A stretch of 64,000 bases of DNA from Tenacibaculum sp. SG-28 (lineage in GTDB: Bacteria; Bacteroidota; Bacteroidia; Flavobacteriales; Flavobacteriaceae), in assembly GCF_002954385.1 (NCBI RefSeq), contig NZ_MQVY01000004.1, positions 1 through 64,000 of the forward strand. Direction: 5' to 3'. Numbering within the stretch: the first letter of the stretch is position 1; each line of letters opens with the position of its first letter. A model generated the notes under the pieces. That model worked only from the letters and a program-made list of their open reading frames with translations, was not told where the DNA came from and ran no database searches. Made by a program: the position numbers and the translations under genes. This document shows positions 1 through 64,000 of this stretch, piece after piece.

Positions 1-234
1 AATATTAATGGAGATGAAAATGGATTTAATGGAAATTTAACTCCATCTGTTGTAAAATATCAAACCGTAACAAAGGAAACTGAGGAGAATATGGCTAGTT
101 TTGATTCTTATAGTTGTAGGTGGGATATTTATGGTAAAATCAAAAATGAAGGAAATGTAATTATTGTAGGAAAAGCAGTACCTATGAATTGTTCCGAGTC
201 AAATATTATGGAATTTACTTTAGAAAAAAAATAA
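1..234 (+). CDS. 3' end of a hypothetical protein, truncated by the window edge
   Basis: An open frame runs from base 1 to a TAA at 232-234 and gives 77 residues ending in EFTLEKK. The start lies outside the window. The fragment is rich in N, G and polar residues with beta-strand-like alternation and holds two cysteines, which suggests the C-terminal beta domain of an exported protein. I do not recognise the family. It ends 2 nt before the first cassette hairpin, so it is the last gene of the cassette to the left. Confidence 0.6.
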   Translation, partial: NINGDENGFNGNLTPSVVKYQTVTKETEENMASFDSYSCRWDIYGKIKNEGNVIIVGKAVPMNCSESNIMEFTLEKK

Positions 235-236
235 CT

Positions 237-298
237 ATTGCCAACACCACCTAAACTGCATTAAAACGCAGCTTAGCCAAAACGTTGTACACAATTAT
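237..298 (+). repeat. attC-like recombination hairpin, site 1 (short class)
   Basis: The left arm carries AAC at 243-245 and the right arm GTT at 284-286. The inner stem pairs CTAAACTGC (251-259) with GCAGCTTAG (268-276), with one mismatch and an 8-nt loop. The 15 bases from 284 to 298 are the exact reverse complement of 2364-2378, the left end of site 2, so they belong to the cassette on the right. The site is about 60 nt, near the minimum size of integron attC sites. Confidence 0.75.
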
Positions 299-2359
299 GA
301 CAAAATCAATCTACATATTACTATCATTACTAATTTCAGGAAATATTTTCTGTCAAAATTCAATAATTAGCGAAAGTGATATTCCAGAACTTGATTCCAT
401 TATAAATTACTTGGAAGTGAATTATAGTCAAAGTGAAACACCTAATTTTTATTCTCTTCCACAAGCATTAGCTACCTATTTTGAAATAATAACAAAAGAA
501 CCAAAAAATTTTCTGTCTGAATTAAAGAAATCAGAGAATATTAAACAATTACAAAATAAATTTAAAGGGTTACAGGTTGACAAAGATTTATTAATTATAA
601 AAAACGCATATTTAAATTATAAAAAGGAAAAGAAACTACAGATAAAGTCATTTGAAATTGGTAAAAGTCAAAGACACATTATTGATAGCCAAAATTATGA
701 GATTGAAATCTTTTCAAATAAAAAACAAAATAGTAGAATATATTTCTCTTCTTACCAAGAAAAATGGAGTAAACATAAAGAGTCAACTATAATAAAAGGT
801 TTCTACTTAAATCAAGAATTCAAATCAGTCGCTATTCCAAAAAAACTTTCAGATTGGATAAACTATACAGACTTAATAGTAAAGCCAGAAACATCTATTT
901 TTTATGATAATGACGACAAGTCAAATGAATTTAAACCATATCAAAGAACTATTATTGACTCATTAGTAAATTACTATGAACTAAAAACCGAAAAACCACC
1001 TTATAGAAAAGAACAAGATTATATAACTCGTAGATACGAATTAAACGAATGGCAATCAAAAAAAGAGAAATTTGCAGACAGCTTTATACCAATGATAGTA
1101 ATTTTAAAAACCTTTTATTAGAAGCTTTAGATTACGCAGAAAAAAACAAAGTCTCAAATGGGGATTTAGAGGATTTTACCGCACAATTAATTTCCAAAAA
1201 AAGAGCTTTGGAATTAATGAGACAAAATAGACAAGTTGGAACTTGTAGTTTTGATAACGGACCAATAGTGCAACAAAAAAGGATTGCTAGTTTGGCTTCC
1301 AAAACTCAAAATTGGAATGTTTTTGTAAAGTCATTCTTAAACATAATGAATGATAATGTTTCTAGAAATGCTAATAGCAATATTGCTTCAAATGCAAGAA
1401 AAACATATATAGAAGAACTTGCGAAACTGGATATAGATATTGATAAAATATTATTGGGTTCTAACATAAGAATTGATGATACAACCCGTACCCACTATTT
1501 TTCAGATGGTAGCAAAATCGCAAAAGCATATGCTAACTTAAATTCTGACAAACAAGAATATTTTGAGAATAAAACTTTCGAAATAATTAAAGATGAAGGA
1601 ATTGATGCTTTTAACAAGCTACATTTTTATAATACACTCAAAAACTATCAATACTTTATAAAAGATAGTATCAAAAAAACAGAGTTGGAAAAAGATATTC
1701 AGAATCTAGTCCCATTCCTTCCAAAAGAATTAAAATCTCGAATTGAAAACCCAAACAAACAACTTTACGATTTGCTTTATCGTGAAAAAAAAGAGCTAGA
1801 TAATTTTGATGTTAAATCATCAATTATAGCACACATTGGCTCTTACAGTTTTGATGGCGATTGCTGGCAAGCTGAACTTATTGACAAAAAATCTGACGGA
1901 AAGATTATTTACGACTTGACAATGGCAATTGGAGAAGAAATAACGCCACTTCAAAATTTTATTGACAAAAAAAGCGAATTGAAATCTCGTGTTGAGGAAC
2001 ATTCATTCTTACAAAAAGTCATCAACGATAATAAAGAAAATAAGGTTTACATAAAATTCACAACCGACAAGTCATTTGTTAATCACAGAAACAGAGTGAC
2101 CGAAGATATGCCAAAGGAATTAGTAGACGAATTAGACTTTGAAAATGCAATTTCTCTATATGTGTCATTTCCGAAAAGAAAATATGTACGCTTTGTTTTA
2201 TTGAATAATCGAAACTTATTGATGTTAGGAATACCTAAAGACTTTGAGTTACCAGGTTATAAATTCGAAGACTTAATGACGAAAGAAGAAAAATCATTTC
2301 TATCAACATCATATAATAGCTTTAAAATATTTGATGAGAATGGAAAAATGTTGAATTAA
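297..2359 (+). pseudogene. Large exported protein of unknown function, split by a one-base frameshift
   Basis: The first frame (ATG 297 to 1121) begins with a hydrophobic signal (MTKSIYILLSLLISGNIFC). The second frame continues it to 2359. Adding one base near 1092, giving CCA AAT in place of CCAAT, joins ...FADSFIP to NDSNFKNLLL and yields a protein of about 687 residues without another stop. The protein is lysine- and asparagine-rich and mostly helical, with a beta-rich C-terminal third. I do not recognise the family. The start codon lies directly against the right arm of site 1, leaving no room for its own promoter downstream of the crossover point. It fills one cassette whose ends match perfectly. 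The lesion is probably an assembly error. Confidence 0.65.
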
Positions 2360-2363
2360 TAAA

Positions 2364-2512
2364 ATAATTGTGTACAACAATGGCTATAAGTAATTGCTTG
2401 GGAGTGGTAAGTGCCAATCGGAATATTCTCCGAATATTCATCACTCTGTGCATTTTTGCTATCTTTAAAACCTTAAGTAACTACTCATAGCCGAACCGTT
2501 GTAGGCAATTTG
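2364..2512 (+). repeat. attC-like recombination hairpin, site 2 (long class)
   Basis: AAC is at 2376-2378 and GTT at 2498-2500. The stem GGCTATAAGTAATTGCTT (2382-2399) pairs with 2474-2491 (AAGTAACTACTCATAGCC) at 14 of 18 positions. The unpaired spacer differs in length between the two arms, as in folded attC sites. The terminal loop region (2400-2473) contains a second small palindrome, GAATATTCTCCGAATATTC. Confidence 0.75.
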
Positions 2513-2541
2513 AGAAACAAAAAAACGTTTAGAAATAAATT

Positions 2542-3396
2542 ATGACAAATAAAATTTCATTTTTCAGTATCTTTTTTTTGGGCTTATTGCTGACATCGTC
2601 TTGCAAAAAAGATGACACACCTGTTGGACCAATTGATACAGGTAACGACCCAAATTTCACCATAGTCGCTCATTCAGACGATGGATTTTCAAGTTTTAAC
2701 CGAAAAGTAGTTGTTTTTGGAATAGATATTTATGCAGTCGCAGCAGTAGAAGATGCCAAACTCTTACACGCTGCTAATGTAATGGCACAGTATCTTGATA
2801 ATGATGAAGACGGAACTGTAGATGACCAATTAGTATTGGATAAAATGCTTGAGAAAAGAGCATTTATCGTAATGTGGAAAAACGAAAACGACCTAAACAA
2901 TATCGAACCACCAAGTGGTAGAGAAGGACAAGATTTAGGAAATGATGAAACACATCCAAACTTTGTTTCCAATGGAAGAACGGGTGAATTTGACGCTTCA
3001 TTGGAAGAGGTACTTCATATCATTAACAATGCAGGACACTCAGCAGCTTACCCAAGTGCCTTTGGACAGAATGTTGGTTCAGATTTAGCAAATGCTATGG
3101 ATATTGCAAGAGGCGGGCAGTTTATGACAATCCCTAATTCTTATCCAGCCAATGCTTGGTATACCTATGACGACCAAACCTGTGACTACGCAAGTTGTCA
3201 AACTATTGAATATTTGTATTGGGCGATAACCTCAATGTTGGGAGCACAGGAAAACAGACTAAATGAAATTGATAATGAATGGAGATTAAACACAAGGCAA
3301 AAAATTGAGGATACAGATACGGCAATATTTTCATTATTAACAAATCCTAATTATAAAATGCCAACTATTTTGCCAGACGGAACTTATAGGCATTAA
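2542..3396 (+). CDS. Lipoprotein with a calcium-loop-like motif, family unknown
   Basis: 284 residues. A signal peptide ends in a lipobox with the modified cysteine at residue 21 (LLLTSSC), so the mature protein should be tethered to a membrane outside the cytoplasm. An acidic loop DNDEDGTVDD near residue 90 resembles an EF-hand-type calcium loop (DxDxDG). A later segment, EEVLHIINNAGH, could supply metal ligands, but no complete HExxH motif is present. Two close cysteines follow (CDYASC). It is the only gene between sites 2 and 3. The cassette ends GTTGTAGGCAATT and the complement of 3401-3414 agree at 12 of 14 positions. Confidence 0.75.
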   Translation: MTNKISFFSIFFLGLLLTSSCKKDDTPVGPIDTGNDPNFTIVAHSDDGFSSFNRKVVVFGIDIYAVAAVEDAKLLHAANVMAQYLDNDEDGTVDDQLVLDKMLEKRAFIVMWKNENDLNNIEPPSGREGQDLGNDETHPNFVSNGRTGEFDASLEEVLHIINNAGHSAAYPSAFGQNVGSDLANAMDIARGGQFMTIPNSYPANAWYTYDDQTCDYASCQTIEYLYWAITSMLGAQENRLNEIDNEWRLNTRQKIEDTDTAIFSLLTNPNYKMPTILPDGTYRH

Positions 3397-3400
3397 AAGA

Positions 3401-3547
3401 AAACTACCTACAACACTGTGTAAAATTAATTGCTATTGCAGATCTTATTACCTAAAATCTTGCCTGCTTTTATATTCGGTTTGCTTTTGCTAAATTCGAT
3501 TCTTAAATCACGCAGCTAACATTACACAAACCGTTGGCGTGCATTTG
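3401..3547 (+). repeat. attC-like recombination hairpin, site 3 (long class)
   Basis: AAC is at 3412-3414 and GTT at 3533-3535. The inner stem pairs TGTGTAAAATTAATTGC with GCAGCTAACATTACACA at 13 of 17 positions. The loop carries the stretch TATATTCGG...CTAAATTCGATT...TTAAA, which recurs in variant form in sites 11, 14 and 18. The bases after GTT (GTTGGCGTGCATTTG) have no matching partner at the end of the next gene, so this cassette's other end is lost or exchanged. Confidence 0.7.
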
Positions 3548-3615
3548 AAAAAAATTATAGATAAATGTAACTTAATACAACATCCTATAGTCCTACTATA
3601 GATTAAACGAATGGA

Positions 3616-4311
3616 ATGAATACAGCACTAACTTCCGAACAAATAAACTATAAAGGATTTCTTTTTGACATTATGCTTTACATAGCTGTAATGTTTTTGA
3701 TAAGGGAAGTTTATTTTTCTCAACTACCTTTTATTGCAAATGGATTAATGTGGTCATTCTCGACTTTGATAATTGCCTTGTGGAGAATGAATGCTCGAAA
3801 TATAACGTGGAAAGGTTTAGGGTTACGAAAACCAGAAAATCTATTAATAACCTCATTGGTAACTATTGGAATATTAATAGCTATTCCAATATTAATTATT
3901 GTTTTTCAGCAGATTCAAAACTTATTACCTATCAATTTATCGCCAGATACTTCCTCGCAAGATGCAGTTTCTAAATTTGGAGATTTAAAGGAAAATTGGA
4001 TTCACTTTTTTACAATTATTCCATTTATATTGCTTCAATCGGCATTAGAAGAACTGTTAGATAGAGGCTTTTTAATCAATTGGTTTGAACGATTATTTTC
4101 TAAAACCTCGTTTGCTACTTCTATTGCCGTTCTTTTGCAAGCAATTATTTTTGGATTTAGACACTCTTACGATATATCAGAAAGGTCAATTACAGTAGGA
4201 ATTATAGGTTTAGTAATGGGAATAGCATATGTGAAATTTGGAAGGAATTTATGGCCTTTAATTATTGCACATTGTATACTTAATACTATGTCTATGGTTG
4301 GGAAAGTATAA
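3616..4311 (+). CDS. CPBP family intramembrane metalloprotease (CAAX/Abi type)
   Basis: 231 residues with about seven hydrophobic segments. The family's three motifs are present: EExxxR (E145, E146, R150, in EELLDRGF), FxxxH (F179, H183) and HxxxN (H219, N223). These place two glutamates and two histidines in the membrane, as in Rce1-type proteases. Known members process CAAX proteins in eukaryotes. Bacterial members are often linked to bacteriocin immunity or signalling, but the substrate here is unknown. ATG 3616 lies 83 nt after the GTT of site 3. No hairpin separates it clearly from the next gene, so the two may share a cassette or an intervening site has been lost. Confidence 0.9.
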   Translation: MNTALTSEQINYKGFLFDIMLYIAVMFLIREVYFSQLPFIANGLMWSFSTLIIALWRMNARNITWKGLGLRKPENLLITSLVTIGILIAIPILIIVFQQIQNLLPINLSPDTSSQDAVSKFGDLKENWIHFFTIIPFILLQSALEELLDRGFLINWFERLFSKTSFATSIAVLLQAIIFGFRHSYDISERSITVGIIGLVMGIAYVKFGRNLWPLIIAHCILNTMSMVGKV

Positions 4312-4446
4312 TTAAATAAAAAACTAACTTAAGATGTATAACCGCAATTACGGCGGATTCGACAGACTATAAAACACCAAATATGGTATACAAATTAACA
4401 GCCTAAATCAATTTTTAACCTGTAGCCATATTTCAGGACTAGACAT

Positions 4447-5022
4447 TTGAAAAAAAGCATAGAGCATATAAAACACATTAGGAATAACAGCAAAGACTGT
4501 TCATTCTATATCTGCAATATATTTAGAATTGAAAACGGAAAAATTGAATTTAATGATATATTTAAATTTGACTTACTTAATGAGAAATACTTCAATACTG
4601 AAAAAAAATTAAAAGAAATGGGAGAAAGTTGGAAATCTTTTATCCAAAATGAAAGAAAAGAAACTGAACCTAAATCTGAAATAATTGAATCTTATGGTCC
4701 AATTATTAAATCTAAAATAAATTCAAATGATTTTGAAAAATTAAATTATGAAGAATATGAATTGAAAATGAAATCTATATTTCAAAGTTGGCGGAAATCC
4801 GGAGACGGATTTGAAGATGAATTGGAAAAATTTCACGTTAAATCAATTAACGATTTACAAAATTTCAACCTTGAAAAACGAGATTACTATTTTTTGAATT
4901 ATATGTTAATTCATGATAACAAAAAACATGAATTGAATTTTATATATTCATATTTTTTTAAAGTTATTGGAATAGACTATGAATCAAACACTTTTATTAA
5001 ATTGAATTATGGAAATGAGTAA
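4447..5022 (+). CDS. Hypothetical cytoplasmic protein
   Basis: 191 residues with no signal peptide or membrane segment. It is strongly charged (K, E, N rich) and probably alpha-helical with some beta segments near the N-terminus. The start is taken as TTG 4447, because no in-frame ATG precedes the body of the protein. I do not recognise the family. The gap from the CPBP gene (4312-4446) contains a short palindrome, CCGCAATTACGG, but no full cassette hairpin. The stop codon touches the left arm of site 4. Confidence 0.6.
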   Translation: MKKSIEHIKHIRNNSKDCSFYICNIFRIENGKIEFNDIFKFDLLNEKYFNTEKKLKEMGESWKSFIQNERKETEPKSEIIESYGPIIKSKINSNDFEKLNYEEYELKMKSIFQSWRKSGDGFEDELEKFHVKSINDLQNFNLEKRDYYFLNYMLIHDNKKHELNFIYSYFFKVIGIDYESNTFIKLNYGNE

Positions 5023-5172
5023 AAACTACTGGCAACACCGTATAAACTTTATTGCTGGTATTAGCTCACTTAGGAAATTCCTCCGTAAATTCACCGTTAG
5101 TGTTTTATTTACTAAATTATTTGCTTAAACAAACCAACAAAGCTTATACACAAAACGTTGGCATTCATAGCT
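5022..5172 (+). repeat. attC-like recombination hairpin, site 4 (long class)
   Basis: AAC is at 5034-5036 and GTT at 5157-5159. The stem GTATAAACTTTATTG pairs with CAACAAAGCTTATAC, with two G:T-type mismatches. Site 5 is a close relative with the same arms and a very similar loop (GGGAAATTCC-like palindrome, CACCGTT.GTGTTTTATTTA.TAA), so the two sites share recent ancestry. Confidence 0.75.
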
Positions 5173-5215
5173 CACTCAAACTCTGAAAGTGAAAAATGGA
5201 AAATAAAAAAATAAT

Positions 5216-5479
5216 ATGTTGAAAAAAGGATTAGGAATTATTTTTTTAATAACAGCGTTCTATTTAGGAACATATTCTCTTTATAAACTTTTCATCAATC
5301 CACATTTATGGTTAACAATTAAAAAACTTTTTAGCGGATATTTTGGAACATATACTATAGTTTTGATAGTGTTTAACGGAGGATATTTTTATATAATTTT
5401 CTTATTATTCAAATACGGTCTTAAATGGTCAAATTTATTACAAACACTTAAATTAGAAAAAAAACGAATTATATATTGA
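5216..5479 (+). CDS. Small two-helix membrane protein
   Basis: 87 residues from ATG 5216. There are two hydrophobic segments (about residues 5-28 and 45-68) with a basic C-terminus (KLEKKRIIY), so both ends are probably cytoplasmic. I do not recognise the family. It is the only gene in a small cassette whose ends match as GTTGGCATT (5157) and AATGCCAAC (5707-5715). Confidence 0.6.
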   Translation: MLKKGLGIIFLITAFYLGTYSLYKLFINPHLWLTIKKLFSGYFGTYTIVLIVFNGGYFYIIFLLFKYGLKWSNLLQTLKLEKKRIIY

Positions 5480-5700
5480 ATTTAATTTACTCCAAAATTA
5501 CTGACTTAATCTGAATTTAAAATATGTGAATATAGTAAAACTCTGAATTTAAAAAGTTTGCGGAATTGAGCAAAATGTGAAAAATCTGAATTGCGGAATT
5601 TACTCAAGCTCTGAATTAAATTCTTGGCTGATTAATCACTCAAAAACTGAATTTTAAAAAAATGGAAAGAAAATAAAACGGAATTATAAACTGGAAAAAA
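5480..5700 (+). repeat. AT-rich tail with dispersed TCTGAATT copies
   Basis: The non-coding tail of the cassette between the small membrane gene and site 5 holds four exact TCTGAATT words (5510, 5542, 5585 and 5610) and one ACTGAATT (5645), with repeated GCGGAATT nearby. Spacing is irregular at 25-43 nt. No open frame is supported. It may be decayed coding sequence or a degenerate repeat; no function is evident. Confidence 0.4.
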
Positions 5701-5851
5701 CTACGAAATGCCAACACCGTATAAACTTTATTGCTAGTTATAGTTCGCTTGGGAAATTCCTTCGGAATTTCACCGTTCGTGTTTTATTTAGTAAGTTCAA
5801 TGTTTAAATAACGCAACAAAGCTTTTACAACAACGTTGGCATTCATTAAAG
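5701..5851 (+). repeat. attC-like recombination hairpin, site 5 (long class)
   Basis: AAC is at 5713-5715 and GTT at 5835-5837. The outer arms ATGCCAAC and GTTGGCAT are perfectly complementary. The inner stem is GTATAAACTTTATTGC against GCAACAAAGCTTTTAC. The right-arm bases GTTGGCATT match the left end of site 6 (AATGCCAAC at 6490-6498), delimiting the next cassette. Confidence 0.8.
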
Positions 5852-5859
5852 AAATAATC

Positions 5860-6465
5860 ATGATAAAAAGTAAAATAGTACTGATAGCTCTAAGTTGTAT
5901 TTTGATTAATTGTAAAACGAAAGAAGAAGATTACAAGGATAAAGACAAATTATGTCAGCTAATCTTACAAAGTTACGAGGATGACCAAAAATACAGACAA
6001 ATGTTAGATGATCCTTTTTTTGAAATCCTAGATTCTATTATAACAGCAGAAGGTCTTTCCAATAAAAAATACGCTGCTTTTCCTGAAGAAAAACAATTAG
6101 CATATGGGAGAATTGCACGATCCATTGCTAATAAACGTGAAAGGAATTTTACGGAAAAGCAAGAGGATTCGCTAATGCAATTGCAAAAATTATTAGATAT
6201 AGAAAATACAGAATTCTTAATTGATATAATAAAAAAAAGAGGATTTCCAAGTGACCTAACTAATTGTGTAGGACCCCAATTTCCAGCGATGACTTTAAGA
6301 CATGCTCCAGAACAGTATTGGGAAGAAATAGAGCCCTTAATTACTAAAGAATACAAAGCAGGAAGAATGGACGAAGGTCAATTTAAAATGGTCTTAAATC
6401 ACATTAATGGGCGCGAAGATTTTAAACTTACAAAAGAAAAAGTAAACAAGCTAAGTAGTCAATAA
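5860..6465 (+). CDS. DUF6624-like lipoprotein
   Basis: 201 residues from ATG 5860, with a signal peptide and lipobox cysteine at residue 18 (ILINC). The layout follows DUF6624-type proteins: an acidic DDQKYR segment, a helical middle, a GFPS motif, then LRHAPEQYW and a C-terminal helix-rich part with GQFKMVLNHINGR. The family's biochemical role is unknown. A close paralogue lies at 31436-32040, and a more distant decayed one at 19293-19917. It is the sole gene between sites 5 and 6, 25 nt after the GTT of site 5. Confidence 0.75.
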   Translation: MIKSKIVLIALSCILINCKTKEEDYKDKDKLCQLILQSYEDDQKYRQMLDDPFFEILDSIITAEGLSNKKYAAFPEEKQLAYGRIARSIANKRERNFTEKQEDSLMQLQKLLDIENTEFLIDIIKKRGFPSDLTNCVGPQFPAMTLRHAPEQYWEEIEPLITKEYKAGRMDEGQFKMVLNHINGREDFKLTKEKVNKLSSQ

Positions 6466-6481
6466 TACTCTGAAGGATCAA

Positions 6482-6600
6482 AATAACGAAATGCCAACAA
6501 AGTTAATAAAGAGTTCATAGCTAATTAGTTGCTTAATCTAAAATTTGCTACTTTTAATACTTGGCCAATTTTATGCTTAACTTTGTTCTCAATGCTGAAA
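6482..6600 (+). repeat. attC-like recombination hairpin, site 6
   Basis: AAC is at 6496-6498 and GTT at 6585-6587. ACAAAGTTAA (6497-6506) and TTAACTTTGT (6577-6586) are a perfect 10-bp stem that reaches into the arm triplets. The right end CTCAATGC pairs with GCACTGAG at the left end of site 7, after a 3-nt offset, marking the CPBP cassette. Confidence 0.65.
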
Positions 6601-6666
6601 AAAGTTCAAGCAACCATTTTACTAGAATTTACGTCTAATATAGAGAGATCATAAGTAAACCGAAAA

Positions 6667-7440
6667 ATGAATAAAAACAAATTCTGGAATCAACTCGTAA
6701 TATTCGTAATTTCATTATTAGCAATAGTAACAGTGAGAGAATATTTTTCTTACCAACTAATTGAAAAGGGTATTGACTCATATCAAATTCATACATTTTT
6801 AAGTATTGGGGCAAATCTATTTTTAATCTTACTCTCCTATTTTTTAATTAAGAAAAATGGACTAACAAAAATTGCTGGATTAAAAGGGACAAAACTAGAA
6901 AAAGTGCATCTATTAATATTTCCACTGTTTTTTTTGGTTTTACTAAACGTCTTTTTAATGGACGATATAAATACTGATTTTCTAATTCCCAATATTTTAG
7001 TTCTTATAATTTTTTCTATTTCAATCGGGTTTGCAGAAGAATTGAGTATTCGAGGATTTTTGCAATCACACCTAATACACCATTTTGGAAAAACAAAAAA
7101 TAATATCATTTTATCAGTATTAGCTTCTGCATTATTTTTTGGAGTATTACACTTATTGAATTTTGACAAAGGTATATATGGTGAATTGTCGCAAGTTTGT
7201 TTTGCAACGTTTGTCGGTATAATGTTCGGATTTTTGTTAGTAATCACTAAAAGAATTTACCCGCTAATTATTATTCATGCAATAGTTGACTTTGTTGCTA
7301 AACTTGATGCAGCAGGAATACCGATTAAAGAAAAAATAAGACAATCTATGTCGGTCGAAAATAGTGTATATATCGTATTACTTGCCATACCATGTTTGAT
7401 TTATGGAGTTTTCTTGATGAAAAGTTACAAACTGACTTAA
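6667..7440 (+). CDS. CPBP family intramembrane metalloprotease, second copy
   Basis: 257 residues and about seven membrane segments. Motif 1 is EExxxR (E124, E125, R129, in EELSIRGF), motif 2 is FxxxH (F158, H162) and motif 3 is HxxxD (H204, D208). It is clearly diverged from the copy at 3616, which has N instead of D in motif 3, so it is not a recent local duplicate. It sits alone in a cassette between sites 6 and 7. The substrate is unknown. Confidence 0.9.
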   Translation: MNKNKFWNQLVIFVISLLAIVTVREYFSYQLIEKGIDSYQIHTFLSIGANLFLILLSYFLIKKNGLTKIAGLKGTKLEKVHLLIFPLFFLVLLNVFLMDDINTDFLIPNILVLIIFSISIGFAEELSIRGFLQSHLIHHFGKTKNNIILSVLASALFFGVLHLLNFDKGIYGELSQVCFATFVGIMFGFLLVITKRIYPLIIIHAIVDFVAKLDAAGIPIKEKIRQSMSVENSVYIVLLAIPCLIYGVFLMKSYKLT

Positions 7441-7448
7441 CAAATCGA

Positions 7449-7592
7449 GATGCACTGAGTACAACACCATATAAATTTTTTTTATTAGCGTAAAATTTAC
7501 TAAAATCTTCAGGCCTTTTCTATTTGGTCCTTATTTATTACATGAAATTTGTAAAGCAAACAACTAATATTACGCAAACTGTAGCGCAATTT
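7449..7592 (+). repeat. attC-like recombination hairpin, site 7 (long class, variant right triplet)
   Basis: The left AAC is at 7463-7465. The right arm reads CTGTAGCGCAATTT, with GTA (7581-7583) where other sites have GTT. The other end of this cassette (site 8) has TAC where other sites have AAC, so the two ends change together. The stem pairs ATATAAATT...TTAGCG with the AACTAATATTACGC region. Confidence 0.65.
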
Positions 7593-7627
7593 AAAAATCA
7601 TACCAAAAATCAATAAAAAAGAAAAAT

Positions 7628-8770
7628 ATGATATTGCTAAAAAGACTGAAAAGAGGTGTGTCACTCGTATTTGCGTTACTACTATTTATTAGTTGTAATA
7701 CGCAAGAAAAAAATGAAAATGAAAATGAAAAACAAACAAAAAACAAAATCATTGCGGATTTCAGTAAACTACTGAAAAGTGATGTTCAAGACGATAATAT
7801 AGATGGAAGTTTATCACTCGTTATCGTTTGTAAAGATACCGTATTAGTATCTGAATTTTACGGGAATGCAGATGCAAAGACTATTTATCGAATTGGTTCC
7901 ATTTCAAAATCATTTGCTGGATTTTTAATGCTGCAACTTCAGCAAGAGGGTAAACTCGATGTTAATGACCCTGTTGAAAAATATCTGCCAGAAATTAGGT
8001 TTTTAAAGGGTTATAATAAATATACGCCAATTACGCTAAAACAATTGGCCACTCATACTGCAGGACTGGATAGAGAATCAAGAAGTAGCGATAAAAATGT
8101 ACGCTTCGGAAAAATTAGTGAATGGGAAAATAATCTTATCAAAGCAATTCCAGAAACTTCATTTCGTTCAAAACCTGGGGAGAGATTTAGATATTCTAAT
8201 ATTGGATTTGCAATTTTAGGATTAACGCTTTCAAGAATAGCCGACAAACCATATATTGATTTAGTGCAAGATAAAATTTTTAAACCTTTAGAAATGAAGA
8301 ATACGTTTTTTAAAGTTCCGGAAGGTCAAAAAGAAAATCTGGCAACAGGAATGGCTGGAGGACCCACTGCCGAACTTAACTATGAGAGACCGAAGCGTGA
8401 ACACGATGAAGTTGGATACCGAATACCTAATGGAGGGATATACGCGACATCAAGTGATATGGCTAAATTTATGAGAGCTTGTATGGGATATACAACCCTC
8501 TTAAATAATAATAGTATTGAAATCTTACAAACAACACAAACACCAACAAATAGATTAAGATCTAATTACAGTTTTGGTTTTAGTTTATATTCAGACCAAG
8601 GAATAAACACTGTTGGGCATGGGGGATCTAACGCAGGATATTCCGCACATTTTGAGTATGAAAAAGATAGTAAATATGGTGTGATAATTATGAGAAATTA
8701 CAATTTTGGTAATACGAACTTAGATTTGAGATCAAATTCATTACTCCGAAAATTAAGTCTTACAGAATAA
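7628..8770 (+). CDS. Serine hydrolase of the beta-lactamase/esterase family, lipoprotein
   Basis: 380 residues. A signal peptide leads to a lipobox cysteine at residue 23 (LFISC), followed by an N/E/K-rich linker and a class C-type serine hydrolase domain. The active-site set is complete: SxxK (S91, K94, in GSISKSF), YxN (Y189, N191, in RYSNIGF) and HGG (331-333, in GHGGSNAGYS). Such proteins are usually periplasmic esterases or D-amino-acid peptidases; antibiotic resistance cannot be assumed. It is the only gene of its cassette (sites 7-8). Confidence 0.9.
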   Translation: MILLKRLKRGVSLVFALLLFISCNTQEKNENENEKQTKNKIIADFSKLLKSDVQDDNIDGSLSLVIVCKDTVLVSEFYGNADAKTIYRIGSISKSFAGFLMLQLQQEGKLDVNDPVEKYLPEIRFLKGYNKYTPITLKQLATHTAGLDRESRSSDKNVRFGKISEWENNLIKAIPETSFRSKPGERFRYSNIGFAILGLTLSRIADKPYIDLVQDKIFKPLEMKNTFFKVPEGQKENLATGMAGGPTAELNYERPKREHDEVGYRIPNGGIYATSSDMAKFMRACMGYTTLLNNNSIEILQTTQTPTNRLRSNYSFGFSLYSDQGINTVGHGGSNAGYSAHFEYEKDSKYGVIIMRNYNFGNTNLDLRSNSLLRKLSLTE

Positions 8771-8851
8771 AAACATGCGTTACCCTAATATGATGTTTAT
8801 GCCTTTTATTTGGTTGGTTCGCCACATACACAAATCATCGTAACTAATTTG
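8771..8851 (+). repeat. Degenerate attC-like hairpin, site 8 (short class)
   Basis: The left end AAACATGCGTTAC (8771-8783) matches the complement of the previous cassette's start (GTAGCGCAATTTA) at about 10 of 13 positions, including the altered TAC/GTA triplet. The right end GTAACTAATTT (8840-8850) opens the next cassette. The inner stem is weak (GTTAC with GTAAC, GATG with CATC). Confidence 0.5.
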
Positions 8852-8927
8852 AAAAACCGGAACAGTTCTTGATGCTTTTTTTTAATTCAAAATCAAAATA
8901 CTATGAATAAAAAAAATATTTCCAATT

Positions 8928-10028
8928 GTGCTACTGATTAGTGTATCTGTTCTTTTCAGCTTAAAAAAAGCTAAAAATTATCCTATGGATGATAGCCTAT
9001 CTGAAAAAATGGATGAAATTCTTAAAAATCATATTGAAGAAGATGATTATCAAGGAGCTGTTCTTGTCGCAAAAGATGGGAAGATACTTTTTAACAAAGC
9101 ATATGGTTTTGCAAATAGAGAAAATAAAATAAAAAATACTACGAAAACTCAATTCTTAATTGGTTCTCTAACAAAATCTTTCGTAGCAGTCTCTGTATTG
9201 CAATTAGTAGAAGATGGGTTGTTAGATTTAAACGAACCAATTCGAACCTATATTCCTGAACTCAAAGAAGACCTAGGAAAAGATTTAACACTTCATATTC
9301 TTCTAAAACATCAATCTGGTTTTGCGCCTCATTTAGAGAGAATTACCAACTTCGAGGACAAAGATGTATGTTCTCAGGAAATCATTGAAATCATAAATAC
9401 TTCTTCGCTTTTATTTAAGCCTACAACTAAATATCAGTATTCTAATCTAAATTATACACTATCTGCAATAGCCATCGAGAAGGTTACAGGTAAATCATAT
9501 GCCCAAGTTCTTCAAGAAAGATCCTTCACGCCACTAGAAATGAATCATTCTGGAGTTGAAAGAAAACATAACAAACCTAAGAACCGAGCAAAAGGCTATC
9601 GAAAAACAAGCTTTGGAATTACAAATGATGAAAATATTGTCTCTTACGCATTAGGTTCTGGAGATATATTCTCCACTGTTGAAGATTTATATAAGTGGGA
9701 CCAAGCCTTGTATACTAATACTTTATTATCTGATAAAAGTATCGCTCTACTTTTTGATGGAGAAAATTCTAAATTAGGGAATTACAGTTATGGTTTTCGT
9801 ATTACAGAATATCAAAGAGGAAAAGGTAATCGTAATGGTACTTTAATGCGGCACGGAGGAACTATGGATGGATTTATGTCTAATCTACATAGGTATTCTG
9901 ACGATAATTTAACGGTGATCATATTGGGTAACATGAGAACTTTTCCAATACGAAAAATGACACGTGAATTAAAAGAGATAGTATTGGATTTAAAACCTGA
10001 AGATCGATTGAATTCGAAACTTGAATAA
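8928..10028 (+). CDS. Serine hydrolase of the beta-lactamase/esterase family, with a disrupted start
   Basis: The open frame starts at GTG 8928 and gives 366 residues. Motifs are SxxK (S80, K83, GSLTKSF), YxN (Y171, N173, YSNLNY) and HGG (309-311, RHGGTMDG). A more natural start is ATG 8903: with seven instead of eight A residues in the run at 8907-8914 it reads MNKKIFPIVLLIS straight into this frame and makes a complete export signal. The run therefore holds an extra base, either a sequencing error or a slippage switch. The protein differs strongly from its neighbour at 7628. Confidence 0.85.
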   Translation: MLLISVSVLFSLKKAKNYPMDDSLSEKMDEILKNHIEEDDYQGAVLVAKDGKILFNKAYGFANRENKIKNTTKTQFLIGSLTKSFVAVSVLQLVEDGLLDLNEPIRTYIPELKEDLGKDLTLHILLKHQSGFAPHLERITNFEDKDVCSQEIIEIINTSSLLFKPTTKYQYSNLNYTLSAIAIEKVTGKSYAQVLQERSFTPLEMNHSGVERKHNKPKNRAKGYRKTSFGITNDENIVSYALGSGDIFSTVEDLYKWDQALYTNTLLSDKSIALLFDGENSKLGNYSYGFRITEYQRGKGNRNGTLMRHGGTMDGFMSNLHRYSDDNLTVIILGNMRTFPIRKMTRELKEIVLDLKPEDRLNSKLE

Positions 10029-10030
10029 TA

Positions 10031-10175
10031 AAATTGCATACCAAATCTTACATAATTTATGGTTTTTACTTGCCTACTTAAGAGAGTTCTCTCGTATTTT
10101 TTATTCAATTTATTTTTTCTAAATTAGATTGGTAAACCGCGCAGGAAAGTATAGATAAACCGTTATGCAACGTTT
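10031..10175 (+). repeat. attC-like recombination hairpin, site 9 (long class)
   Basis: The left end TTGCATACC (10034-10042) pairs with GTTATGCAA (10162-10170), with one mismatch. The inner left segment ACCAAATCTTACATAA pairs partly with GTATAGATAAACC. A 100-nt loop contains TTCTAAATTAGATTGG, similar to the loops of sites 3 and 11, and a palindrome AGAGAGTTCTCTC. Confidence 0.6.
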
Positions 10176-10311
10176 TAAAAAACAAGGAATGGATATTAAT
10201 ATAATGAAATAGAAAAAAGGTGATTGCAATTAAAGATGGTCTAAAAAAACCATTATTTAGCTTTGAAATTTTTAATGATATTAAAATTATTGACACTTAA
10301 ATTTGACATAT

Positions 10312-10352
10312 AATATCGCAACAAATCGTATACAAAAACGCTAAAATCAAGA
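10312..10352 (+). repeat. Right half of an attC-like site, site 10
   Basis: The segment with GCAACAAATCGTATAC then AAAAACGCT aligns with the right arm of site 4 (CAACAAAGCTTATACAC then AAAACGTTG). No corresponding left arm lies upstream; 10176-10311 holds only a 26-codon open stretch and AT-rich DNA. The remnant suggests an imprecise deletion that removed the end of the preceding cassette. Confidence 0.4.
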
Positions 10353-10354
10353 TT

Positions 10355-11809
10355 ATGAAAAACTTTCTACTTATACTATCATTTATTTCTCTTTTTAGTT
10401 GTCATCAAAAAAAAACCGAGGAAAATAGTACTAAAATTGCAGTCCTCAAAAAAAAGAAAAGTGAAAAGAGAAACGAAGTCTATATTAGCGTATATGACAC
10501 CATAAGCTCTTTTTTTACAAATCTTTGGTTAAACGAAATGCAGGCTATGCCTGATATGGTATATCTCGGACAAAAAGAAGCTAGAACCTCCATAACCGTG
10601 CCAACAGAAAATTCAATTGGTATTAAAGGAGGTGACTTAAAAAACATGATATTTTATAGCTTAAAACTAGAAAAAGGAGATAGTCTTTTAATAAATACGA
10701 GAAATTTATCTGTTAACAAATCGAAAAAAGCTAAATATCCAATTTTCAATATTCCGAACAGTACTAGAACTTGGAGTGAAATAAACTGGGATTATATTTT
10801 ATACAAAAAAAATATTCGTACCGCAGCAATAGTAATTGATGAATCAGATTATATTAGAGGTAGTACCTTAGATTGGGAAAAAATTTATTTCAATTCTATT
10901 ACACTATTAGATAGTCTAAAAGCCGTTAATAGCATTTCAAATGAATTCTACCATACTAAAAAAATTAACCAAAAACTGGGGTTTGCAAACTATACATTAA
11001 GAGTAGCTAAAAATCAAAATACAGAATTAGATATTGATAGTTTAGATATTACAATAAATGACGAAGAATTATTACGTAATGAAACCTATATACTCTTTTT
11101 AAAAAACCTTGTTCGATATAAATATTTTAGAAAAAATAAAAGAGTTAAGCCTTCCATTAAATTTGATTTTATTAATGAGGAAGAAACGTTTTTAAGTGAT
11201 GCTTCAAAACAGTTTTTATTGAATGCATATCTGAGGGAAATATATACGAAAGAAAAATTTAAATTTGAAAAATACGCAATAAAGTTTAACGATATAACTA
11301 ACAATGATTCGTTAAGAAACAAATGGTCATTATTTATTGCTGAGTATAAAGTGAATCGAGAAAAGTTAAATGCAAGTAACAGAACTATTGGGATTTTAAC
11401 CAATCTGGTTAATGATAATCAATTGAAGTTCGAAGACGTACTTTCAAAAAATAAAGGTAAAATTGTCTTGGTGGATTTTTGGGCAAGTTGGTGTCTACCT
11501 TGCCGACAAGAACTACCTCTTTTAAAAAACTTAAAATCAAAGTTTAGCGAGAAGGACCTTCAAGTTATAGAAATATCAATTGACAAAGAATACGCTTCTT
11601 GGGTTAGCGCTTCAAAATTAGAAAATCTTTCCAATGAAGAAGATAGTTACATCATTACAAATTGGGAAAAATCCAGTCTTTATAAAAACTATAACATCAA
11701 AACTATTCCAAGATATTTACTTTTTGGCCGAGATGGCAAAATCATTGATGCAAATGCACCAAGACCAAGTCAAATAGAACTGACAGAACTAATAAAGGGC
11801 AGCATATAA
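10355..11809 (+). CDS. TlpA-type thioredoxin lipoprotein
   Basis: 484 residues. There is a signal peptide with a lipobox (LFSC, C16), a long helical N-terminal domain of about 340 residues, and a C-terminal thioredoxin-like domain. The redox motif is WCLPC (C380, C383, in DFWASWCLPCRQELP), and the cis-proline segment is KTIPRYLLF. TlpA-like proteins act in the periplasm as disulfide reductases. The N-terminal domain is of the kind often seen in Bacteroidota TlpA lipoproteins. The gene is 3 nt after the half-site at 10312. Its function within the array is unknown. Confidence 0.85.
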   Translation: MKNFLLILSFISLFSCHQKKTEENSTKIAVLKKKKSEKRNEVYISVYDTISSFFTNLWLNEMQAMPDMVYLGQKEARTSITVPTENSIGIKGGDLKNMIFYSLKLEKGDSLLINTRNLSVNKSKKAKYPIFNIPNSTRTWSEINWDYILYKKNIRTAAIVIDESDYIRGSTLDWEKIYFNSITLLDSLKAVNSISNEFYHTKKINQKLGFANYTLRVAKNQNTELDIDSLDITINDEELLRNETYILFLKNLVRYKYFRKNKRVKPSIKFDFINEEETFLSDASKQFLLNAYLREIYTKEKFKFEKYAIKFNDITNNDSLRNKWSLFIAEYKVNREKLNASNRTIGILTNLVNDNQLKFEDVLSKNKGKIVLVDFWASWCLPCRQELPLLKNLKSKFSEKDLQVIEISIDKEYASWVSASKLENLSNEEDSYIITNWEKSSLYKNYNIKTIPRYLLFGRDGKIIDANAPRPSQIELTELIKGSI

Positions 11810-11956
11810 CAAAATATAAAATAGAAGTTTTGGTGTGTAAACAAAAGATAAACAGTGAAATTTAAAAATGAGACTTGTGAATAAACCGAAAATAATTTTT
11901 TAATTTATATACTGCGATATTTATACAAAATGATGTAAAACATTGGACCAAATATT

Positions 11957-12343
11957 ATGGGAATTGAAAATACAGAACTATTACTAAATAAGTTTGATTA
12001 TAAATTTGAAAAGAAAAATAATAAAATAATAGTCAAATTGGATTTTGCTCAGAGAATAATAATTGACTTTTCTGATCCAAAAAAAATAAAAATAACGGAC
12101 AGACTAGTCGGCTGGAATTTCTTGACAGGACTTATCGAAATGAGTTTAAAAAGTGCTACTCTTATCAATTTTATTGCTGTTTTAATTACGACCTTTTTAT
12201 TGGTGTACTTTGACATAAAATACAGCGAACTGAATTTTATGTTCTTCTTTTTAGTAGCGATATTTTGGGAACTTTTTTGGACAATATTTTACCTAGTCAA
12301 AATGGAAAATATGAAAGGGATCTTAACAAGTTGGAATGGATAA
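11957..12343 (+). CDS. Small membrane protein, family unknown
   Basis: 128 residues. The first 60 are soluble and beta-rich (IIVKLDFAQRIIIDF), followed by two hydrophobic helices at about 68-86 and 93-113. There is no signal peptide. The start is ATG 11957. The preceding spacer (11810-11956) contains a degraded right-arm-like segment (ACTGCGATATTTATAC then AACATTGG) but no pairing left arm. Confidence 0.6.
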   Translation: MGIENTELLLNKFDYKFEKKNNKIIVKLDFAQRIIIDFSDPKKIKITDRLVGWNFLTGLIEMSLKSATLINFIAVLITTFLLVYFDIKYSELNFMFFFLVAIFWELFWTIFYLVKMENMKGILTSWNG

Positions 12344-12503
12344 TATAACGCTTTTAAAAAATTCTTTTAGAAAACCGTTTAAAAATTGCTAATGTAAAGT
12401 TTATGAACTAAAATTTGCCTTCTTTTTTGCTTGGTTTCTATTTTCTAAATTCGACTTTAAAATTAAGCAACCAATCTTGCACAAAACTATTAGATGTAAT
12501 TTG
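12341..12503 (+). repeat. Degenerate attC-like hairpin, site 11 (long class)
   Basis: TTGCTAAT (12387-12394) pairs with ATTAAGCAA (12462-12470) with one bulge. The loop holds the recurring stretch CCTTCTTTTTTGCTTGG...CTAAATTCGACTTTAAA, as in site 3. The right arm is GCACAAAACTATTAGATG. The arm triplets have drifted from AAC/GTT. Confidence 0.5.
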
Positions 12504-12574
12504 TGAAAAATTGTAACAAAAAGAAGCAATAAGATACAAATAGAAAAACTATTTCTAATTAATAAAAATAAATA

Positions 12575-12943
12575 ATGAAAAATTTAATTTTAGTTTTGCT
12601 AAGTATTACAACTTTAAGTTGTGTAAAAACCGAGGCGGGTAAAACCACTTATTCAACAAGTTCTGAAAAAGCATTTTTAATAATCACTGAAAACACAACA
12701 AAAGACGAGCTTATCAAAATAGCAGCTGAATTTAAACTTTTGAGAAACATTGATATTGATTTTTCTGAAACCACATTTTATAAAAACGGTAAAGTGAAAA
12801 ACTTGAATTTAGAAGTTGATTGCAATGATGGTTATAAAGGTTTTGCAAAAAATTTCGGTACTACTTTCAGTATAAATAATTGTGGTTTTGAAAGAGACTA
12901 CAACGAGGATGCTGAAATTCCATGGAGTATTGGTTCTCTGTAA
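12575..12943 (+). CDS. Small lipoprotein with a BlaR1/M56-tail-like domain
   Basis: 122 residues with a signal peptide and lipobox cysteine at residue 16 (TTLSC). The body (FLIITENTTKDELIKIAAE... then NGKVKNLNLEVDCNDG) resembles the small beta-alpha-beta domain found at the C-terminus of many Bacteroidota M56/BlaR1-type peptidases, in which residues of the form 'NTTDxEL' open a helix. This resemblance is from memory of the family pattern and is an inference. Cassette content is a single gene. Confidence 0.65.
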   Translation: MKNLILVLLSITTLSCVKTEAGKTTYSTSSEKAFLIITENTTKDELIKIAAEFKLLRNIDIDFSETTFYKNGKVKNLNLEVDCNDGYKGFAKNFGTTFSINNCGFERDYNEDAEIPWSIGSL

Positions 12944-13138
12944 AAAAAAAACTGCTTCATCAACCTAGAACTATATAATAACCTAGCTTTGTGATTGTGT
13001 TTAATAGGGTTAAACAAACTCTAAACATATTGCAAATGTTAATTTCCAAATTGAGTTATTCTCAAAATAGTGTGGAATTTGATATTTTTATGAGACCATT
13101 TGGAAATATTTAGACCTTAGAAATAAAGAAATAACAAA

Positions 13139-14461
13139 ATGATTAAAACAATCTTAATAATCTTTTTGACCTTTTCAATAAGTCAAATCGGAAGTGCTCA
13201 AAGTAGCTTTGACAACACTAAGTTAGACAACTATTTCAATGCTCTCGAACAAAACAATAAGTTTATGGGAAGTGTTGCAGTATCCAATAACGGAGAGGTT
13301 ATATACACAAAATCAGTTGGATTTGCAGATGTCGAAAACAATGTTAAAGCTACCGATATCTCTAAATATAGGATTGGCTCAATTTCTAAAACATTTACTG
13401 CAGTTTTAATACTAAAAGCAGTTGAGGAAAAAAAAATAAACCTAAGCCAAACTATTGACAAATGGTTTCCGACATTTAAAAATTCCAAAAAGATAACCAT
13501 AGAACATTTGCTAAGACACAGAAGTGGTATACATAACTTCACCAACGATAAAGATTACCTGACTTGGAACACAACACCAAAGACAGAAGAAAAAATGGTT
13601 GAAATTATTGCAAAAGGAGGAAGTGACTTCAACCCCAATAGTAAAGCAGAATACAGCAACTCAAATTTTGTGTTATTAACCTATATTCTTGAAAAAATAT
13701 ATGGAAATCCCTACCCTACCATACTCGAAAAATATATTTCGAACCCAATTGGGTTGTCAAACACATATGTTTTTGGCAAAATCAATACGAATAATAATGA
13801 ATCTAAATCATACAGATTTGCAGGGACTTGGAAAGTAGAGCCTGAAACCGATTTTACTGTTCCATTAGGTGCAGGTGCGATAATTTCTACTTCAATTGAC
13901 TTGACAAAATTTTCAGATGCTTTATTTGACGGTAAACTTTTGAAAAGTGAAAGTCTTAAAATGATGAAAACCATTAAAGATGGTTTCGGAATTGGTTTAT
14001 TTGAAATTCCTTTCTACAGAAGTGTTGGTTTCGGACACACAGGCGGAATAGATGGTTTTAGTTCAGTTTATTCACATTTTCCAGACGACAATATTTCATA
14101 TGCTTTGGTTTCTAACGGAACTAATATGAATAATAATGATATTTCTATTGCAGTTTTAAGTGCGGTTTACGATAGGCCATACGATATTCCTGTTTTCACA
14201 ACATACAACGTAACTTCTGAAGACTTAGACAAGTATTTAGGGGTGTATTCTTCAAAACAAATTGCGTTGAAAATTACAATAACTAAAGACGGAAATACCT
14301 TAATTGCACAAGGTACAGGACAGCCAGCATTTCCTCTTGATGCAACCGGCAAAGATAAATTTAAGTTTGATCAAGCAGGTGCAAAATTTGAATTTAGCAC
14401 ATCAAACAAGAAGATGCTATTATATCAAGGAGGTGGACGAATTGAATTTACGAGAGAATAA
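13139..14461 (+). CDS. Serine hydrolase of the beta-lactamase family with C-terminal beta domain
   Basis: 440 residues. It carries a cleavable signal peptide (ending SAQS), the hydrolase domain with SxxK (S81, K84, GSISKTF), YxN (Y172, N174, EYSNSNF) and HTG (300-302, GHTGGIDGF), then a C-terminal beta-rich domain from about residue 355 (DLDKYLGVYSS...) of the DUF3471-like type often attached to these enzymes. It is a likely periplasmic esterase or peptidase. It is the third unrelated member of this superfamily in the array. The leader (13045-13110) contains TTTCCAAAT and ATTTGGAAA as an inverted pair. Confidence 0.9.
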   Translation: MIKTILIIFLTFSISQIGSAQSSFDNTKLDNYFNALEQNNKFMGSVAVSNNGEVIYTKSVGFADVENNVKATDISKYRIGSISKTFTAVLILKAVEEKKINLSQTIDKWFPTFKNSKKITIEHLLRHRSGIHNFTNDKDYLTWNTTPKTEEKMVEIIAKGGSDFNPNSKAEYSNSNFVLLTYILEKIYGNPYPTILEKYISNPIGLSNTYVFGKINTNNNESKSYRFAGTWKVEPETDFTVPLGAGAIISTSIDLTKFSDALFDGKLLKSESLKMMKTIKDGFGIGLFEIPFYRSVGFGHTGGIDGFSSVYSHFPDDNISYALVSNGTNMNNNDISIAVLSAVYDRPYDIPVFTTYNVTSEDLDKYLGVYSSKQIALKITITKDGNTLIAQGTGQPAFPLDATGKDKFKFDQAGAKFEFSTSNKKMLLYQGGGRIEFTRE

Positions 14462-14462
14462 A

Positions 14463-14542
14463 AAAACAGCACCCATCCTCGGGTATAGTTTATGTCATTT
14501 AGAATACGCGACATGCATTATACGTTTGACGTAATTAAAATT
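14463..14542 (+). repeat. attC-like hairpin, site 12 (short class)
   Basis: TATAGTTTATGTC (14484-14496) pairs with GACATGCATTATA (14510-14522) at 10 of 13 positions around a 13-nt loop. The right arm has GTT at 14524-14526. The left arm is poorly conserved (CACCCATCC). Confidence 0.5.
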
Positions 14543-14549
14543 AGAGAAT

Positions 14550-15335
14550 TTGAGAATATTTAGAATAGGAATACGAATTGGAAGTTATATTAAAAAATTC
14601 GGGTTAAATAAAGGATTTAAAATATATTATAATATTAAAACTAAAACATCAGGAATAATATCTATCTCTTTAAATAACATTGAACACTCCTTTAAAATTA
14701 GAAGTAAAACTAGTGATATTCCAATTTTTCAACAGGTATTTTTTAATGGAGAATATAATATTCCACTAGATTTTGAACCAAAAAATATTATTGATGCTGG
14801 AGCCAATATAGGTTTGGCAGCAATATTTTTCTCGAATAAGTATCCCAATGCTAAAATCATTTCTATTGAACCCGAAGCCTCTAATTTTCTTTTATTAGAG
14901 GAAAACACCAAACATTATGACAATATTACCCCTTTAAATAAAGCATTATCTAACATAAGTAATCAAGAATTATATGTTGTTGACAGAGGGTATGGAAATT
15001 CAGGATTTATGACTGAGTCTATTGAAAAATCTGGTAATAAAGATTCCGAATCTTCTGTTAAAGCAGTAACTGTAGATGATATCATGCATCAATATAACTA
15101 TGAATTTATTGATATTATTAAAATTGATATTGAAGGATATGAAAAAGAATTGTTTGAGAACAATACAGATAATTGGTTAAAGAATACCAAATGTCTTATA
15201 ATAGAATTACATGATAGGATGAAAAACGGGTGTTCTTCAAGTTTCTTTAGTGCAATTAGTAAACATGATTTTTCATTTATGCATCAAGGTGAAAACTTAG
15301 TTTTCATAAATAATAAAAAGTTACCTAGAAGATAA
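14550..15335 (+). CDS. FkbM family methyltransferase
   Basis: 261 residues, starting at TTG 14550; there is no ATG nearby. The SAM-binding motif I is IIDAGANIGLA (80-90), followed by the acidic strand end SIEPEAS. The FkbM signature IDIIKIDIEGYEKELF is near residue 190. Members O-methylate sugars, polyketides or other glycoconjugates; the acceptor cannot be predicted. It is the only gene of its cassette and the only sugar-modification-type enzyme in the array. Confidence 0.85.
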   Translation: MRIFRIGIRIGSYIKKFGLNKGFKIYYNIKTKTSGIISISLNNIEHSFKIRSKTSDIPIFQQVFFNGEYNIPLDFEPKNIIDAGANIGLAAIFFSNKYPNAKIISIEPEASNFLLLEENTKHYDNITPLNKALSNISNQELYVVDRGYGNSGFMTESIEKSGNKDSESSVKAVTVDDIMHQYNYEFIDIIKIDIEGYEKELFENNTDNWLKNTKCLIIELHDRMKNGCSSSFFSAISKHDFSFMHQGENLVFINNKKLPRR

Positions 15336-15408
15336 AATAAATTCTACTAAATTAGGGTTTATTCAAAGCTTTGTATAAGTTTATTAAACGTAAATTACAA
15401 TCCAACCA

Positions 15409-15840
15409 ATGAAACAAAATCTTGTCCTATCAATATTATTTTTATCATTCTCCATTCAATCTTTTTCACAAGAAAACAATGATTGTGATGAACCTATTTT
15501 TCCATATTTTGCAAGTGGAATTAACAGTCGAGTTGAAGGTGAAAATCCCGCTGTAAGGAAAGCTTTTGAGAAAATCCAACGTTCCGAAACCGGAATTAAA
15601 CCACAAAATGGCTTTATAACATTGAGATTAAATATCACTAAAACAGGAAAACTTTGTAATGTCGAGACATTCCAAATCGATCAAAATTATAAAAGCACTG
15701 AATTTAATAATGGTATGTTAATCAAGGAATTACAAGAAATTGCAATTGAACTTACAGACTGGAAGCGAGATAAAGGCTATAAAACATACAACCTAATTAG
15801 ACTCAAAATAAAAAACGGACGAATTGAAGAAATTTTTTAA
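15409..15840 (+). CDS. Secreted protein with TonB-C-like fold
   Basis: 143 residues with a cleavable signal peptide (SIQSFSQ). The mature part has the pattern of a TonB C-terminal-type domain (GFITLRLNITKTGKLCNVET, helix, then KTYNLIRLKIKNGRI). Two cysteines are available for a disulfide. Its stop overlaps the next gene by 17 nt, so the two are probably translated together. This is one of the few two-gene units in the array. Confidence 0.65.
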   Translation: MKQNLVLSILFLSFSIQSFSQENNDCDEPIFPYFASGINSRVEGENPAVRKAFEKIQRSETGIKPQNGFITLRLNITKTGKLCNVETFQIDQNYKSTEFNNGMLIKELQEIAIELTDWKRDKGYKTYNLIRLKIKNGRIEEIF

Positions 15841-16609
15841 ATATTTATTTATTGGATTAGGCTCCATAATTCTTACAGTAATCATATTTTTTAGTATTTG
15901 GTGGAAAACAAAATCCGATAAAGAAAAATCAAGATTAATGGTAGAATCTCGACAGTATGAAAAAGCCATTGAATATGATCGGGAAAATAGCGATGCATGG
16001 ATGGAACGTTCGGTTGCTTTTAATAAAGCAGGAGATTTTGAGAAAGGTTTTGAATATCTAAATAAAGCTGTTGAAATTGATCCAAAATTACATTTAGGTT
16101 ATAGAGGATGGATAAGGTTAAGAAAAATGCGAGACTTTGATAAAGCTCTTGAAGATTTTAATCGATTTGACAGTTTAACACCAAATTTCGTAGATGCCCC
16201 TTGGGGAGAAGATATCGATTTTTTAAGAGGTGAGTGCTATTTTGGAAAAGAAGAATACAAAAAGGCCATTCAATCTTTCAATTTAAATGTAAAATACAAT
16301 AAAGAAAATTTGGTAGATATTCATACGTTTATATATCTTGGATTATGCGAATATGAAACAGGTAATTATGAAAAAGCAATCACCGAATTTCAGCGAGCTT
16401 TAAAACAATCTGAATATACTCCTGAGGCTTATTTTGGCATCGCTAAATCTTATTATAAACTCGAGAAATTTGAAAAGGCTAAAGAGAATATTATAAAAGC
16501 GTTACAGAATATTGAATATAAGAGGGAGGATTCGTATAATGAATTTTTGAATGAAATTTACCTTTCTGAAATATTAGAATTTAAAAATAAAATTATAATA
16601 CTTAACTAA
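15824..16609 (+). CDS. Membrane-anchored tetratricopeptide repeat protein
   Basis: 261 residues from TTG 15824, inside the end of the upstream gene. An N-terminal membrane anchor (residues 8-27) is followed by five to six TPR units (for example AWMERSVAFNKAGDFEKGF, IYLGLCEYETGNYEKAI, AYFGIAKSYYKLEKFEKA). TPR proteins act as protein-protein scaffolds; the partner may be the co-translated secreted protein at 15409. The domain most likely faces the periplasm. Confidence 0.8.
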   Translation: MKKFFKYLFIGLGSIILTVIIFFSIWWKTKSDKEKSRLMVESRQYEKAIEYDRENSDAWMERSVAFNKAGDFEKGFEYLNKAVEIDPKLHLGYRGWIRLRKMRDFDKALEDFNRFDSLTPNFVDAPWGEDIDFLRGECYFGKEEYKKAIQSFNLNVKYNKENLVDIHTFIYLGLCEYETGNYEKAITEFQRALKQSEYTPEAYFGIAKSYYKLEKFEKAKENIIKALQNIEYKREDSYNEFLNEIYLSEILEFKNKIIILN

Positions 16610-16670
16610 TCACAACAACAGCTATACTTTATCGAAAAGAAGTTAAGCTAAACCGTTAACAGTTAAAAAC
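16605..16670 (+). repeat. attC-like hairpin, site 13 (short class)
   Basis: AAC is at 16614-16616 and GTT at 16655-16657. AGCTATACTT (16620-16629) pairs with AAGTTAAGCT (16640-16649) at 8 of 10 positions, with a 10-nt loop. Size and layout match site 1. Confidence 0.6.
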
Positions 16671-16683
16671 TAAAAATAAAAAA

Positions 16684-16818
16684 ATGATTAATAAACTAAC
16701 GGAAAAAGAAAAACTGAAAATAGTTTTATTTGTAGTAACATATATTGTTGCTTCAGCGATATTTTCGGATTGGGAAAAATTTAAAGCCGGATTATTTGGA
16801 CTAAGTCCAAATTTTTAA
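16684..16818 (+). CDS. Small single-pass membrane protein (44 residues)
   Basis: ATG 16684 opens a 44-codon frame. A charged N-terminus (KLTEKEKLK) precedes one membrane helix (IVLFVVTYIVASAIF) and a short tail with SDWEKFKAGLFG. Tails of this DWExFKxG form occur in other small Bacteroidota membrane proteins (from memory). It directly follows site 13, as expected for a one-gene cassette. The short length and lack of a family assignment limit confidence. Confidence 0.55.
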   Translation: MINKLTEKEKLKIVLFVVTYIVASAIFSDWEKFKAGLFGLSPNF

Positions 16819-16938
16819 TCTAATATTATATATATAACAGAATTTTTGGCTCTTTTGATATGCTATCGTGGCTATCGGAATTTAAAATTTTGTCAATTAA
16901 AAAGTTTAATACGTTTACTCAAATACCAAATGTAAAAT

Positions 16939-17190
16939 ATGAAAAATTTATTCTTTTACTACTTAACAATCTTATCACCTATTGTAGCACTAATATGGCT
17001 AAGTAGAACAGACTTAGTGAATCCAACACTATTTGTATTACTGTTATTTTTTTATGCTTTAATATTCAGAACTTATGTAGACGGAAAAAGACTATCAGAT
17101 AAAAATATAATCCCAAAAAAAGATATTTGGAAAATGATAATTCCTGGAAAACGGTTTGCGTATTTTAAAGAATTATACTTTGAAAAATAG
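16939..17190 (+). CDS. Small two-helix membrane protein
   Basis: 83 residues from ATG 16939. Two hydrophobic helices (about 5-20 and 28-45) are followed by a basic cytoplasmic tail (KKDIWKMIIPGKRFAYFKELYF). The family is not recognised. The spacer before it (16819-16938) has a weak pairing, CAGAATTTT with AAAATTTTG, that may be a worn hairpin site. Confidence 0.55.
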   Translation: MKNLFFYYLTILSPIVALIWLSRTDLVNPTLFVLLLFFYALIFRTYVDGKRLSDKNIIPKKDIWKMIIPGKRFAYFKELYFEK

Positions 17191-17435
17191 CACAAAAAGT
17201 AACTAACAACTAAATGAAAACAACGAGATGGTGAAATCTAAATTTACTGATATGAGTTGACTTTTTCAAAAACCAGGTTACAATTATCATAGCAGTTTCG
17301 AATGATTCGATTACATTCGAATCTACACGAAATTATAAGCTTTGGTGTTTAATCGGAAATCAGTATATGCACACCCATGAAATACGGTTATACAAGCCCG
17401 TTATAAATTTAAAAATAACATAAAAAACTAAAATT

Positions 17436-17774
17436 ATGAAAAAAGCATTGTTATCAGTGATAGGAATTCTGACAATATTGATTGTTTTTTCATTTTGTAG
17501 TTCAAACTTTAGTACCCAAAGAATTATAAAAATTACTTCCGAAAGTCAAAATGAGTTTGATATGGTTCAAAATGGAGTTATAACTAAAGGTATAAAAACA
17601 CCATATGAATTTATATTTTCTGAAAGAAAAGGTGATTTTATTTTCAAATCAAAAAATAACGATCAAGAACTCAAAATCAATGTTAATAGTAAATACGGAA
17701 ATTTAATTGTTGAATGGAATACGGTCGTTTTGAATGTTGAAAATAATGATGTAAAAATTTATGGAATGAATTAA
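17436..17774 (+). CDS. Small exported protein
   Basis: 112 residues. An N-terminal hydrophobic segment ends in FSFCSS, either a membrane anchor or a weak lipobox. The rest is beta-rich (FDMVQNGVITKGIKTPYEFIF..., NLIVEWNTVVLNV). The pattern recalls small PEGA-like or carrier-like beta domains, but no family is claimed. Just after the stop, CGTAATATA and TATATTTACG form a stem with an AAGG loop that could serve as a terminator. The upstream gap 17191-17435 shows a palindrome around TTCGAAT but no clear site. Confidence 0.6.
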   Translation: MKKALLSVIGILTILIVFSFCSSNFSTQRIIKITSESQNEFDMVQNGVITKGIKTPYEFIFSERKGDFIFKSKNNDQELKINVNSKYGNLIVEWNTVVLNVENNDVKIYGMN

Positions 17775-17928
17775 GACTGGCTTCGTAATATAAAGGTATA
17801 TTTACGTTCTTGCCAAATTCTAAAAATACTTGCTGATTTTTGATTTAATGTATACAAGTTAAGTCAAGCGCTAACCCATGTAATTATTCATATTCGAGGC
17901 CATTTTAAATAATTAAAATTATAAATAA

Positions 17929-19182
17929 ATGAAAAATCATAAACTATTCTATTTACTAGTAATACTTACTTTCTTTATTATATCTTGTGAGGATTCCAAT
18001 GATGATGTAAATGATACCATATCGATTTCGATATCGGACTTTTCAATTAGTATTGATGAAAATCCAACTGCCAATTCATCTCTTGGGATTGTTCAAGCTA
18101 CAACTAATCAAGGGGATATTACCTTTTCCATTACAGAACAAACTCCTAAGCAAGCAATTCAAATCAATGCTAGTACAGGGGAAATTACTGTACTAACTGA
18201 AAGTTTATTTGATTACGAAACAAATCCCATAGTAACGGGGATTGTAAGAGCTGAAAATTCAGGAATCTCTGAAACGGCAAGTATAACAATTAATCTAAAT
18301 GATATTAATGAAATTGATGATGACTACAAATTATTAGCTGTTTCTGAGCTCGGAGAGGTTTATGAAATTGGAAATAATACAGGTAACATAGAAAACATAG
18401 GTCAGATTAATCGAGAAAATAATGGTTCTATTCTTTCAACTAATAACCTAATATCTTCATCGGATAAAATTTATTCTATCGAATACGTATATAATCCGTC
18501 ACCTACAAATAACCTATTAATATTTGATAGAAAAAATAGAACGAGTCAAATAATACCTCTAACAATTCCTTCAACAATAAATGGAGATGAAAGGGGGATT
18601 ATAGCTCTTACTAAAGACGAGAATAATTTAATTGGTGTCTTAGCTGAAAATGTTTTAAGAAGTAATTCAACAAAACACCTTGTCAATATTAATCTTCAAG
18701 ACAATTCTATTACAGAATTGGGCATTACCTTTAATGAAGATGTGGTTACCTCTGTGGTTAAAATTAATTCAAAATTATATATTTCAACATGGCGAGAAGG
18801 TTTTTTAGAAGTTGACTTAGTTGATAATTCCGTAAATAATATAAACTCTATTAACGGTAGTAGACTAGCTTCGATAAACAATTCTGAATTAGCAGTAATG
18901 CAATCAGTTTCTGGCTCTACATATGGTGCGAAACCGGGAATAATTGATTTAACTACAATGTTGATTTCTGACAAATCAAAAGGAGAAACTTATAGTCTAA
19001 TGACTGTTTTTGGCAATACTATCTATGAAAATGGAATTTATTTGAATTTAGTAAGTTCAAATAGTCTGAATTTATATTTAGGTATTTTAAAGTCAAATTT
19101 TGGGACAAATGAAAACTCTATTGTTGAAATAAACTCAACGAGTGTGAGTCAAAACTTAATAATTTTAGACAAAACAGAATAA
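17929..19182 (+). CDS. Lipoprotein with a cadherin-like domain and a beta-propeller-like C-terminus
   Basis: 417 residues, lipobox cysteine at residue 20 (FIISC). Residues 35-125 form a cadherin-type repeat (SIDENPTANSSLGIVQA... FDYETNP..., ending INLNDINE), which usually binds calcium and mediates adhesion. Residues 130-417 are strand-rich, with repeats of the type YKLLAVSELGEVYEIGNNTG and KLYISTWREGFLEVDL, compatible with a propeller of unknown ligand. It is a cell-surface protein by inference. Confidence 0.75.
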   Translation: MKNHKLFYLLVILTFFIISCEDSNDDVNDTISISISDFSISIDENPTANSSLGIVQATTNQGDITFSITEQTPKQAIQINASTGEITVLTESLFDYETNPIVTGIVRAENSGISETASITINLNDINEIDDDYKLLAVSELGEVYEIGNNTGNIENIGQINRENNGSILSTNNLISSSDKIYSIEYVYNPSPTNNLLIFDRKNRTSQIIPLTIPSTINGDERGIIALTKDENNLIGVLAENVLRSNSTKHLVNINLQDNSITELGITFNEDVVTSVVKINSKLYISTWREGFLEVDLVDNSVNNINSINGSRLASINNSELAVMQSVSGSTYGAKPGIIDLTTMLISDKSKGETYSLMTVFGNTIYENGIYLNLVSSNSLNLYLGILKSNFGTNENSIVEINSTSVSQNLIILDKTE

Positions 19183-19185
19183 AAC

Positions 19186-19292
19186 TTATTTACGAAACAT
19201 TTGTCGGACTTTGTATTTGAGGTCTATTCGTTAAATTTGATTCATAAACCAAACTACTTGGTATAGACAAAACTTTGTCTAATATTAAAAAT
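19186..19292 (+). repeat. Degenerate attC-like hairpin, site 14 (long class)
   Basis: The right part AAACTACTTGGTATAGACAA then AACTTTGTCT matches the right arms of other long sites, with CTTTG in place of CGTTG. AGACAAAACTTTGTCT is itself a palindrome. The loop contains CTATTCGTTAAATTTGATTCATAAA, close to the loop of site 3. The left arm is eroded. Confidence 0.45.
19210..19239 (+). promoter_or_regulatory. Candidate Bacteroidota promoter inside the loop of site 14
   Basis: TTTG at 19210-19213 and TAAATTTG at 19232-19239 are separated by 18 nt, close to the Bacteroidota consensus TTTG-N19-TAnnTTTG. The second box coincides with the loop word TAAATT(C/T)G shared by sites 3, 11 and 14. It would drive the gene starting at 19293. 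Confidence 0.4.
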
Positions 19293-19917
19293 ATGAAAAT
19301 AAAATTAAGACTTTTAATTTATTTTACATTATTAAGTAATATTATTTATGCACAAACTGTAAAGAACTCCCTTTTTAAAAAGAATATTAACGTTCTAGTT
19401 GAAGAAATGGAATTTATGTACGGATATGATCAAACGGTGCGTGAATATACCATTTTTAAAACCTTTGATAAATCAGCAACAAATAGAATTTAAAGCCTAT
19501 CTAATAGTTTAAGAAGAAGCATTAAAAAACAGAAAATTTGCATCGGATACTTTAAGAAAATTTATTTGGAAAAAATATATCAACCCAATGGATGCTGAAC
19601 ATACTGAAAGGATGATAGAAATAACTAATAAATATGGTTTTCCAAGTGTAAAACGGATTAAAAAAACTACTCTAAAGAATTTACTGATCCAGAATTTAAC
19701 CCAATCTTAATATTTATCCATTCCCCAAAAAAACTATTGGGAAAAGTTAAAGAAACTGATGCTGAACGAATATCAAAATGGTGTAATTGATCAATGTCAA
19801 TGTGGGTATTTGCTTTGGCATTTTACAGGGCGTAAAACCTTTCAGCCAATGCTTGATAATGGATTTAAAATGGTAAAGGAAAATGGGAAAGATATTTTAA
19901 AATCAACATGTGGATAA
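19293..19917 (+). pseudogene. Decayed DUF6624-like exported protein
   Basis: ATG 19293 starts a signal peptide (MKIKLRLLIYFTLLSNIIYAQ), but the frame stops at 19493. Fragments in other frames continue the family pattern: HTERMIEITNKYGFPS near 19600, then YWEKLKKLMLNEYQNGVID and a C-terminus ending GKDILKSTCG at 19917. Several shifts and stops are present, so this is true decay rather than a single read error. It is related to the genes at 5860 and 31436. Confidence 0.7.
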
Positions 19918-20030
19918 ACAACCTTATATATAGTTGAATGAAATCTATCATTATTAAATATTAAGATTTAAAAATTGATTTAACAAATCATATTGTAAAC
20001 ATATACGAAACCGTTGTAGCAAATATGACG
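19915..20030 (+). repeat. attC-like hairpin, site 15
   Basis: AAC is at 19920-19922 (ACAACCTTATATATAG) and GTT at 20013-20015 (CATATACGAAACCGTTG). Both arm triplets are intact, and pairing of the TATATA and ATATA segments is moderate. The loop is very AT-rich. Confidence 0.5.
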
Positions 20031-20090
20031 CAACCATTTATACTTTTAACCATCTAATAGAAAATAGTCTAACAAAAAATATAATCTATT

Positions 20091-20543
20091 ATGAAAAATT
20101 TAGTAGTCATCTTATTTTCAATTTTAATTTCTAGCTGCAGTTCAGACAATGAAAACCTGAATAGTAGGAACGTCGATTCTACCTTAATTTCAAAAGGTAA
20201 TCTACACGGAAATGGAATAGAAGGAATTTCTAAACAGAATTTTGTTATATCTAACCAAACCGTCTGGAATAATTTAATTTCCCAAATGGACTCTGCTTCT
20301 AATGTTTCTGATAACTTTACCGAAACTACTATAGATTTTTCGGAGTATACAATTATTGCAGTATTTGACGAGATAAAAAGAAACGGAGGTTATGATTTAG
20401 AATTAAATATAACGGCAAATTCAGAGAATATCATTGTAAATATTACAAGTTTAGTTCCTGAAGAAGTTGCCCCCACCGTTATTACACAACCATATTATAT
20501 TGTGAAAATTAAAAATTCTAACTTAGCAATAATATTCGAATAA
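20091..20543 (+). CDS. PrcB-like lipoprotein
   Basis: 150 residues, lipobox cysteine at residue 16 (LISSC). The mature domain follows the PrcB C-terminal pattern: QTVWNNLISQMD, then an IDFSEYTIIAVFDE strand, GGYDLELNIT, and a final TQPYYIVKIKNSNLAIIF. PrcB-type domains were described with the trepolisin/PrtP protease complex and are common in Bacteroidota surface lipoproteins. The exact role here is unknown. It is a single-gene cassette between sites 15 and 16. Confidence 0.75.
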   Translation: MKNLVVILFSILISSCSSDNENLNSRNVDSTLISKGNLHGNGIEGISKQNFVISNQTVWNNLISQMDSASNVSDNFTETTIDFSEYTIIAVFDEIKRNGGYDLELNITANSENIIVNITSLVPEEVAPTVITQPYYIVKIKNSNLAIIFE

Positions 20544-20612
20544 AAGCCTACTTAAATAGTACTTAAACTTTATTAAAACTCAGTTTAGCTGCACCGTTAA
20601 GTAAGAATCAAA
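20544..20612 (+). repeat. attC-like hairpin, site 16 (short class)
   Basis: The left arm CTTACTTAA-like segment (CCTACTTAAA, 20547-20556) pairs with GTTAAGTAAG (20596-20605). The inner stem ACTTAAACT (20561-20569) pairs with AGTTTAGCT (20582-20590) at 7 of 9 positions. GTT is at 20596-20598. Layout and length match sites 1 and 13. Confidence 0.55.
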
Positions 20613-20686
20613 TTTGTATATAAAAATAAAATCTATCACAAAAGATAAATATTAAATCCATTTCTAAATATTTTTTGGATGTAAAC

Positions 20687-20899
20687 ATGTTCAATGTACC
20701 TTTTTCGTTAGTTTTTTCATTCACCTTAGGTATTTTATGAAGTGTTGTTGTTTTTTCATCATTTGGGATTTTTATAGGTTATTTAGGTTATCAGACTTTT
20801 AAAAAAAATGAATATTATGCATATTATAATCTTGGATATACAAAAGCAAACCTTTTAACAATAGTGTGGCTAATTATATATTTATTTCTTTTTTATTAA
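20687..20899 (+). pseudogene. Small membrane protein with an internal stop
   Basis: A 70-codon frame runs from ATG 20687 to TAA 20897 with one internal TGA at 20738-20740, where TGG (W) would restore it. It encodes two hydrophobic segments (FNVPFSLVFSFTLGIL and ANLLTIVWLIIYLFLFY) around a Y/K-rich middle. It precedes a decayed ABC ATPase by 26 nt and was perhaps the membrane partner of that transporter. Confidence 0.5.
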
Positions 20900-20925
20900 T
20901 CATAACTCATCTGATATTTAGATAA

Positions 20926-21723
20926 ATGGATGTATTAAACGTGGTAGCTCTTAATAAATCTTTCGGAAAGAAAGCCATTTTATAGAATTTTAATATTAAA
21001 GGTAAGGTTGGAGAGATGATAGGGGGTTTTGGCCGAAACGGAGCTGGAAAATCTACTTTATTAAAACTAATATTTGTTACATTGAAAGCTGATTCAATTG
21101 TTCTAAAAATAAATTCAGAAACTATTTCTCAAAAAAATATTATTTAATCTAAGAGAATTGGCTATTTACCACAGCATACTTTTTACCTAAAGAAAGAAAA
21201 GTAAGAGAAATAATTCCTTTGTTTTTTCCAAATGGAGATGATCAAAATAATATATTTTATTCGCCAAAAGTTTCAAGTTTTGACAAAATAAAAGTTGGAA
21301 AATTATCTCTAGGTCAATTACGCTATCTTGAGTTACTGATTATCGGTAATCTTAATCATAAATTTTTTGATGCTGGATGAACTATTTTCAATGATTGAAC
21401 CGATTTATAAAGAAGTAATCAAAGATTTATTATTAGAACGTAAAAAATCAAAAGGTATAATTTTGACAGATGATTATTATAATGATGTTCTTGAAATAAC
21501 AGATAAAAACTTTGTCATTAAAAAAGATAAAAATATTGAAGTATTCTGCGAAGAAGATCCAGTGAAATACGAATATTTGAGTTCAAATTTTTTAATATTA
21601 CTAAGCCTAACAAGTCATAAAATTAATCACTGGAACATACACGGTAAAAGTTTTTTACCATTTTCTATCCATAATTTATTTACTAAATTTAAACCTAAAA
21701 TTATGCAATTAATTTTACACTAA
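20926..21723 (+). pseudogene. Decayed ABC transporter ATP-binding protein
   Basis: Family motifs survive in three frames. ATG 20926 gives LNVVALNKSFGKKAIL, then after a stop the Walker A region GRNGAGKSTLLK. A later frame gives the signature-like LSLGQLRYLELLI (about 21302-21345), and the frame from 21367 gives Walker B with D-loop, MLDELFSMIEP, plus TDDYYNDVLEITDKNF, as in YxxD-type export ATPases. There are at least two stops and two shifts. The final reading frame runs straight into site 17, so the original end is gone. Confidence 0.8.
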
Positions 21724-21742
21724 TCGTTTTAGCCAATTAGAC
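21601..21742 (+). repeat. attC-like hairpin, site 17 (long class)
   Basis: AAC is at 21609-21611 (GCCTAAC) and GTT at 21726-21728 (CGTTTTAGCC). TAAAATTAAT (21618-21627) and ATTAATTTTA (21708-21717) are a perfect 10-bp stem. The left box GCCTAAC closely resembles a classical integron inverse core site. The site overlaps the 3' end of the decayed ATPase frame. Confidence 0.65.
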
Positions 21743-21745
21743 ATT

Positions 21746-22980
21746 ATGAAAAGAGAACTTATATTTTTGTCATTATTGATAATACTAATAAGTTGTAATA
21801 GACGTAAACCTAATGATATTGAAATACATATTGTTGAAAGTATTAAGCAAGCTAATAATGAGAGAAATTACGATTTAATAAAACCTTTCCTATCTCAGAA
21901 ATTTCATTTTAGAGGTAGTGATATTAATACATCTTTTACCTCTTTATATGCTTATTTAAACTTCAAGGCATCAGAAGAAATTACGAAAATAGAAGTTGAT
22001 TATGTGAAGGAAATTAATGATTCGATATTCTCAATAAAAGGTACTAAATTCTATGAAAATTATAACTCAGAAGGGCTTGAGCTAACATATAAACTTACTG
22101 ATAAAGGAGCAAAAATTCTAGTAATAAGTAGCATAAAACCACATAAATTTCCACTTACGACAAGGGCCTCATATAGGAATGAGGAAATATTTGGAAATGA
22201 TCGTGTTAATAATATTAAGAACTTAAATGTTTTAGACAAATCTTTATCCGATTCAATAACTAAATTCAATTACAAAATATATTTTGATAAAAGATTAAAA
22301 CGAGAAAGTGAATTTTCTTTATCACTTTTTGGCCGTTTAGATAGCTACTCAGTAAGCAATTTTCAATTAACGAAATAGAGAGAGAAAACCTTTATTTAAC
22401 ATCAATAAATTCAAATAATACTATAACTATAGGAAAAAGCCGAAACATTCCATGGACAATGGTTTTGTATGAATCTGATAGTTCCAATTTTGTCAAACTA
22501 ACCAATACAATTGGAAATACATTTTCGCACGAAATAGTTGAAGGAACTTTGGTGCAAAAATATAATCTAAAAGGTTATGAATATAGGTGGTTTCGAGATG
22601 GCTTATCTGAATACATTGCTTATAAGTTCTGTAAGATAATTGCACCAAATGAAGCTAAAAGTTATTTTATAGATAATAGATTATTATTAGCCGCTAAGTT
22701 CTCTATGGAGGGGAATCTCTTAGATTGGAGAGCAAACGGACCTATTAAAAGCGTGGATAAAGGAAAACTCTATGGCTCAAAATTCATTTACAGTAATGAA
22801 TTAGGTCAATATGGGAGAGCTTTTAAATTTTTTAAAGATTTATTTGAAAATGATGAAGGTCAGTTAATCGAGATTCTAAAACAAATAAAGACAATTAATA
22901 ATTTAACTATCGATATTCTTTTAAAAATAATGTCAGAGGCTACTAACAAAAACATTGCGGAATTAATTAGTAAATATTAA
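21746..22980 (+). pseudogene. Lipoprotein with peptidase-like C-terminus, split by a one-base frameshift
   Basis: ATG 21746 encodes a lipoprotein signal (LIILISC) and runs to 22378. One added T in the run at 22356-22359 continues it as ...SINEIERENLYL through to 22980, giving about 411 residues. The second half contains SHEIVEGTLVQKY and, 19 residues later, RWFRDGLSEYIAY. This recalls gluzincin peptidases (HExxH, then a distal E), but the second histidine is a glutamate, so catalysis is doubtful. The single lesion is likely an assembly error. Confidence 0.65.
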
Positions 22981-23050
22981 ACATACTATACAAAGTACAA
23001 AAGTAATATTGGTTTAATTACTAAATGGAAAGTAATTATTTGGTTTAGAG

Positions 23051-23509
23051 TTAGTACATTTTGATCAACTGCTTTCTTAAACAAGACCTCGTAAGTAACT
23101 TTAAAAGTAAAATATAGGCTAGCCAAAAATATTTGATAATCATGTTAAACATTGTGTAAAACGTAAAGAAATCAATAGTAACATAACGGAATGTTGCCTT
23201 ACTAGAATAAGTGGTACATAACCAAATCTTGGAACTTATTTTTTTAAAGATCAAAAACTTATTAGAACGAATCCATTTATAAAATAGTGGTGGAAATTCC
23301 AAAATTATAAAGGTTATAATTAACCAAGCGTTTAAAGTCAAAATGCATAAACTGCGATATGATTTTTTTGGACGAAACGAAAAAATAACAATTACATGAA
23401 CGGTTATTTGATTGAAAATAAAGGTCAAAATATATCCTAAAGCATAGTGAGTATTGCATTGGTAAAAGTCGATGGCTTTAGGTATAGAAAACCTACATTG
23501 AATACACAA
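23051..23509 (-). CDS. Possible membrane protein on the opposite strand
   Basis: A 152-codon ATG frame on the minus strand has three to four hydrophobic stretches (YALGYILTFIFNQITVHVIVIF, AWLIITFIILEFPPLFYKW, YFWLAYILLLKLL) and no competing + strand frame. It would be the only minus-strand gene in the array. Against it, AT-rich DNA easily yields hydrophobic frames and I recognise no family. The rest of 22981-23528 holds nothing else I can support. Confidence 0.4.
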   Translation of the reverse strand: MCIQCRFSIPKAIDFYQCNTHYALGYILTFIFNQITVHVIVIFSFRPKKSYRSLCILTLNAWLIITFIILEFPPLFYKWIRSNKFLIFKKISSKIWLCTTYSSKATFRYVTIDFFTFYTMFNMIIKYFWLAYILLLKLLTRSCLRKQLIKMY

Positions 23510-23528
23510 ACAGAATAAAAAAGAACAG

Positions 23529-23813
23529 ATGCATGCCTATAAAGAAAAGATCATAAATAACATTTGTTACACCGAACTCGTGTATGGCAGAATTAATAAG
23601 AAATTGAATTTGCAACTTTCTAAGCAGAAAATTGAATTCCTAGTTTCCAAAATTCTACTAGAAACAGACGAGTCTGGGTTTTGTAAAAAAGGGAAAAATA
23701 TTTATGTAATTAACACTACAGAAAATATTAGATTAACCATTAATTACAATACAAATAGAATAATTACAGCGGATAATTTAAGCGAAAAGAAGAATCAACC
23801 AAGACAAAAATGA
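23529..23813 (+). CDS. DUF3781 family protein
   Basis: 94 residues from ATG 23529. The sequence NICYTELVYGRINKKLNL, then ILLETDESGFCKKGKNIYV and IRLTINYNTNRIITADNL matches the conserved skeleton of DUF3781, small cytoplasmic proteins of unknown role found as solitary genes in many Firmicutes and Bacteroidota. Length is typical. No hairpin site was recognised on either side. Confidence 0.8.
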   Translation: MHAYKEKIINNICYTELVYGRINKKLNLQLSKQKIEFLVSKILLETDESGFCKKGKNIYVINTTENIRLTINYNTNRIITADNLSEKKNQPRQK

Positions 23814-23991
23814 TTTGCTAACCATAAAATATTTATGCAAAGTAACAAGAATTAGGTGGTGCTAACATATTCCAGAACAATTAAACACACTGGAAATTTT
23901 ATACAAGCACGTTTACCAGAATTAACTTTCCTTAACTTTTCTTAACATGCAAAATACTTACCTTTTATTAAATTGCATAAAAATTTAAAAA

Positions 23992-24717
23992 ATGAATAAA
24001 TTAGTTACACTACTACTGCTTTTAATTACAATTACTAGTTTCTCACAAACACATTATTATTCAACCAATGGAAAAAATAGAATGACGGAAACTGAAATAA
24101 AAGAGCAACTTTCAGAAATGGAAAGTAAAATGAATAAAGCTCTAGGGAAAAAGGTTTATGCTAGTTTGGTAGTCCAAGGCACAGTATCCAAAAAAGACTC
24201 GATTATTTCTAATGTTACTTTTAAAATTAGTGATAAAAAACAAGACGAATTATTCTCTACTGGACCATTTGCTAGGTATAAAGACAAACAATTTCCAAAT
24301 TTTAACTTAAAGACATTAGCAGGTGAAAAATTTGATACACAACAGTTAAAGGACAAGCCCACCGTAATAAATTTTTGGTTTACAAAATGTAAACCTTGTA
24401 TCGACGAAATGCCAATACTAAATAAAATAAAGGAAAAGTATAAAGAGGATATTAATTTTATTTCCATAACCTACGAGAAAAAAGATGCTGTCTTAAAATT
24501 TCTTGAAAAACATCCTTTTGAATTTCAACATCTTGTAGATGCCAAAGATTTTACCGATGATCTTGGTATTACTGCCTATCCATTAAACCTGTTTTTAGAC
24601 CGAAATGGAATTTTGAAGTATGTAAATAATGGAATTCCATATGAAAGTAAAGAAGGAGGAGCATTGAAAATAGGCGATGGAACTGAAATTGTTGCAATTA
24701 TTGAAAAATTAATATAA
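23992..24717 (+). CDS. TlpA-type thioredoxin, secreted
   Basis: 241 residues with a cleavable signal (ITSFSQ). A TonB-C-like or beta N-terminal segment (LGKKVYASLVVQGTVSKK) is followed by an AhpC/TlpA thioredoxin domain with CKPC (C133, C136, in NFWFTKCKPCIDEMP) and a cis-proline region AYPLNLFL. It is expected to be a periplasmic disulfide reductase. It differs from the longer lipoprotein at 10355. Confidence 0.85.
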   Translation: MNKLVTLLLLLITITSFSQTHYYSTNGKNRMTETEIKEQLSEMESKMNKALGKKVYASLVVQGTVSKKDSIISNVTFKISDKKQDELFSTGPFARYKDKQFPNFNLKTLAGEKFDTQQLKDKPTVINFWFTKCKPCIDEMPILNKIKEKYKEDINFISITYEKKDAVLKFLEKHPFEFQHLVDAKDFTDDLGITAYPLNLFLDRNGILKYVNNGIPYESKEGGALKIGDGTEIVAIIEKLI

Positions 24718-25202
24718 TTGTGGCTATAAGTAGAGGTGTGTAATCGCTAGTTAAGGTATGCACAAAGGTTATTTATTATTTTTATATGTTTTTTAGTTAT
24801 TGAATTTTAAACTTAAAAAGGCTAACAAGCTATGAATAGCTGAAAAATGAGGAAATCTCGTGGCGATTACTTTTGATGAAATACTTTTAAAGTAAATTTT
24901 ATCAAATGAACTATGCAATCATATGGGATGCAATTAGGATATTACTTTAATATTTCAAACCGAACATGCAAAGAACAAAAACTAAATATATCGTATAAAT
25001 AAGGGTTAAGAAAAACCACCGAAAACTTAAAAAATGCGAATGAAATACCCAATATAATTGGTGTTAAATAGTTTTGAGAATTTAAAAAAGAGCATTAAAG
25101 TATAAAAAATAAATAGAATTATACAGAGTAAATCCATAAGTATTCAAGGTAACTTACCAAAACCATTGGGCATAATATGCATAAATAGGTATATTTGTTA
25201 TT
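24718..25202 (+). other. Gene-free stretch with a worn site arm and a promoter
   Basis: The first 15 nt (TTGTGGCTATAAGTAG) resemble the left arm of site 2 (AATGGCTATAAGTAATTG). Near the end, CTTACCAAAACCATTGGGCA resembles a right arm with ATTG for GTTG. No open frame over 40 codons is convincing between them. It may be a cassette that has lost its gene, followed by the promoter described next. Confidence 0.35.
25166..25197 (+). promoter_or_regulatory. Candidate sigma-A-type promoter of the Bacteroidota kind
   Basis: TTG (25166-25168) and TATATTTG (25190-25197) are 21 nt apart and match the -33/-7 boxes of Bacteroidota. The start codon of the monooxygenase-like gene follows 5 nt later, giving a nearly leaderless transcript, which is common in flavobacteria. 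Confidence 0.5.
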
Positions 25203-26284
25203 ATGGTTTTAAAATCAGAATACAGGGTTTATGATACGATTATAATCGGAGGTGGCCAAGCAGGGCTTTCTGTTGCGTATTTTATGAAACGAACCAAATT
25301 GGATTATGTAATTTTAGACAACCAATCAAAATCAGGAGGTGCTTGGCTTCATACTTGGGATAGTTTACGATTGTTCTCACCTTCGATGTATAGCTCTCTT
25401 TCTGGTTGGCAAATGCCAGCAAGTCAAAATGAATACCCTACAAAAAATGAATTTATATCTTACTTATCCGAATATGAAAAAAGATATGCTTTTCCTGTGA
25501 TAAGAAATACGAATGTACTCCAAGTTTCAAATCAAAAAGGTGTTTTTGAGTTAGCCACTAACAACGGTAAATATTACTGTAAAAGTTTAGTAAGTGCAAC
25601 AGGGACTGCCATGAATCCTTATATTCCCTCATACCCAAACTGTCATAAGTTTAAAGGAAGACAAATACATTCTGTTGCCTATAGAAATACGGATGCTTTA
25701 AAAAATAAAAAAGTGCTTGTAGTTGGAGCAGGTAATTCTGGAGCACAAATTTTAGCGGAAGTATCAAAAGTGGCAACTACAAAATGGGTGGCTTCTGAGC
25801 ACCTGTATTTTTGCCAGAAGAAATTGATGGCCGTTACTTATTCATACAAGCTACTGATAGGTATCTAAAAAGAGAATCTCAGAAATATCCTAAAGAAATA
25901 TCTCTCCGTAATATCGTTCAGGTTAAAAGTGTTAAAGAGGGGATAAGAAATGGTGTATACAAGGATTACAGACCATTTAAAGAATTCTATGAGCATGGTG
26001 TTATTTGGAGTGATAATTCTAAAGAAGCATTTGATGTGGTACTTTGGTGTACTGGTTTCAGACCAAATTTAAAGCATTTACAAAAGTTAGGTATCACAAA
26101 AGACAATACGATTAAAACACAAAACACCCACGCAATCAAGGAGCCTAGACTTTGGTTAGTTGGGTACGGGAATTGGACAGGTTTTGCGTCAGCTACAATT
26201 TACGGGATTGGTAAAACTGCCAAACAAACGGTAGAAGAAATCGCTATTTATTTCCATAACAAATCTACACAAAATGGTGTGTAA
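25203..26284 (+). pseudogene. Flavin-dependent monooxygenase-like NAD(P)/FAD protein, one-base frameshift
   Basis: The first frame (25203-25868) has the FAD motif IIIGGGQAGLS (residues 13-23), a GxGxxG NAD(P) motif VVGAGNSGAQIL near residue 177, and SATGTAMNPYIP between them. One base added near 25805 continues with PVFLPEEIDGRYLF to 26284, about 360 residues, full length for the ArsO/CzcO-like family. The C-terminal part has the expected LWCTGFRPNL and LVGYGNWTGFASATIYG. The substrate is unknown and no arsenic genes lie nearby. The lesion is probably an assembly deletion. Confidence 0.8.
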
Positions 26285-26375
26285 TATATATTCCTTTGGT
26301 TAGGATGTTCGCACAGAAGGTAAGACATAACTAAAAAACTAAGAATGAACAAGCTTCTAATATAAATGAAATAAA

Positions 26376-26951
26376 ATGACAAAATTTTCACTAAAGACAA
26401 CCATCATCCGTGGGGTTGCCTTAGCATTACCACTATCAGTAGTCCTTTATGTATTGTATAAGTTCATGAAGATTTTTGAAAGTCTTATTGGACCTATCGC
26501 CAAAAAATTCCAAATAGAACATATTTTTGGAGAAATTACACTTACTTTTTTTGCAGTATTAGCCATGCTTGGTATTGCCTTTTTGCTGGGGTTATTAATG
26601 CGAATTAAATCGATCGCTAATATAAGAAGGGAAGTGGAAGCATTGGTTCTGAAATTTATACCTTCCCTAAACTATTTAGAGCTCATGGCTGCAGATCGAT
26701 TGCATGCCGATAACATAGATTTAAATTGGAAGCCTGTTTTAGTTTTAAAAGAAGACCACTATTTTCCTGCATATATACTAGAAGAAAACGAGGAATGGAT
26801 CACACTAGTCACTGTGCGAATACCAAATACCGAGCCTATTGGAATGATGCTTGTAAAGCAAAGTTCTGTAAAGTGTATTCCTATTACAATGAAAGAAATG
26901 CGTTTGTATAACAAGCAATTTGGAAAAGGTTATATCGATAAAATTACCTAA
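26376..26951 (+). CDS. DUF502 family membrane protein
   Basis: 191 residues. Two membrane helices (about 12-35 and 53-78) precede a soluble domain ending in a beta-rich region. The pattern TTIIRGVALALPLSVVLYVLY, a long loop, then ITLTFFAVLAMLGIAFLLGLL and FIPSLNYLEL follows DUF502 proteins (for example LIKE-COV-type). Function is unknown. The gene and its flanks show no cassette hairpin. The following 233 nt (26952-27184) hold no supported feature. Confidence 0.8.
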   Translation: MTKFSLKTTIIRGVALALPLSVVLYVLYKFMKIFESLIGPIAKKFQIEHIFGEITLTFFAVLAMLGIAFLLGLLMRIKSIANIRREVEALVLKFIPSLNYLELMAADRLHADNIDLNWKPVLVLKEDHYFPAYILEENEEWITLVTVRIPNTEPIGMMLVKQSSVKCIPITMKEMRLYNKQFGKGYIDKIT

Positions 26952-27184
26952 GGGAGCACCTTAAATTTCTATCCCTGTTTAAAAAAATTAGGTCCTCTGG
27001 TATCGAATAAACTCGAGTACAAAATTTTCATCTATTTTTATGGTAAAGAGCTTTCTCGCAGGAGAATTATTTACCATGTTTGAGATCATACATCACAACT
27101 AGATAGTACCTGTGGTGCAGTCGAAAATTTGAAAAAAGAATAAGCTATGAAATTAAGACTTTTTTTACCACGTTTGGTATTCCT

Positions 27185-27863
27185 ATGAAAAATATTATCG
27201 CAATTGTATTATTGGTTTCTTTGTGTTCTTGTTCGAAAGAATCGGATAGGTTAAAATCGGAAAATAGGAGCTTCAGGATCCAAATAGATTCACTTTAATC
27301 TGCACTAGATTCCGTAACAAATCTTCCAAGTGTTAGATTTGAGTGTATTATTTCAAAAGATATTTCAGTGGACTCTTTGCGAATCAAAGCTACGAAGGAA
27401 TATATATTACCAAGTACAGCAAAATGAATTAAAAACTTCAGACTCTCTTCTCACTCAAAAATATTTGAATTTTGCAAAAGAATTCCCTGAATCCTATTTT
27501 TCTATGTATGCAATCGATAGAATTTACCTTATTGCTGAAAAGCAAAGAAGATTAAAAATCAATCAAGTTGTTGGGAAATGGAAATGGGAACTAACAACAA
27601 ATACTTTAGTAGCTATTAAAGAACAAATGCATAAACAAATAGAATTTGACAAAAATTCTAATGTTCGTTTTTAGCAAAACAGAAAATTAATTTCAGAAGA
27701 AAAATATGAACTTTTAAGAAAAAATTCATTTGCACATCATATAAAATTTAGTAAAAAAGGAATTTACACAATTTTGATCAGGAAAAATGGTCTACTATCT
27801 TTAGCAAAAAGCGAAGGCTTGTGCATAGATTGCGGTACAGAGGTGTATAAAAAAATAAAATAA
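27185..27863 (+). pseudogene. Decayed lipoprotein
   Basis: ATG 27185 begins a clear lipoprotein signal (MKNIIAIVLLVSLCSC), but a TAA follows after 37 codons. Related fragments continue in two frames (ELKTSDSLLTQKYLNFAKEF at about 27430, VVGKWKWELTT, then SKKGIYTILIRKNGLL) up to TAA 27861-27863. At least two stops and one shift are present. The C-terminal part resembles a lipocalin-like tail. It is true decay rather than one read error. Confidence 0.65.
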
Positions 27864-28010
27864 AATACGTCTGATTGGTAAATATCCGTGTAAAATTGTT
27901 GGCTAATTAAAGCCTTACTTAAAACTTCTTTCAAAACACAAAATCGATAATTTTTATTTACATTTGGTAGTGAAAATATCACTAATCGTTCCTGAAAATT
28001 TGCACAACGT

Positions 28011-28991
28011 ATGAAAAAACTTTACAAGAGAATACTGTTTTCGATTGTTTTCGTAATTCTATTGATAGTAATCTCAATTCCCATTTACATAGCCTATTGG
28101 AGAAGTATTTCGACAGTAAATACTTTTCACACGTTTCAAGAACCAAGTAAAGTTTCGTACTGTGATATAAGATGGGATAGTGATTTTTTAGGTGATGAAA
28201 AAATAGAGAAAATAGCTTTTTATATTCCTGTGAAAATTGATGGACTCCAAAACAAATTATTCATGCAATTCGATAGTGGGCAACAAACTACTTTATTGTA
28301 CGGAAAAACACTAAATAAGCTTTTAGATGCGAATCATAACCTGAATATTTTTTATGATAAAGATAGTCTTAAGTTTATCAAGAACCCAATAATAAACATA
28401 GCAGAAAATCAATTTAAGGCAAAAAAAATTAGAATTTCAAAATCTTTGGGAAGTAGCAGAATCGATACTTCTAAAATAGTAATCGGAACCATTGGATTTG
28501 ATCTGTTTATAAATAGAACATTAATTTTAGATTTTAAAAATGATAAACTTGCAGTCACTCATAAAAGTGCGGATGATTTAACTTATAATTTAGAATATAT
28601 AGAGGGAGCAAGTATTGATAAGTTTCCATTACTACTCCCTGCAAAAATTGGAGATAAAAAAACGAAACTTTTTTACGATACAGGTTCAAGCATGTTTCCT
28701 GTATTAACAAGTAACAAAAGGTTAAGGAATAGCAATGCTAATAAAATAGATAGTCTATGTTGTATAAATAATTGGGGAAAACAACTACCAGTTTACAGAA
28801 AAAAACTAAACAATGCTATAAAAATTGGCAACACAACATACGACAATCTATCTATTTATGGTTGTGAAGTTCTCAATGCAGTAGATTATTTACCCAGTTG
28901 GTATTTGTTTGGCATGACTGGAAATAAGCTATTTACAGGGAAGGTTGTTGTATTAGATACAAAGAATAATAAATTTGGTATTGAAAATTGA
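28011..28991 (+). CDS. Membrane-anchored bilobed aspartyl-protease-like protein
   Basis: 326 residues. An N-terminal membrane anchor (residues 8-29) is followed by two lobes, each with a D[ST]G motif: FMQFDSGQQTTLL (D88) and KLFYDTGSSMFPVL (D223). The spacing of 135 residues and the hydrophobic flanks fit a single-chain pepsin/retropepsin-like fold, which is unusual outside eukaryotes although retropepsin-like proteins occur in bacteria. The soluble part should be periplasmic. No partner gene is apparent. Confidence 0.75.
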   Translation: MKKLYKRILFSIVFVILLIVISIPIYIAYWRSISTVNTFHTFQEPSKVSYCDIRWDSDFLGDEKIEKIAFYIPVKIDGLQNKLFMQFDSGQQTTLLYGKTLNKLLDANHNLNIFYDKDSLKFIKNPIINIAENQFKAKKIRISKSLGSSRIDTSKIVIGTIGFDLFINRTLILDFKNDKLAVTHKSADDLTYNLEYIEGASIDKFPLLLPAKIGDKKTKLFYDTGSSMFPVLTSNKRLRNSNANKIDSLCCINNWGKQLPVYRKKLNNAIKIGNTTYDNLSIYGCEVLNAVDYLPSWYLFGMTGNKLFTGKVVVLDTKNNKFGIEN

Positions 28992-29580
28992 CGTTTATTA
29001 ATAACGTCTAAATGGCATAAAAACCTAGTTTTTCCTAACATAAAGTGTTTTTTCTGCCACTGGGCGCAATAAACCATAACAAATATTGCAATACTAACCG
29101 GGTATACGAACCAAAGTTTAGCGTTAATTTCCCTGTTTCATTTTTGTTTTCTATATTCGTAAAGATTTAAAAATTAGCATATACAAATCTTTGTTAGAAG
29201 GAGTGTACGTTGGTTTTTACAGTTATCTTCTCTAAGCTATGCAGAGAGGAATGAAAGAGGAAAAGAAAAAATTGCTTACTTCGAATACGGAAAAGAACTA
29301 TGATTTCGTAAGCATTTAATGATTTGTAAAGAATATCCAAGGTAACAGTTTGGGGTTATGTACAATACTGTTTTGTATCTTGGTAAAAGAAGTTTAGTGC
29401 TAGCTAGTTTGAGTCTAAGGTGTACGGTATTACTTTTTTAAAAATAGTATAAGCCATGTTCGAAAACTACCTAGTATTGGGATTACTTTTTTACGATAGC
29501 AATATTTAAATTAGATTATAATTTGTTGTAACCAAAAGGTTATTATGGGTTATACAACGAAAAGCACATACTATTATACA
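28992..29580 (+). other. Long intergenic region with one hairpin site
   Basis: No coding frame is supported. The stretch contains site 18 (29090-29202). Near its end a further inverted pair, GTTGTAACC (29523-29531) and GGTTATACAAC (29549-29559), has the arm order reversed relative to the other sites. The remainder is AT-rich DNA without features I can name. Confidence 0.4.
29090..29202 (+). repeat. attC-like hairpin, site 18
   Basis: CTAAC (29094-29098) and GTTAG (29193-29197) form the outer boxes, and GTATACG (29102-29108) pairs with CATATAC (29178-29184). The loop has CTATATTCGTAAAGATTTAAAAATTAGC, similar to the loop of site 3. The boxes are closest to classical RYYYAAC/GTTRRRY cores. No intact gene lies between it and the next 380 nt. 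Confidence 0.5.
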
Positions 29581-31004
29581 ATGAGAATATTTTTACTAGT
29601 CATTTGTATTTTATTTATTACAAATGGAGTTGCCCAAAATTCGATAAAGCCCTCTGAATTAAAGGAAGATTTTGAATACCTAATCGGAGAATTGAAATCG
29701 CAACATCAAGGACTTTACCAGTACCTTTCAGAGAATCAAACGAATCGCAAAATAGACAGTATTCAGAGTACCCTAGAAACACGGCAAACTAAAGTAGAAT
29801 TCTATGAAAAATTAAGATATTTAATAGGATTGACAAACGAGGGACACACTGCTATCGAGCTACCAAAATGGACAATGATTAAATTAGGGCTTTCGAAATC
29901 TTTTTTACCACTTTCTGTAAAGTTTTGTGATGAAAACCTAATTATTGCACAAAACTATGGTAAAGATTTTGAAGAACTAAAAAGAGGGGCAAAAATTATT
30001 GCTATTAATAATAAAAAAGTAGACGAAGTATTACAAAGTTTATTTCCGTTAATTCCTACAGACGGCTTTAATACAACCTCGAAGAAAGAATGGATTGGTG
30101 GTTTGAATTTCTCTTTACTGTATAGATTAGTTTGCGGTAAAGAGAAGAATTTCGAACTTCAGATACAAAATTTTGGAAATGAAAAGGTACAAACTATAGA
30201 TATTCCAGCTGTTCGGTTTACAAAATTTAAAACTAAAAATGCAAAGTTACCAGCAAGAGGTTTTGACTTTAATAGCTTTACATTTGAGCAAATTAATGAT
30301 TCGATTGCCTATGTAAGCATTCCAAGTTTTGGTAAGGATAACTTGGATTATGAAAAATTTTATCAAGAAAACTTCAAAAAAATCGATTCTCTGAATATTA
30401 AGCATTTGATAATAGATGTTCAGGCAAATGGTGGAGGAACAGAAGGTAATGAAAATCTCCTTTTCAGTTACCTCTCTAACAAAGTTGTTAAAAAATATAA
30501 ACAAGTAACCATGTGTCCAAAATCATATCAAAATAATAAAACTAAACAAGGTTATATTAACGACCAATGGACCTTGCAAAACAATATTGCTAAGAGAGGA
30601 GAATTTACCCTATACAGCGACTACTATTCAGATTTAGGATATAAAAACCCACAAAATAATTTGATTTATCACGGCAAATTATATGTTTTGATAAGTGGTA
30701 AAACATTCTCAGGAGGTGCAGAATTTGCTAGCCTAATAAAAATGAGTGATAGGGGTATATTTATCGGTGAGGAAACAGGTGTACTTATGAGGGAAATGTT
30801 AGTGGATACTCGGAATATATTACATTACCAAATTCAAAAATTGAGATAAAAATTCCGACGGTGCATTTTCAAATTAATGTTGCTCCAAAAACTAAAGGTC
30901 GAGGTATTATACCTAATTACACCGTACGACAAAAGTGGGAAGATTATGTGACAGGAAAAAACACGAAAAAAGACTTTACAATAAATATTATAAATAATAT
31001 ATGA
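29581..31004 (+). pseudogene. S41-type (C-terminal processing) peptidase, one-base frameshift
   Basis: The start is ATG 29581 with a signal peptide (FITNGVAQ). The domain order fits S41 peptidases: an N-terminal helical part with TNEGHTAIELP, a PDZ-like segment (GAKIIAINNKKVDEVL), then the catalytic core SIAYVSIPSFG, HLIIDVQANGGGTEGN and ISGKTFSGGAEFASLI, where the serine of FSGG is the likely nucleophile. One base added near 30781 extends the frame with EETGG to 31004, a full-length protein of about 474 residues. The lesion is probably an assembly deletion. Confidence 0.8.
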
Positions 31005-31152
31005 AGAATCTAGCTAGAGACTATTTGCATAGATAAAATAGCATAACTAAGGCTAAAAATGCTTCATAGTTAACCATATTTTTTCTTCACGAAATTACTC
31101 ATATTTCACAAACCAAATTAATATTAAATATTTTGAAATTTTAATTTCCATA

Positions 31153-31329
31153 ATGTTAGAAATACAATCTAGCTACAAGCAGGAGTTGGTATCCCAAGAA
31201 AAGGAGGCATTTTACTACACTAAAGAAAGTGTAATTTCTGGTAGAATTACAAATATTACCGACTACATGCAGCAAACATTGTTAGAAATATGTGCATTCG
31301 AAAGAATGAATCAATTATACCAATGCTAA
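31153..31329 (+). CDS. Hypothetical small protein (58 residues)
   Basis: ATG 31153 to TAA 31327-31329. The predicted protein is soluble, helical and rich in Q, E and Y (MLEIQSSYKQELVSQEKEAF...), with no cysteine-rich or membrane segment. It could be a small independent gene or the end of a lost larger gene. No family is recognised. Confidence 0.4.
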   Translation: MLEIQSSYKQELVSQEKEAFYYTKESVISGRITNITDYMQQTLLEICAFERMNQLYQC

Positions 31330-31435
31330 TTATGTGACTCTGTCGCATTACAAGGTGTTATGATAGTTTATGTTAGATTGTTCTTATTAGTATTTTATAT
31401 ATTTTTAAAAATTTAAAACACAAACCTAAAAAAAC

Positions 31436-32040
31436 ATGAAAAGAAGTATACTAGTAGCAATAGCACTAAGTTGCATATTAACTTCCTGTAAAAAGAAAGC
31501 ACAGGGATACAAGGATGAAGATACATTATGCCAATTAATCTTAAAAATTTACAAGGATGACCAAAAGTACAGACAGATGATGGATGATCCTTTTTTCGAT
31601 ATCCTAGATTCTATTCAAAAAGCAGAAGGAATTTCTAACAAAGAATACAGAAGTTTTAGTGAAAAAAAACAATTAGCATATGGGGAAATTGCAAGAGCAA
31701 TTGCGAATAAACGGGAGAAGAAGTATACCAAAAAGCAAGAAGATTCTCTAATGCAATTGCAAAAAGTATTGGATATAAAAAATACAAAATTATTAATTGA
31801 CATTATTACAAAAAGAGGATTTCCAAATGATCTTCCAATTGTGTAGGGCCTCAATTTCCTGGGATGACTTTAAGACATGCACCAGAGCAATATTGGGAAG
31901 AACTAGAACCCTTAATTACGAAAGAATATAAGGCAGGAAGAATGAATGAAGGTCAATTTAAAATGGTCTTAAATCACATCCATGGTCGTGAAGATTTTAA
32001 ACTTACAAACGAGAGAGTAAATACTTTACAGAGCAAATAG
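31436..32040 (+). pseudogene. DUF6624-like lipoprotein, paralogue of 5860, one-base frameshift
   Basis: ATG 31436 encodes a lipoprotein (LTSC) very similar along its length to the gene at 5860 (shared DDQKYRQM, DDPFF, KQEDSLMQLQK, GFP). At 31838 one base is missing relative to the intact copy, producing an early TAG at 31844. The other frame then continues GPQF, MTLRHAPEQYWEELEPLI and VLNHIHGREDF to TAG 32038-32040. It is duplicated about 25 kb from its relative and has no obvious hairpin sites next to it. Confidence 0.8.
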
Positions 32041-32138
32041 TATTGTTGCTTTTACAATAATGAAACACAAATACTATTAAGATAGCTTTCCCATGCATTA
32101 TAAACAAAACTCCATCTGTGGCTAAAATATCAAACCAA

Positions 32139-32825
32139 ATGAATAAAATAATAGCACTTATAATTATTGGTTCCGTCTTGTTTGGATGCAAAGCTAAAAT
32201 TCCCGAAAAAGTAGAGAATCAAGAAAAGGTAGCGTACAATCAAAAACTGGCCGATGAACTGAAAAAAATGGTAGAAATCGATCAAATTGCTGCCTTTATT
32301 CCTGAGGGTATATACAAAGATATGACCTCTGCAGAATGGACTTCTTTTAAAGACAGTGTTTTTACAACCCATCAAAAACGGCTGAATCAGATATTTGATA
32401 CGTTCGGATTTGTAGGTTTTGATTTGGTCGGACAAGAAGGTTCTCAAAATTTTTGGCTTATGGTTCAGCATTGCGACCATAACAAAGATTTCCAAATAGC
32501 GGTTTTGGAAAAAATGGAGATAGCAGTTACTAAAGGAAATGCGCAACCGAGTAATTATGGTTTGCTTTTGGATAGAGTGCTCATAAATACCAATAAGAAA
32601 CAAATTTATGGAACGCAAGTAACTTATAATTTTAAAACAGGGCAAGCCTATCCACAGCCTTTAAAAGATAGTACATCAGTTAATGAAAGGAGAAAATCAA
32701 TAGGACTAGAGCCTTTGGAAAAATACCTCAATGAAATGACAGAAATGCACTTTGAAATGAATAAGAATGGTTATTTAAAAGAATTAGGGATAAGTAAACC
32801 TAAGTTATACGAGATTAAAGAGTAA
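32139..32825 (+). CDS. DUF6624 family lipoprotein
   Basis: 228 residues from ATG 32139, lipobox cysteine at about residue 16 (VLFGC). The family core is clear: RLNQIFDTFGFVGFDLVGQEGSQNFWLMVQHCDHNKDFQ type spacing, then YGLLLDRVLINTNKKQIYG and GTQ. These proteins are common in Bacteroidota; their function is unknown. It lies 98 nt after the frameshifted relative at 31436. A CTCCC/GGGAG hairpin 15 nt past the stop may be a weak terminator. Confidence 0.85.
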   Translation: MNKIIALIIIGSVLFGCKAKIPEKVENQEKVAYNQKLADELKKMVEIDQIAAFIPEGIYKDMTSAEWTSFKDSVFTTHQKRLNQIFDTFGFVGFDLVGQEGSQNFWLMVQHCDHNKDFQIAVLEKMEIAVTKGNAQPSNYGLLLDRVLINTNKKQIYGTQVTYNFKTGQAYPQPLKDSTSVNERRKSIGLEPLEKYLNEMTEMHFEMNKNGYLKELGISKPKLYEIKE

Positions 32826-32894
32826 GTGATGAGTTAATTCTCCCGGATCAACACTGGGAGTTTGTGTAGCAAAATTTTTACACTATGTAAGAAT

Positions 32895-33110
32895 ATGAAA
32901 AATGAAAAAATGAAAGTATATGTAAAAAGAAACTATTGCTTACCGAAGCAACTTAAAATAGAGCATATTGAAAAGCCAACTCCAAAAGAAAATGAAGTTT
33001 AATTAAGGTTTATGCTACTAATGTAAATAAAACAGACTTCGCGAACCTTAGCGCTAAACCATTTATAATGCGTTTTGTATTAGGATTTTTAAAAGGCATA
33101 TTCGTAATTT
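32895..33110 (+). pseudogene. Remnant of a zinc-type alcohol dehydrogenase/quinone reductase (MDR)
   Basis: From ATG 32895 the translation KVYVKRNYCLPKQLKIEHIE and KPTPKENEV is the N-terminus of an MDR oxidoreductase. After a one-base shift at 33000 the other frame reads IKVYATNVNKTDFANLSAKP and MRFVLGFLKG, as expected for the family, then the similarity ends. About four fifths of the gene is missing, so this is a real truncation. It marks the right edge of the accessory region. The remaining 33111-33247 holds a CATTCG/CGAATG hairpin and GGCGTTGTGTATAATT, a possible last right arm. Confidence 0.7.
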
Positions 33111-33247
33111 GATATTAAGTAGCAGTGTATAAGGATGAAAGTTCTTGTATATTTCCTATATAGTTTTTATTTCCTACATTCGTTTCCTACGAATGCCATG
33201 TATTTTATTCTTGGCGTTGTGTATAATTAAAATTAAGAGTAATAGGT

Positions 33248-33916
33248 ATGCAAGACAAAATCGAGGTATTGAAGAGTATAAAATGTGTCATATTTGACAT
33301 GGACGGAGTGATTATAGATTCTGAATATCTTCACAAAAAAGCCTATTACGAAACCTTCCTTTCACTAGGCATAGAAGTGTCTGAAAAATTGTACAAAACA
33401 ATTACAGGCTCTTCTACACTAAATGTTTTTCAAAAATTAGTTGCACACTTTAATTTAGAGCATGACCCAAGTGAATTAGTGTTGCAAAAACGAGGCTATT
33501 ATACTGGGTATTTTGAAAAGGATCCATCCTTAAAACTCGTAGATGGTGTGGAGGGAATAATCAAATATTTTTTCGACAAAGGAATAGCCTTAATTCTTGC
33601 TTCTTCTTCGTCTATGCCCAATATTAATCGTGTATTTGATCGCTTTAACTTGAATCAATATTTTCTAGGAAAAATTAGCGGTGCCGATTTACAACAATCT
33701 AAACCACATCCTGAAATATTTGAAAAAGCGGCAAAAATGGCAAACATACCCAAGGAACAATGTGTTGTAATTGAAGATTCAGACAATGGCGTACAGGCTG
33801 CCAATAGTGCTGGTATTTTTGTTTTTGGATATTCCAATCCAATGTCAAAGGATCAAACTTTAAAAAATGCAAATAGCGTAATTGCAGAGTTCAGTGAATT
33901 AAAAAAATATATTTAA
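33248..33916 (+). CDS. HAD-IA phosphatase, beta-phosphoglucomutase-like
   Basis: 222 residues. HAD motif I is DMDGVIIDSE (nucleophile D18, acid D20), motif II is ILASSSSM, motif III is KPHPEIF and motif IV is IEDSDNG. The cap domain between motifs I and II is of the small helical type. Likely substrates are sugar phosphates. It begins the ordinary chromosomal part of the window and runs in the same direction as the galactanase 45 nt downstream. Confidence 0.9.
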   Translation: MQDKIEVLKSIKCVIFDMDGVIIDSEYLHKKAYYETFLSLGIEVSEKLYKTITGSSTLNVFQKLVAHFNLEHDPSELVLQKRGYYTGYFEKDPSLKLVDGVEGIIKYFFDKGIALILASSSSMPNINRVFDRFNLNQYFLGKISGADLQQSKPHPEIFEKAAKMANIPKEQCVVIEDSDNGVQAANSAGIFVFGYSNPMSKDQTLKNANSVIAEFSELKKYI

Positions 33917-33961
33917 AACGAATAATAAGAGTACATTGTTTTTTTAATGTTGTAATTCGAT

Positions 33962-35092
33962 ATGTACAAAAGTATACCAAAACAACTACCCATATATACG
34001 TTTTTTCACAGTGTGTTTAATTTTTTTATAGGCATACTATTCTTATGCTTTTCCACTGCTTGTACTAAGAATACAGAAGAGGTGCCAGAAGATCTTGCAG
34101 ATACCGATGCTTTTATTAGGGCCGTAGATATCTCTAGCTACCCGGAAATTGCAGCAACTGGTGTACCTTTTTACGATCGTTCTGGGAACCAAAAAGAGGT
34201 ATTACAAATACTTAATGAACATGGTGTAAATACGATCAGGTTGCGTCTTTGGGTACATCCTAAGAATGCACATTCTGGATTCGATGAGGTGCGGGAATTT
34301 TCTAAGTTTGTGAAAAGTCGCGGTTTTAAAACTTGGTTGTCTGTGCATTATTCCGATACTTGGGCAGATCCGGGCCAACAAGAAACACCTGCCTCATGGA
34401 ATCAAGGAAGTTTTGAACAGGTAAAAGATAGCGTTCGTTTGTACACCCAAAAAATAGTTACTGCACTGCACCCGGATTACATGCAAATAGGGAATGAAAT
34501 AAATTCTGGTTTTTTACACCCATATGGCCATATTTCTGCGCAGTATTCCCAATTTATAGCCCTTATGAATGCCGCAACTGCTGTCGTTAGAGAAAATTCA
34601 AGTACCACAAAAATAATTGTACATTATGCAGGAGTAGAAGGTGCTAGTTGGTTTTTTGAAAAAGTACGCAGCATTGATTATGATATTATAGGTTTATCGT
34701 ATTATCCAATTTGGCATGGTAAATCAACTTTAGCGTTACAAACCGAAATGCAAAACCTCAGTAGTAGCTTTGAAAAGAAAATAGTAGTGGCAGAAACTGC
34801 TTACCCTTTTACCTTAGATTGGAACGATTGGACCACAAATATAGTTGGTTTAGAAGACCAATTAATTCTGCCAGTTTACCCAGCAACGCCTAATGGGCAA
34901 AAGAACTTTATTCGTCAAATCAAAACGATTACGAAGAACACAGATAATGGGCTTGGCTTTTGTTATTGGGGTGGCGAATTGGTAGCTTGGAAAGGCGAGC
35001 AAGCTAGAGATGCTTCTCCCTGGGAAAATCAAGCACTGTTTGATTTTAATTCCAAGGCATTGCCGGTGTTAGAGGTGTTTAACGAGGAATAG
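33962..35092 (+). CDS. Arabinogalactan endo-beta-1,4-galactanase (GH53)
   Basis: 376 residues. A hydrophobic leader ends in a lipobox (STAC, C34), so the enzyme is probably a surface lipoprotein. The TIM-barrel of GH53 is recognisable: IRLRLWVHP, LSVHYSDTWADPG, acid/base E179 in QIGNEIN, and nucleophile E278 in VVAETAYPF. GH53 enzymes cut beta-1,4-galactan side chains of pectin to galacto-oligosaccharides. No SusC/SusD pair or other pectin genes lie in the window. Confidence 0.9.
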   Translation: MYKSIPKQLPIYTFFHSVFNFFIGILFLCFSTACTKNTEEVPEDLADTDAFIRAVDISSYPEIAATGVPFYDRSGNQKEVLQILNEHGVNTIRLRLWVHPKNAHSGFDEVREFSKFVKSRGFKTWLSVHYSDTWADPGQQETPASWNQGSFEQVKDSVRLYTQKIVTALHPDYMQIGNEINSGFLHPYGHISAQYSQFIALMNAATAVVRENSSTTKIIVHYAGVEGASWFFEKVRSIDYDIIGLSYYPIWHGKSTLALQTEMQNLSSSFEKKIVVAETAYPFTLDWNDWTTNIVGLEDQLILPVYPATPNGQKNFIRQIKTITKNTDNGLGFCYWGGELVAWKGEQARDASPWENQALFDFNSKALPVLEVFNEE

Positions 35093-35301
35093 AAAGGTTC
35101 CCCTTGTGTACCGATGACTTTTAATATGTACAGCAACATTAAATAGTGTTTATAGCCTAATTAAAGACCCTATATAACTATAAAGTTACTTTCATTGCAC
35201 GCGAGTGTATTTCGCCTAAATATACTTGAGAAATGACTACAAATTCAGTCTACGATATTCTTATACCCAACTTTTATTTTCTGACAAAGCGGTATTCCTG
35301 T

Positions 35302-35880
35302 TTAATATTTTACCATTTGTTTGGTTCCTATTTTATCCCCTGAATTTACTTTAAGAATGTACATACCGGCTGATAAATTACCAATAGGAATTCTGTCCTC
35401 TTCAGCAACTAATGTAGCATGGTACATATTTCTTCCGATAGCATCGTAAATAGTAACGGTAGCATTTCTAAAATCATCTGCTACTTGCAAATTGATAAAA
35501 TCTGATGCAGGATTGGGATACATGGTAAAACGCAATAAATCACTCTCTGCAACTCCGGCTGTTGCACTTACGGTTACTGTTCCGAACATATTCCCCGCAT
35601 GCGGATCGCATACATAGTTCGTGCTTCCTAATTTAGTAAAGGTATGCGAAAATACATGACCAGGACCATTCGCAAAACCACTGTTAAAAGATTCAGCTCC
35701 TGAAGTAGCTCTTAGATTATGGGTGCCAGAACCCCAGGTCCATCTAACAGTATCACCCTGTTCTATTGTTATTTCTTGTCCTGCACTCGAGCCATCATTT
35801 TTCCAAGTTAAATCATGGGTAGTTTGGCTGTATAGATAGTTGGTGAGTAGCATAAAAATTAAAAGTAATGTTGTTTTCAT
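35302..35880 (-). CDS. Secreted cupredoxin-like protein with T9SS sorting domain
   Basis: 192 residues. The signal peptide ends LYSQ. Residues 22-105 form a plastocyanin-like domain with a type 1 copper ligand set: H in SGTHNLRA and C, H, M in YVCDPHAGNMFG. Residues 112-192 are a type A C-terminal sorting domain (YPNPASDFINLQ ... GMYILKVNSGDKIGTKQMVKY), which directs export by the type IX system. It may carry electrons at the cell surface. It is transcribed against the galactanase. Confidence 0.9.
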   Translation of the reverse strand: MKTTLLLIFMLLTNYLYSQTTHDLTWKNDGSSAGQEITIEQGDTVRWTWGSGTHNLRATSGAESFNSGFANGPGHVFSHTFTKLGSTNYVCDPHAGNMFGTVTVSATAGVAESDLLRFTMYPNPASDFINLQVADDFRNATVTIYDAIGRNMYHATLVAEEDRIPIGNLSAGMYILKVNSGDKIGTKQMVKY

Positions 35881-36256
35881 GGTTAAGATTTAAAGTCATT
35901 ATACATTTTAAATAGATAAGGTTTAAATTACAAAAAATAATCTTTTATTAAAAATAAATATCTGTGTAAGGTGTTGTTTTGTAGTTGATTAGTTGGTGCT
36001 TGTGTTTGAAAAGCATAAAAAGACTTTCTGCTTCTTAGGTTCTTTTTTTGTTAGATATAAATGAAAATAGTAGCAAAACTGCCCATTAGTAAAATTACAC
36101 TTATATTTATTGGGTAAATTACAAGTAGTTTTTGCGGAGCTATATTTGTAAGGTTCATTTTGTTCTCTGCGAAAACTAACCAAATTTAAATCAATACTTC
36201 ATACGAGTGCTTTTACAGTGCCCATAGGAAGTGCAAACACATTAACTGATATCGAA
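35881..36256 (+). promoter_or_regulatory. Divergent intergenic region between the cupredoxin and esterase genes
   Basis: About 370 nt without a coding frame I support. TATATTTG at 36141-36148 is a good -7 box for the esterase gene, though no TTTG lies at the ideal distance upstream. The left part should hold the promoter of the minus-strand cupredoxin gene, but I could not identify it. Confidence 0.35.
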
Positions 36257-38023
36257 ATGAAAAATAGGACTATTACAACTTTTCTTCCGTCTCTTCTTGC
36301 TTTAATGCTAAGCGTTTGTTCTTGTTCTAAAACAAAAGAAGAAACTAAAATTGCTAGTGTAACAACTTCCAACACTATTCAGGTAGCACATCCGATTTCT
36401 TCGGAAGAAGACACTTTGGATGGGCGACTTATTTTGCTTATAGCAGAAAATAATACTACAGAACCGCGTTTTCAACTAAGAGATGATGCTAAAACATGCC
36501 AGGCTTTTGGCATGGATGTAGAGGATTGGAACGCAAATGCTCCAATAGCCTTTGACACGAATGCTTTCGGATATCCAATATCTAGTTTTAAAGACCTTCC
36601 GTCGGGAGATTTCTATGTGCAAGTTGTATTTCATAAATACGAAACTTTAACACGTTCCGATGGTCATGTTGTGAAGCTGCCGATGGATAGAGGAGAGGGG
36701 CAACAATGGAACAAGGCACCTGGTAATTTTTATTCAATACCTAAAAAAATCACTATAGAAAACGGAGAATTTCCGAAATTAAACTTAGCACTCGATCAAA
36801 AAATTCCGGCTATTACCCCTCCAAAAGATTCTAAATATGTAAAACACATTAAAATTAGAAGTAAATTGTTAAGCGATTTTTGGGGAAGAGACATGTATTT
36901 AGGGGCACATGTATTGTTACCAGAAGGATGGGATACACACCCTGATGTAAAATATCCACTAGCAATAATGCACGGGCATTTCCCTAGTGATTTCAATGGG
37001 TTTCGATCGACACCTCCAGATCCTAATCTTACTCCGGAGTATAGCGAACGTTTTAAGGTAGACGGGTATAATATCATCGTTCAGCAAGAGGCTTATGATT
37101 TTTACAAAGCCTGGACTGGCCCTGATTTTCCACGAGTACTAGCTGTAAAAATTCAACATCCAACACCTTATTATGACGATTCGTATGCCGTAAATAGTAG
37201 TGCACAAGGACCATACGGTGACGCTATTACTTATGAATTGATTCCGTATATAGAAAAACAATTTAGAGGTATTGGAGAGGGATGGTCTAGATTTGTATAT
37301 GGTGGTAGTACTGGTGGTTGGGAGTCTCTTGCCGTACAAGTTAAGTATCCTAAGGAATATGGGATGTGCTTTGCAGCCTGTCCGGATCCAATTGATTTTA
37401 GGGCGTATTGCTTGGTGGATATTTACAACGATAAAAATGCCTACTTTAAGGAAGGGAAATTTCGAAAGACACTAGTACCTGGTCATCGAGATTATTTAGG
37501 AAATGTTGATGCTACTTTGCGAGATATGAATTATCGAGAGTTAGTTTTAGGGAGTAAAGGACGTTCCGGACAACAGTGGGACATATGGGAAGCAACCTAT
37601 TCACCAATCGATGCTGAGGGGTATCCAAAACGGATTTGGAACCGTATGACCGGAGAAATAGATAAAGAAGTAGCGGCGTATTGGAAGGAAAATTATGACC
37701 TTGCTTATATTTTGAAACGAGATTGGGCGAAGCATGGTCAAGATTGGAAAAATAAAATACATTTGTACTGTGGGGACATGGATAACTATTATTTGAATAA
37801 TGCTGTATATCTCGCGGAAGAAATTTTAGCAGAAACAACAGCGCCATATTACAATGGAGAAGTCGATTATGGTGATAGAGCAGAGCATTGTTGGAATGGT
37901 GATCAGAAGAACGAAAATCACATCAGTAGGTTGCGATACCACCGCATGTTCATTACCAAATATGTAAATAAAGTAGCTGCTGTGGCTCCTGAAAATGCCG
38001 ATTTAAAAAGTTGGAGGTATTAA
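36257..38023 (+). CDS. Lipoprotein esterase (alpha/beta hydrolase, enterochelin-esterase-like)
   Basis: 588 residues from ATG 36257, preferred over an earlier GTG/ATG-like start because it begins the lipoprotein signal (LMLSVCSC). A beta-rich N-terminal domain (to about residue 190) leads into an alpha/beta hydrolase with the nucleophile elbow YGGSTGGWES (Ser near 350). The late segment CGDMDNYYLN and the histidine in GDRAEHCWNGD plausibly complete the triad. The substrate may be a polysaccharide ester, but this is inference from genomic neighbours only. Confidence 0.8.
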   Translation: MKNRTITTFLPSLLALMLSVCSCSKTKEETKIASVTTSNTIQVAHPISSEEDTLDGRLILLIAENNTTEPRFQLRDDAKTCQAFGMDVEDWNANAPIAFDTNAFGYPISSFKDLPSGDFYVQVVFHKYETLTRSDGHVVKLPMDRGEGQQWNKAPGNFYSIPKKITIENGEFPKLNLALDQKIPAITPPKDSKYVKHIKIRSKLLSDFWGRDMYLGAHVLLPEGWDTHPDVKYPLAIMHGHFPSDFNGFRSTPPDPNLTPEYSERFKVDGYNIIVQQEAYDFYKAWTGPDFPRVLAVKIQHPTPYYDDSYAVNSSAQGPYGDAITYELIPYIEKQFRGIGEGWSRFVYGGSTGGWESLAVQVKYPKEYGMCFAACPDPIDFRAYCLVDIYNDKNAYFKEGKFRKTLVPGHRDYLGNVDATLRDMNYRELVLGSKGRSGQQWDIWEATYSPIDAEGYPKRIWNRMTGEIDKEVAAYWKENYDLAYILKRDWAKHGQDWKNKIHLYCGDMDNYYLNNAVYLAEEILAETTAPYYNGEVDYGDRAEHCWNGDQKNENHISRLRYHRMFITKYVNKVAAVAPENADLKSWRY

Positions 38024-38119
38024 GTTTCAGCAACCTTGCAAAAATATGCTTCTAGCGATATTTTCAATAGAAAATCAATTAGAGACATATAACAATTCAC
38101 AAAATATATTTAAACAAAA

Positions 38120-39613
38120 ATGAAAATGAAAAAGTATATTTCAATTATTGGAGTATTAGCTTTTTTTAAAATACTAATTCAATGTATTGGAAATAGAAAT
38201 TACGGATTTCAACGAGATGAATTACTGCATCTGTCTGCTGCAGAACATATGGATTGGGGATTTATAGAATTCCCTCCTCTTATAGCAGGTGTAGCGAAAA
38301 TAGCAATCACTTTTTTCGGGATTTCTTTACCTGGTGTAAGACTTTTCTCTACCTTGGCTGGTGTTGCGATATTGATACTATGTTGCCTGATGGCGAAAGC
38401 ATTAGGGGGGAAAAACAAAGCAATATTACTTTCAGGAATCTTTACACTAGCATTTATTCCTTTCTACAGAAATCATACATTACTACAGCCGGTAGTGTTT
38501 GACCAATTATTCTGGACATTGGGTTTTTATATTCTTATTCGATTTATCAATTCTGAAAATAAAAAGCTTCTTTTGCTACTAGGAATATCTACAGGGTTAG
38601 GTCTGTTAACAAAATATACTATTGCAGTATGGATATTTGGTGTTTTATTAGGATTGCTCTGGTATAAAAAGGCAGCAATATACAAGAATCTATGGTTTTA
38701 TATGTCAATAGTTCTAACGCTACTTTTATTTCTTCCTAACTTAATTTGGCAATTAAAGCATGATATACCTTTTTTAAAGCATTTTAAAGCCTTAAAAGAA
38801 CAGCAATTAGATAGTTTAAGTCCTTTTGATTTTTTACTCGGTCAATTCGAATCTCCTTTTACTTTTTGTATGGTAGTAATAGGGTTATTTTTTTTCTTTG
38901 TTGATGGTTCTCTTAAAAAGTATAAACCCCTTGGAATTGCTGTTAGTTTTATATTTATTACTTTATGGATAGTACGAGCAAAGGTGTATTACGTTTTTCC
39001 TGTATATCCACTTTTGTTTGCTAGTGCTGCGGTAAAAATTGAAGAAAAATTTCAAGAAAATCCTGTATGGATCTACACCATAGGAGCTATTACATTTCTA
39101 CCATCCATATTTTTTATTCCAATGGGTACTCCTATTTTACCAATCGATACCTACGTTGCATATCGAGGATTACAGAAAAAGAATGGAAGAATACAATTAA
39201 CGAGTGATTATGCAGATATGTTCGGTTGGGAAGAGCAAGTGCGTGCTTTACATAGTGCATATACGTCATTGTCTGGAGAAGAACAAGAAGCTTGTTTGAT
39301 TTGGGCTAGTAACTATGGAGAAGCTGGAGCAGCTGAAATCCTTGGTAAAAAATATAAATTACCACAAGCTATCTCTAAAAGTGGAAGTTTTTGGTTATGG
39401 GGTCCAGGAGCAATAGATACAAAGGTTTGGATTGTAATAGGATATAATAAGCAAGATGTTGAAAATGTATTCGAAGAAATAGAATTAGTGTCTGTACTTA
39501 CTAATACCTATGCCGTGGAAGAAGAGAATCACGTACCGATTTATGTTTGCAGAAGCCCTAAGGTAGCTATTCCTAAATTATGGTCAAGCTGGGAGGATAG
39601 CGTTTTTGAATAG
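38120..39613 (+). CDS. GT39/ArnT-like membrane glycosyltransferase
   Basis: 497 residues, about ten membrane helices. The first loop has the acidic catalytic-type motif FQRDELLHLSAAEHMDWGF, typical of the PMT_2 (dolichyl-phosphate-mannose-protein mannosyltransferase) superfamily, in which an aspartate after helix 1 is essential. The C-terminal 130 residues form a soluble periplasmic domain. Such enzymes move a sugar from a polyprenyl phosphate to protein or lipid; donor and acceptor are unknown here. Confidence 0.85.
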   Translation: MKMKKYISIIGVLAFFKILIQCIGNRNYGFQRDELLHLSAAEHMDWGFIEFPPLIAGVAKIAITFFGISLPGVRLFSTLAGVAILILCCLMAKALGGKNKAILLSGIFTLAFIPFYRNHTLLQPVVFDQLFWTLGFYILIRFINSENKKLLLLLGISTGLGLLTKYTIAVWIFGVLLGLLWYKKAAIYKNLWFYMSIVLTLLLFLPNLIWQLKHDIPFLKHFKALKEQQLDSLSPFDFLLGQFESPFTFCMVVIGLFFFFVDGSLKKYKPLGIAVSFIFITLWIVRAKVYYVFPVYPLLFASAAVKIEEKFQENPVWIYTIGAITFLPSIFFIPMGTPILPIDTYVAYRGLQKKNGRIQLTSDYADMFGWEEQVRALHSAYTSLSGEEQEACLIWASNYGEAGAAEILGKKYKLPQAISKSGSFWLWGPGAIDTKVWIVIGYNKQDVENVFEEIELVSVLTNTYAVEEENHVPIYVCRSPKVAIPKLWSSWEDSVFE

Positions 39614-39771
39614 TGAAAATACTGCAGATTTTCAAGGGATATTTTTTTGTAATGATATTATTTTTCCTCGACCAAAACTCTGAAAAAGGTAGTTGCAATG
39701 CTTCTAATATTAGAATTATAGGAAGTTAACTATCTCGAGAATTATTTAAAGATTATTAAAATTAAATTACG

Positions 39772-40857
39772 ATGAAACTATCTTCCGACGACAATTTGCG
39801 ATTTAAATGTGGTAAAAAAAGTATTAACAGGTTTATGTTAGCCCCTATGACAAATTCACAAAGTCATGAAAATGGCATGCTATCGGAAGCGGAATACCAT
39901 TGGTTAACGAAACGTGCAGAAGGTGGTTTTGGTATTACAATGACTTGTGCCGCCCATGTACAAGAGGTTGGAAAAGGTTTTCCAGGACAACTCGGTATTT
40001 TCTCGGATGCCCAAATAGAAGGACATGAAAAACTATCCAGAGGAATTAAAGCGCATGGAAGCTTGGCAGTTATTCAATTGCATCACGCCGGCATGCGTTC
40101 TCCCAAAGAACTTGTAGGCGAAAGCCCACTATGCCCTTCTGCAAATGAAAAATACGGTGCTCGGGAAATGTCATTGGAAGAGGTTATTCAGTTACGGGAT
40201 GATTTTGTTGCTGCGGCAGTTCGTGCCAAAAAAAGTGGATACGATGGGGTGGAAGTACACGGAGCACATGGTTATATTTTAACGCAATTTTTAAGTGATG
40301 AGTTCAATAAGCGAACAGATTTGTATGGGGGAGGGTTGGAAAATCGCTCTCGTTTATTGTTTGAAATAGTAGATACTATTCGAGAAAAATGCGGTACAGA
40401 ATTTTTGGTAGGAGTACGTTTATCTCCCGAGAGATTTGGTATGAAATTAGAGGAGGTAAAACAGGTTTCGCAACAACTTATTGCTGCCGGAAATATTGAT
40501 TTTTTAGATATTTCTTTATGGGATGTCTGGAAACTTCCAGAGGAGGAAAGCCAGCAACAATTAACCTTATTAGAACACTTTACGTCTATAGATCGAAAGG
40601 ATGTTTTGCTTACAGTTGCCGGACATATAAGAACAGGGCAAGATGTAGAAAAGGTATTAGCCGCAAAGGTTGATTTTGTAAGTATTGGTAGAGCTGCTAT
40701 TTTACATCATGATTTTCCTTATAGGGTATTACAAAATAGTGATTTTACTCCTGTAGAAACTCCAGTTACTGAAGCATATCTGGCACAAGAAGGGCTTGGT
40801 GAAAAGTTTATTACCTATATGAAACGTTGGGATAATTTTGTTAAAGAAGAAGTGTAG
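39772..40857 (+). CDS. NADH:flavin oxidoreductase, old yellow enzyme family
   Basis: 361 residues, a TIM barrel binding FMN. Recognisable elements are RFMLAPMTNSQS near the N-terminus, QLHHAGMRS, the active-site pair in GVEVHGAHGYILTQFLS, the DLYGGGLENRSR segment and a C-terminal phosphate-binding GHIRTGQDVEKVL ... VSIGRAAI. It probably reduces enones or related electrophiles with NAD(P)H in the cytoplasm. It is followed by a strong bidirectional terminator. Confidence 0.9.
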   Translation: MKLSSDDNLRFKCGKKSINRFMLAPMTNSQSHENGMLSEAEYHWLTKRAEGGFGITMTCAAHVQEVGKGFPGQLGIFSDAQIEGHEKLSRGIKAHGSLAVIQLHHAGMRSPKELVGESPLCPSANEKYGAREMSLEEVIQLRDDFVAAAVRAKKSGYDGVEVHGAHGYILTQFLSDEFNKRTDLYGGGLENRSRLLFEIVDTIREKCGTEFLVGVRLSPERFGMKLEEVKQVSQQLIAAGNIDFLDISLWDVWKLPEEESQQQLTLLEHFTSIDRKDVLLTVAGHIRTGQDVEKVLAAKVDFVSIGRAAILHHDFPYRVLQNSDFTPVETPVTEAYLAQEGLGEKFITYMKRWDNFVKEEV

Positions 40858-40885
40858 CTTTTTCAAAACCTATACTAGTATAAAA

Positions 40886-40916
40886 AAACACCCGCAAAAT
40901 ATATTTACGGGTGTTT
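40886..40916. terminator. Bidirectional intrinsic terminator
   Basis: AAACACCCG (40886-40894) and CGGGTGTTT (40908-40916) form a 9-bp perfect stem with a 13-nt loop, flanked by A and T runs on the two sides. It lies between two converging genes and can serve both. Confidence 0.85.
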
Positions 40917-40933
40917 CTTTAAAGTATTGTACC

Positions 40934-41407
40934 TTAGAATTGGTAGCGTAATGCGATACCGATATCCGATTGGAATCCATCGTAATAGTTGCTAAATCCT
41001 ACTTCTGGTCTAAAATCTAAGGATATTAATAATGGAATATCAAAGTTGTATTCCACACCAATTACACCAGAGGCAAAAATAGAAGTGTTAGAATTATCTA
41101 AAACTTTGTCCTTCCAATTTCCAAGTCCTCCACCAAAACCTGCATACCAATTAAACTTATTTTCTAATTGCCATACCCATTGGTATAAGCCAGTAACTTT
41201 AAATGCATTATAATCTTTATTTCCTCTAATACCAAGATCTACCTCCAAACGGTTATTGCTTGAAAGCTTTCGCTGGTATGAAAATTCTGTACCAAAACCA
41301 TCATTGGCCCCAAAACGAATCCCGATAGTATTATCGGCAATTTGCTGCGCATTTGTGGTTAGTGCAAATGCACTAAATGCAATAAGTAATACATAAAATT
41401 TTTTCAT
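40934..41407 (-). CDS. Small outer-membrane beta-barrel protein
   Basis: 157 residues. The signal peptide ends TNAQ. The mature part is made of alternating amphipathic strands (IGIRFGANDGFGTEFSYQRKL, FNWYAGFGGGLGNW, ISLDFRPEVGF) and ends in an aromatic residue (ALRYQF), the typical outer-membrane insertion signal. About eight strands are expected. The ligand is unknown. Confidence 0.8.
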   Translation of the reverse strand: MKKFYVLLIAFSAFALTTNAQQIADNTIGIRFGANDGFGTEFSYQRKLSSNNRLEVDLGIRGNKDYNAFKVTGLYQWVWQLENKFNWYAGFGGGLGNWKDKVLDNSNTSIFASGVIGVEYNFDIPLLISLDFRPEVGFSNYYDGFQSDIGIALRYQF

Positions 41408-41454
41408 AATTTTTTCCTTATTTAATTAATTTCGGCTAAAATACGCAAATTATA

Positions 41455-44400
41455 TTAGTTCTTAATAGTAATTGTACTCCCTTTAGAGTTACTCCTTAAT
41501 TCTGGCGCATAGAAGTTTTCAATCATTGCAATACCAGTGCTAAAAATACCAGTATGGCTTGCTCTTGTATCGTATTCAAAAACGTAAATACCTTTCGGTA
41601 GGTAGTCAAAAAAGAAATTTGTAGCTGTATCGCGTATACTTTGGTAAAAAGAAATTCCATCTTGCCATTTGTACTTCGAAATGTTATCTAGGGGTTCTAA
41701 TCCACTAGCTCTATTGTCTTTTATATGCAAATATTGCATGTCTCGATCGGAATACAGTACTATTTTGGTGGTTACTATATCTCCAATCTTTACCGCACCT
41801 GCCTCCGATATTGGAACCAATTTCAAGCCATTTTCGGTAGTTACTTTTTTAAATAGTTTTTTCTCTATTTTTAAAGAAGATTCCGTTGCTGAAACCGCAT
41901 TTAAATTTTCAAAATATTGCCAATATAAGCCTCCCCATAAGGCAGTTTTACTAGTAGGTTTAATTTCTACAGTACTCATATCATTGGATATTTCATTGGC
42001 AGTCCAAGAAGTTTTGAAATATCCTGTTCCTGCCATTATTTTAGTGTCTTCTGATTTTTCAGGAATAATTTTTTGTGTTCCAACGGAAACTGTAGGCGTA
42101 TTGGTTATGTCGTGTAAATCAATTCCATAGTGCACTAGCGCATGTATTGCAGCGGCTGTAGCTTTCGTGGTGTTCCATCGATTTACTTGTTTATTTTTTA
42201 GCAGCCAGAGTTTTAGTTTTTCTATGATTTTTGGAGTTGGTTCTATTTCGCTAAAGGTTTCGATAAGTAGCGCTTGTGTTTCTGTAGGAGCTTCGCTCCA
42301 CAACCATCCTGCTTTATTGGCTTTCCAATACATTCCTTTTTCTTCCGATAAGATACTTGTTTCTTTCAAAGATTTAACTATTATTCGTGCTTTATCTTTA
42401 CGATTATTTCGAAATAATTGTAAGGCTATCAAAGCTTTCTGCTGTAGGTTTACGTCCATCCAGTATTTTTCAGTTTGTTGCTGAAAGTATTTCACTGCTT
42501 CTACAGAGTTTTCTGGTATCGCTTTTTGTTTGAAAAATTGACGCAAGTATAGGTAACGGATGTTAAAATCACTTAGGTGATTTTTTGCAAAAATTCTACT
42601 GATTTTGCAATGCCCTCTGTTTTCTTTATGCGCAATGCTTTGTCTTGTAATTTTTGATAGTGGTAAGCTATTTCGTTGTCTAAATACAGCAATGCTTTTT
42701 CGATGATTTCTGTGGTAAGTGCATCCAATTCAGAAATACTGAGCTGTTGTAAATGCCCGAATCCAGTAACGATGTGCTGGGTAATACTTCTGTTCGCCTG
42801 CGGATTACCCTTAAACCAGGGGAATCCGCCGTTGGGCAATTGCATCTGCTTTAGTTTGGAAGCGATGCGTTGTTTTTCACCCTTGATTTTGTGAATTTCA
42901 AACAATAGGGCAATTCGCTTTCTCTGCTCTTCTTCCGATTGCGCCTCTCGTATCCATGGAGTTTCCTCCAGTAGTATGCTTTTTAATTCCTGGTTTTTTT
43001 CTAGATTACTTATGAGTAGATCTGCCGAGGCCCACTGGGTAAAAACTTCCTCAATCTTTGGGTTGGAACTCGTGATGTATTGTGCAATACTATTGGCATA
43101 ATACCTAGAAAATATTTGTTCGCTTCCTGCAGCATTACTTTCTAAAAGATAGGGTAGTGCTTGTATGGCATACCAAACGGGATTGGATGTTATCTCTAAA
43201 GTTAGTTTGTGGTTTAACAGTGTTTTAGAAGTGTTGTTTATTAATTTCTCCAGTGTAAAGGTTTTACTCTTTCCTTCTGAAGTCCATAACGGAAGTGCCT
43301 CTGTAACGAGTGTTCTATTAGAAAGTACAGGTATAGTTGTCTGTTCTCCATCGGAGAAGTTGCCCGCTTGGGCTGCGATTTTAATTTGAACAAGATCTAA
43401 AGTATCCGGAACTTTGAGTTTCCAGTAAACCTGTGTGTTTCCAGCAGCATCAATACGGTACTCTCTTTTACTGGTGTTGTCTGGTATCCAAGCACATCTT
43501 TCTCCCGTTAAAGGATTATGGAAGCTTATATTTGCAGTACCCTCGAGAATTTTTGTGGTGGTATTGGTAATTTTAGCAGGTATTACAATGGAATCTCCTT
43601 TTCTTAGAAATCTCGGGAGGCTAGGAGTAACCATCACTTGTTTTTGTGTAATTATTTCCTCGGTTTTTATACCAGAATACAAATTTTTAGTATGTGCTAG
43701 TACTTGTAATTTCCAAGAAGTAAGTGCCTCCGGAGTAGTGAATTCAAAGGATACACTTCCATCTTTGTCCGTTTTCAACTGCGGAAAAAAGAAGGCTGTT
43801 TCTTTAAGGTTTTTTCGAAAGTTCATTTCTTTAAAAGTCTTTTTCTCTTCTGAGTTTTCGATGAGGTTGTCTTGGTCTTCCTCGGCACTTTCCGGACTTG
43901 TTTCTGCCGCCATTTCGATACCATTAGTTGCTTCTTGTAATTTTCTTGAAGTATCCACACTAGCATATCCCATGGTAATTATATTTTCTGTACTATTGTC
44001 AGATTCCATGAGAACGTTTATGTCAGAAAAATTAGTTACTACTTTTTCAACAGATTGCATTCCTACATATGAAAATACAAGCGTATCTCCTTTATTGACA
44101 CGGATGGAATACGCTCCATCAAAATTGGTTTCTGTTCCGAAGTTTGTTCCTTTGATCCGAACGGAAACACCTAGTAAATAACTACTTTCATCCGAGACAA
44201 TTCCGCTTATGGTACCGTCAAATTTCTTTTTTTGGTAAGCAAGATTTCTAAGGTATTGTTGGTTTAGCCATCGATTATTCGTGAAACTAAAGCCAAACCA
44301 TTTGTAATGTGCATTATTTGGATAGTCGTTAAAAAAAGTTCTTGGAACTTCAGGTATATGTACAGTAAACACAGTATTTCCAAAACTCATATTAGCGTAT

Positions 44401-47400
44401 GCTCGGTTATACCTCTGAATTGTGGTTTGGATATGGGGGAAAAACGCCATTGATGTGGCTCAAATGCATCTAAAGAAGCATCGTACATGCTTGCCAAAAC
44501 TTCTGCAGATACCGGTTCTTTTTGAGAACCTTTAATGGTAAATCGCCAAGTTTCTTGAGAACCCGGAACTAACTTGTCTCGAAAGGTGTTGGTTGTAATC
44601 TCCAAATCTTTTTTAGGGAAAGGTACCGAAATAGTGTGACTTCCTTTCGCAAAAGAGTTATAGGCAACATAATACCAATTTACGTGAATACCTCCCATAT
44701 CTTGAGCCGATATTGGTATGTTAATTTGTTTGTGATTGCGGTTTAAATGAAGGTAGTGTTTGCTAACCGAACTGTCTTGACGTGAAATTTCTACCATTAC
44801 ATAAATGGATTTTGCGCCCGATTTTACCTTTAGTATGGCCTCTTCCCCGGGTTTGTAGGTCTCTTTATCCGAGGTAATCGCGACAATACTAGCATCGGAG
44901 GGAATTTTGTCTTTTGATGACATTACAGTTATAATTTTACATCCTTAATGGATTTTCCCGTCGAATCCTTAGTATGTAAAACCACCATGTATTTACCAGA
45001 GCTCCATTTTGAAATAGAATTTAATGGTACTTTGGTACCTTTTTCAGTGTCATAAGAACTTGTAAAAACTAGTTTTTCTTTTTCCCATTCTTGTACATTA
45101 CTCTCTTTTTTGTAAGCTTCATAAGGAAACTTTGTGAGGTACTCTTTTTGGTTTATAATAGGATAGTCTGGAAATGCCCAAGGACGATTTCGTAAGGGTC
45201 TACCAGGAGCTTTTAGTTTAAACACAGAAATAGTTCCTTTGTTAAATATTGGTGTTCCGTTTATGTTTTTAGTAGCTATAGCTATTTGATGGGTGTCTGT
45301 ATTTTTATCCAGAATTTCGTCTATAGTAATACTTGCTTGCAAGGAGTGATAGCCAATTTTAAGATGCTCTTTAATACTTCTTGTTTCCCCATTAATATCC
45401 GTTACATCGGCACTTATAGCATAGGTAAATATAGGTAGATTTTCAGTAGAAATACTTTCATCTGGTTGTGCAATGAACGCAATTTCAAAATTTCCTGTGG
45501 CATCTGTTTGTGTCGTTCCAAAGCTAATTTCTTCCGAAGTACTGTAGAAGTTAGGGTGGTTCCAATACCACCATCTTGGGTATTCTACGTTTCTGTAAAT
45601 ACGATATGCTACTGTGGCATTACTAATAGGAGTATTTGCATAGGATATGGCAGTACCTTTCCTCGTAATCGTATCTTTTACCTTAAAAGTAGTCGCACTT
45701 GGTGTAAAAGCTACTTTAAATTTTTGTATTTTGTATTCCTCTACTAAAATTTTAGTGTAATTTTTTGATCCTCAACCGAAGCTTCTATTGTATAGGAACC
45801 GGTTAGTCCTGTATTTGGAAGTAGGAATTCGGTGCTAAAAGAGCCAAAGGTATTTGTGGTTACCGAAAGTTCTTGCACCGTTTGGTAATTACTGTCTTTA
45901 AGTCTTACAGTCAGGGTTTTATTTGCTAATACCGTGTTGTTATCTTTGGAGTTTTGTAGTAAAATACCTTTGCAGTAAACAATTTGTCCTGGCCTGTAGA
46001 TACTTCTATCTGTGAAGAGAAAAGTTCTTCTTTTATGCCTCGCTTCTCCCAATTTGCTTGCAATATTTCTTCTAGGATTAATGTATAATTGGGAGAATGT
46101 AGCAGTATCTCTTTTGTGCTGTATTTTTGCTGTAATATCGTAGTAATACTGCATTGTTCCTTTGAAGCTAAATTCTCCGTTTTTATCTGTTGTAAAACTT
46201 TTATAAAGAGACTTATTATTTTTATTTTTTGGGTCACTGCTGAATGTTACATAAGCTTTTGCAAGAGGTTTGCCGGAAGTTCTGTTTACCACCTGATAGC
46301 TATTAGTATTGGAAACATTGGCGATAAGAGCAATGTCGGTAACCTGAATAGCAGAAAACGCAGTAATGGCTTTTTTGGAATCATCTGGAGTGGATTCTGC
46401 AAGTATTATGTAATATCCTTGTTCCAACTTCGGTATGCCAACTTCTGTACTGTGTTTCTGGAAGTCTTTGGTATCGGGTAAGCTGCAACTCCATGAAGTA
46501 ATTTTTGGTTGCTTCGTAATACCGGTAATTTGTGCTTCTTTTTTATATTTTTTCTGCAGTGCTTCTATAGCACTGCTTCCCATTTTGTAGATGGAAAACC
46601 GGAGATTTTTGATGTTTTTATAGTTTACTAAAATCTTGCTATACATACCCACAGGAATGTGCTTTTCACTGGTAATATCAAGTGTGCTTGCTTGGATGTT
46701 TTCTTTTAGGGCTAATGCTTTTGTAGCAACGGTATTTCTAGGGAATTTTGTTAGGATCTCATCGCATAATTCTATGGCTTCGTTATTTTTGTAACGATAT
46801 ATTTCTTTGCTTCCTCGTCGGTATGTTTGTGCTTGTTGGTTTTTTCGTCTCGCAATTTCAAGCGTGTAATACCCCACTGCAGTATAGGTTTTAAATTCTT
46901 TACTTGAAGTATGTAATGTTTCTAAAAATTGCTGTTCTTTATTGGGAAAAGTAGCGTGCTTTTCTATAAATCGAATGCGTTCTATATCAGTATTAACAAA
47001 GGCATCTTGGTATCTGTTTTGATATTGATGCTTTAATAATTTTTGATAAGCAACAAGCGCGTTAAACGATTGCGATAAGGTATCTTTGGTTACTAGAGGA
47101 ATTTCCATAAAGCTGTTAGCATTTGTTAGTAAAGCACTATTAGATACGGTAAATTTGTAAGAAGGTTTGAGGATGCTAGTTTCGGTATTTTTAAAAAATT
47201 CTAAAGAATTTTGCAGTAAAAAGTCATAAAGAGTAGGGTGCAATTTTTTACTGTCTTTGTGTAGTTGCAAGATTTCATAAAAATCTTTTATTTTACTTTT
47301 TTGAAGTACGGATTCATCTGTTGTTGATGCTTTATAATAGTGGTTAATTTCAGAAAATAATGTAGTTAAGTCCCAAGTTCTAAAATCCGTTTTGTCATTT

Positions 47401-47792
47401 TTTACAATAGATTGCGTTCTATTGTATAGCTTCCATCTATTCGCTTTAAAGTACTCCCAATAGAGATTAGCCAACATGCTCTGTAAGATATTTTTGGCAG
47501 GTGCAGTACTAGTGGCGATGTGTTGCTCAAACCGCTTTACAACAGAGAACTGAGCATCTTCCTCTAGCGTTAACGAAAATTTACTCTGATATACCAAGGC
47601 TTTAATTAATTGCGAATCGTTATTTTCTTTTTTTGCTTTGGCATAAATACCATCTACCTTTACCAAAGCGGTTTTAAGTTGATCTTTTAATTCATACCTA
47701 TAGACCTGTTCCCATAATTCAGGGTAGTCTTCTTGACCTATCGCTAGTGGCGTAAGTGTTACAATTAAAATTACAGATAGTATTTTGTACAT
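41455..47792 (-). pseudogene. Alpha-2-macroglobulin-like MG domain protein, broken by four one-base frameshifts
   Basis: ATG 47792 starts a signal peptide (LTPLAIGQ). Five frames (47792-45744, 45744-44929, 44923-44387, 44450-42573, then to 41455) together encode about 2,110 residues in the order expected for the flavobacterial family: N-terminal helical region, MG domains (SIYRPGQIVYCKG, YKPGEEAILKVKSG), a carboxypeptidase-regulatory-like insert (ISGIVSDESSYLLGVSV), the ANG/A2M core (TDKDGSVSFEF, WKLQVLAHTKN), an alpha-toroid part (NGGFPWFKGNPQANRS) and a C-terminal beta domain. No CxEQ thioester is seen. Each junction (about 45750, 44930, 44445 and 42560) is repaired by one added base, usually an A or T in a run. 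Bacterial A2M-like proteins are periplasmic protease traps or envelope guardians. Confidence 0.85.
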
Positions 47793-48096
47793 GCTTTGTG
47801 AATTTATTCAACAGCTATTAGCTTATAATATACCGTAAAAGTTTAACAAAAGAAAATATAGTTGCATTCTTCAAATTACAACCAATTTTTATTGCTTTTA
47901 ATGGGTATGTAATTTACCTAACAACAAATGGGCCAAAAAAAATTTGGGAGCACAATACGTTAATAGAGAGATAAACGATACACGGCACACTGCAAAGACA
48001 TAAATACAGAAAAATGAATGTGACAGATTTTTTTCCATTTAAAACGTGCGTACATTACTATTTTACTTGATTATATTTACACAAATTTTTTCTACC

Positions 48097-49449
48097 ATGA
48101 AAATACATTTTATAGCTATAGGAGGAAGTGCTATGCATAATTTAGCCATTGCGCTGTACCAAAAAGGATATCAAGTAACCGGAAGTGATGATGTTATTCA
48201 CGATCCTTCTAAATCAAGATTAGCAAAATATAATTTATTGCCCGAACGTTTTGGTTGGTTTCCGGATGCTATTACGGACGCGATAGATGTGGTGATCTTA
48301 GGAATGCATGCAAAAGCAGATAACCCAGAGCTGCTTAAGGCACAAAACTTAGGATTGAAAATTTATTCGTATCCTGAGTTCTTATACGAACAAAGTAAGT
48401 ATAAAACTAGAGTAGTTATAGGAGGTTCGCATGGGAAAACTACTATTACCTCTATGATTTTACATGTTTTAAATTACCACGATCGGGAGGTAGATTACAT
48501 GGTAGGTGCGCAGTTAGATGGGTTTGAAACGATGGTTCACCTAACCGAGGATAATGATTTTATCGTCCTAGAGGGAGATGAATATTTAAGTTCGCCCATA
48601 GACAGAAGACCAAAGTTTCATTTATACAAACCAAATATCGCTTTGATTAGTGGTATTGCTTGGGACCATATTAATGTATTTCCGTCTTTCGAGAATTATA
48701 AAGAGCAGTTTTCTATCTTCACTAATTCTTTAACCCATGGAGGTATAATGGTTTACAACGCAGAAGACACTGCAGTAAAAGAAATTGTAGAATCGGCAGA
48801 GCACGCTATAAAGAAGTATCCATATACCACTCCTGATTTCACCATTCGAAATGGAATTACCTACATAGATTCACCGGATGGAGAATTACCTTTAGAAATT
48901 TTCGGAAAACACAATTTACAAAATGTTGCAGGTGCCAAATGGATATGCCAACATATGGGAATTGATGAAGATGATTTTTACGAAGCTATCACGAGTTTTC
49001 ACGGAGCAAGTAAACGATTAGAAAAAATCGCAGAAAACGATGCAACGGTAATTTATAAAGATTTTGCCCACAGCCCAAGCAAAGTAGCCGCAACTACCGC
49101 AGCAGTAAAAGAACAATACCAAGACAGAGATGTGCTAGCTTGTTTGGAACTACATACCTATAGTAGTTTAAATACAGAATTCTTACGTGAGTATCGAGGT
49201 GCATTGGATAAGGCAGATAAGGCTGTAGTTTTCTATTCGCCAGATGCAGTTAAGATTAAACAATTAGAAGAAGTAACTAAGGAGGAAATAGCTACTGCTT
49301 TTCAACGAGATGATTTATTAATTTATACAGACCCAAAGGAATTTCAAGAGTTTTTATGGAAGGAGCCTTTGGTGAATTCGGTTGTTTTACTAATGAGCTC
49401 CGGAAATTATGGTGGTTTAGATTTTGAAAAAGTTACAGCCTTAGTTTAA
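48097..49449 (+). CDS. mpl: UDP-N-acetylmuramate:L-Ala-gamma-D-Glu-meso-DAP ligase
   Basis: 450 residues from ATG 48097, chosen over the upstream start because KIHFIAIGGSAMHNLA is the canonical Mur ligase N-terminus. The ATP loop GGSHGKTTITSM lies near residue 110, with LEGDEYLSSPIDRRPKF in the centre and FAHSPSKVAAT plus LELHTYSSLN in the C-terminal domain. Mpl reattaches recycled tripeptide to UDP-MurNAc in peptidoglycan recycling. Its stop overlaps that of the converging nucleotidyltransferase gene by 4 nt. Confidence 0.93.
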   Translation: MKIHFIAIGGSAMHNLAIALYQKGYQVTGSDDVIHDPSKSRLAKYNLLPERFGWFPDAITDAIDVVILGMHAKADNPELLKAQNLGLKIYSYPEFLYEQSKYKTRVVIGGSHGKTTITSMILHVLNYHDREVDYMVGAQLDGFETMVHLTEDNDFIVLEGDEYLSSPIDRRPKFHLYKPNIALISGIAWDHINVFPSFENYKEQFSIFTNSLTHGGIMVYNAEDTAVKEIVESAEHAIKKYPYTTPDFTIRNGITYIDSPDGELPLEIFGKHNLQNVAGAKWICQHMGIDEDDFYEAITSFHGASKRLEKIAENDATVIYKDFAHSPSKVAATTAAVKEQYQDRDVLACLELHTYSSLNTEFLREYRGALDKADKAVVFYSPDAVKIKQLEEVTKEEIATAFQRDDLLIYTDPKEFQEFLWKEPLVNSVVLLMSSGNYGGLDFEKVTALV

Positions 49450-50516
49450 CCGCTAAACTTACTGCGAAGCCATTCTTTATCGCTAAATTTTTCTTTTACG
49501 TATTGTCTGTACCCATCATTATACAAGGCTTTTGTTAAAATTGCTATTCGGGTATTGGTTTTTAGGTAAAAGAGTCGGATACTTCTCTCTATTTTGGCCC
49601 TTACAGGATGATCCATGTGCCGTATTACTTTATGCGTGTGCTTTTTACTTTTGGAAGTGTTTTTAAAAGTTATATTTTTCGATTTGGCTAAAAAATGCGC
49701 ATACAAATGAATTCCAGCATTTAATTCCTTTCCTAATTCTTTGTGTATTATATCAGTTTCTTCCGGTAATTTTTTGCTTAACAAATAATAATCATAAGCT
49801 GCACGAAGGTTGATGGTTTTGTGAATATATTCACGATCATTGATCATTTTTGAAAAAACGGTTAGTTTTATTTGATCGGCAAGTGACAAATGCGAAATAT
49901 TGTCTTTTTGAACTATTCCTGCTGCTACAGTGTTGAAATTAAAAAACGAGGATTTACTTTTTAGCAACATCTCTTTGTGCAATTCTACTGCGGCTATGCG
50001 ATTGGGGTGAACGAGTCTTGGTAAATGTCTATGATCGGCAAATAATCTTTTATTGGTGGTATAGCCATGTGTATGCAATACTTCGTAGGCTCTGTTACAA
50101 TTACGCAAGGTTAGTATACAATCGATATCGCCAACCATTCTCTCGGCGATATCTTCGTATAATCCGTTTAATAGATTTCCAGTGCCTTTTAAAAAAACAG
50201 GGGTGATGTTATTATCTAATAGAAGCCTGTTAATTTCCTTTGCTTGTTCTATAATGTGTTTATTTCGTTTTCGGTTTAGCTCGGTAATATGCTTCATGTA
50301 TGCGACCAAATCCTTTGGCAAATAGCTGAGGAGATTAGCTCGTTTTAAATTACAATACAGCGCCGGAAATACATAATGTTTGGTACTGATTTTTATCACA
50401 TTATCCCAATCTACATTGCCAGAGATGATTTGTTTTTTTAGTTGAATTTTGTTGTTTTTTTCCTGACTAATAGTAAGGCATTTTCCAACAAAATATATGG
50501 TTTCTTTATAGTTCAT
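49446..50516 (-). CDS. Nucleotidyltransferase-fold protein (NTP_transf_5 type)
   Basis: 356 residues. The fold is marked by FLKGTGNLLNGLYED (K110-D122) and GDIDCIL (D130, D132), the two metal-binding carboxylates of the nucleotidyltransferase superfamily. The C-terminal half is helical and basic. Family members are often encoded beside peptide-modification enzymes, especially lasso-peptide and sactipeptide clusters. It overlaps the upstream HPr-kinase-like gene by 11 nt, so they form an operon. Confidence 0.8.
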   Translation of the reverse strand: MNYKETIYFVGKCLTISQEKNNKIQLKKQIISGNVDWDNVIKISTKHYVFPALYCNLKRANLLSYLPKDLVAYMKHITELNRKRNKHIIEQAKEINRLLLDNNITPVFLKGTGNLLNGLYEDIAERMVGDIDCILTLRNCNRAYEVLHTHGYTTNKRLFADHRHLPRLVHPNRIAAVELHKEMLLKSKSSFFNFNTVAAGIVQKDNISHLSLADQIKLTVFSKMINDREYIHKTINLRAAYDYYLLSKKLPEETDIIHKELGKELNAGIHLYAHFLAKSKNITFKNTSKSKKHTHKVIRHMDHPVRAKIERSIRLFYLKTNTRIAILTKALYNDGYRQYVKEKFSDKEWLRSKFSG

Positions 50517-51618
50517 AAGTAAATATATTTTCTACAATAGCAATCATTTTTTGGTTGTTGGAGTAGGTTAATTGGTAACAAGTTAGCCCTGTAAACCAAT
50601 CTAAAAACGCAGCGGCATTACTTGCCTTTGGTGAAAGCCAAGAATCAGGAACTAGCTGCTCCAATGCATCGAATAGAGAGATTTCTTTTATCCGCGCATC
50701 GGTGTTTTTACTATATTTAATAAAGACAAGCTTGTTACAAGGTGCATGCTGTTTGTAGTCTCTGTTTCTTGGAGGAAGGTATCGTACTGTTTTCCCTAGT
50801 TTTTCGTATTTGTACTCTGCAGAATTTTGCAATTCTGGATAGTAAGGGAGTAATACGAGAAGACTGTTTTTTTTAATGGAAATAGCAGATGGATAGCTGT
50901 ATACCTCCTTGTTTTTTGCTAAAATAGGTACAAAATCATCCGCTAAACAAGTATAACCGTGTGCTTGTAATAATGCCAAAGAGGTGCTTTTCCCATTTCC
51001 TGACGCCCCCAAAAATAAAATGCATTCCCGATGATTGCTTACGGCAGAGGCATGCAATATTCCCATCCATTTGTCTTCTTTATAATCGTGCATATGCTCG
51101 ATAATTTTCATGGAGAATTTTCCCTGAAAAACATGACTGTCTTTTTGATGCCAAACATCAATTAATTCAGTATTGTTGTACAAATGTATAATGTCATTGC
51201 TCGTAAATATTTGATACTGAAAATCGGTTTTGGAAGTAGGTTCGACTTCTAAATGAGCAAACTTAGGGTGAATTAGCGCTGTTTCATAAGCACTACAAAA
51301 CGCTACCAATAAAATTGTATCGTTTATTTTATAATATTTACTTGTAGTATAAGACTGTATTCTTGGATGCTCGTTTGTAATTTTAGCTTGTATTTTTTTT
51401 GGAGTGAAAAGGAGGTTTTTACAATGTAGTAGTAGGACTCTTCTGTGTTCATCCGTGATATCAACTGCCGAAGTTATACAAGATGTAATTTCTTCCGTTG
51501 ATTTTTTTTCTGCTACCATCTGTAAGATTTTAGCAAAAATAGGCGAAACGATGAGGTATTGGTTTTGGTTTTCCAACCAAACAATTGTTTTGGAATTTAT
51601 TCTTTTGGAAAGTATCAT
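50506..51618 (-). CDS. PqqD-like plus HPr-kinase-like protein
   Basis: 370 residues. Residues 1-75 resemble PqqD peptide-recognition domains. Residues 185-300 resemble the C-terminal domain of HPr kinase, with P-loop LFLGASGNGKSTSLA (about 202-215) and CLADDFVPI (D227, D228). In known RiPP clusters a kinase of this kind phosphorylates the precursor peptide (for example in paeninodin). No precursor, RRE-protease or cyclase gene is seen nearby, so the natural substrate is unknown. Its start is 101 nt from the divergent DUF5522 gene. Confidence 0.8.
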   Translation of the reverse strand: MILSKRINSKTIVWLENQNQYLIVSPIFAKILQMVAEKKSTEEITSCITSAVDITDEHRRVLLLHCKNLLFTPKKIQAKITNEHPRIQSYTTSKYYKINDTILLVAFCSAYETALIHPKFAHLEVEPTSKTDFQYQIFTSNDIIHLYNNTELIDVWHQKDSHVFQGKFSMKIIEHMHDYKEDKWMGILHASAVSNHRECILFLGASGNGKSTSLALLQAHGYTCLADDFVPILAKNKEVYSYPSAISIKKNSLLVLLPYYPELQNSAEYKYEKLGKTVRYLPPRNRDYKQHAPCNKLVFIKYSKNTDARIKEISLFDALEQLVPDSWLSPKASNAAAFLDWFTGLTCYQLTYSNNQKMIAIVENIFTYEL

Positions 51619-51719
51619 AGCGTTACGAATATACTAAAAGTAATTTTTAAGAACTATATTTGCACCACGATTTTATATTGTCATAAAATTTTTAGTTTCT
51701 TAATTGTATTGTACAAGTA
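51619..51719. promoter_or_regulatory. Divergent promoter region
   Basis: On the + strand TATATTTG (51655-51662) is a -7 box for the DUF5522 gene at 51720. On the minus strand TATATTCG (51633 to 51626) stands 8 nt before the start of the HPr-kinase-like gene. The -33 elements are weak. Confidence 0.45.
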
Positions 51720-51884
51720 ATGTTTAAACAGAGAATTGAGTTAACAGAAGAAGATTATTACCTAAATGAGCAGGGGTATAAAGTTTTTACTGAAAAGTAC
51801 CATTTGAAACGAGGGTATTGCTGTAAAAGTGGATGTAAGCATTGTCCGTTTGGTTACGATAAAAAAACAGATAGTTTTCGATAA
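51720..51884 (+). CDS. DUF5522 family small protein
   Basis: 54 residues, ATG 51720 to TAA 51882. The sequence has YKVFTEKYHLKRGYCCKSGC and KHCPFGY, a cysteine cluster (C34, C35, C39, C42) typical of this small family, possibly metal-binding. The family is widespread in Bacteroidota as a solitary small gene. It precedes the DUF4197 gene by 26 nt in the same direction. Confidence 0.85.
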   Translation: MFKQRIELTEEDYYLNEQGYKVFTEKYHLKRGYCCKSGCKHCPFGYDKKTDSFR

Positions 51885-51910
51885 ATTATAAATTTAAATA
51901 TAGGTATCAC

Positions 51911-52618
51911 ATGAAAAGAGTATTGGTATTTTTAGTATGTATTTCATTTTTAGGAACAGCAGGGAACAATGCTGTTGTCGCCCAACTTTCTGGTGGAGGT
52001 ATTTTATCGCAAGATCAAATTGGAAACGGTTTACGAGAAGCCTTAGACCACGGTATTGCAAATCAGGTATCGAAACTAACTGCAGTAGATGGTTTTTATA
52101 AAAATGATTTGGTAAAAATCTTATTGCCAAAGGAGCTTCAGAAAGTAGATAAAACCCTACGAAGAATAGGATTAGGATCTTTGGCAGACCAAGGGATAAT
52201 GGCCATGAATAGGGCAGCAGAAGATGCTGTTAAGACTGCCACTCCTATATTTGTGGATGCGGTAAAAGGAATAACCTTTACCGATGCAAAAAACATTTTA
52301 CTAGGCAATGAAAATGCCGCAACTACTTATTTAAAAGAAAAAACAAACACCTCTTTATATAAAGAATTTAATCCTGTGATTAAAAATTCTTTCGCAAAAG
52401 TAGGAGCAGATCAGATTTGGAGTACCTTAATCTCAAAGTACAACGGAATGCCTTTTGTAAAGAAAGTAAATCCAGATCTTACAGATTATGTTACTCAAGA
52501 AGCGCTGGACGGTGTTTTTACCATGATTGCAGAGGAAGAAAAAGGAATACGTAAGAAATCTGGCCTGCGAAATACAGAATTGTTGAAAAATGTATTTTCT
52601 TTGCAAGATAAACGCTAA
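51911..52618 (+). CDS. DUF4197 family exported protein
   Basis: 235 residues with a signal peptide ending VVAQ. Conserved family features are GLREALDHGIANQVSKL, DGFYKNDLVKILLPKEL, MNRAAEDAVKTATPIF, YLKEKTN and the C-terminal ALDGVFTMIAEEEKGIR. It is a helical periplasmic protein of unknown function. It is probably co-transcribed with the DUF5522 gene. Confidence 0.88.
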   Translation: MKRVLVFLVCISFLGTAGNNAVVAQLSGGGILSQDQIGNGLREALDHGIANQVSKLTAVDGFYKNDLVKILLPKELQKVDKTLRRIGLGSLADQGIMAMNRAAEDAVKTATPIFVDAVKGITFTDAKNILLGNENAATTYLKEKTNTSLYKEFNPVIKNSFAKVGADQIWSTLISKYNGMPFVKKVNPDLTDYVTQEALDGVFTMIAEEEKGIRKKSGLRNTELLKNVFSLQDKR

Positions 52619-52758
52619 AGAATACCATTGAACGACACATATCTACACTTCATCGAAAGATGGAGTTTTTTTTTGTTTTTTTTTTCAAAAAATAGTTTAT
52701 TAAATACCTGTAAATGAAATTATTGTGTATATTTAGGTGGGGGTTTTAATATAAAAAA

Positions 52759-52956
52759 ATGTTACGAGTTAATCAATTACACAAGTACAAAAAACATTTG
52801 GAAGAACGATATATTCGATTAGTAGAAAGTGCCAATGACTACAAACATATTGATGAGTGCAAGAGTGATAGGTCTGCTTTTAAAGCAATGAAGGTCTTAG
52901 AAAAATTAAACAGAATTAAGTATTTGGACAAAGAGATTTCAAATACTCTTGTGTAA
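52759..52956 (+). CDS. Small conserved hypothetical protein
   Basis: 65 residues, ATG 52759, helical and highly charged (KYKKHLEERYIRLVESANDY ...). No signal or membrane segment. The AT-rich leader contains TGTGTATATTTAGG, a possible -7 box. Its 3' end overlaps the converging gene at 52939 by 18 nt. The family is not recognised by name. Confidence 0.6.
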   Translation: MLRVNQLHKYKKHLEERYIRLVESANDYKHIDECKSDRSAFKAMKVLEKLNRIKYLDKEISNTLV

Positions 52957-53718
52957 GCGTTCAAAATAGTCAAAAGCTTTTAATAACCTAGATCCATACC
53001 AAGAAAACATTTCACCGTCAACCATAATTATTTTTGTGCTTGGTGCGTATTTTTGCAATTCTGATTTGTGTTTTTCTTCAAACGGATACGGTTCAGAGGA
53101 TAGTAAAATTAGGTCTATATTTTTTGTTTCGAGTTTTTGAAGGTCTATCTCCGGATACCGTTCCTGGCTCTTAAAGCTATTCTCAAAATAGTTTAGTTCC
53201 AACATACTGTTTATAAAAGTATTGTTGCCTGCTACCATCCATGGGTTTTTCCAAATGAAGTAGGCAGTATTTAGGCGCTTTGTATTTTTTAAATTTTCGC
53301 TAAAGTTTTTCAGTGCAAAACACAAAGTGTCACGTAACTGAATTGCTTTCTCTTTACAGGAAAATATTTCTCCATATGCATTGATGAGTTTTAGTACATC
53401 CCCTGTTGTAGTGATATTGGAAACGTGTGTCGGTGCAATTTTTGTACAAGCTGCAACAATCTCTTTTGTATTTTCTTCTTTATTACACAATATCACATCA
53501 GGACGCAGTGCTGAAATACTCTCTAGCTTGATGTTTTTGGTTCCTCCTACAATTTTTTTTTCATTCTTTAGAGAAGAAGGATGTATGCAGAATTTAGTAA
53601 TTCCAACAATATGCTCCTCTAAGCCTAAATCTACGAGTAATTCCGTTTGACTCGGAACTAAGGAAATAATCCGCTTTGGAGTTTTTAATGGAGCTTTATG
53701 ATGGTAAAACTGAAACAC
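52939..53718 (-). CDS. Cobalamin/siderophore-type substrate-binding protein (BtuF-like fold)
   Basis: 259 residues. Typical features are RIISLVPSQTELLVDLGLEE, IVGITKFCIHP, VGGTKNIKLESISALRPDVIL and the long backbone helix region. BtuF-like proteins bind corrinoids or ferric complexes for ABC uptake. This one lacks a signal peptide, and no permease or ATPase is adjacent, so it may act in the cytoplasm; short versions of this kind occur in Bacteroidota. It lies 31 nt downstream of pyrF on the same strand. Confidence 0.8.
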   Translation of the reverse strand: MFQFYHHKAPLKTPKRIISLVPSQTELLVDLGLEEHIVGITKFCIHPSSLKNEKKIVGGTKNIKLESISALRPDVILCNKEENTKEIVAACTKIAPTHVSNITTTGDVLKLINAYGEIFSCKEKAIQLRDTLCFALKNFSENLKNTKRLNTAYFIWKNPWMVAGNNTFINSMLELNYFENSFKSQERYPEIDLQKLETKNIDLILLSSEPYPFEEKHKSELQKYAPSTKIIMVDGEMFSWYGSRLLKAFDYFERLHKSI

Positions 53719-53749
53719 TATATTTCGATAGGTTTTGCGATTTTTTGTA

Positions 53750-54562
53750 TTACTGTAACATTTCTTGCATTTGCAATTGTAAGGCTAGAGCTTTTTTTGC
53801 AGCTGCTTCTGCAAAATCTGTTCCTTTACTTGCATAGATAATTCCTCTAGAAGAGTTGATAAGTAAACCAATATTAGTATTCATTCCGTAAGAACAAACT
53901 TCAGATAAACTTCCACCTTGAGCGCCTACACCAGGCACTAGAAGAAAGCTATCCGGGATAATCTTTCGAATTTCTTTCAAGTAAGTTGCTTTTGTTGCAC
54001 CGATTACATACATTAAATTTTCAGCATTTTCCCATGTTTTTGAAGTCTCTAAAACGTGTTTGTACACTTCTTTTTCTTCCGCAAGTTTCGTTTGAAAATC
54101 AAAAGCTCCTAGATTAGAGGTTAATGCTAGTAAAATAGTATGTTTATTTTCAAATGCTAAAAATGGTTCTACGGAGTCTTTTCCCATATAAGGCGCTACA
54201 GTAACACTGTCAAAATCTAAATCTTCAAAAAAGGCTTTTGCATACATCGAGGAAGTATTGCCAATATCTCCTCGTTTAGCATCTGCAATTGTAAATATTT
54301 CAGGGTAGTTTTCGTTGAGGTATTGTATTGTTTTTTCAAGAGATTTCCATCCTTTTAATCCATATGCTTCATAAAATGCCGTATTGGGTTTATAGGCAAC
54401 ACATAAATGATGTGTAGCATCAATAATTGCTTTGTTGAAGGCAAAAATAGGGTCTTCCTCTTTGCGTAAATAGTCGGGTATTTTATCGATATCTACATCT
54501 AAACCAATACATAAAAATGATTTTTTTCTTTTGATTTCAGATACGAGTTGTTGTGTAGTCAT
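53750..54562 (-). CDS. pyrF: Orotidine 5'-phosphate decarboxylase, type 2
   Basis: 270 residues, the longer type 2 family. The catalytic signature is [12 protein letters not shown] (D94, K96, D99). The N-terminus [14 protein letters not shown] and the phosphate-binding VPGVGAQGG plus [10 protein letters not shown] are present. It converts OMP to UMP in pyrimidine synthesis. The minus-strand promoter box TACTTTTG lies about 20 nt before the start. Confidence 0.95.
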
Positions 54563-54625
54563 GGGTTAATTTAAAAGTTAGACAAAAGTAAGCAATTTTG
54601 CTAGTTTCTAGTATATTTGTTTTTA
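54563..54625. promoter_or_regulatory. Divergent promoter region between pyrF and the permease gene
   Basis: TATATTTG (54612-54619) is a -7 box on the + strand only 6 nt before ATG 54626. TACTTTTG on the minus strand serves pyrF. Both match TAnnTTTG. The -33 boxes are not clear. Confidence 0.45.
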
Positions 54626-55698
54626 ATGTTACAATTCATATTGCATAAGGTTTTTTACGGGTTTCTTACACTTTTTGGTGTAGTTACCATCATATTTCTA
54701 TTGTTTGCTGTACTTCCAGGAGATCCTGCTAGAATGATGTTAGACCAGCGGGAGGACTCAGAACAATTACAAAATATAAAGAAAAAATATGGTTTCGATA
54801 AACCATTGGAAATGCAGTATTTGTATTATGTAAATGATGTGTCACCTATTTCGTTTCACAGTATCATTTCCTCAGATTACACTTTTTTAGACACCGATAA
54901 ATACACCTATCGCAAACTTTTATCTTTTGGGGATTATTGCATGGCTATAAAATACCCTTATCTGCGAGAATCTTTTCAGAAAAATGGTAAAAAGGTTTCC
55001 GAAATAATAGCCGAAACCATTCCAAATACAGCGGTTCTGGCAATATCTGCTATAGTAATTGCATCGTAATAGGCGTATTTTTAGGTATTGTATCTGCAGT
55101 TTTTAAGGATAGTTTTTTAGACAGAAGTATTGCCGTTTTTAGTACCTTAGGAATGAGCATACCCTCGTTTTTTTCTGCTATCTTATTTGCATGGTTTTTT
55201 GGTTTTATTTTGCATACTTATACCAATTTGGAAATGACTGGTAGTTTATATGTTGTAGATGATTTTGGAGAACAGGTGTACATACAATGGAAAAATTTAA
55301 TTTTACCTGCAATTGTATTGGGAATTAGACCTTTAGCGGTTATTATTCAGCTAATGCGGAATACGCTCTTGGAAACCTTTAATAAAGATTATATCAGAAC
55401 TGCGAAAGCCAAGGGGTTAACCACTTTTCAGGTTTTGAAAACACATGCCTTAAAAAACTCATTGAATCCTGTCATTACTGCAATTTCTGGATGGTTCGCT
55501 TCTATGCTTGCTGGGGCTGTTTTTGTAGAGTATATTTTTAATTGGAATGGATTGGGAAAAGAGATTGTAAATGCATTAAACACCCTCGATTTACCAGTAA
55601 TTATGGGAAGTGTCTTAGTAATTGCAAGCCTATTTATTGTCATAAATATAATGGTAGATATTTTTTACAGTTGGTTAGATCCTAGAGTTAGATTATAG
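54626..55698 (+). pseudogene. ABC transporter permease (DppB/OppB-like), one-base frameshift
   Basis: The first frame has the N-terminal OppB signature (FLLFAVLPGDPARMML) and ends at 55069. The second covers GMSIPSFFSAILFAWFFGF, the EAA-type loop (YIRTAKAKGLTTFQVLKTHA) and the C-terminal VDIFYSWLDPRVRL. One base added near 55056 joins them through IAS-VIGVFLGIVSAVF into a protein of about 357 residues with six helices. Known members import di- and oligopeptides; solitary copies like this are common in flavobacteria. An assembly deletion is the likely cause. Confidence 0.85.
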
Positions 55699-55699
55699 C

Positions 55700-56194
55700 A
55701 TGCGAATTACAGTACTAATATTTTTAAGTTTTCTTATCACTTCAGTTGGCTGTAAAGTTTTTCAACCAAAGAGTTTTTCTCAAGCTGCCCTTGATGCTAC
55801 TCTAGTTAGCACAACCAAAGATACTATTTCACTAAGAGAAATTTTAAGTGCTTCTTCTGCTAACAAAACAGTTATTGAGGTATATGCAAGTTATTGCCCG
55901 TACAGTCAGAAAAGTTTTTCAAAAATTAAAAAATTACAAGAAAAATCCAACGGTATATCCTATGTCTTTTTGTCTGTTGATCATTCCTTTTACGATTGGA
56001 AAAGAGGTTTAAGCAGCTTAAAGGAAAAGGTTTCCGGAGCACATTATTACCTTGTTGAAAAAGGGAAAGGTAACTTAGGAGAATTTTTAAAATTACAAAG
56101 CATACCACGGTTTTTACTACTTCGTGAAGATGGAAGCATAGAGGTTTTTAAAACTTCTGAAGTTGAAAAGCTAGAGCGGTGGTTATTGCCTTAA
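55700..56194 (+). CDS. Thioredoxin-like lipoprotein
   Basis: 164 residues, lipobox cysteine at residue 18 (TSVGC). The redox site is CPYS (in VYASYCPYSQKSF), a CxxS form with one cysteine, which favours thiol trapping or isomerase-type roles over reduction. The cis-proline segment is QSIPRFLLL. Its start is 1 nt after the permease stop, so the two are co-transcribed. Confidence 0.8.
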   Translation: MRITVLIFLSFLITSVGCKVFQPKSFSQAALDATLVSTTKDTISLREILSASSANKTVIEVYASYCPYSQKSFSKIKKLQEKSNGISYVFLSVDHSFYDWKRGLSSLKEKVSGAHYYLVEKGKGNLGEFLKLQSIPRFLLLREDGSIEVFKTSEVEKLERWLLP

Positions 56195-56459
56195 AGTAAA
56201 ACGGAACTTCTTCTTTTAAAATGCTACCGTTGCATACTTTACTTTACATATCTAAAACAAAGGTGGCTTATTTGCTTACTTTGTAATGAGTTATTTATTG
56301 CATACGACTTTTTGGTTGAAAAACGAAAATAAAAGGTTGTCTGCAGTACTAGGTCGTTAAGTAGCGAACAAATGAAAGCAAACTTAAAAAAATGGTGTAT
56401 TTTAGCTCTTTATTTTTTTGAAGTAATTTTTAGAATATAAACCATATAAACATATAAAA

Positions 56460-57218
56460 GTGAGGAATAATATCGTTGCGGGAAACTGGAAAATGCATAA
56501 GGATCTTAAAGAAACAAAAGAACTTATTGAAGGAATTAAAAAAGGTTTAAATAATTCAGAAAAGGGAACATCTCGAGTAATTGTAGCAACGAGTTTTGTT
56601 AGTTTAACTACTGCAGTAGATGCAATTAAGGAATCGATTATTGAAGTAGCTGCGCAGAACATTCACCAGGAAAATGCTGGTGCATTTACAGGAGAGGTCG
56701 CTGCTTCCATGGTTAAAAGTTCCGGTGTTGGTGTCGTAATTTTAGGACATTCAGAACGAAGAACGTATTTCGGAGAGTCTAATGCATTACTTTCAAAAAA
56801 GGTGAAGCAAGCCCTTGCAAATGATTTGGAGGTTATTTTTTGTTTTGGAGAACTTTTAGAGCACAGAAAAGAAAACAAACATTTTTCGATTGTAGAAGAA
56901 CAGCTAAAGGAAGGATTGTTTAATTTGTCTGCTCAAGATTTTGGAAACATAGTTCTCGCCTATGAACCTGTTTGGGCAATAGGAACTGGTGAAACTGCTA
57001 CACCAGAGCAAGCGCAAGAAATGCATGCCTTTATTAGAAATGTCTTAGCTAAGAAATACGGCGAGGAAGTCGCAAATACCATATCTATATTGTATGGGGG
57101 TAGTGTAAAGCCAAATAATGCGAAAGAAATATTTTCTAAACCAGATGTTGATGGAGGTTTAATCGGAGGAGCTTCTCTACAAGCAGAAGATTTTGTGGCA
57201 ATAGCAAACTCCTTCTAA
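56460..57218 (+). CDS. tpiA: Triose-phosphate isomerase
   Basis: 252 residues from GTG 56460, which places the conserved VAGNWKM at the N-terminus (N9, K11). Catalytic residues are H96 in ILGHSERR and E168 in AYEPVWAIGTG. The phosphate loop is YGGSVKP and GGLIGGASL. It interconverts dihydroxyacetone phosphate and glyceraldehyde 3-phosphate in glycolysis. It heads a cluster with prmA and clpS. Confidence 0.96.
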   Translation: MRNNIVAGNWKMHKDLKETKELIEGIKKGLNNSEKGTSRVIVATSFVSLTTAVDAIKESIIEVAAQNIHQENAGAFTGEVAASMVKSSGVGVVILGHSERRTYFGESNALLSKKVKQALANDLEVIFCFGELLEHRKENKHFSIVEEQLKEGLFNLSAQDFGNIVLAYEPVWAIGTGETATPEQAQEMHAFIRNVLAKKYGEEVANTISILYGGSVKPNNAKEIFSKPDVDGGLIGGASLQAEDFVAIANSF

Positions 57219-57243
57219 ATAATACTAATGTAAATTTTAGGCA

Positions 57244-58080
57244 ATGGATAATATATACGTAGCGTACGAATTTGTTGTTGTTCCAAGAGATCCTGCCACT
57301 GAAATTTTAGTGGCAGAATTAGGAGCTTTGGGGTTTGAGAGTTTTGTAGAGAATGAAACAGGAGTTACTGCCTATATTCAAAAAAAGGATTGGAATGCAG
57401 ATATATTACAAGAAGTTTTTATCTTAAATTCTCCAGATTTTCAAATTAATTTCGATTTTTCAGAAATAGCACAAACCAATTGGAATGCGGAGTGGGAAAA
57501 AAACTTCCATCCCATTCAAGTAGATGAAAAGGTGAGTGTTAGAGCGCCATTTCACGAAAATCCAAATTTGGATTTTGATATCGTCATTGAACCAAAAATG
57601 AGCTTTGGAACCGGACATCATGAAACTACGCATATGATGCTTCAGCACTTATTAGAATTGCATATAAATAACAAGAGAGTTCTAGATATGGGTTGTGGTA
57701 CCGGAATTTTAGCTATTTTTGCAGAAATGAAAGGTGCAGCCGTTGTAGATGCCATAGATATTGATCCTTGGTGTTACGAAAACACTATAGAAAACTGTTC
57801 CAGAAATAAGTGTAAAGCCATATCGGTATTTCAGGGAGATGCTTCTTTACTAAAAGATAAAGAATACGACCTAATTATAGCCAATATTAATAGAAATATC
57901 TTAATTAAAGACATGGAAGTTTACATAAAATCCCTCTCTCAAGATGGAATTTTACTTTTGAGTGGATTTTACAAAGAAGACATTCCAATATTAGAAGATA
58001 ATGTGGTTCCCCACGGAATGGTTTTACAGAAAACTTTAGAAAGAAATAATTGGGTAGCGTTACAGTATCAAAAACTCTAG
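57244..58080 (+). CDS. prmA: Ribosomal protein L11 methyltransferase
   Basis: 278 residues. The N-terminal substrate-recognition domain is followed by the SAM domain with FGTGHHETT, motif I VLDMGCGTGILAI, the acidic AIDIDPWC and the PrmA-type IIANINRNIL. It methylates lysines and the N-terminus of ribosomal protein L11. It sits 25 nt after tpiA and 5 nt before clpS. Confidence 0.95.
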   Translation: MDNIYVAYEFVVVPRDPATEILVAELGALGFESFVENETGVTAYIQKKDWNADILQEVFILNSPDFQINFDFSEIAQTNWNAEWEKNFHPIQVDEKVSVRAPFHENPNLDFDIVIEPKMSFGTGHHETTHMMLQHLLELHINNKRVLDMGCGTGILAIFAEMKGAAVVDAIDIDPWCYENTIENCSRNKCKAISVFQGDASLLKDKEYDLIIANINRNILIKDMEVYIKSLSQDGILLLSGFYKEDIPILEDNVVPHGMVLQKTLERNNWVALQYQKL

Positions 58081-58085
58081 TAATT

Positions 58086-58361
58086 ATGAGTACAATTGAA
58101 AAAATTCAGGAGGAGTTAGACCTTTTGACACAAGCAACAAACAAGCACGAGATTATATTATATAACGATGATGTGAATACATTTGATTATGTTATTGATA
58201 GTCTTATACAGGTTTGTGAACATACTCCAGAACAAGCCGAGCAATGCACCGTATTAGTGCATTACAAAGGTAAATGTGCCGTTAAAACTGGTGCGTACAA
58301 AGAGTTAGAACCTAAATGTACTAAGCTCTTGAATCTAGGCCTTTCTGCAGAAATAATTTAG
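58086..58361 (+). CDS. clpS: ClpS-like ATP-dependent Clp protease adaptor
   Basis: 91 residues from ATG 58086. The N-degron-binding fold is recognised by HEIILYNDDVNTFDYVIDSL, then CEHTPEQAEQCTVLVHYKGK and KTGAYKEL. ClpS delivers N-degron proteins to ClpAP. It lies 5 nt after prmA and 1 nt before the next gene, so these form one operon. Confidence 0.93.
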   Translation: MSTIEKIQEELDLLTQATNKHEIILYNDDVNTFDYVIDSLIQVCEHTPEQAEQCTVLVHYKGKCAVKTGAYKELEPKCTKLLNLGLSAEII

Positions 58362-58362
58362 T

Positions 58363-58647
58363 ATGGAGAATGTTTTAAAGTATTTTGAATTCTCCGATTT
58401 TTTTGAGGATACCTCGGGAACCTTTTCCGGAAATTCTATTAGCTATTCTGTGTTAAATGAAGAGCATTTTTTGGTTTTCCAAAAAACACAAGAAAACAAA
58501 GAAATCTACACACTTTTTGTCGCTAAGTATACCGCTGAAAAAGACATCGGGAAACAGCAGCCATTAATACTAGAATTATTAGTAGAACAATACGACGAGT
58601 CTAACCCGGAACACCGCATACTTCTCAGAAAATATAAAGCCTATTAG
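58363..58647 (+). CDS. Conserved hypothetical protein
   Basis: 94 residues starting 1 nt after clpS. It is acidic, with alternating strands and helices (YSVLNEEHFLVFQKTQENKE...), and no signal peptide or metal motif. The family is not recognised. The tight spacing suggests translation together with clpS. The next 257 nt (58648-58904) hold no feature I can support. Confidence 0.6.
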   Translation: MENVLKYFEFSDFFEDTSGTFSGNSISYSVLNEEHFLVFQKTQENKEIYTLFVAKYTAEKDIGKQQPLILELLVEQYDESNPEHRILLRKYKAY

Positions 58648-58904
58648 CTATAGTCTTTATTCTGAGGTCTTTGTGAATTTTTCGAAGTTCTTTATGTTTC
58701 CTGAAGGCAAGTTTAGTAGTATTTTATAGATGCTTAAAAATAATAAAAGTTACTGCGAGTACTTACTTGTTGATTACATGGTGAGGTTAAATTAATTTAC
58801 TTCTTTAGGGAAGAGTGTTTTCTGATTCCGTCCTTATTACTTTTCTGGCATTGTTCCTATATTTTAAAGAAAAATCGTAAATTCGCACTCCAAGAAATAA
58901 TATC

Positions 58905-59981
58905 ATGCTAGATAAATTACAAATAGTAAAACAACGTTTTGACGAAGTCTCTGATCTTATTATTCAGCCAGACGTAATAATGGACCAGAAACGTTATGTG
59001 CAGTTAAATAAAGAATACAAAGACTTAGGGAAGGTTGTTAAAAAAGCAGACGAATATAAAAGTCTTTTAAATACTATAGAAGAGGCAAAGGAGATTATTT
59101 CAGATGGTAGCGATGCGGAGATGGTAGACATGGCTAAAATGGAGATGGAAGAGGCAAAGAATAGAATTCCAGTTTTGGAAGATGAAATAAAGTTTTTATT
59201 AATTCCGAAAGATCCAGAAGATGCTAAAAATGCTGTGGTAGAATTACGAGCAGGTACAGGTGGAGATGAAGCTAGTATTTTTGCAGGAGATTTATATAGA
59301 ATGTATTCCAAATATTGCGAAAGTAAAGGATGGAACGTATCTATTGTAGATTACAGTGAAGGAACGAATGGTGGTTTTAAAGAAATTCAGTTTGAAGTTT
59401 CAGGAGAGGATGTATATGGAACTCTGAAATTTGAAGCTGGAGTGCACCGTGTACAGCGCGTTCCGCAAACAGAAACACAAGGACGTGTGCATACCTCTGC
59501 TGCAACTTGTATGGTTTTTCCAGAAGCAGAGGAGTTTGATGTAGAGATTAACCCTAAAGACGTTCGTATCGACTTCTTTTGCTCTTCAGGGCCAGGGGGA
59601 CAATCGGTGAACACTACGTATTCCGCTGTTCGATTGACGCACATACCAACTGGTTTGGTAGCGCAATGTCAGGATCAAAAGTCGCAACATAAAAACAAAG
59701 AAAAGGCATTTCGCGTCTTGCGCTCACGCTTGTATGATTTAGAATTGGCCAAAAAGCAGGCAGAGGACGCCGCGAGAAGAGGTACCATGGTAACTTCTGG
59801 TGATCGTTCTGCTAAAATTCGTACGTACAACTATCCACAAGGTCGCGTTACCGATCACAGAATTGGATTGACATTGTATGATTTACAGAATATCGTAAAT
59901 GGGGATATTCAGAAGATAATCGATGAACTAATGTTAGCAGAAAATACCTCTAAACTAAAAGAGCTAGGGGAGACAATATAA
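58905..59981 (+). CDS. prfA: Peptide chain release factor 1
   Basis: 358 residues, normal length. The peptidyl-hydrolysis motif GGQ is near residue 231 ([16 protein letters not shown]), and the codon-recognition PxT motif of RF1 lies earlier in [19 protein letters not shown]. It ends translation at UAA and UAG. Confidence 0.96.
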
Positions 59982-60254
59982 TAAGTTCTGCGTTTGTTTG
60001 TGCTTATTTCAAGCTGTATAGGTTTGTTTCCTACGCAAATAATCTGTATCTTTATGCTTCATTTATTTTGTCTTTGGAATAAAGACTTTCTTCGAATTTT
60101 AACTATCTATTATTTGAAATTTATAATTAAATCTTCGCGATAGCTTTTTAGAGTTTTTCTTATTCAAATAGATGATTTCCAGATTTTTTGCTGTTTCCCA
60201 GCGATGAATTTTCTGGGTAAATTAGGTTGAAGTATAATTAATAGTATATAATTT

Positions 60255-60442
60255 ATGTTAAAAATAGTAGTCAAGGAGGGAGAAAACATCGATAGAGCCT
60301 GAAACGTTACAAACGCAAGTACAGGGATGTTAAAATTTTACAACAATTAAGAGATAGAAAACAATATACTAAACCATCTGTCTCAAGAAGAGCAGAGGTT
60401 AAAAAGGCTGCCTATAAAGAGCAATTGTTTAAAGAAGATTAA
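60255..60442 (+). pseudogene. rpsU: Small ribosomal subunit protein bS21, apparent one-base deletion
   Basis: ATG 60255 reads MLKIVVKEGENIDRA and hits TGA at 60300. Adding one base before it continues LKRYKRKYRDVKILQQLRDR ... KPSVSRRAEVKKAAYKEQLF to TAA 60440-60442, a normal 62-residue bS21. In Bacteroidota this protein helps hide the anti-Shine-Dalgarno of 16S rRNA, so true loss is unlikely and an assembly deletion is the best explanation. Codons 7-10 contain an AAGGAGGGAG stretch. The gene-free 59982-60254 before it shows nothing else I can name. Confidence 0.85.
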
Positions 60443-60465
60443 TACTATCACACTTTTTAGAAAAT

Positions 60466-60498
60466 AAAAAAACTCAATCTGTAAGATTGAGTTTTTTA
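60466..60498. terminator. Bidirectional intrinsic terminator
   Basis: AACTCAATCT (60471-60480) and AGATTGAGTT (60484-60493) form a perfect 10-bp stem with a 3-nt loop, with an A run before and a T run after. It lies between rpsU and the converging coiled-coil gene. Confidence 0.9.
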
Positions 60499-60515
60499 TG
60501 TGACTTTTTAAATTT

Positions 60516-61286
60516 TTATGAAAATAACTCTTCAATTTTTTGTTTTTCTTCACTAGCTAAAGCTGCATCAACTAAGATACGACCGCTATGCTCGTCTATG
60601 GTTATTTTTTTACGATTGGCAATTTCCAATTGAATTTGAGGTGGAATAGTAAAGAAAGAACCACCGGCAGCACCACGCTCTATGGAAACAACAGCTAAAC
60701 CATTTTTAACTTTATTTCTGATTCTTTTATAGGCGCTAAGTAAGTGCGCGTCTATAGATGCAGCATATTCTATTGATTTTTCTTTCAATAGTTTTTCTTC
60801 TTTTTCGGTTTCTTTAAGTATGGCATCCAATTCGTTTTTCTTGTGCGACAAATGCTGCTCTTGTCTGGCTAATTTTTCTTTGGTGTTTTCAATAACCTCA
60901 TTTTTTTGCGTTATTTTCGCTTTGTACTCTTTGATTCTTTTTTCAGAAAGCTGTATTTCTAACTCTTGGTATTCTACCTCTTTACTTAAAGAATCAAATT
61001 CACGATTATTTCGAACATTTTTTTGTTGTTCTTCGTACTTAGCGATTAATCCTTTAGACTCTGTTATAGCAAGTTTTTTATTGCTGATTTCAGTTTCTAG
61101 ATTTGCTAAATCAGTGGCCAAGTTAGAAAGTCTCGTATTTAGTCCGGCAACTTCATCTTCTAAATCTTCCACTTCTAGAGGTAATTCACCTCGAACGTTT
61201 CTTATTTCGTCAATTCTCGAGTCAATTAATTGTAAATCGTATAACGCTCTTAATTTCTCTTCTACCGTTACTTCTTTTTTTGCCAT
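60516..61286 (-). CDS. CdsZ-like coiled-coil protein lacking zinc cysteines
   Basis: 256 residues. A long antiparallel coiled coil (about residues 10-190) is followed by a C-terminal domain ERGAAGGSFFTIPPQIQLEI ... ITIDEHSGRILVD. In other bacteria this domain is a C4 zinc ribbon (CxxC ... CxxCGRIL). Here all four cysteines are replaced while the IPPQ and GRIL elements remain. CdsZ-type proteins have been linked to ribosome or RNA binding. The gene is 3 nt from the Nif3-like gene upstream. Confidence 0.88.
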   Translation of the reverse strand: MAKKEVTVEEKLRALYDLQLIDSRIDEIRNVRGELPLEVEDLEDEVAGLNTRLSNLATDLANLETEISNKKLAITESKGLIAKYEEQQKNVRNNREFDSLSKEVEYQELEIQLSEKRIKEYKAKITQKNEVIENTKEKLARQEQHLSHKKNELDAILKETEKEEKLLKEKSIEYAASIDAHLLSAYKRIRNKVKNGLAVVSIERGAAGGSFFTIPPQIQLEIANRKKITIDEHSGRILVDAALASEEKQKIEELFS

Positions 61287-61289
61287 CTT

Positions 61290-62384
61290 TTAAATATAGT
61301 ATATTGGATTTGTACTTTCTTCACTTAAAATAATTGCAAAAGTACTAAATTTTTTTCGAAGATAATCAACTAACAAATTTTTTGTAAACTGTTCACTTTC
61401 ATAATGCCCAACATCTACTAATAAAATTTCGTTTTCTGCTTTGAAAAAATCGTGGTATTTAAAGTCTGCACTTATGTAGGCATCTGCTTTTTGTTTTTTT
61501 GCTTGTCCAATTGCAAAGGCGCCCGACCCTCCCAAAACAGCTACTTTTTTTATCGGGGTATTTGCTATGGCAGAATGTCGAATACATTTGGTCTTAAATT
61601 TCGTTTTTACCTCTTTCAGAAAAGTCTTTGCATCCATTTCTTGTTCTAATTCTCCTTGCATACCCATACCTATATCTTGATACGAATTATCTAGAGTAAT
61701 TACCTCATATGCAACTTCCTCATACGGATGATTCTCCAGAAGACATTTGATAATCGCGGTTTCTAAATAGGCAATAAAAGTAACCGTAATACAGGTTTCT
61801 TCTTCATGTACCAATTCGCCCCTTTTTCCAAGTACCGGATTAGCATTTTCGTTAGCGTGAAAGGTCCCTGTTCCGGTGGTATTAAAGGAACAATTATCAT
61901 AATTTCCTATATTTCCCGCACCGGCTTCAAATAATTTTTTCCGTAAAGGACCTGCCTCTTTGGAAGGAACATAGGTGGTAAGTTTTTTTAGCATTCCTTT
62001 TTTAGGAAGTAATGTTTTGGTGTTTTTTAGCGATAGGATTTCGCACATTTTTGCAGAAACTCCTCGGTTTACATTATCTAGTGCAGTATGAGTTGCATAG
62101 ATGGCGATGTCGTTTTTAATTGCTTTTAAGACCACCTTTTCTACGTAGCTATTACCGTTTAACTTTTTTAAGCCAGAAAATATAATGGGATGAAAGCTCA
62201 AAATTAAATTACATCCTTTTTGAATTGCCTCATCTACTGTTTTTTCAAGCGTGTCTAAAGTGACTAATATTCCATTTACGGTAGTGTTAGGGCTACCAAT
62301 TAGAAGACCAACATTGTCGAAGTCTTCTGCAAATGGCAATGGAGCTAATTGTTCGAGGTAATTGGTAATGTCTTTAATTTTCAT
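61290..62384 (-). CDS. Nif3-like dinuclear metal centre protein
   Basis: 364 residues, the long form with a PII-like insert between the two halves of the core. Metal ligands are in LILSFHPIIFSG, YATHTALDN and the C-terminal LLVDVGHYESEQF. Members form hexamers and are annotated as GTP cyclohydrolase 1 type 2 homologues, though the real substrate is uncertain. It forms an operon with the downstream CdsZ-like gene, an arrangement common in Bacteroidota. Confidence 0.92.
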   Translation of the reverse strand: MKIKDITNYLEQLAPLPFAEDFDNVGLLIGSPNTTVNGILVTLDTLEKTVDEAIQKGCNLILSFHPIIFSGLKKLNGNSYVEKVVLKAIKNDIAIYATHTALDNVNRGVSAKMCEILSLKNTKTLLPKKGMLKKLTTYVPSKEAGPLRKKLFEAGAGNIGNYDNCSFNTTGTGTFHANENANPVLGKRGELVHEEETCITVTFIAYLETAIIKCLLENHPYEEVAYEVITLDNSYQDIGMGMQGELEQEMDAKTFLKEVKTKFKTKCIRHSAIANTPIKKVAVLGGSGAFAIGQAKKQKADAYISADFKYHDFFKAENEILLVDVGHYESEQFTKNLLVDYLRKKFSTFAIILSEESTNPIYYI

Positions 62385-62443
62385 TTTGAAATTTAATAAA
62401 GATTACTGTATAGTCAAAGTTAAGATTTTTTATATTCGTGGTA

Positions 62444-63472
62444 ATGAAATTACTACGTTTTTTGCTGTTCCCTATTTCGATTGTGTATAACCTTATTACC
62501 TCAATTAGAAATTTTCTTTACGATACCAATATGCTTAAACAAAGCGTATTCAATATTCCGGTTATTGCGGTTGGTAATTTAAGCGTTGGCGGTACCGGAA
62601 AATCTCCCCAAATTGAATATTTGATTCGCTTGTTATACAAGCAGTACGCTATTGCAGTGCTCAGCAGGGGTTATAAAAGGAAACTAAAAGGCTTTCAATT
62701 GGTAAACGCAGAACACAGTGCAGAGGAGGTTGGCGATGAGCCTATGCAATTCTTTAGAAAGTTTTCAAACAATGTTACTATTGCGGTAGATGCAGATCGT
62801 GTACATGGAATTTCCTCGTTGTTACATTTTACAAGCAAACCCGAACTAATTCTCCTTGACGATGCTTTTCAGCATCGAAAGGTTAAAGCTAGTTTCTACA
62901 TACTTCTCACAAAGTATAACGATCTTTACACCAATGATTTTCTACTACCAACCGGTAACCTTAGAGAGCGTAGAGCAGGTGCGAAGCGGGCAGATGTTAT
63001 TGTGGTGACCAAATGTCCAGCGGATTTAAATGCAGAAAAACAAAGACTAATTGCAAAAACACTTCAAATCGAGAATACACAAAAATTATTTTTCTCTACG
63101 ATAACTTATCAGGAAGATCTAATAGGACCAGAATCTAAAACACTATCGGATTTTACCAATAAAAAAATACTATTGGTCACAGGCATAGCGAATCCAATTC
63201 CGTTAGTACAATACTTAGAAAAAAGAAACATCAGTGTAGAACATATTGCTTTTCCCGACCATCATAATTTTACCCATAAAGATATAGTACTTCTTCAAAA
63301 ACATGAAGGTATTCTGAAGGAAACTAATAGTATTATTTTAACTACCGAAAAAGATTATGTTCGTTTAGAAAGTAAACTTACTAATTTGTATTATGTCTCT
63401 ATTCAAACAGAATTTATAGATAATAAAGACGGTTTTGACACATGTGTTTTAGAGCATTTGCAAACCTTTTAG
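62444..63472 (+). CDS. lpxK: Tetraacyldisaccharide 4'-kinase
   Basis: 342 residues from ATG 62444. A short N-terminal membrane helix precedes the P-loop region VGNLSVGGTGKSPQIEYL. Further LpxK features are SRGYKRKLKGF, VGDEPMQF, ILLDDAFQHRKV and the C-terminal LTTEKDYVRL. It phosphorylates the lipid A disaccharide at the 4' position on the inner membrane, so the organism makes lipid A. Confidence 0.95.
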   Translation: MKLLRFLLFPISIVYNLITSIRNFLYDTNMLKQSVFNIPVIAVGNLSVGGTGKSPQIEYLIRLLYKQYAIAVLSRGYKRKLKGFQLVNAEHSAEEVGDEPMQFFRKFSNNVTIAVDADRVHGISSLLHFTSKPELILLDDAFQHRKVKASFYILLTKYNDLYTNDFLLPTGNLRERRAGAKRADVIVVTKCPADLNAEKQRLIAKTLQIENTQKLFFSTITYQEDLIGPESKTLSDFTNKKILLVTGIANPIPLVQYLEKRNISVEHIAFPDHHNFTHKDIVLLQKHEGILKETNSIILTTEKDYVRLESKLTNLYYVSIQTEFIDNKDGFDTCVLEHLQTF

Positions 63473-63509
63473 TAAACATTAATTGGTGTTATTTTTAGAT
63501 TTTATGTCC

Positions 63510-64000
63510 CTATTCTCCATCGATACTTTTTGCAGCAGCAGCAATATTTTTTATATCCTGTTCATCTTCTCTTGGACAAATTAAAATAGTATCTTCTTTT
63601 TCTACTACAATAAAATTTTGTAGGCCTTGAATGATAATTTTTTTACCTTTTTGGGTGCGAACCATATTACCTGTGGCATCTCTAAAGATCGCTCTAGAAC
63701 CAACAACTGCGTTTTCTTGGGTGTCTTTTGAAAGTTTATGATAAAGGGAGCCCCAGGTTCCAAGGTCATTCCACCCAAAATCAACGGGTAAAGTGTATAC
63801 GTTTTTGGCGTGTTCCATAATGCCAAAATCAATAGAAATATTTTCGCAAGCAGGATATTGTTTTTGGATAAACTCTCCTTCTTTTTCTGTGTTGTAAACT
63901 TCAGCTTCGTTCAATAAAGCAAACATTTCTGGTAAATAACGCGCAAATGCATTCAGGATACTTTGTGCCGACCAAACAAAAATTCCTGCATTCCAAAGAT
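63510..64000 (-). CDS. Mannose-1-phosphate guanylyltransferase, C-terminal part
   Basis: The minus-strand frame is open to the window edge, so the N-terminus lies beyond 64000. The visible 163 residues carry LWNAGIFVWSAQSIL, SIDFGIMEHAKNVYTLPVDF, WNDLGTWGSLYHKL and the C-terminal IIIQGLQNFIVVEKEDTILI, all typical of GMP (ManC/ManB-type) enzymes that make GDP-mannose. It converges on lpxK with 37 nt between stops. Confidence 0.92.
   Translation of the reverse strand, partial: LWNAGIFVWSAQSILNAFARYLPEMFALLNEAEVYNTEKEGEFIQKQYPACENISIDFGIMEHAKNVYTLPVDFGWNDLGTWGSLYHKLSKDTQENAVVGSRAIFRDATGNMVRTQKGKKIIIQGLQNFIVVEKEDTILICPREDEQDIKNIAAAAKSIDGE

What the first reader, a model, noticed from the sequence alone, without database searches (positions are those of the whole stretch)
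284..2378. Perfect 15-base complementarity between the two ends of one cassette
Bases 284-298 (right arm of site 1) are the exact reverse complement of 2364-2378 (left arm of site 2), 2.07 kb apart. The neighbouring cassette ends do not share these bases. In integrons the first bases of a cassette and its inverse core are complementary because they form one attC in the circular form. Here the match extends well beyond the usual 6-7 bases.
Basis: seen in the sequence. Interest (0 to 1): 0.88.

Follow-up and report, generated by a model that had tools for sequence, protein, structure and literature searches.

The report
Integron-type gene cassette without IntI integrase
The matching ends mark one gene cassette of a gene-capturing system found across Bacteroidota bacteria and some large phages, which looks like an integron but is linked to a different recombinase and also holds the tigecycline-resistance gene tet(X).

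Summary
The 15-base match is real and exact. It marks the two ends of one integron-like cassette (284-2497). The rule is general: in 85 of 111 cassettes with clean ends, and in 73 of 81 cassettes of one large array, the first 9 or more bases are the reverse complement of the cassette's own end; a conserved mismatch follows at position 11, then usually three more matching bases. Two homologous cassettes have 14 of 15, with C where the window has T2368. So "15" is the usual 10+1+4 with the mismatch removed by one base.

The main finding is the system. Arrays lie next to an attI-like site and a Xer-like tyrosine recombinase that lacks the IntI-specific insert in 98 of 98 members. In 45 family genomes, 37 of 38 with the recombinase have attC sites, against 3 of 7 without. 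Relatives sit beside arrays on phage-labelled contigs. tet(X) is a complete cassette of this type in five genomes. IntegronFinder 2.0 reported one complete integron in Bacteroidetes proper, in Salinibacter (passages). No recombination was tested here.

The parts
242..287 (+). attC-like site S1 (short form, 46 nt); ends with core GTTG 284-287
   Evidence: R1 match E 0.0024; hairpin with R and L arms, z -3.0; a nearly identical short attC in another genome, L028
284..298 (+). first 15 bases of the cassette: 10-base arm, A294 (position 11), then TTAT
   Evidence: exact reverse complement of 2364-2378
284..2497 (+). cassette 1, expected crossover between G284 and T285
   Evidence: same unit in G193 (85% over window 274-2501) and G119 (89% over 274-2382), other surroundings
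297..1121 (+). first part of the cassette gene (unknown function), in another frame than the next part; one search lists it from a TTG at 285
   Evidence: ORFs overlap in different frames; homologues have one open frame of 687 and 703 aa; no Pfam match
1049..2359 (+). second part of the cassette gene, 436 aa
   Evidence: homologues 90-91% identical
2364..2378 (+). last bases of the cassette up to its inverse core CAAC; T2368 pairs with A294, both close homologues have C
2375..2501 (+). attC-like site S2
   Evidence: R1 E 1.2e-12 (in the training set); fold
2498..3532 (+). cassette 2 with ORF 2542-3396 (284 aa, no Pfam match); ends match for 8 bases
3411..3536 (+). attC-like site S3
   Evidence: R1 E 2.7e-18 (training set)
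3533..5156 (+). one or two cassettes, probably with a site lost between them; ORFs 3616-4311 (CAAX-type protease) and 4447-5022; ends match only 4 bases
5033..5160 (+). attC-like site S5
   Evidence: R1 E 4.6e-16 (training set); similar copies elsewhere in the genome
5157..5834 (+). cassette with ORF 5216-5479; ends match for 9 bases
5712..5838 (+). attC-like site S6
   Evidence: R1 E 5.6e-17 (training set)
7462..7584 (+). decayed attC-like site (weak)
   Evidence: R1 E 0.24
10042..10165 (+). decayed attC-like site
   Evidence: R1 E 4.8e-4
12370..12492 (+). decayed attC-like site
   Evidence: R1 E 0.01
17797..17892 (+). possible decayed attC-like site
   Evidence: R1 E 0.048, partial

Best explanation
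The match marks the two ends of one mobile cassette in a chromosomal integron-like array. Shown by sequence: most cassettes begin GTTRNNNNNN and end with the reverse complement of their own start, followed by an attC-like hairpin. The same or similar cassettes occur as units in other places. Two recombinase genes in the same genome each stand directly before an attI-like site, with an array on the same strand. Inferred: the recombinase cuts at G^TT, excises a cassette as a circle, which brings the two matching ends together as one arm of the folded attC, and inserts it at attI or at another attC. The recombinase is a Xer-like tyrosine recombinase without the IntI-specific insert, so this is an integron-type system run by a different enzyme. 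The perfect 15 of this cassette is the usual 10 + mismatch + 4 in which C became T at 2368, in a cassette whose gene is also split over two frames and probably decaying.
For: Exact match. End rule in 85 of 111 cassettes with a mismatched-pair control and in 73 of 81 cassettes of an 82-site array in a one-contig genome, with 0 of 81 matching at position 11 (two sites of that array were in the R1 training set and its first two cassettes had been seen). Homologous cassettes 14/15 in other surroundings. Units shared between the own genome and two other genomes, and one exact 761-base duplication. Covarying hairpin: 94.1% of cells paired, covariation 0.427 against at most 0.084 when slid; 0 of 500 shuffles reach four of the five measures, 33 of 500 the fifth. 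R1 finds only 2 chance-level hits in 245 kb of IntI loci and non-array own loci. Recombinase next to attI and array. Of 122 sites kept in the 80 named loci, 120 lie downstream of the recombinase on its strand. Own genome: 0 IntI over cut-off. 37 of 38 family genomes with the recombinase have attC against 3 of 7 without, Fisher p 0.001. Published bench result in Riemerella: homology-free integration of a resistance gene with its 27-bp 5' and 140-bp attC-like 3' flanks as a unit (PMC13148043 section 11).
Against: No excision, circle or insertion was observed here. 27 of 116 consecutive-site pairs match less than 8 bases, read as missed or decayed sites. Of the 80 named loci, 11 with more than 2.5 kb downstream have no R1 hit within 6 kb, and 38 have too little flank to tell. 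One family genome has the recombinase but no attC at E<=1e-8 (G008), and three have attC without the recombinase at E<=1e-50 (G019, G037, G041). One of five tet(X) genomes lacks the recombinase at E<=1e-30. R1 was trained on sites of the window's family, including four of this window. The Fisher test ignores relatedness.
Confidence: 0.85

Rival explanations
1. An ordinary IntI integron or CALIN: an IntI encoded elsewhere moves these cassettes in trans and the neighbouring recombinase is a bystander.
For: True IntI (TIGR02249 over cut-off) occurs in 84 of 296 genomes of the phylum. Published phage attC sites, among them one of the two tested from Polaribacter phage P12002L, recombine with IntI1 (PMC9892861 section 13).
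Against: Own genome has none over the cut-off; of the 85 phylum genomes listed with a match only one is of the same class. The non-IntI recombinase adjoins attI and array in many genomes and is associated with attC presence. R1 finds nothing below E 0.1 at 12 IntI loci.
Confidence: 0.1
2. A transposon-like unit with 15-bp terminal inverted repeats that inserted as a block.
For: Two perfect 15-base inverted ends 2.07 kb apart.
Against: No transposase found in the unit. End sequences differ from cassette to cassette. Both ends abut attC hairpins, and homologues have 14/15 in other surroundings.
Confidence: 0.02
3. The hairpins are terminators or repeat elements and the end match is chance or a by-product of composition.
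For: AT-rich DNA; other 15-base inverted pairs exist in the window.
Against: Own-pair against other-pair identity at positions 5-9 is 0.85-0.90 against 0.28-0.37 and 0.94-0.99 against 0.26-0.41. Compensatory changes in the stem.
Confidence: 0.02
4. The perfect 15-base pair is functional in itself (a special cassette with stronger pairing), not a one-base change.
For: One other cassette without the mismatch is seen on a phage-labelled contig (14 bases, L192).
Against: Both close homologues have the mismatch; 0 of 81 cassettes in the G040 array lack it; the window gene is split over two frames.
Confidence: 0.05

Closest known systems
Sedentary chromosomal integrons with IntI (solved example VchIntIA/IntI4, PDB 2a3v)
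   Same: attI next to a tyrosine recombinase, arrays of mostly single-gene cassettes, attC hairpins with YAAC..GTTR cores, cassette start matches its own end (9-13 bases in 9 of 20 pairs at IntI loci of the same phylum); best fold hit 2a3v
   Different: recombinase lacks the IntI insert (box spacing median 91 against 133) and scores below the IntI cut-off in 5 of 5 tested; in the named bacterial loci recombinase and array lie on one strand; inverted repeat before the crossover in attI in 13 of 22 loci; mismatch at position 11 and further matching bases; R1 does not find IntI-type attC
CALIN (clusters of attC lacking an integron integrase)
   Same: the window stretch itself holds attC sites and no recombinase of this family was found in it
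   Different: the genome has two array-linked recombinases; a tool that asks for IntI would call these CALIN or nothing (inference; IntegronFinder was not run)
Xer/XerA tyrosine recombinases (NCBIfam NF040815, PDB 5hxy, 4a8e)
   Same: length, fold and catalytic boxes; two of five tested members pass the NF040815 cut-off
   Different: linked to attC arrays; no chromosome-dimer site was looked for. Only one Xer was in the tree, as outgroup
Phage integrons and CALINs (PMC9892861)
   Same: attC sites in phages including a Polaribacter phage (section 13 read)
   Different: in the contigs found here the non-IntI recombinase sits beside the arrays, with phage DNA polymerase, helicase and thymidylate synthase genes on some of them

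Membership tests
Integron (IntI type) | IntI with the IntI-specific additional domain | tested here: not met
   R-box to HxxR spacing 83-96 in 98 of 98 against 133 in 10 of 10 IntI; below TIGR02249 cut-off in 5 of 5 tested and in the own genome. The domain was used as criterion in PMC2426708 (passages) and called essential for integron function in PMC8138268 (passages)
Integron (IntI type) | attC sites: R''/L''..L'/R' imperfect hairpin with cores YAAC and GTTR | tested here: met
Integron (IntI type) | attI beside the recombinase, cassettes inserted at G^TT | tested here: met
   two paralogous loci alike up to ..AATAGTT, then different sequence; the start of the first cassette's own end match lies within 150 bases of the recombinase stop in 22 of the 27 named loci with a site within 3 kb. 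Crossover point inferred
Integron (IntI type) | array of cassettes, gene and attC in one orientation | tested here: met
   82 sites in one direction over 68 kb, longest ORF on that strand in 77 of 81 units; on phage-labelled contigs many ORFs run the other way (seen by eye)
Integron (IntI type) | site-specific excision and capture by the adjacent recombinase | not testable with these tools
   only sequence evidence of movement; published homology-free capture in Riemerella, agent unknown
Integron (IntI type) | attC detected by the published IntegronFinder/HattCI models | not tested
   those models are not available here; no Rfam family matched the window at its gathering score
Transposon with terminal inverted repeats | transposase and shared ends among copies | tested here: not met
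   no transposase found in the unit; ends differ from cassette to cassette

The most novel reading that the evidence does not exclude
A second class of integrons exists: a Xer-like recombinase without the IntI insert runs attC/attI cassette arrays across Bacteroidota and on large phages, recognises a cassette-specific 10-base arm with a fixed mismatch at position 11, explains homology-free gene capture seen in Riemerella, and is the source from which tet(X) entered Acinetobacter plasmids.
Probability: 0.7. Interest if true: 0.93.

Novelty: new variant of a known kind. Interest (0 to 1): 0.87.

Why it matters
IntegronFinder 2.0 reported one complete integron in the Bacteroidetes proper, in Salinibacter ruber (PMC9024848, passages). 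Here 40 of 45 genomes of the window's family hold attC sites, one of them at least 82, and most carry a recombinase that IntI-based rules leave out. If the recombinase is the agent, folded-attC recombination does not need the IntI insert that is called essential, and the origin of integrons becomes testable by comparing two enzyme classes on one kind of site. It offers a concrete mechanism for the homology-free uptake of resistance genes in Riemerella (PMC13148043) and places tet(X), a mobile tigecycline-resistance gene, as a cassette of this system. Arrays beside such recombinases on contigs with large-phage genes extend it to viruses.

Tried and rejected
Rfam search of the window at gathering scores: nothing. 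Simple hairpin scans were too strict or too noisy, so a covariance model was built. Viral contigs were fetched as a negative control and turned out to hold arrays themselves, so they were not used as a control. First IntI yardstick scan too strict, pairs at 1 locus only; an energy scan of 8 of the 12 fetched regions gave 20 consecutive pairs, 9 of them matching 9 or more bases, the rest taken as wrong sites. Recombinase relatives in isolate phage records: none above 46% identity in the 40 of 58 rows listed. Rows dropped before counts: of 126 R1 hits outside the window, two minus-strand hits (L106, L059), one cut at the locus end (L126) and one upstream hit (L064, E 0.11) were left out; of 47 own-genome hits, 8 in the window and 2 weak ones were left out, and 5 window sites were entered by hand; 5 of 116 pairs without GTT/AAC ends were left out. 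In one search, 28 of the 80 contigs were used (mostly those with three or more hits, near-duplicates left out), some eligible ones were left out, and pairs more than 1.5 kb apart were dropped. In the tree, 14 of 80 viral rows and 10 of the IntI matches were used. R1 does not find tet(X)'s own attC at E<=1; it was recognised by eye. Of 15 genomes with tet(X)-like genes, the 10 at 60-63% identity were not shown to hold cassettes; R1 gave no hit in the five of them fetched (L258-L262).

Full report
Observation. Bases 284-298 and 2364-2378 of the window are exact reverse complements, with no extension, and each occurs once. Other 15-base inverted pairs within 3 kb exist in this AT-rich window (6 records, about 4 distinct pairs), so length alone proves little. 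The place does: 284-287 is the GTTG that ends one attC-like hairpin (242-287), and 2375-2378 is the CAAC that begins the next (2375-2501).

The array. The stem covaries strongly: 94.1% of cells paired, covariation 0.427 against 0.045-0.084 when slid; 0 of 500 shuffles reach four of the five measures, 33 of 500 the number of pair types. In 245 kb of IntI loci and non-array stretches of the own genome the model gives only two chance-level hits (E 0.11 and 0.81). In the own genome it gives 47 matches at E<=10, mostly in clusters, several of them at contig ends. The window is the start of contig 4. Its first 6 kb holds good sites; weaker, decayed ones follow out to 17.9 kb.

The end rule. For 116 pairs of consecutive sites, from 30 of 41 stretches with sites, the start of the cassette was compared with the reverse complement of its own end. 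Among the 111 with GTT/AAC ends, 57 match for 10 bases, 27 for 9 and 1 (the window cassette) for 15; 26 match for 8 or fewer. Of 11,672 mismatched pairs from different arrays, 1.1% match for 9 or more. Position 11 matches in only 4% of own pairs. Where 10 bases match, the start has A and the reversed end G in 54 of 57, that is an A/C mismatch. Positions 12-14 again match more than the control (0.77, 0.83, 0.70 against 0.61, 0.51, 0.39). In most of the 9-base cases the interruption is longer, often with one extra base in the end. A larger array in the one-contig genome G040, 82 sites over 68 kb, gives 73 of 81 at 9-10 bases, 0 of 81 matching at position 11, and 0.93, 0.93, 0.65 at positions 12-14 against 0.70, 0.58, 0.48. 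This is a test on mostly fresh data, not a fully independent one: two of its sites (L034) trained R1, and its first two cassettes were among those that first showed a 10-base match.

Why 15 here. Homologues of this cassette's gene were found in 3 of the 298 other family genomes searched, two of them close. In both close ones the cassette starts with the same bases and its end reads C where the window has T2368, giving 10 + mismatch + 4. A cassette in L071 with no similarity to it has the same ends with the mismatch. The window copy of the gene is split over two frames, while the homologues have one open frame. The simplest reading is a single C-to-T change in a decaying cassette.

Cassettes move as units. 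The window cassette has other sequence upstream in both other genomes, and another next cassette in G193. Three further units are shared between the own genome and L126 or L068 at 83-93% identity; two align from base 1 of both units, the third from base 1 of the L126 unit only. One 761-base unit is duplicated exactly within L126 (107 units compared).

The recombinase. Two tyrosine recombinases of the own genome, 92% identical, each stand directly before an attI-like stretch, with an array further on the same strand. After both stop codons the DNA is alike up to AATAGTT and then differs, as expected for attI followed by different cassettes. In 13 of 22 loci an inverted repeat ends 3-6 bases before the crossover. 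Relatives occur in 122 of 199 family genomes. 32 of these 80 have a site downstream; of 122 sites kept, 120 are downstream and 2 upstream. 38 loci have too short a flank to tell, and 11 with more than 2.5 kb have none within 6 kb. Of 45 family genomes, 37 of 38 with the recombinase have attC sites at E<=1e-8 and 3 of 7 without (Fisher p 0.001, relatedness not corrected).

Not IntI by definition. Solved IntI4 (2a3v) aligns in two blocks with a gap where IntI has more residues, while XerA-type proteins align through. The spacing of catalytic boxes is 83-96 in 98 of 98 members and 133 in 10 of 10 IntI of the phylum. Scores are below the IntI cut-off in 5 of 5 tested. In a quick tree IntI forms one clade (support 100) apart from the new family (98), rooted on one Xer with a long branch. 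A predicted structure (mean pLDDT 88) has 2a3v and XerA as best hits. NCBIfam NF040815, met over its cut-off by 2 of 5, already bears the name 'site-specific tyrosine recombinase/integron integrase', so NCBI's label points the same way, though a label is not a test.

Known integrons. PMC2426708 took the additional domain as criterion (passages). PMC8138268 calls the insertion essential for integron function though not fully conserved in its subgroup (passages). PMC9024848 reports one complete integron in Bacteroidetes proper, Salinibacter ruber, besides Chlorobi and Ignavibacteriae (passages). PMC9668308 and PMC8618304 mention Bacteroidota among integron phyla (passages). This fits the true IntI found here: 84 of 296 phylum genomes, only one of the 85 listed being of the window's class. 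Ten searches listed no paper whose title or abstract start describes integrons run by a non-IntI recombinase in Bacteroidota; subscription journals and preprints are not covered, and not every listed paper was opened. Cassette ends of IntI loci in the phylum match for 9-13 bases in 9 of 20 consecutive pairs, without the mismatch pattern by eye, so the long match is not itself new.

Wider links, phages. On 80 contigs labelled viral, some near-duplicates, R1 gives 259 matches, all on the strand opposite to the recombinase. In 28 of them, 97 of 150 pairs match for 9 or more bases with the same mismatch, some ends matching over more than 20 bases around the one interruption. Large genes on some of them are phage-type DNA polymerase B, DnaB helicase, thymidylate synthase, RNA ligase and homing endonucleases (chosen ORFs only).

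Wider links, tet(X). On an Acinetobacter baylyi plasmid and on pHH1107 (host not named) a shorter relative, 52.5% identical over 62% of the query, precedes tet(X3); between them lie an inverted repeat, four bases, and GTTATGTGCCATTTTTGA followed by the gene. Of 395 genomes of the order, 15 hold tet(X)-like genes. In the 5 at 86-87% identity the gene is a complete cassette with that start and the end AAAACGGCACATAAC: 10 bases, the mismatch, 4 bases. There are three different upstream attC sites and five different downstream neighbours. In four of these five a recombinase of the family lies 1.5-3.8 kb away, pointing away from the tet(X) gene, a divergent layout unlike that of the window's genome; G739 has none at E<=1e-30. 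PMC7494873 describes xerD-tet(X3) without the words integron or cassette in its main text (find). PMC13148043 (section 11 read) reports that Riemerella integrates aph(3')-IVb with 27 bp before and 140 bp after it, without homology, the latter folding like attC, by an unknown mechanism. Whether Riemerella holds this recombinase was not tested.

Shown and inferred. Shown by sequence: the end rule, hairpins, unit mobility, linkage, absence of the IntI insert. Inferred: that this recombinase cuts and joins at G^TT, that circles form, that position 11 matters. No recombination was tested.

Noticed in passing
L253-L257 (five genomes of the same order), L250, L251 (plasmids NZ_CP104735.1, FJ012881.1): tet(X) is a complete cassette of this system in five genomes with differing neighbours; on two tet(X3) plasmids it sits at an attI-like site right after a shortened recombinase of the family, and R1 finds no attC on its strand there.
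   Followed up: partly
L136-L215 (IMG/VR contigs): Recombinases of this family beside attC arrays in mirror-image layout with short units (median about 400 bp) on contigs, some of which carry large-phage replication genes; ORFs often seem to run against the attC direction.
   Followed up: partly
L273-L276 (G040:C1:3128000-3199999): At least 82 attC sites in one direction over 68 kb directly after the recombinase in a one-contig genome, comparable in layout to a superintegron.
   Followed up: yes
L084 12589-13044 and L159, L164, L142, L169: Some cassettes match over more than 20 bases around the single interruption; might bear on how cassettes are first made.
   Followed up: no
L253-L257, G708, G786, G867, G920: In the tet(X) genomes the nearest recombinase of the family points away from the cassette (divergent, 1.5-3.8 kb), so both layouts occur in bacteria.
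   Followed up: no
window 297-2359: Cassette gene split over two overlapping frames; homologues have one open frame (sequencing error or pseudogene).
   Followed up: partly
G000 contigs C1, C2, C3, C4, C8: Array pieces lie at contig ends or fill contig C8, so the assembly probably breaks inside one or more longer arrays.
   Followed up: no
L252 (Chryseobacterium plasmid NZ_CP041688.1): Recombinase named 'site-specific tyrosine recombinase/integron integrase' with three attC hits downstream (E 2.6e-7, 2.4e-4, 0.011), a plasmid-borne example.
   Followed up: no
L119, L106, L064: A few attC hits lie upstream of the recombinase (L119, L064) or on the other strand (L106 8094-8218), so layouts vary.
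   Followed up: no
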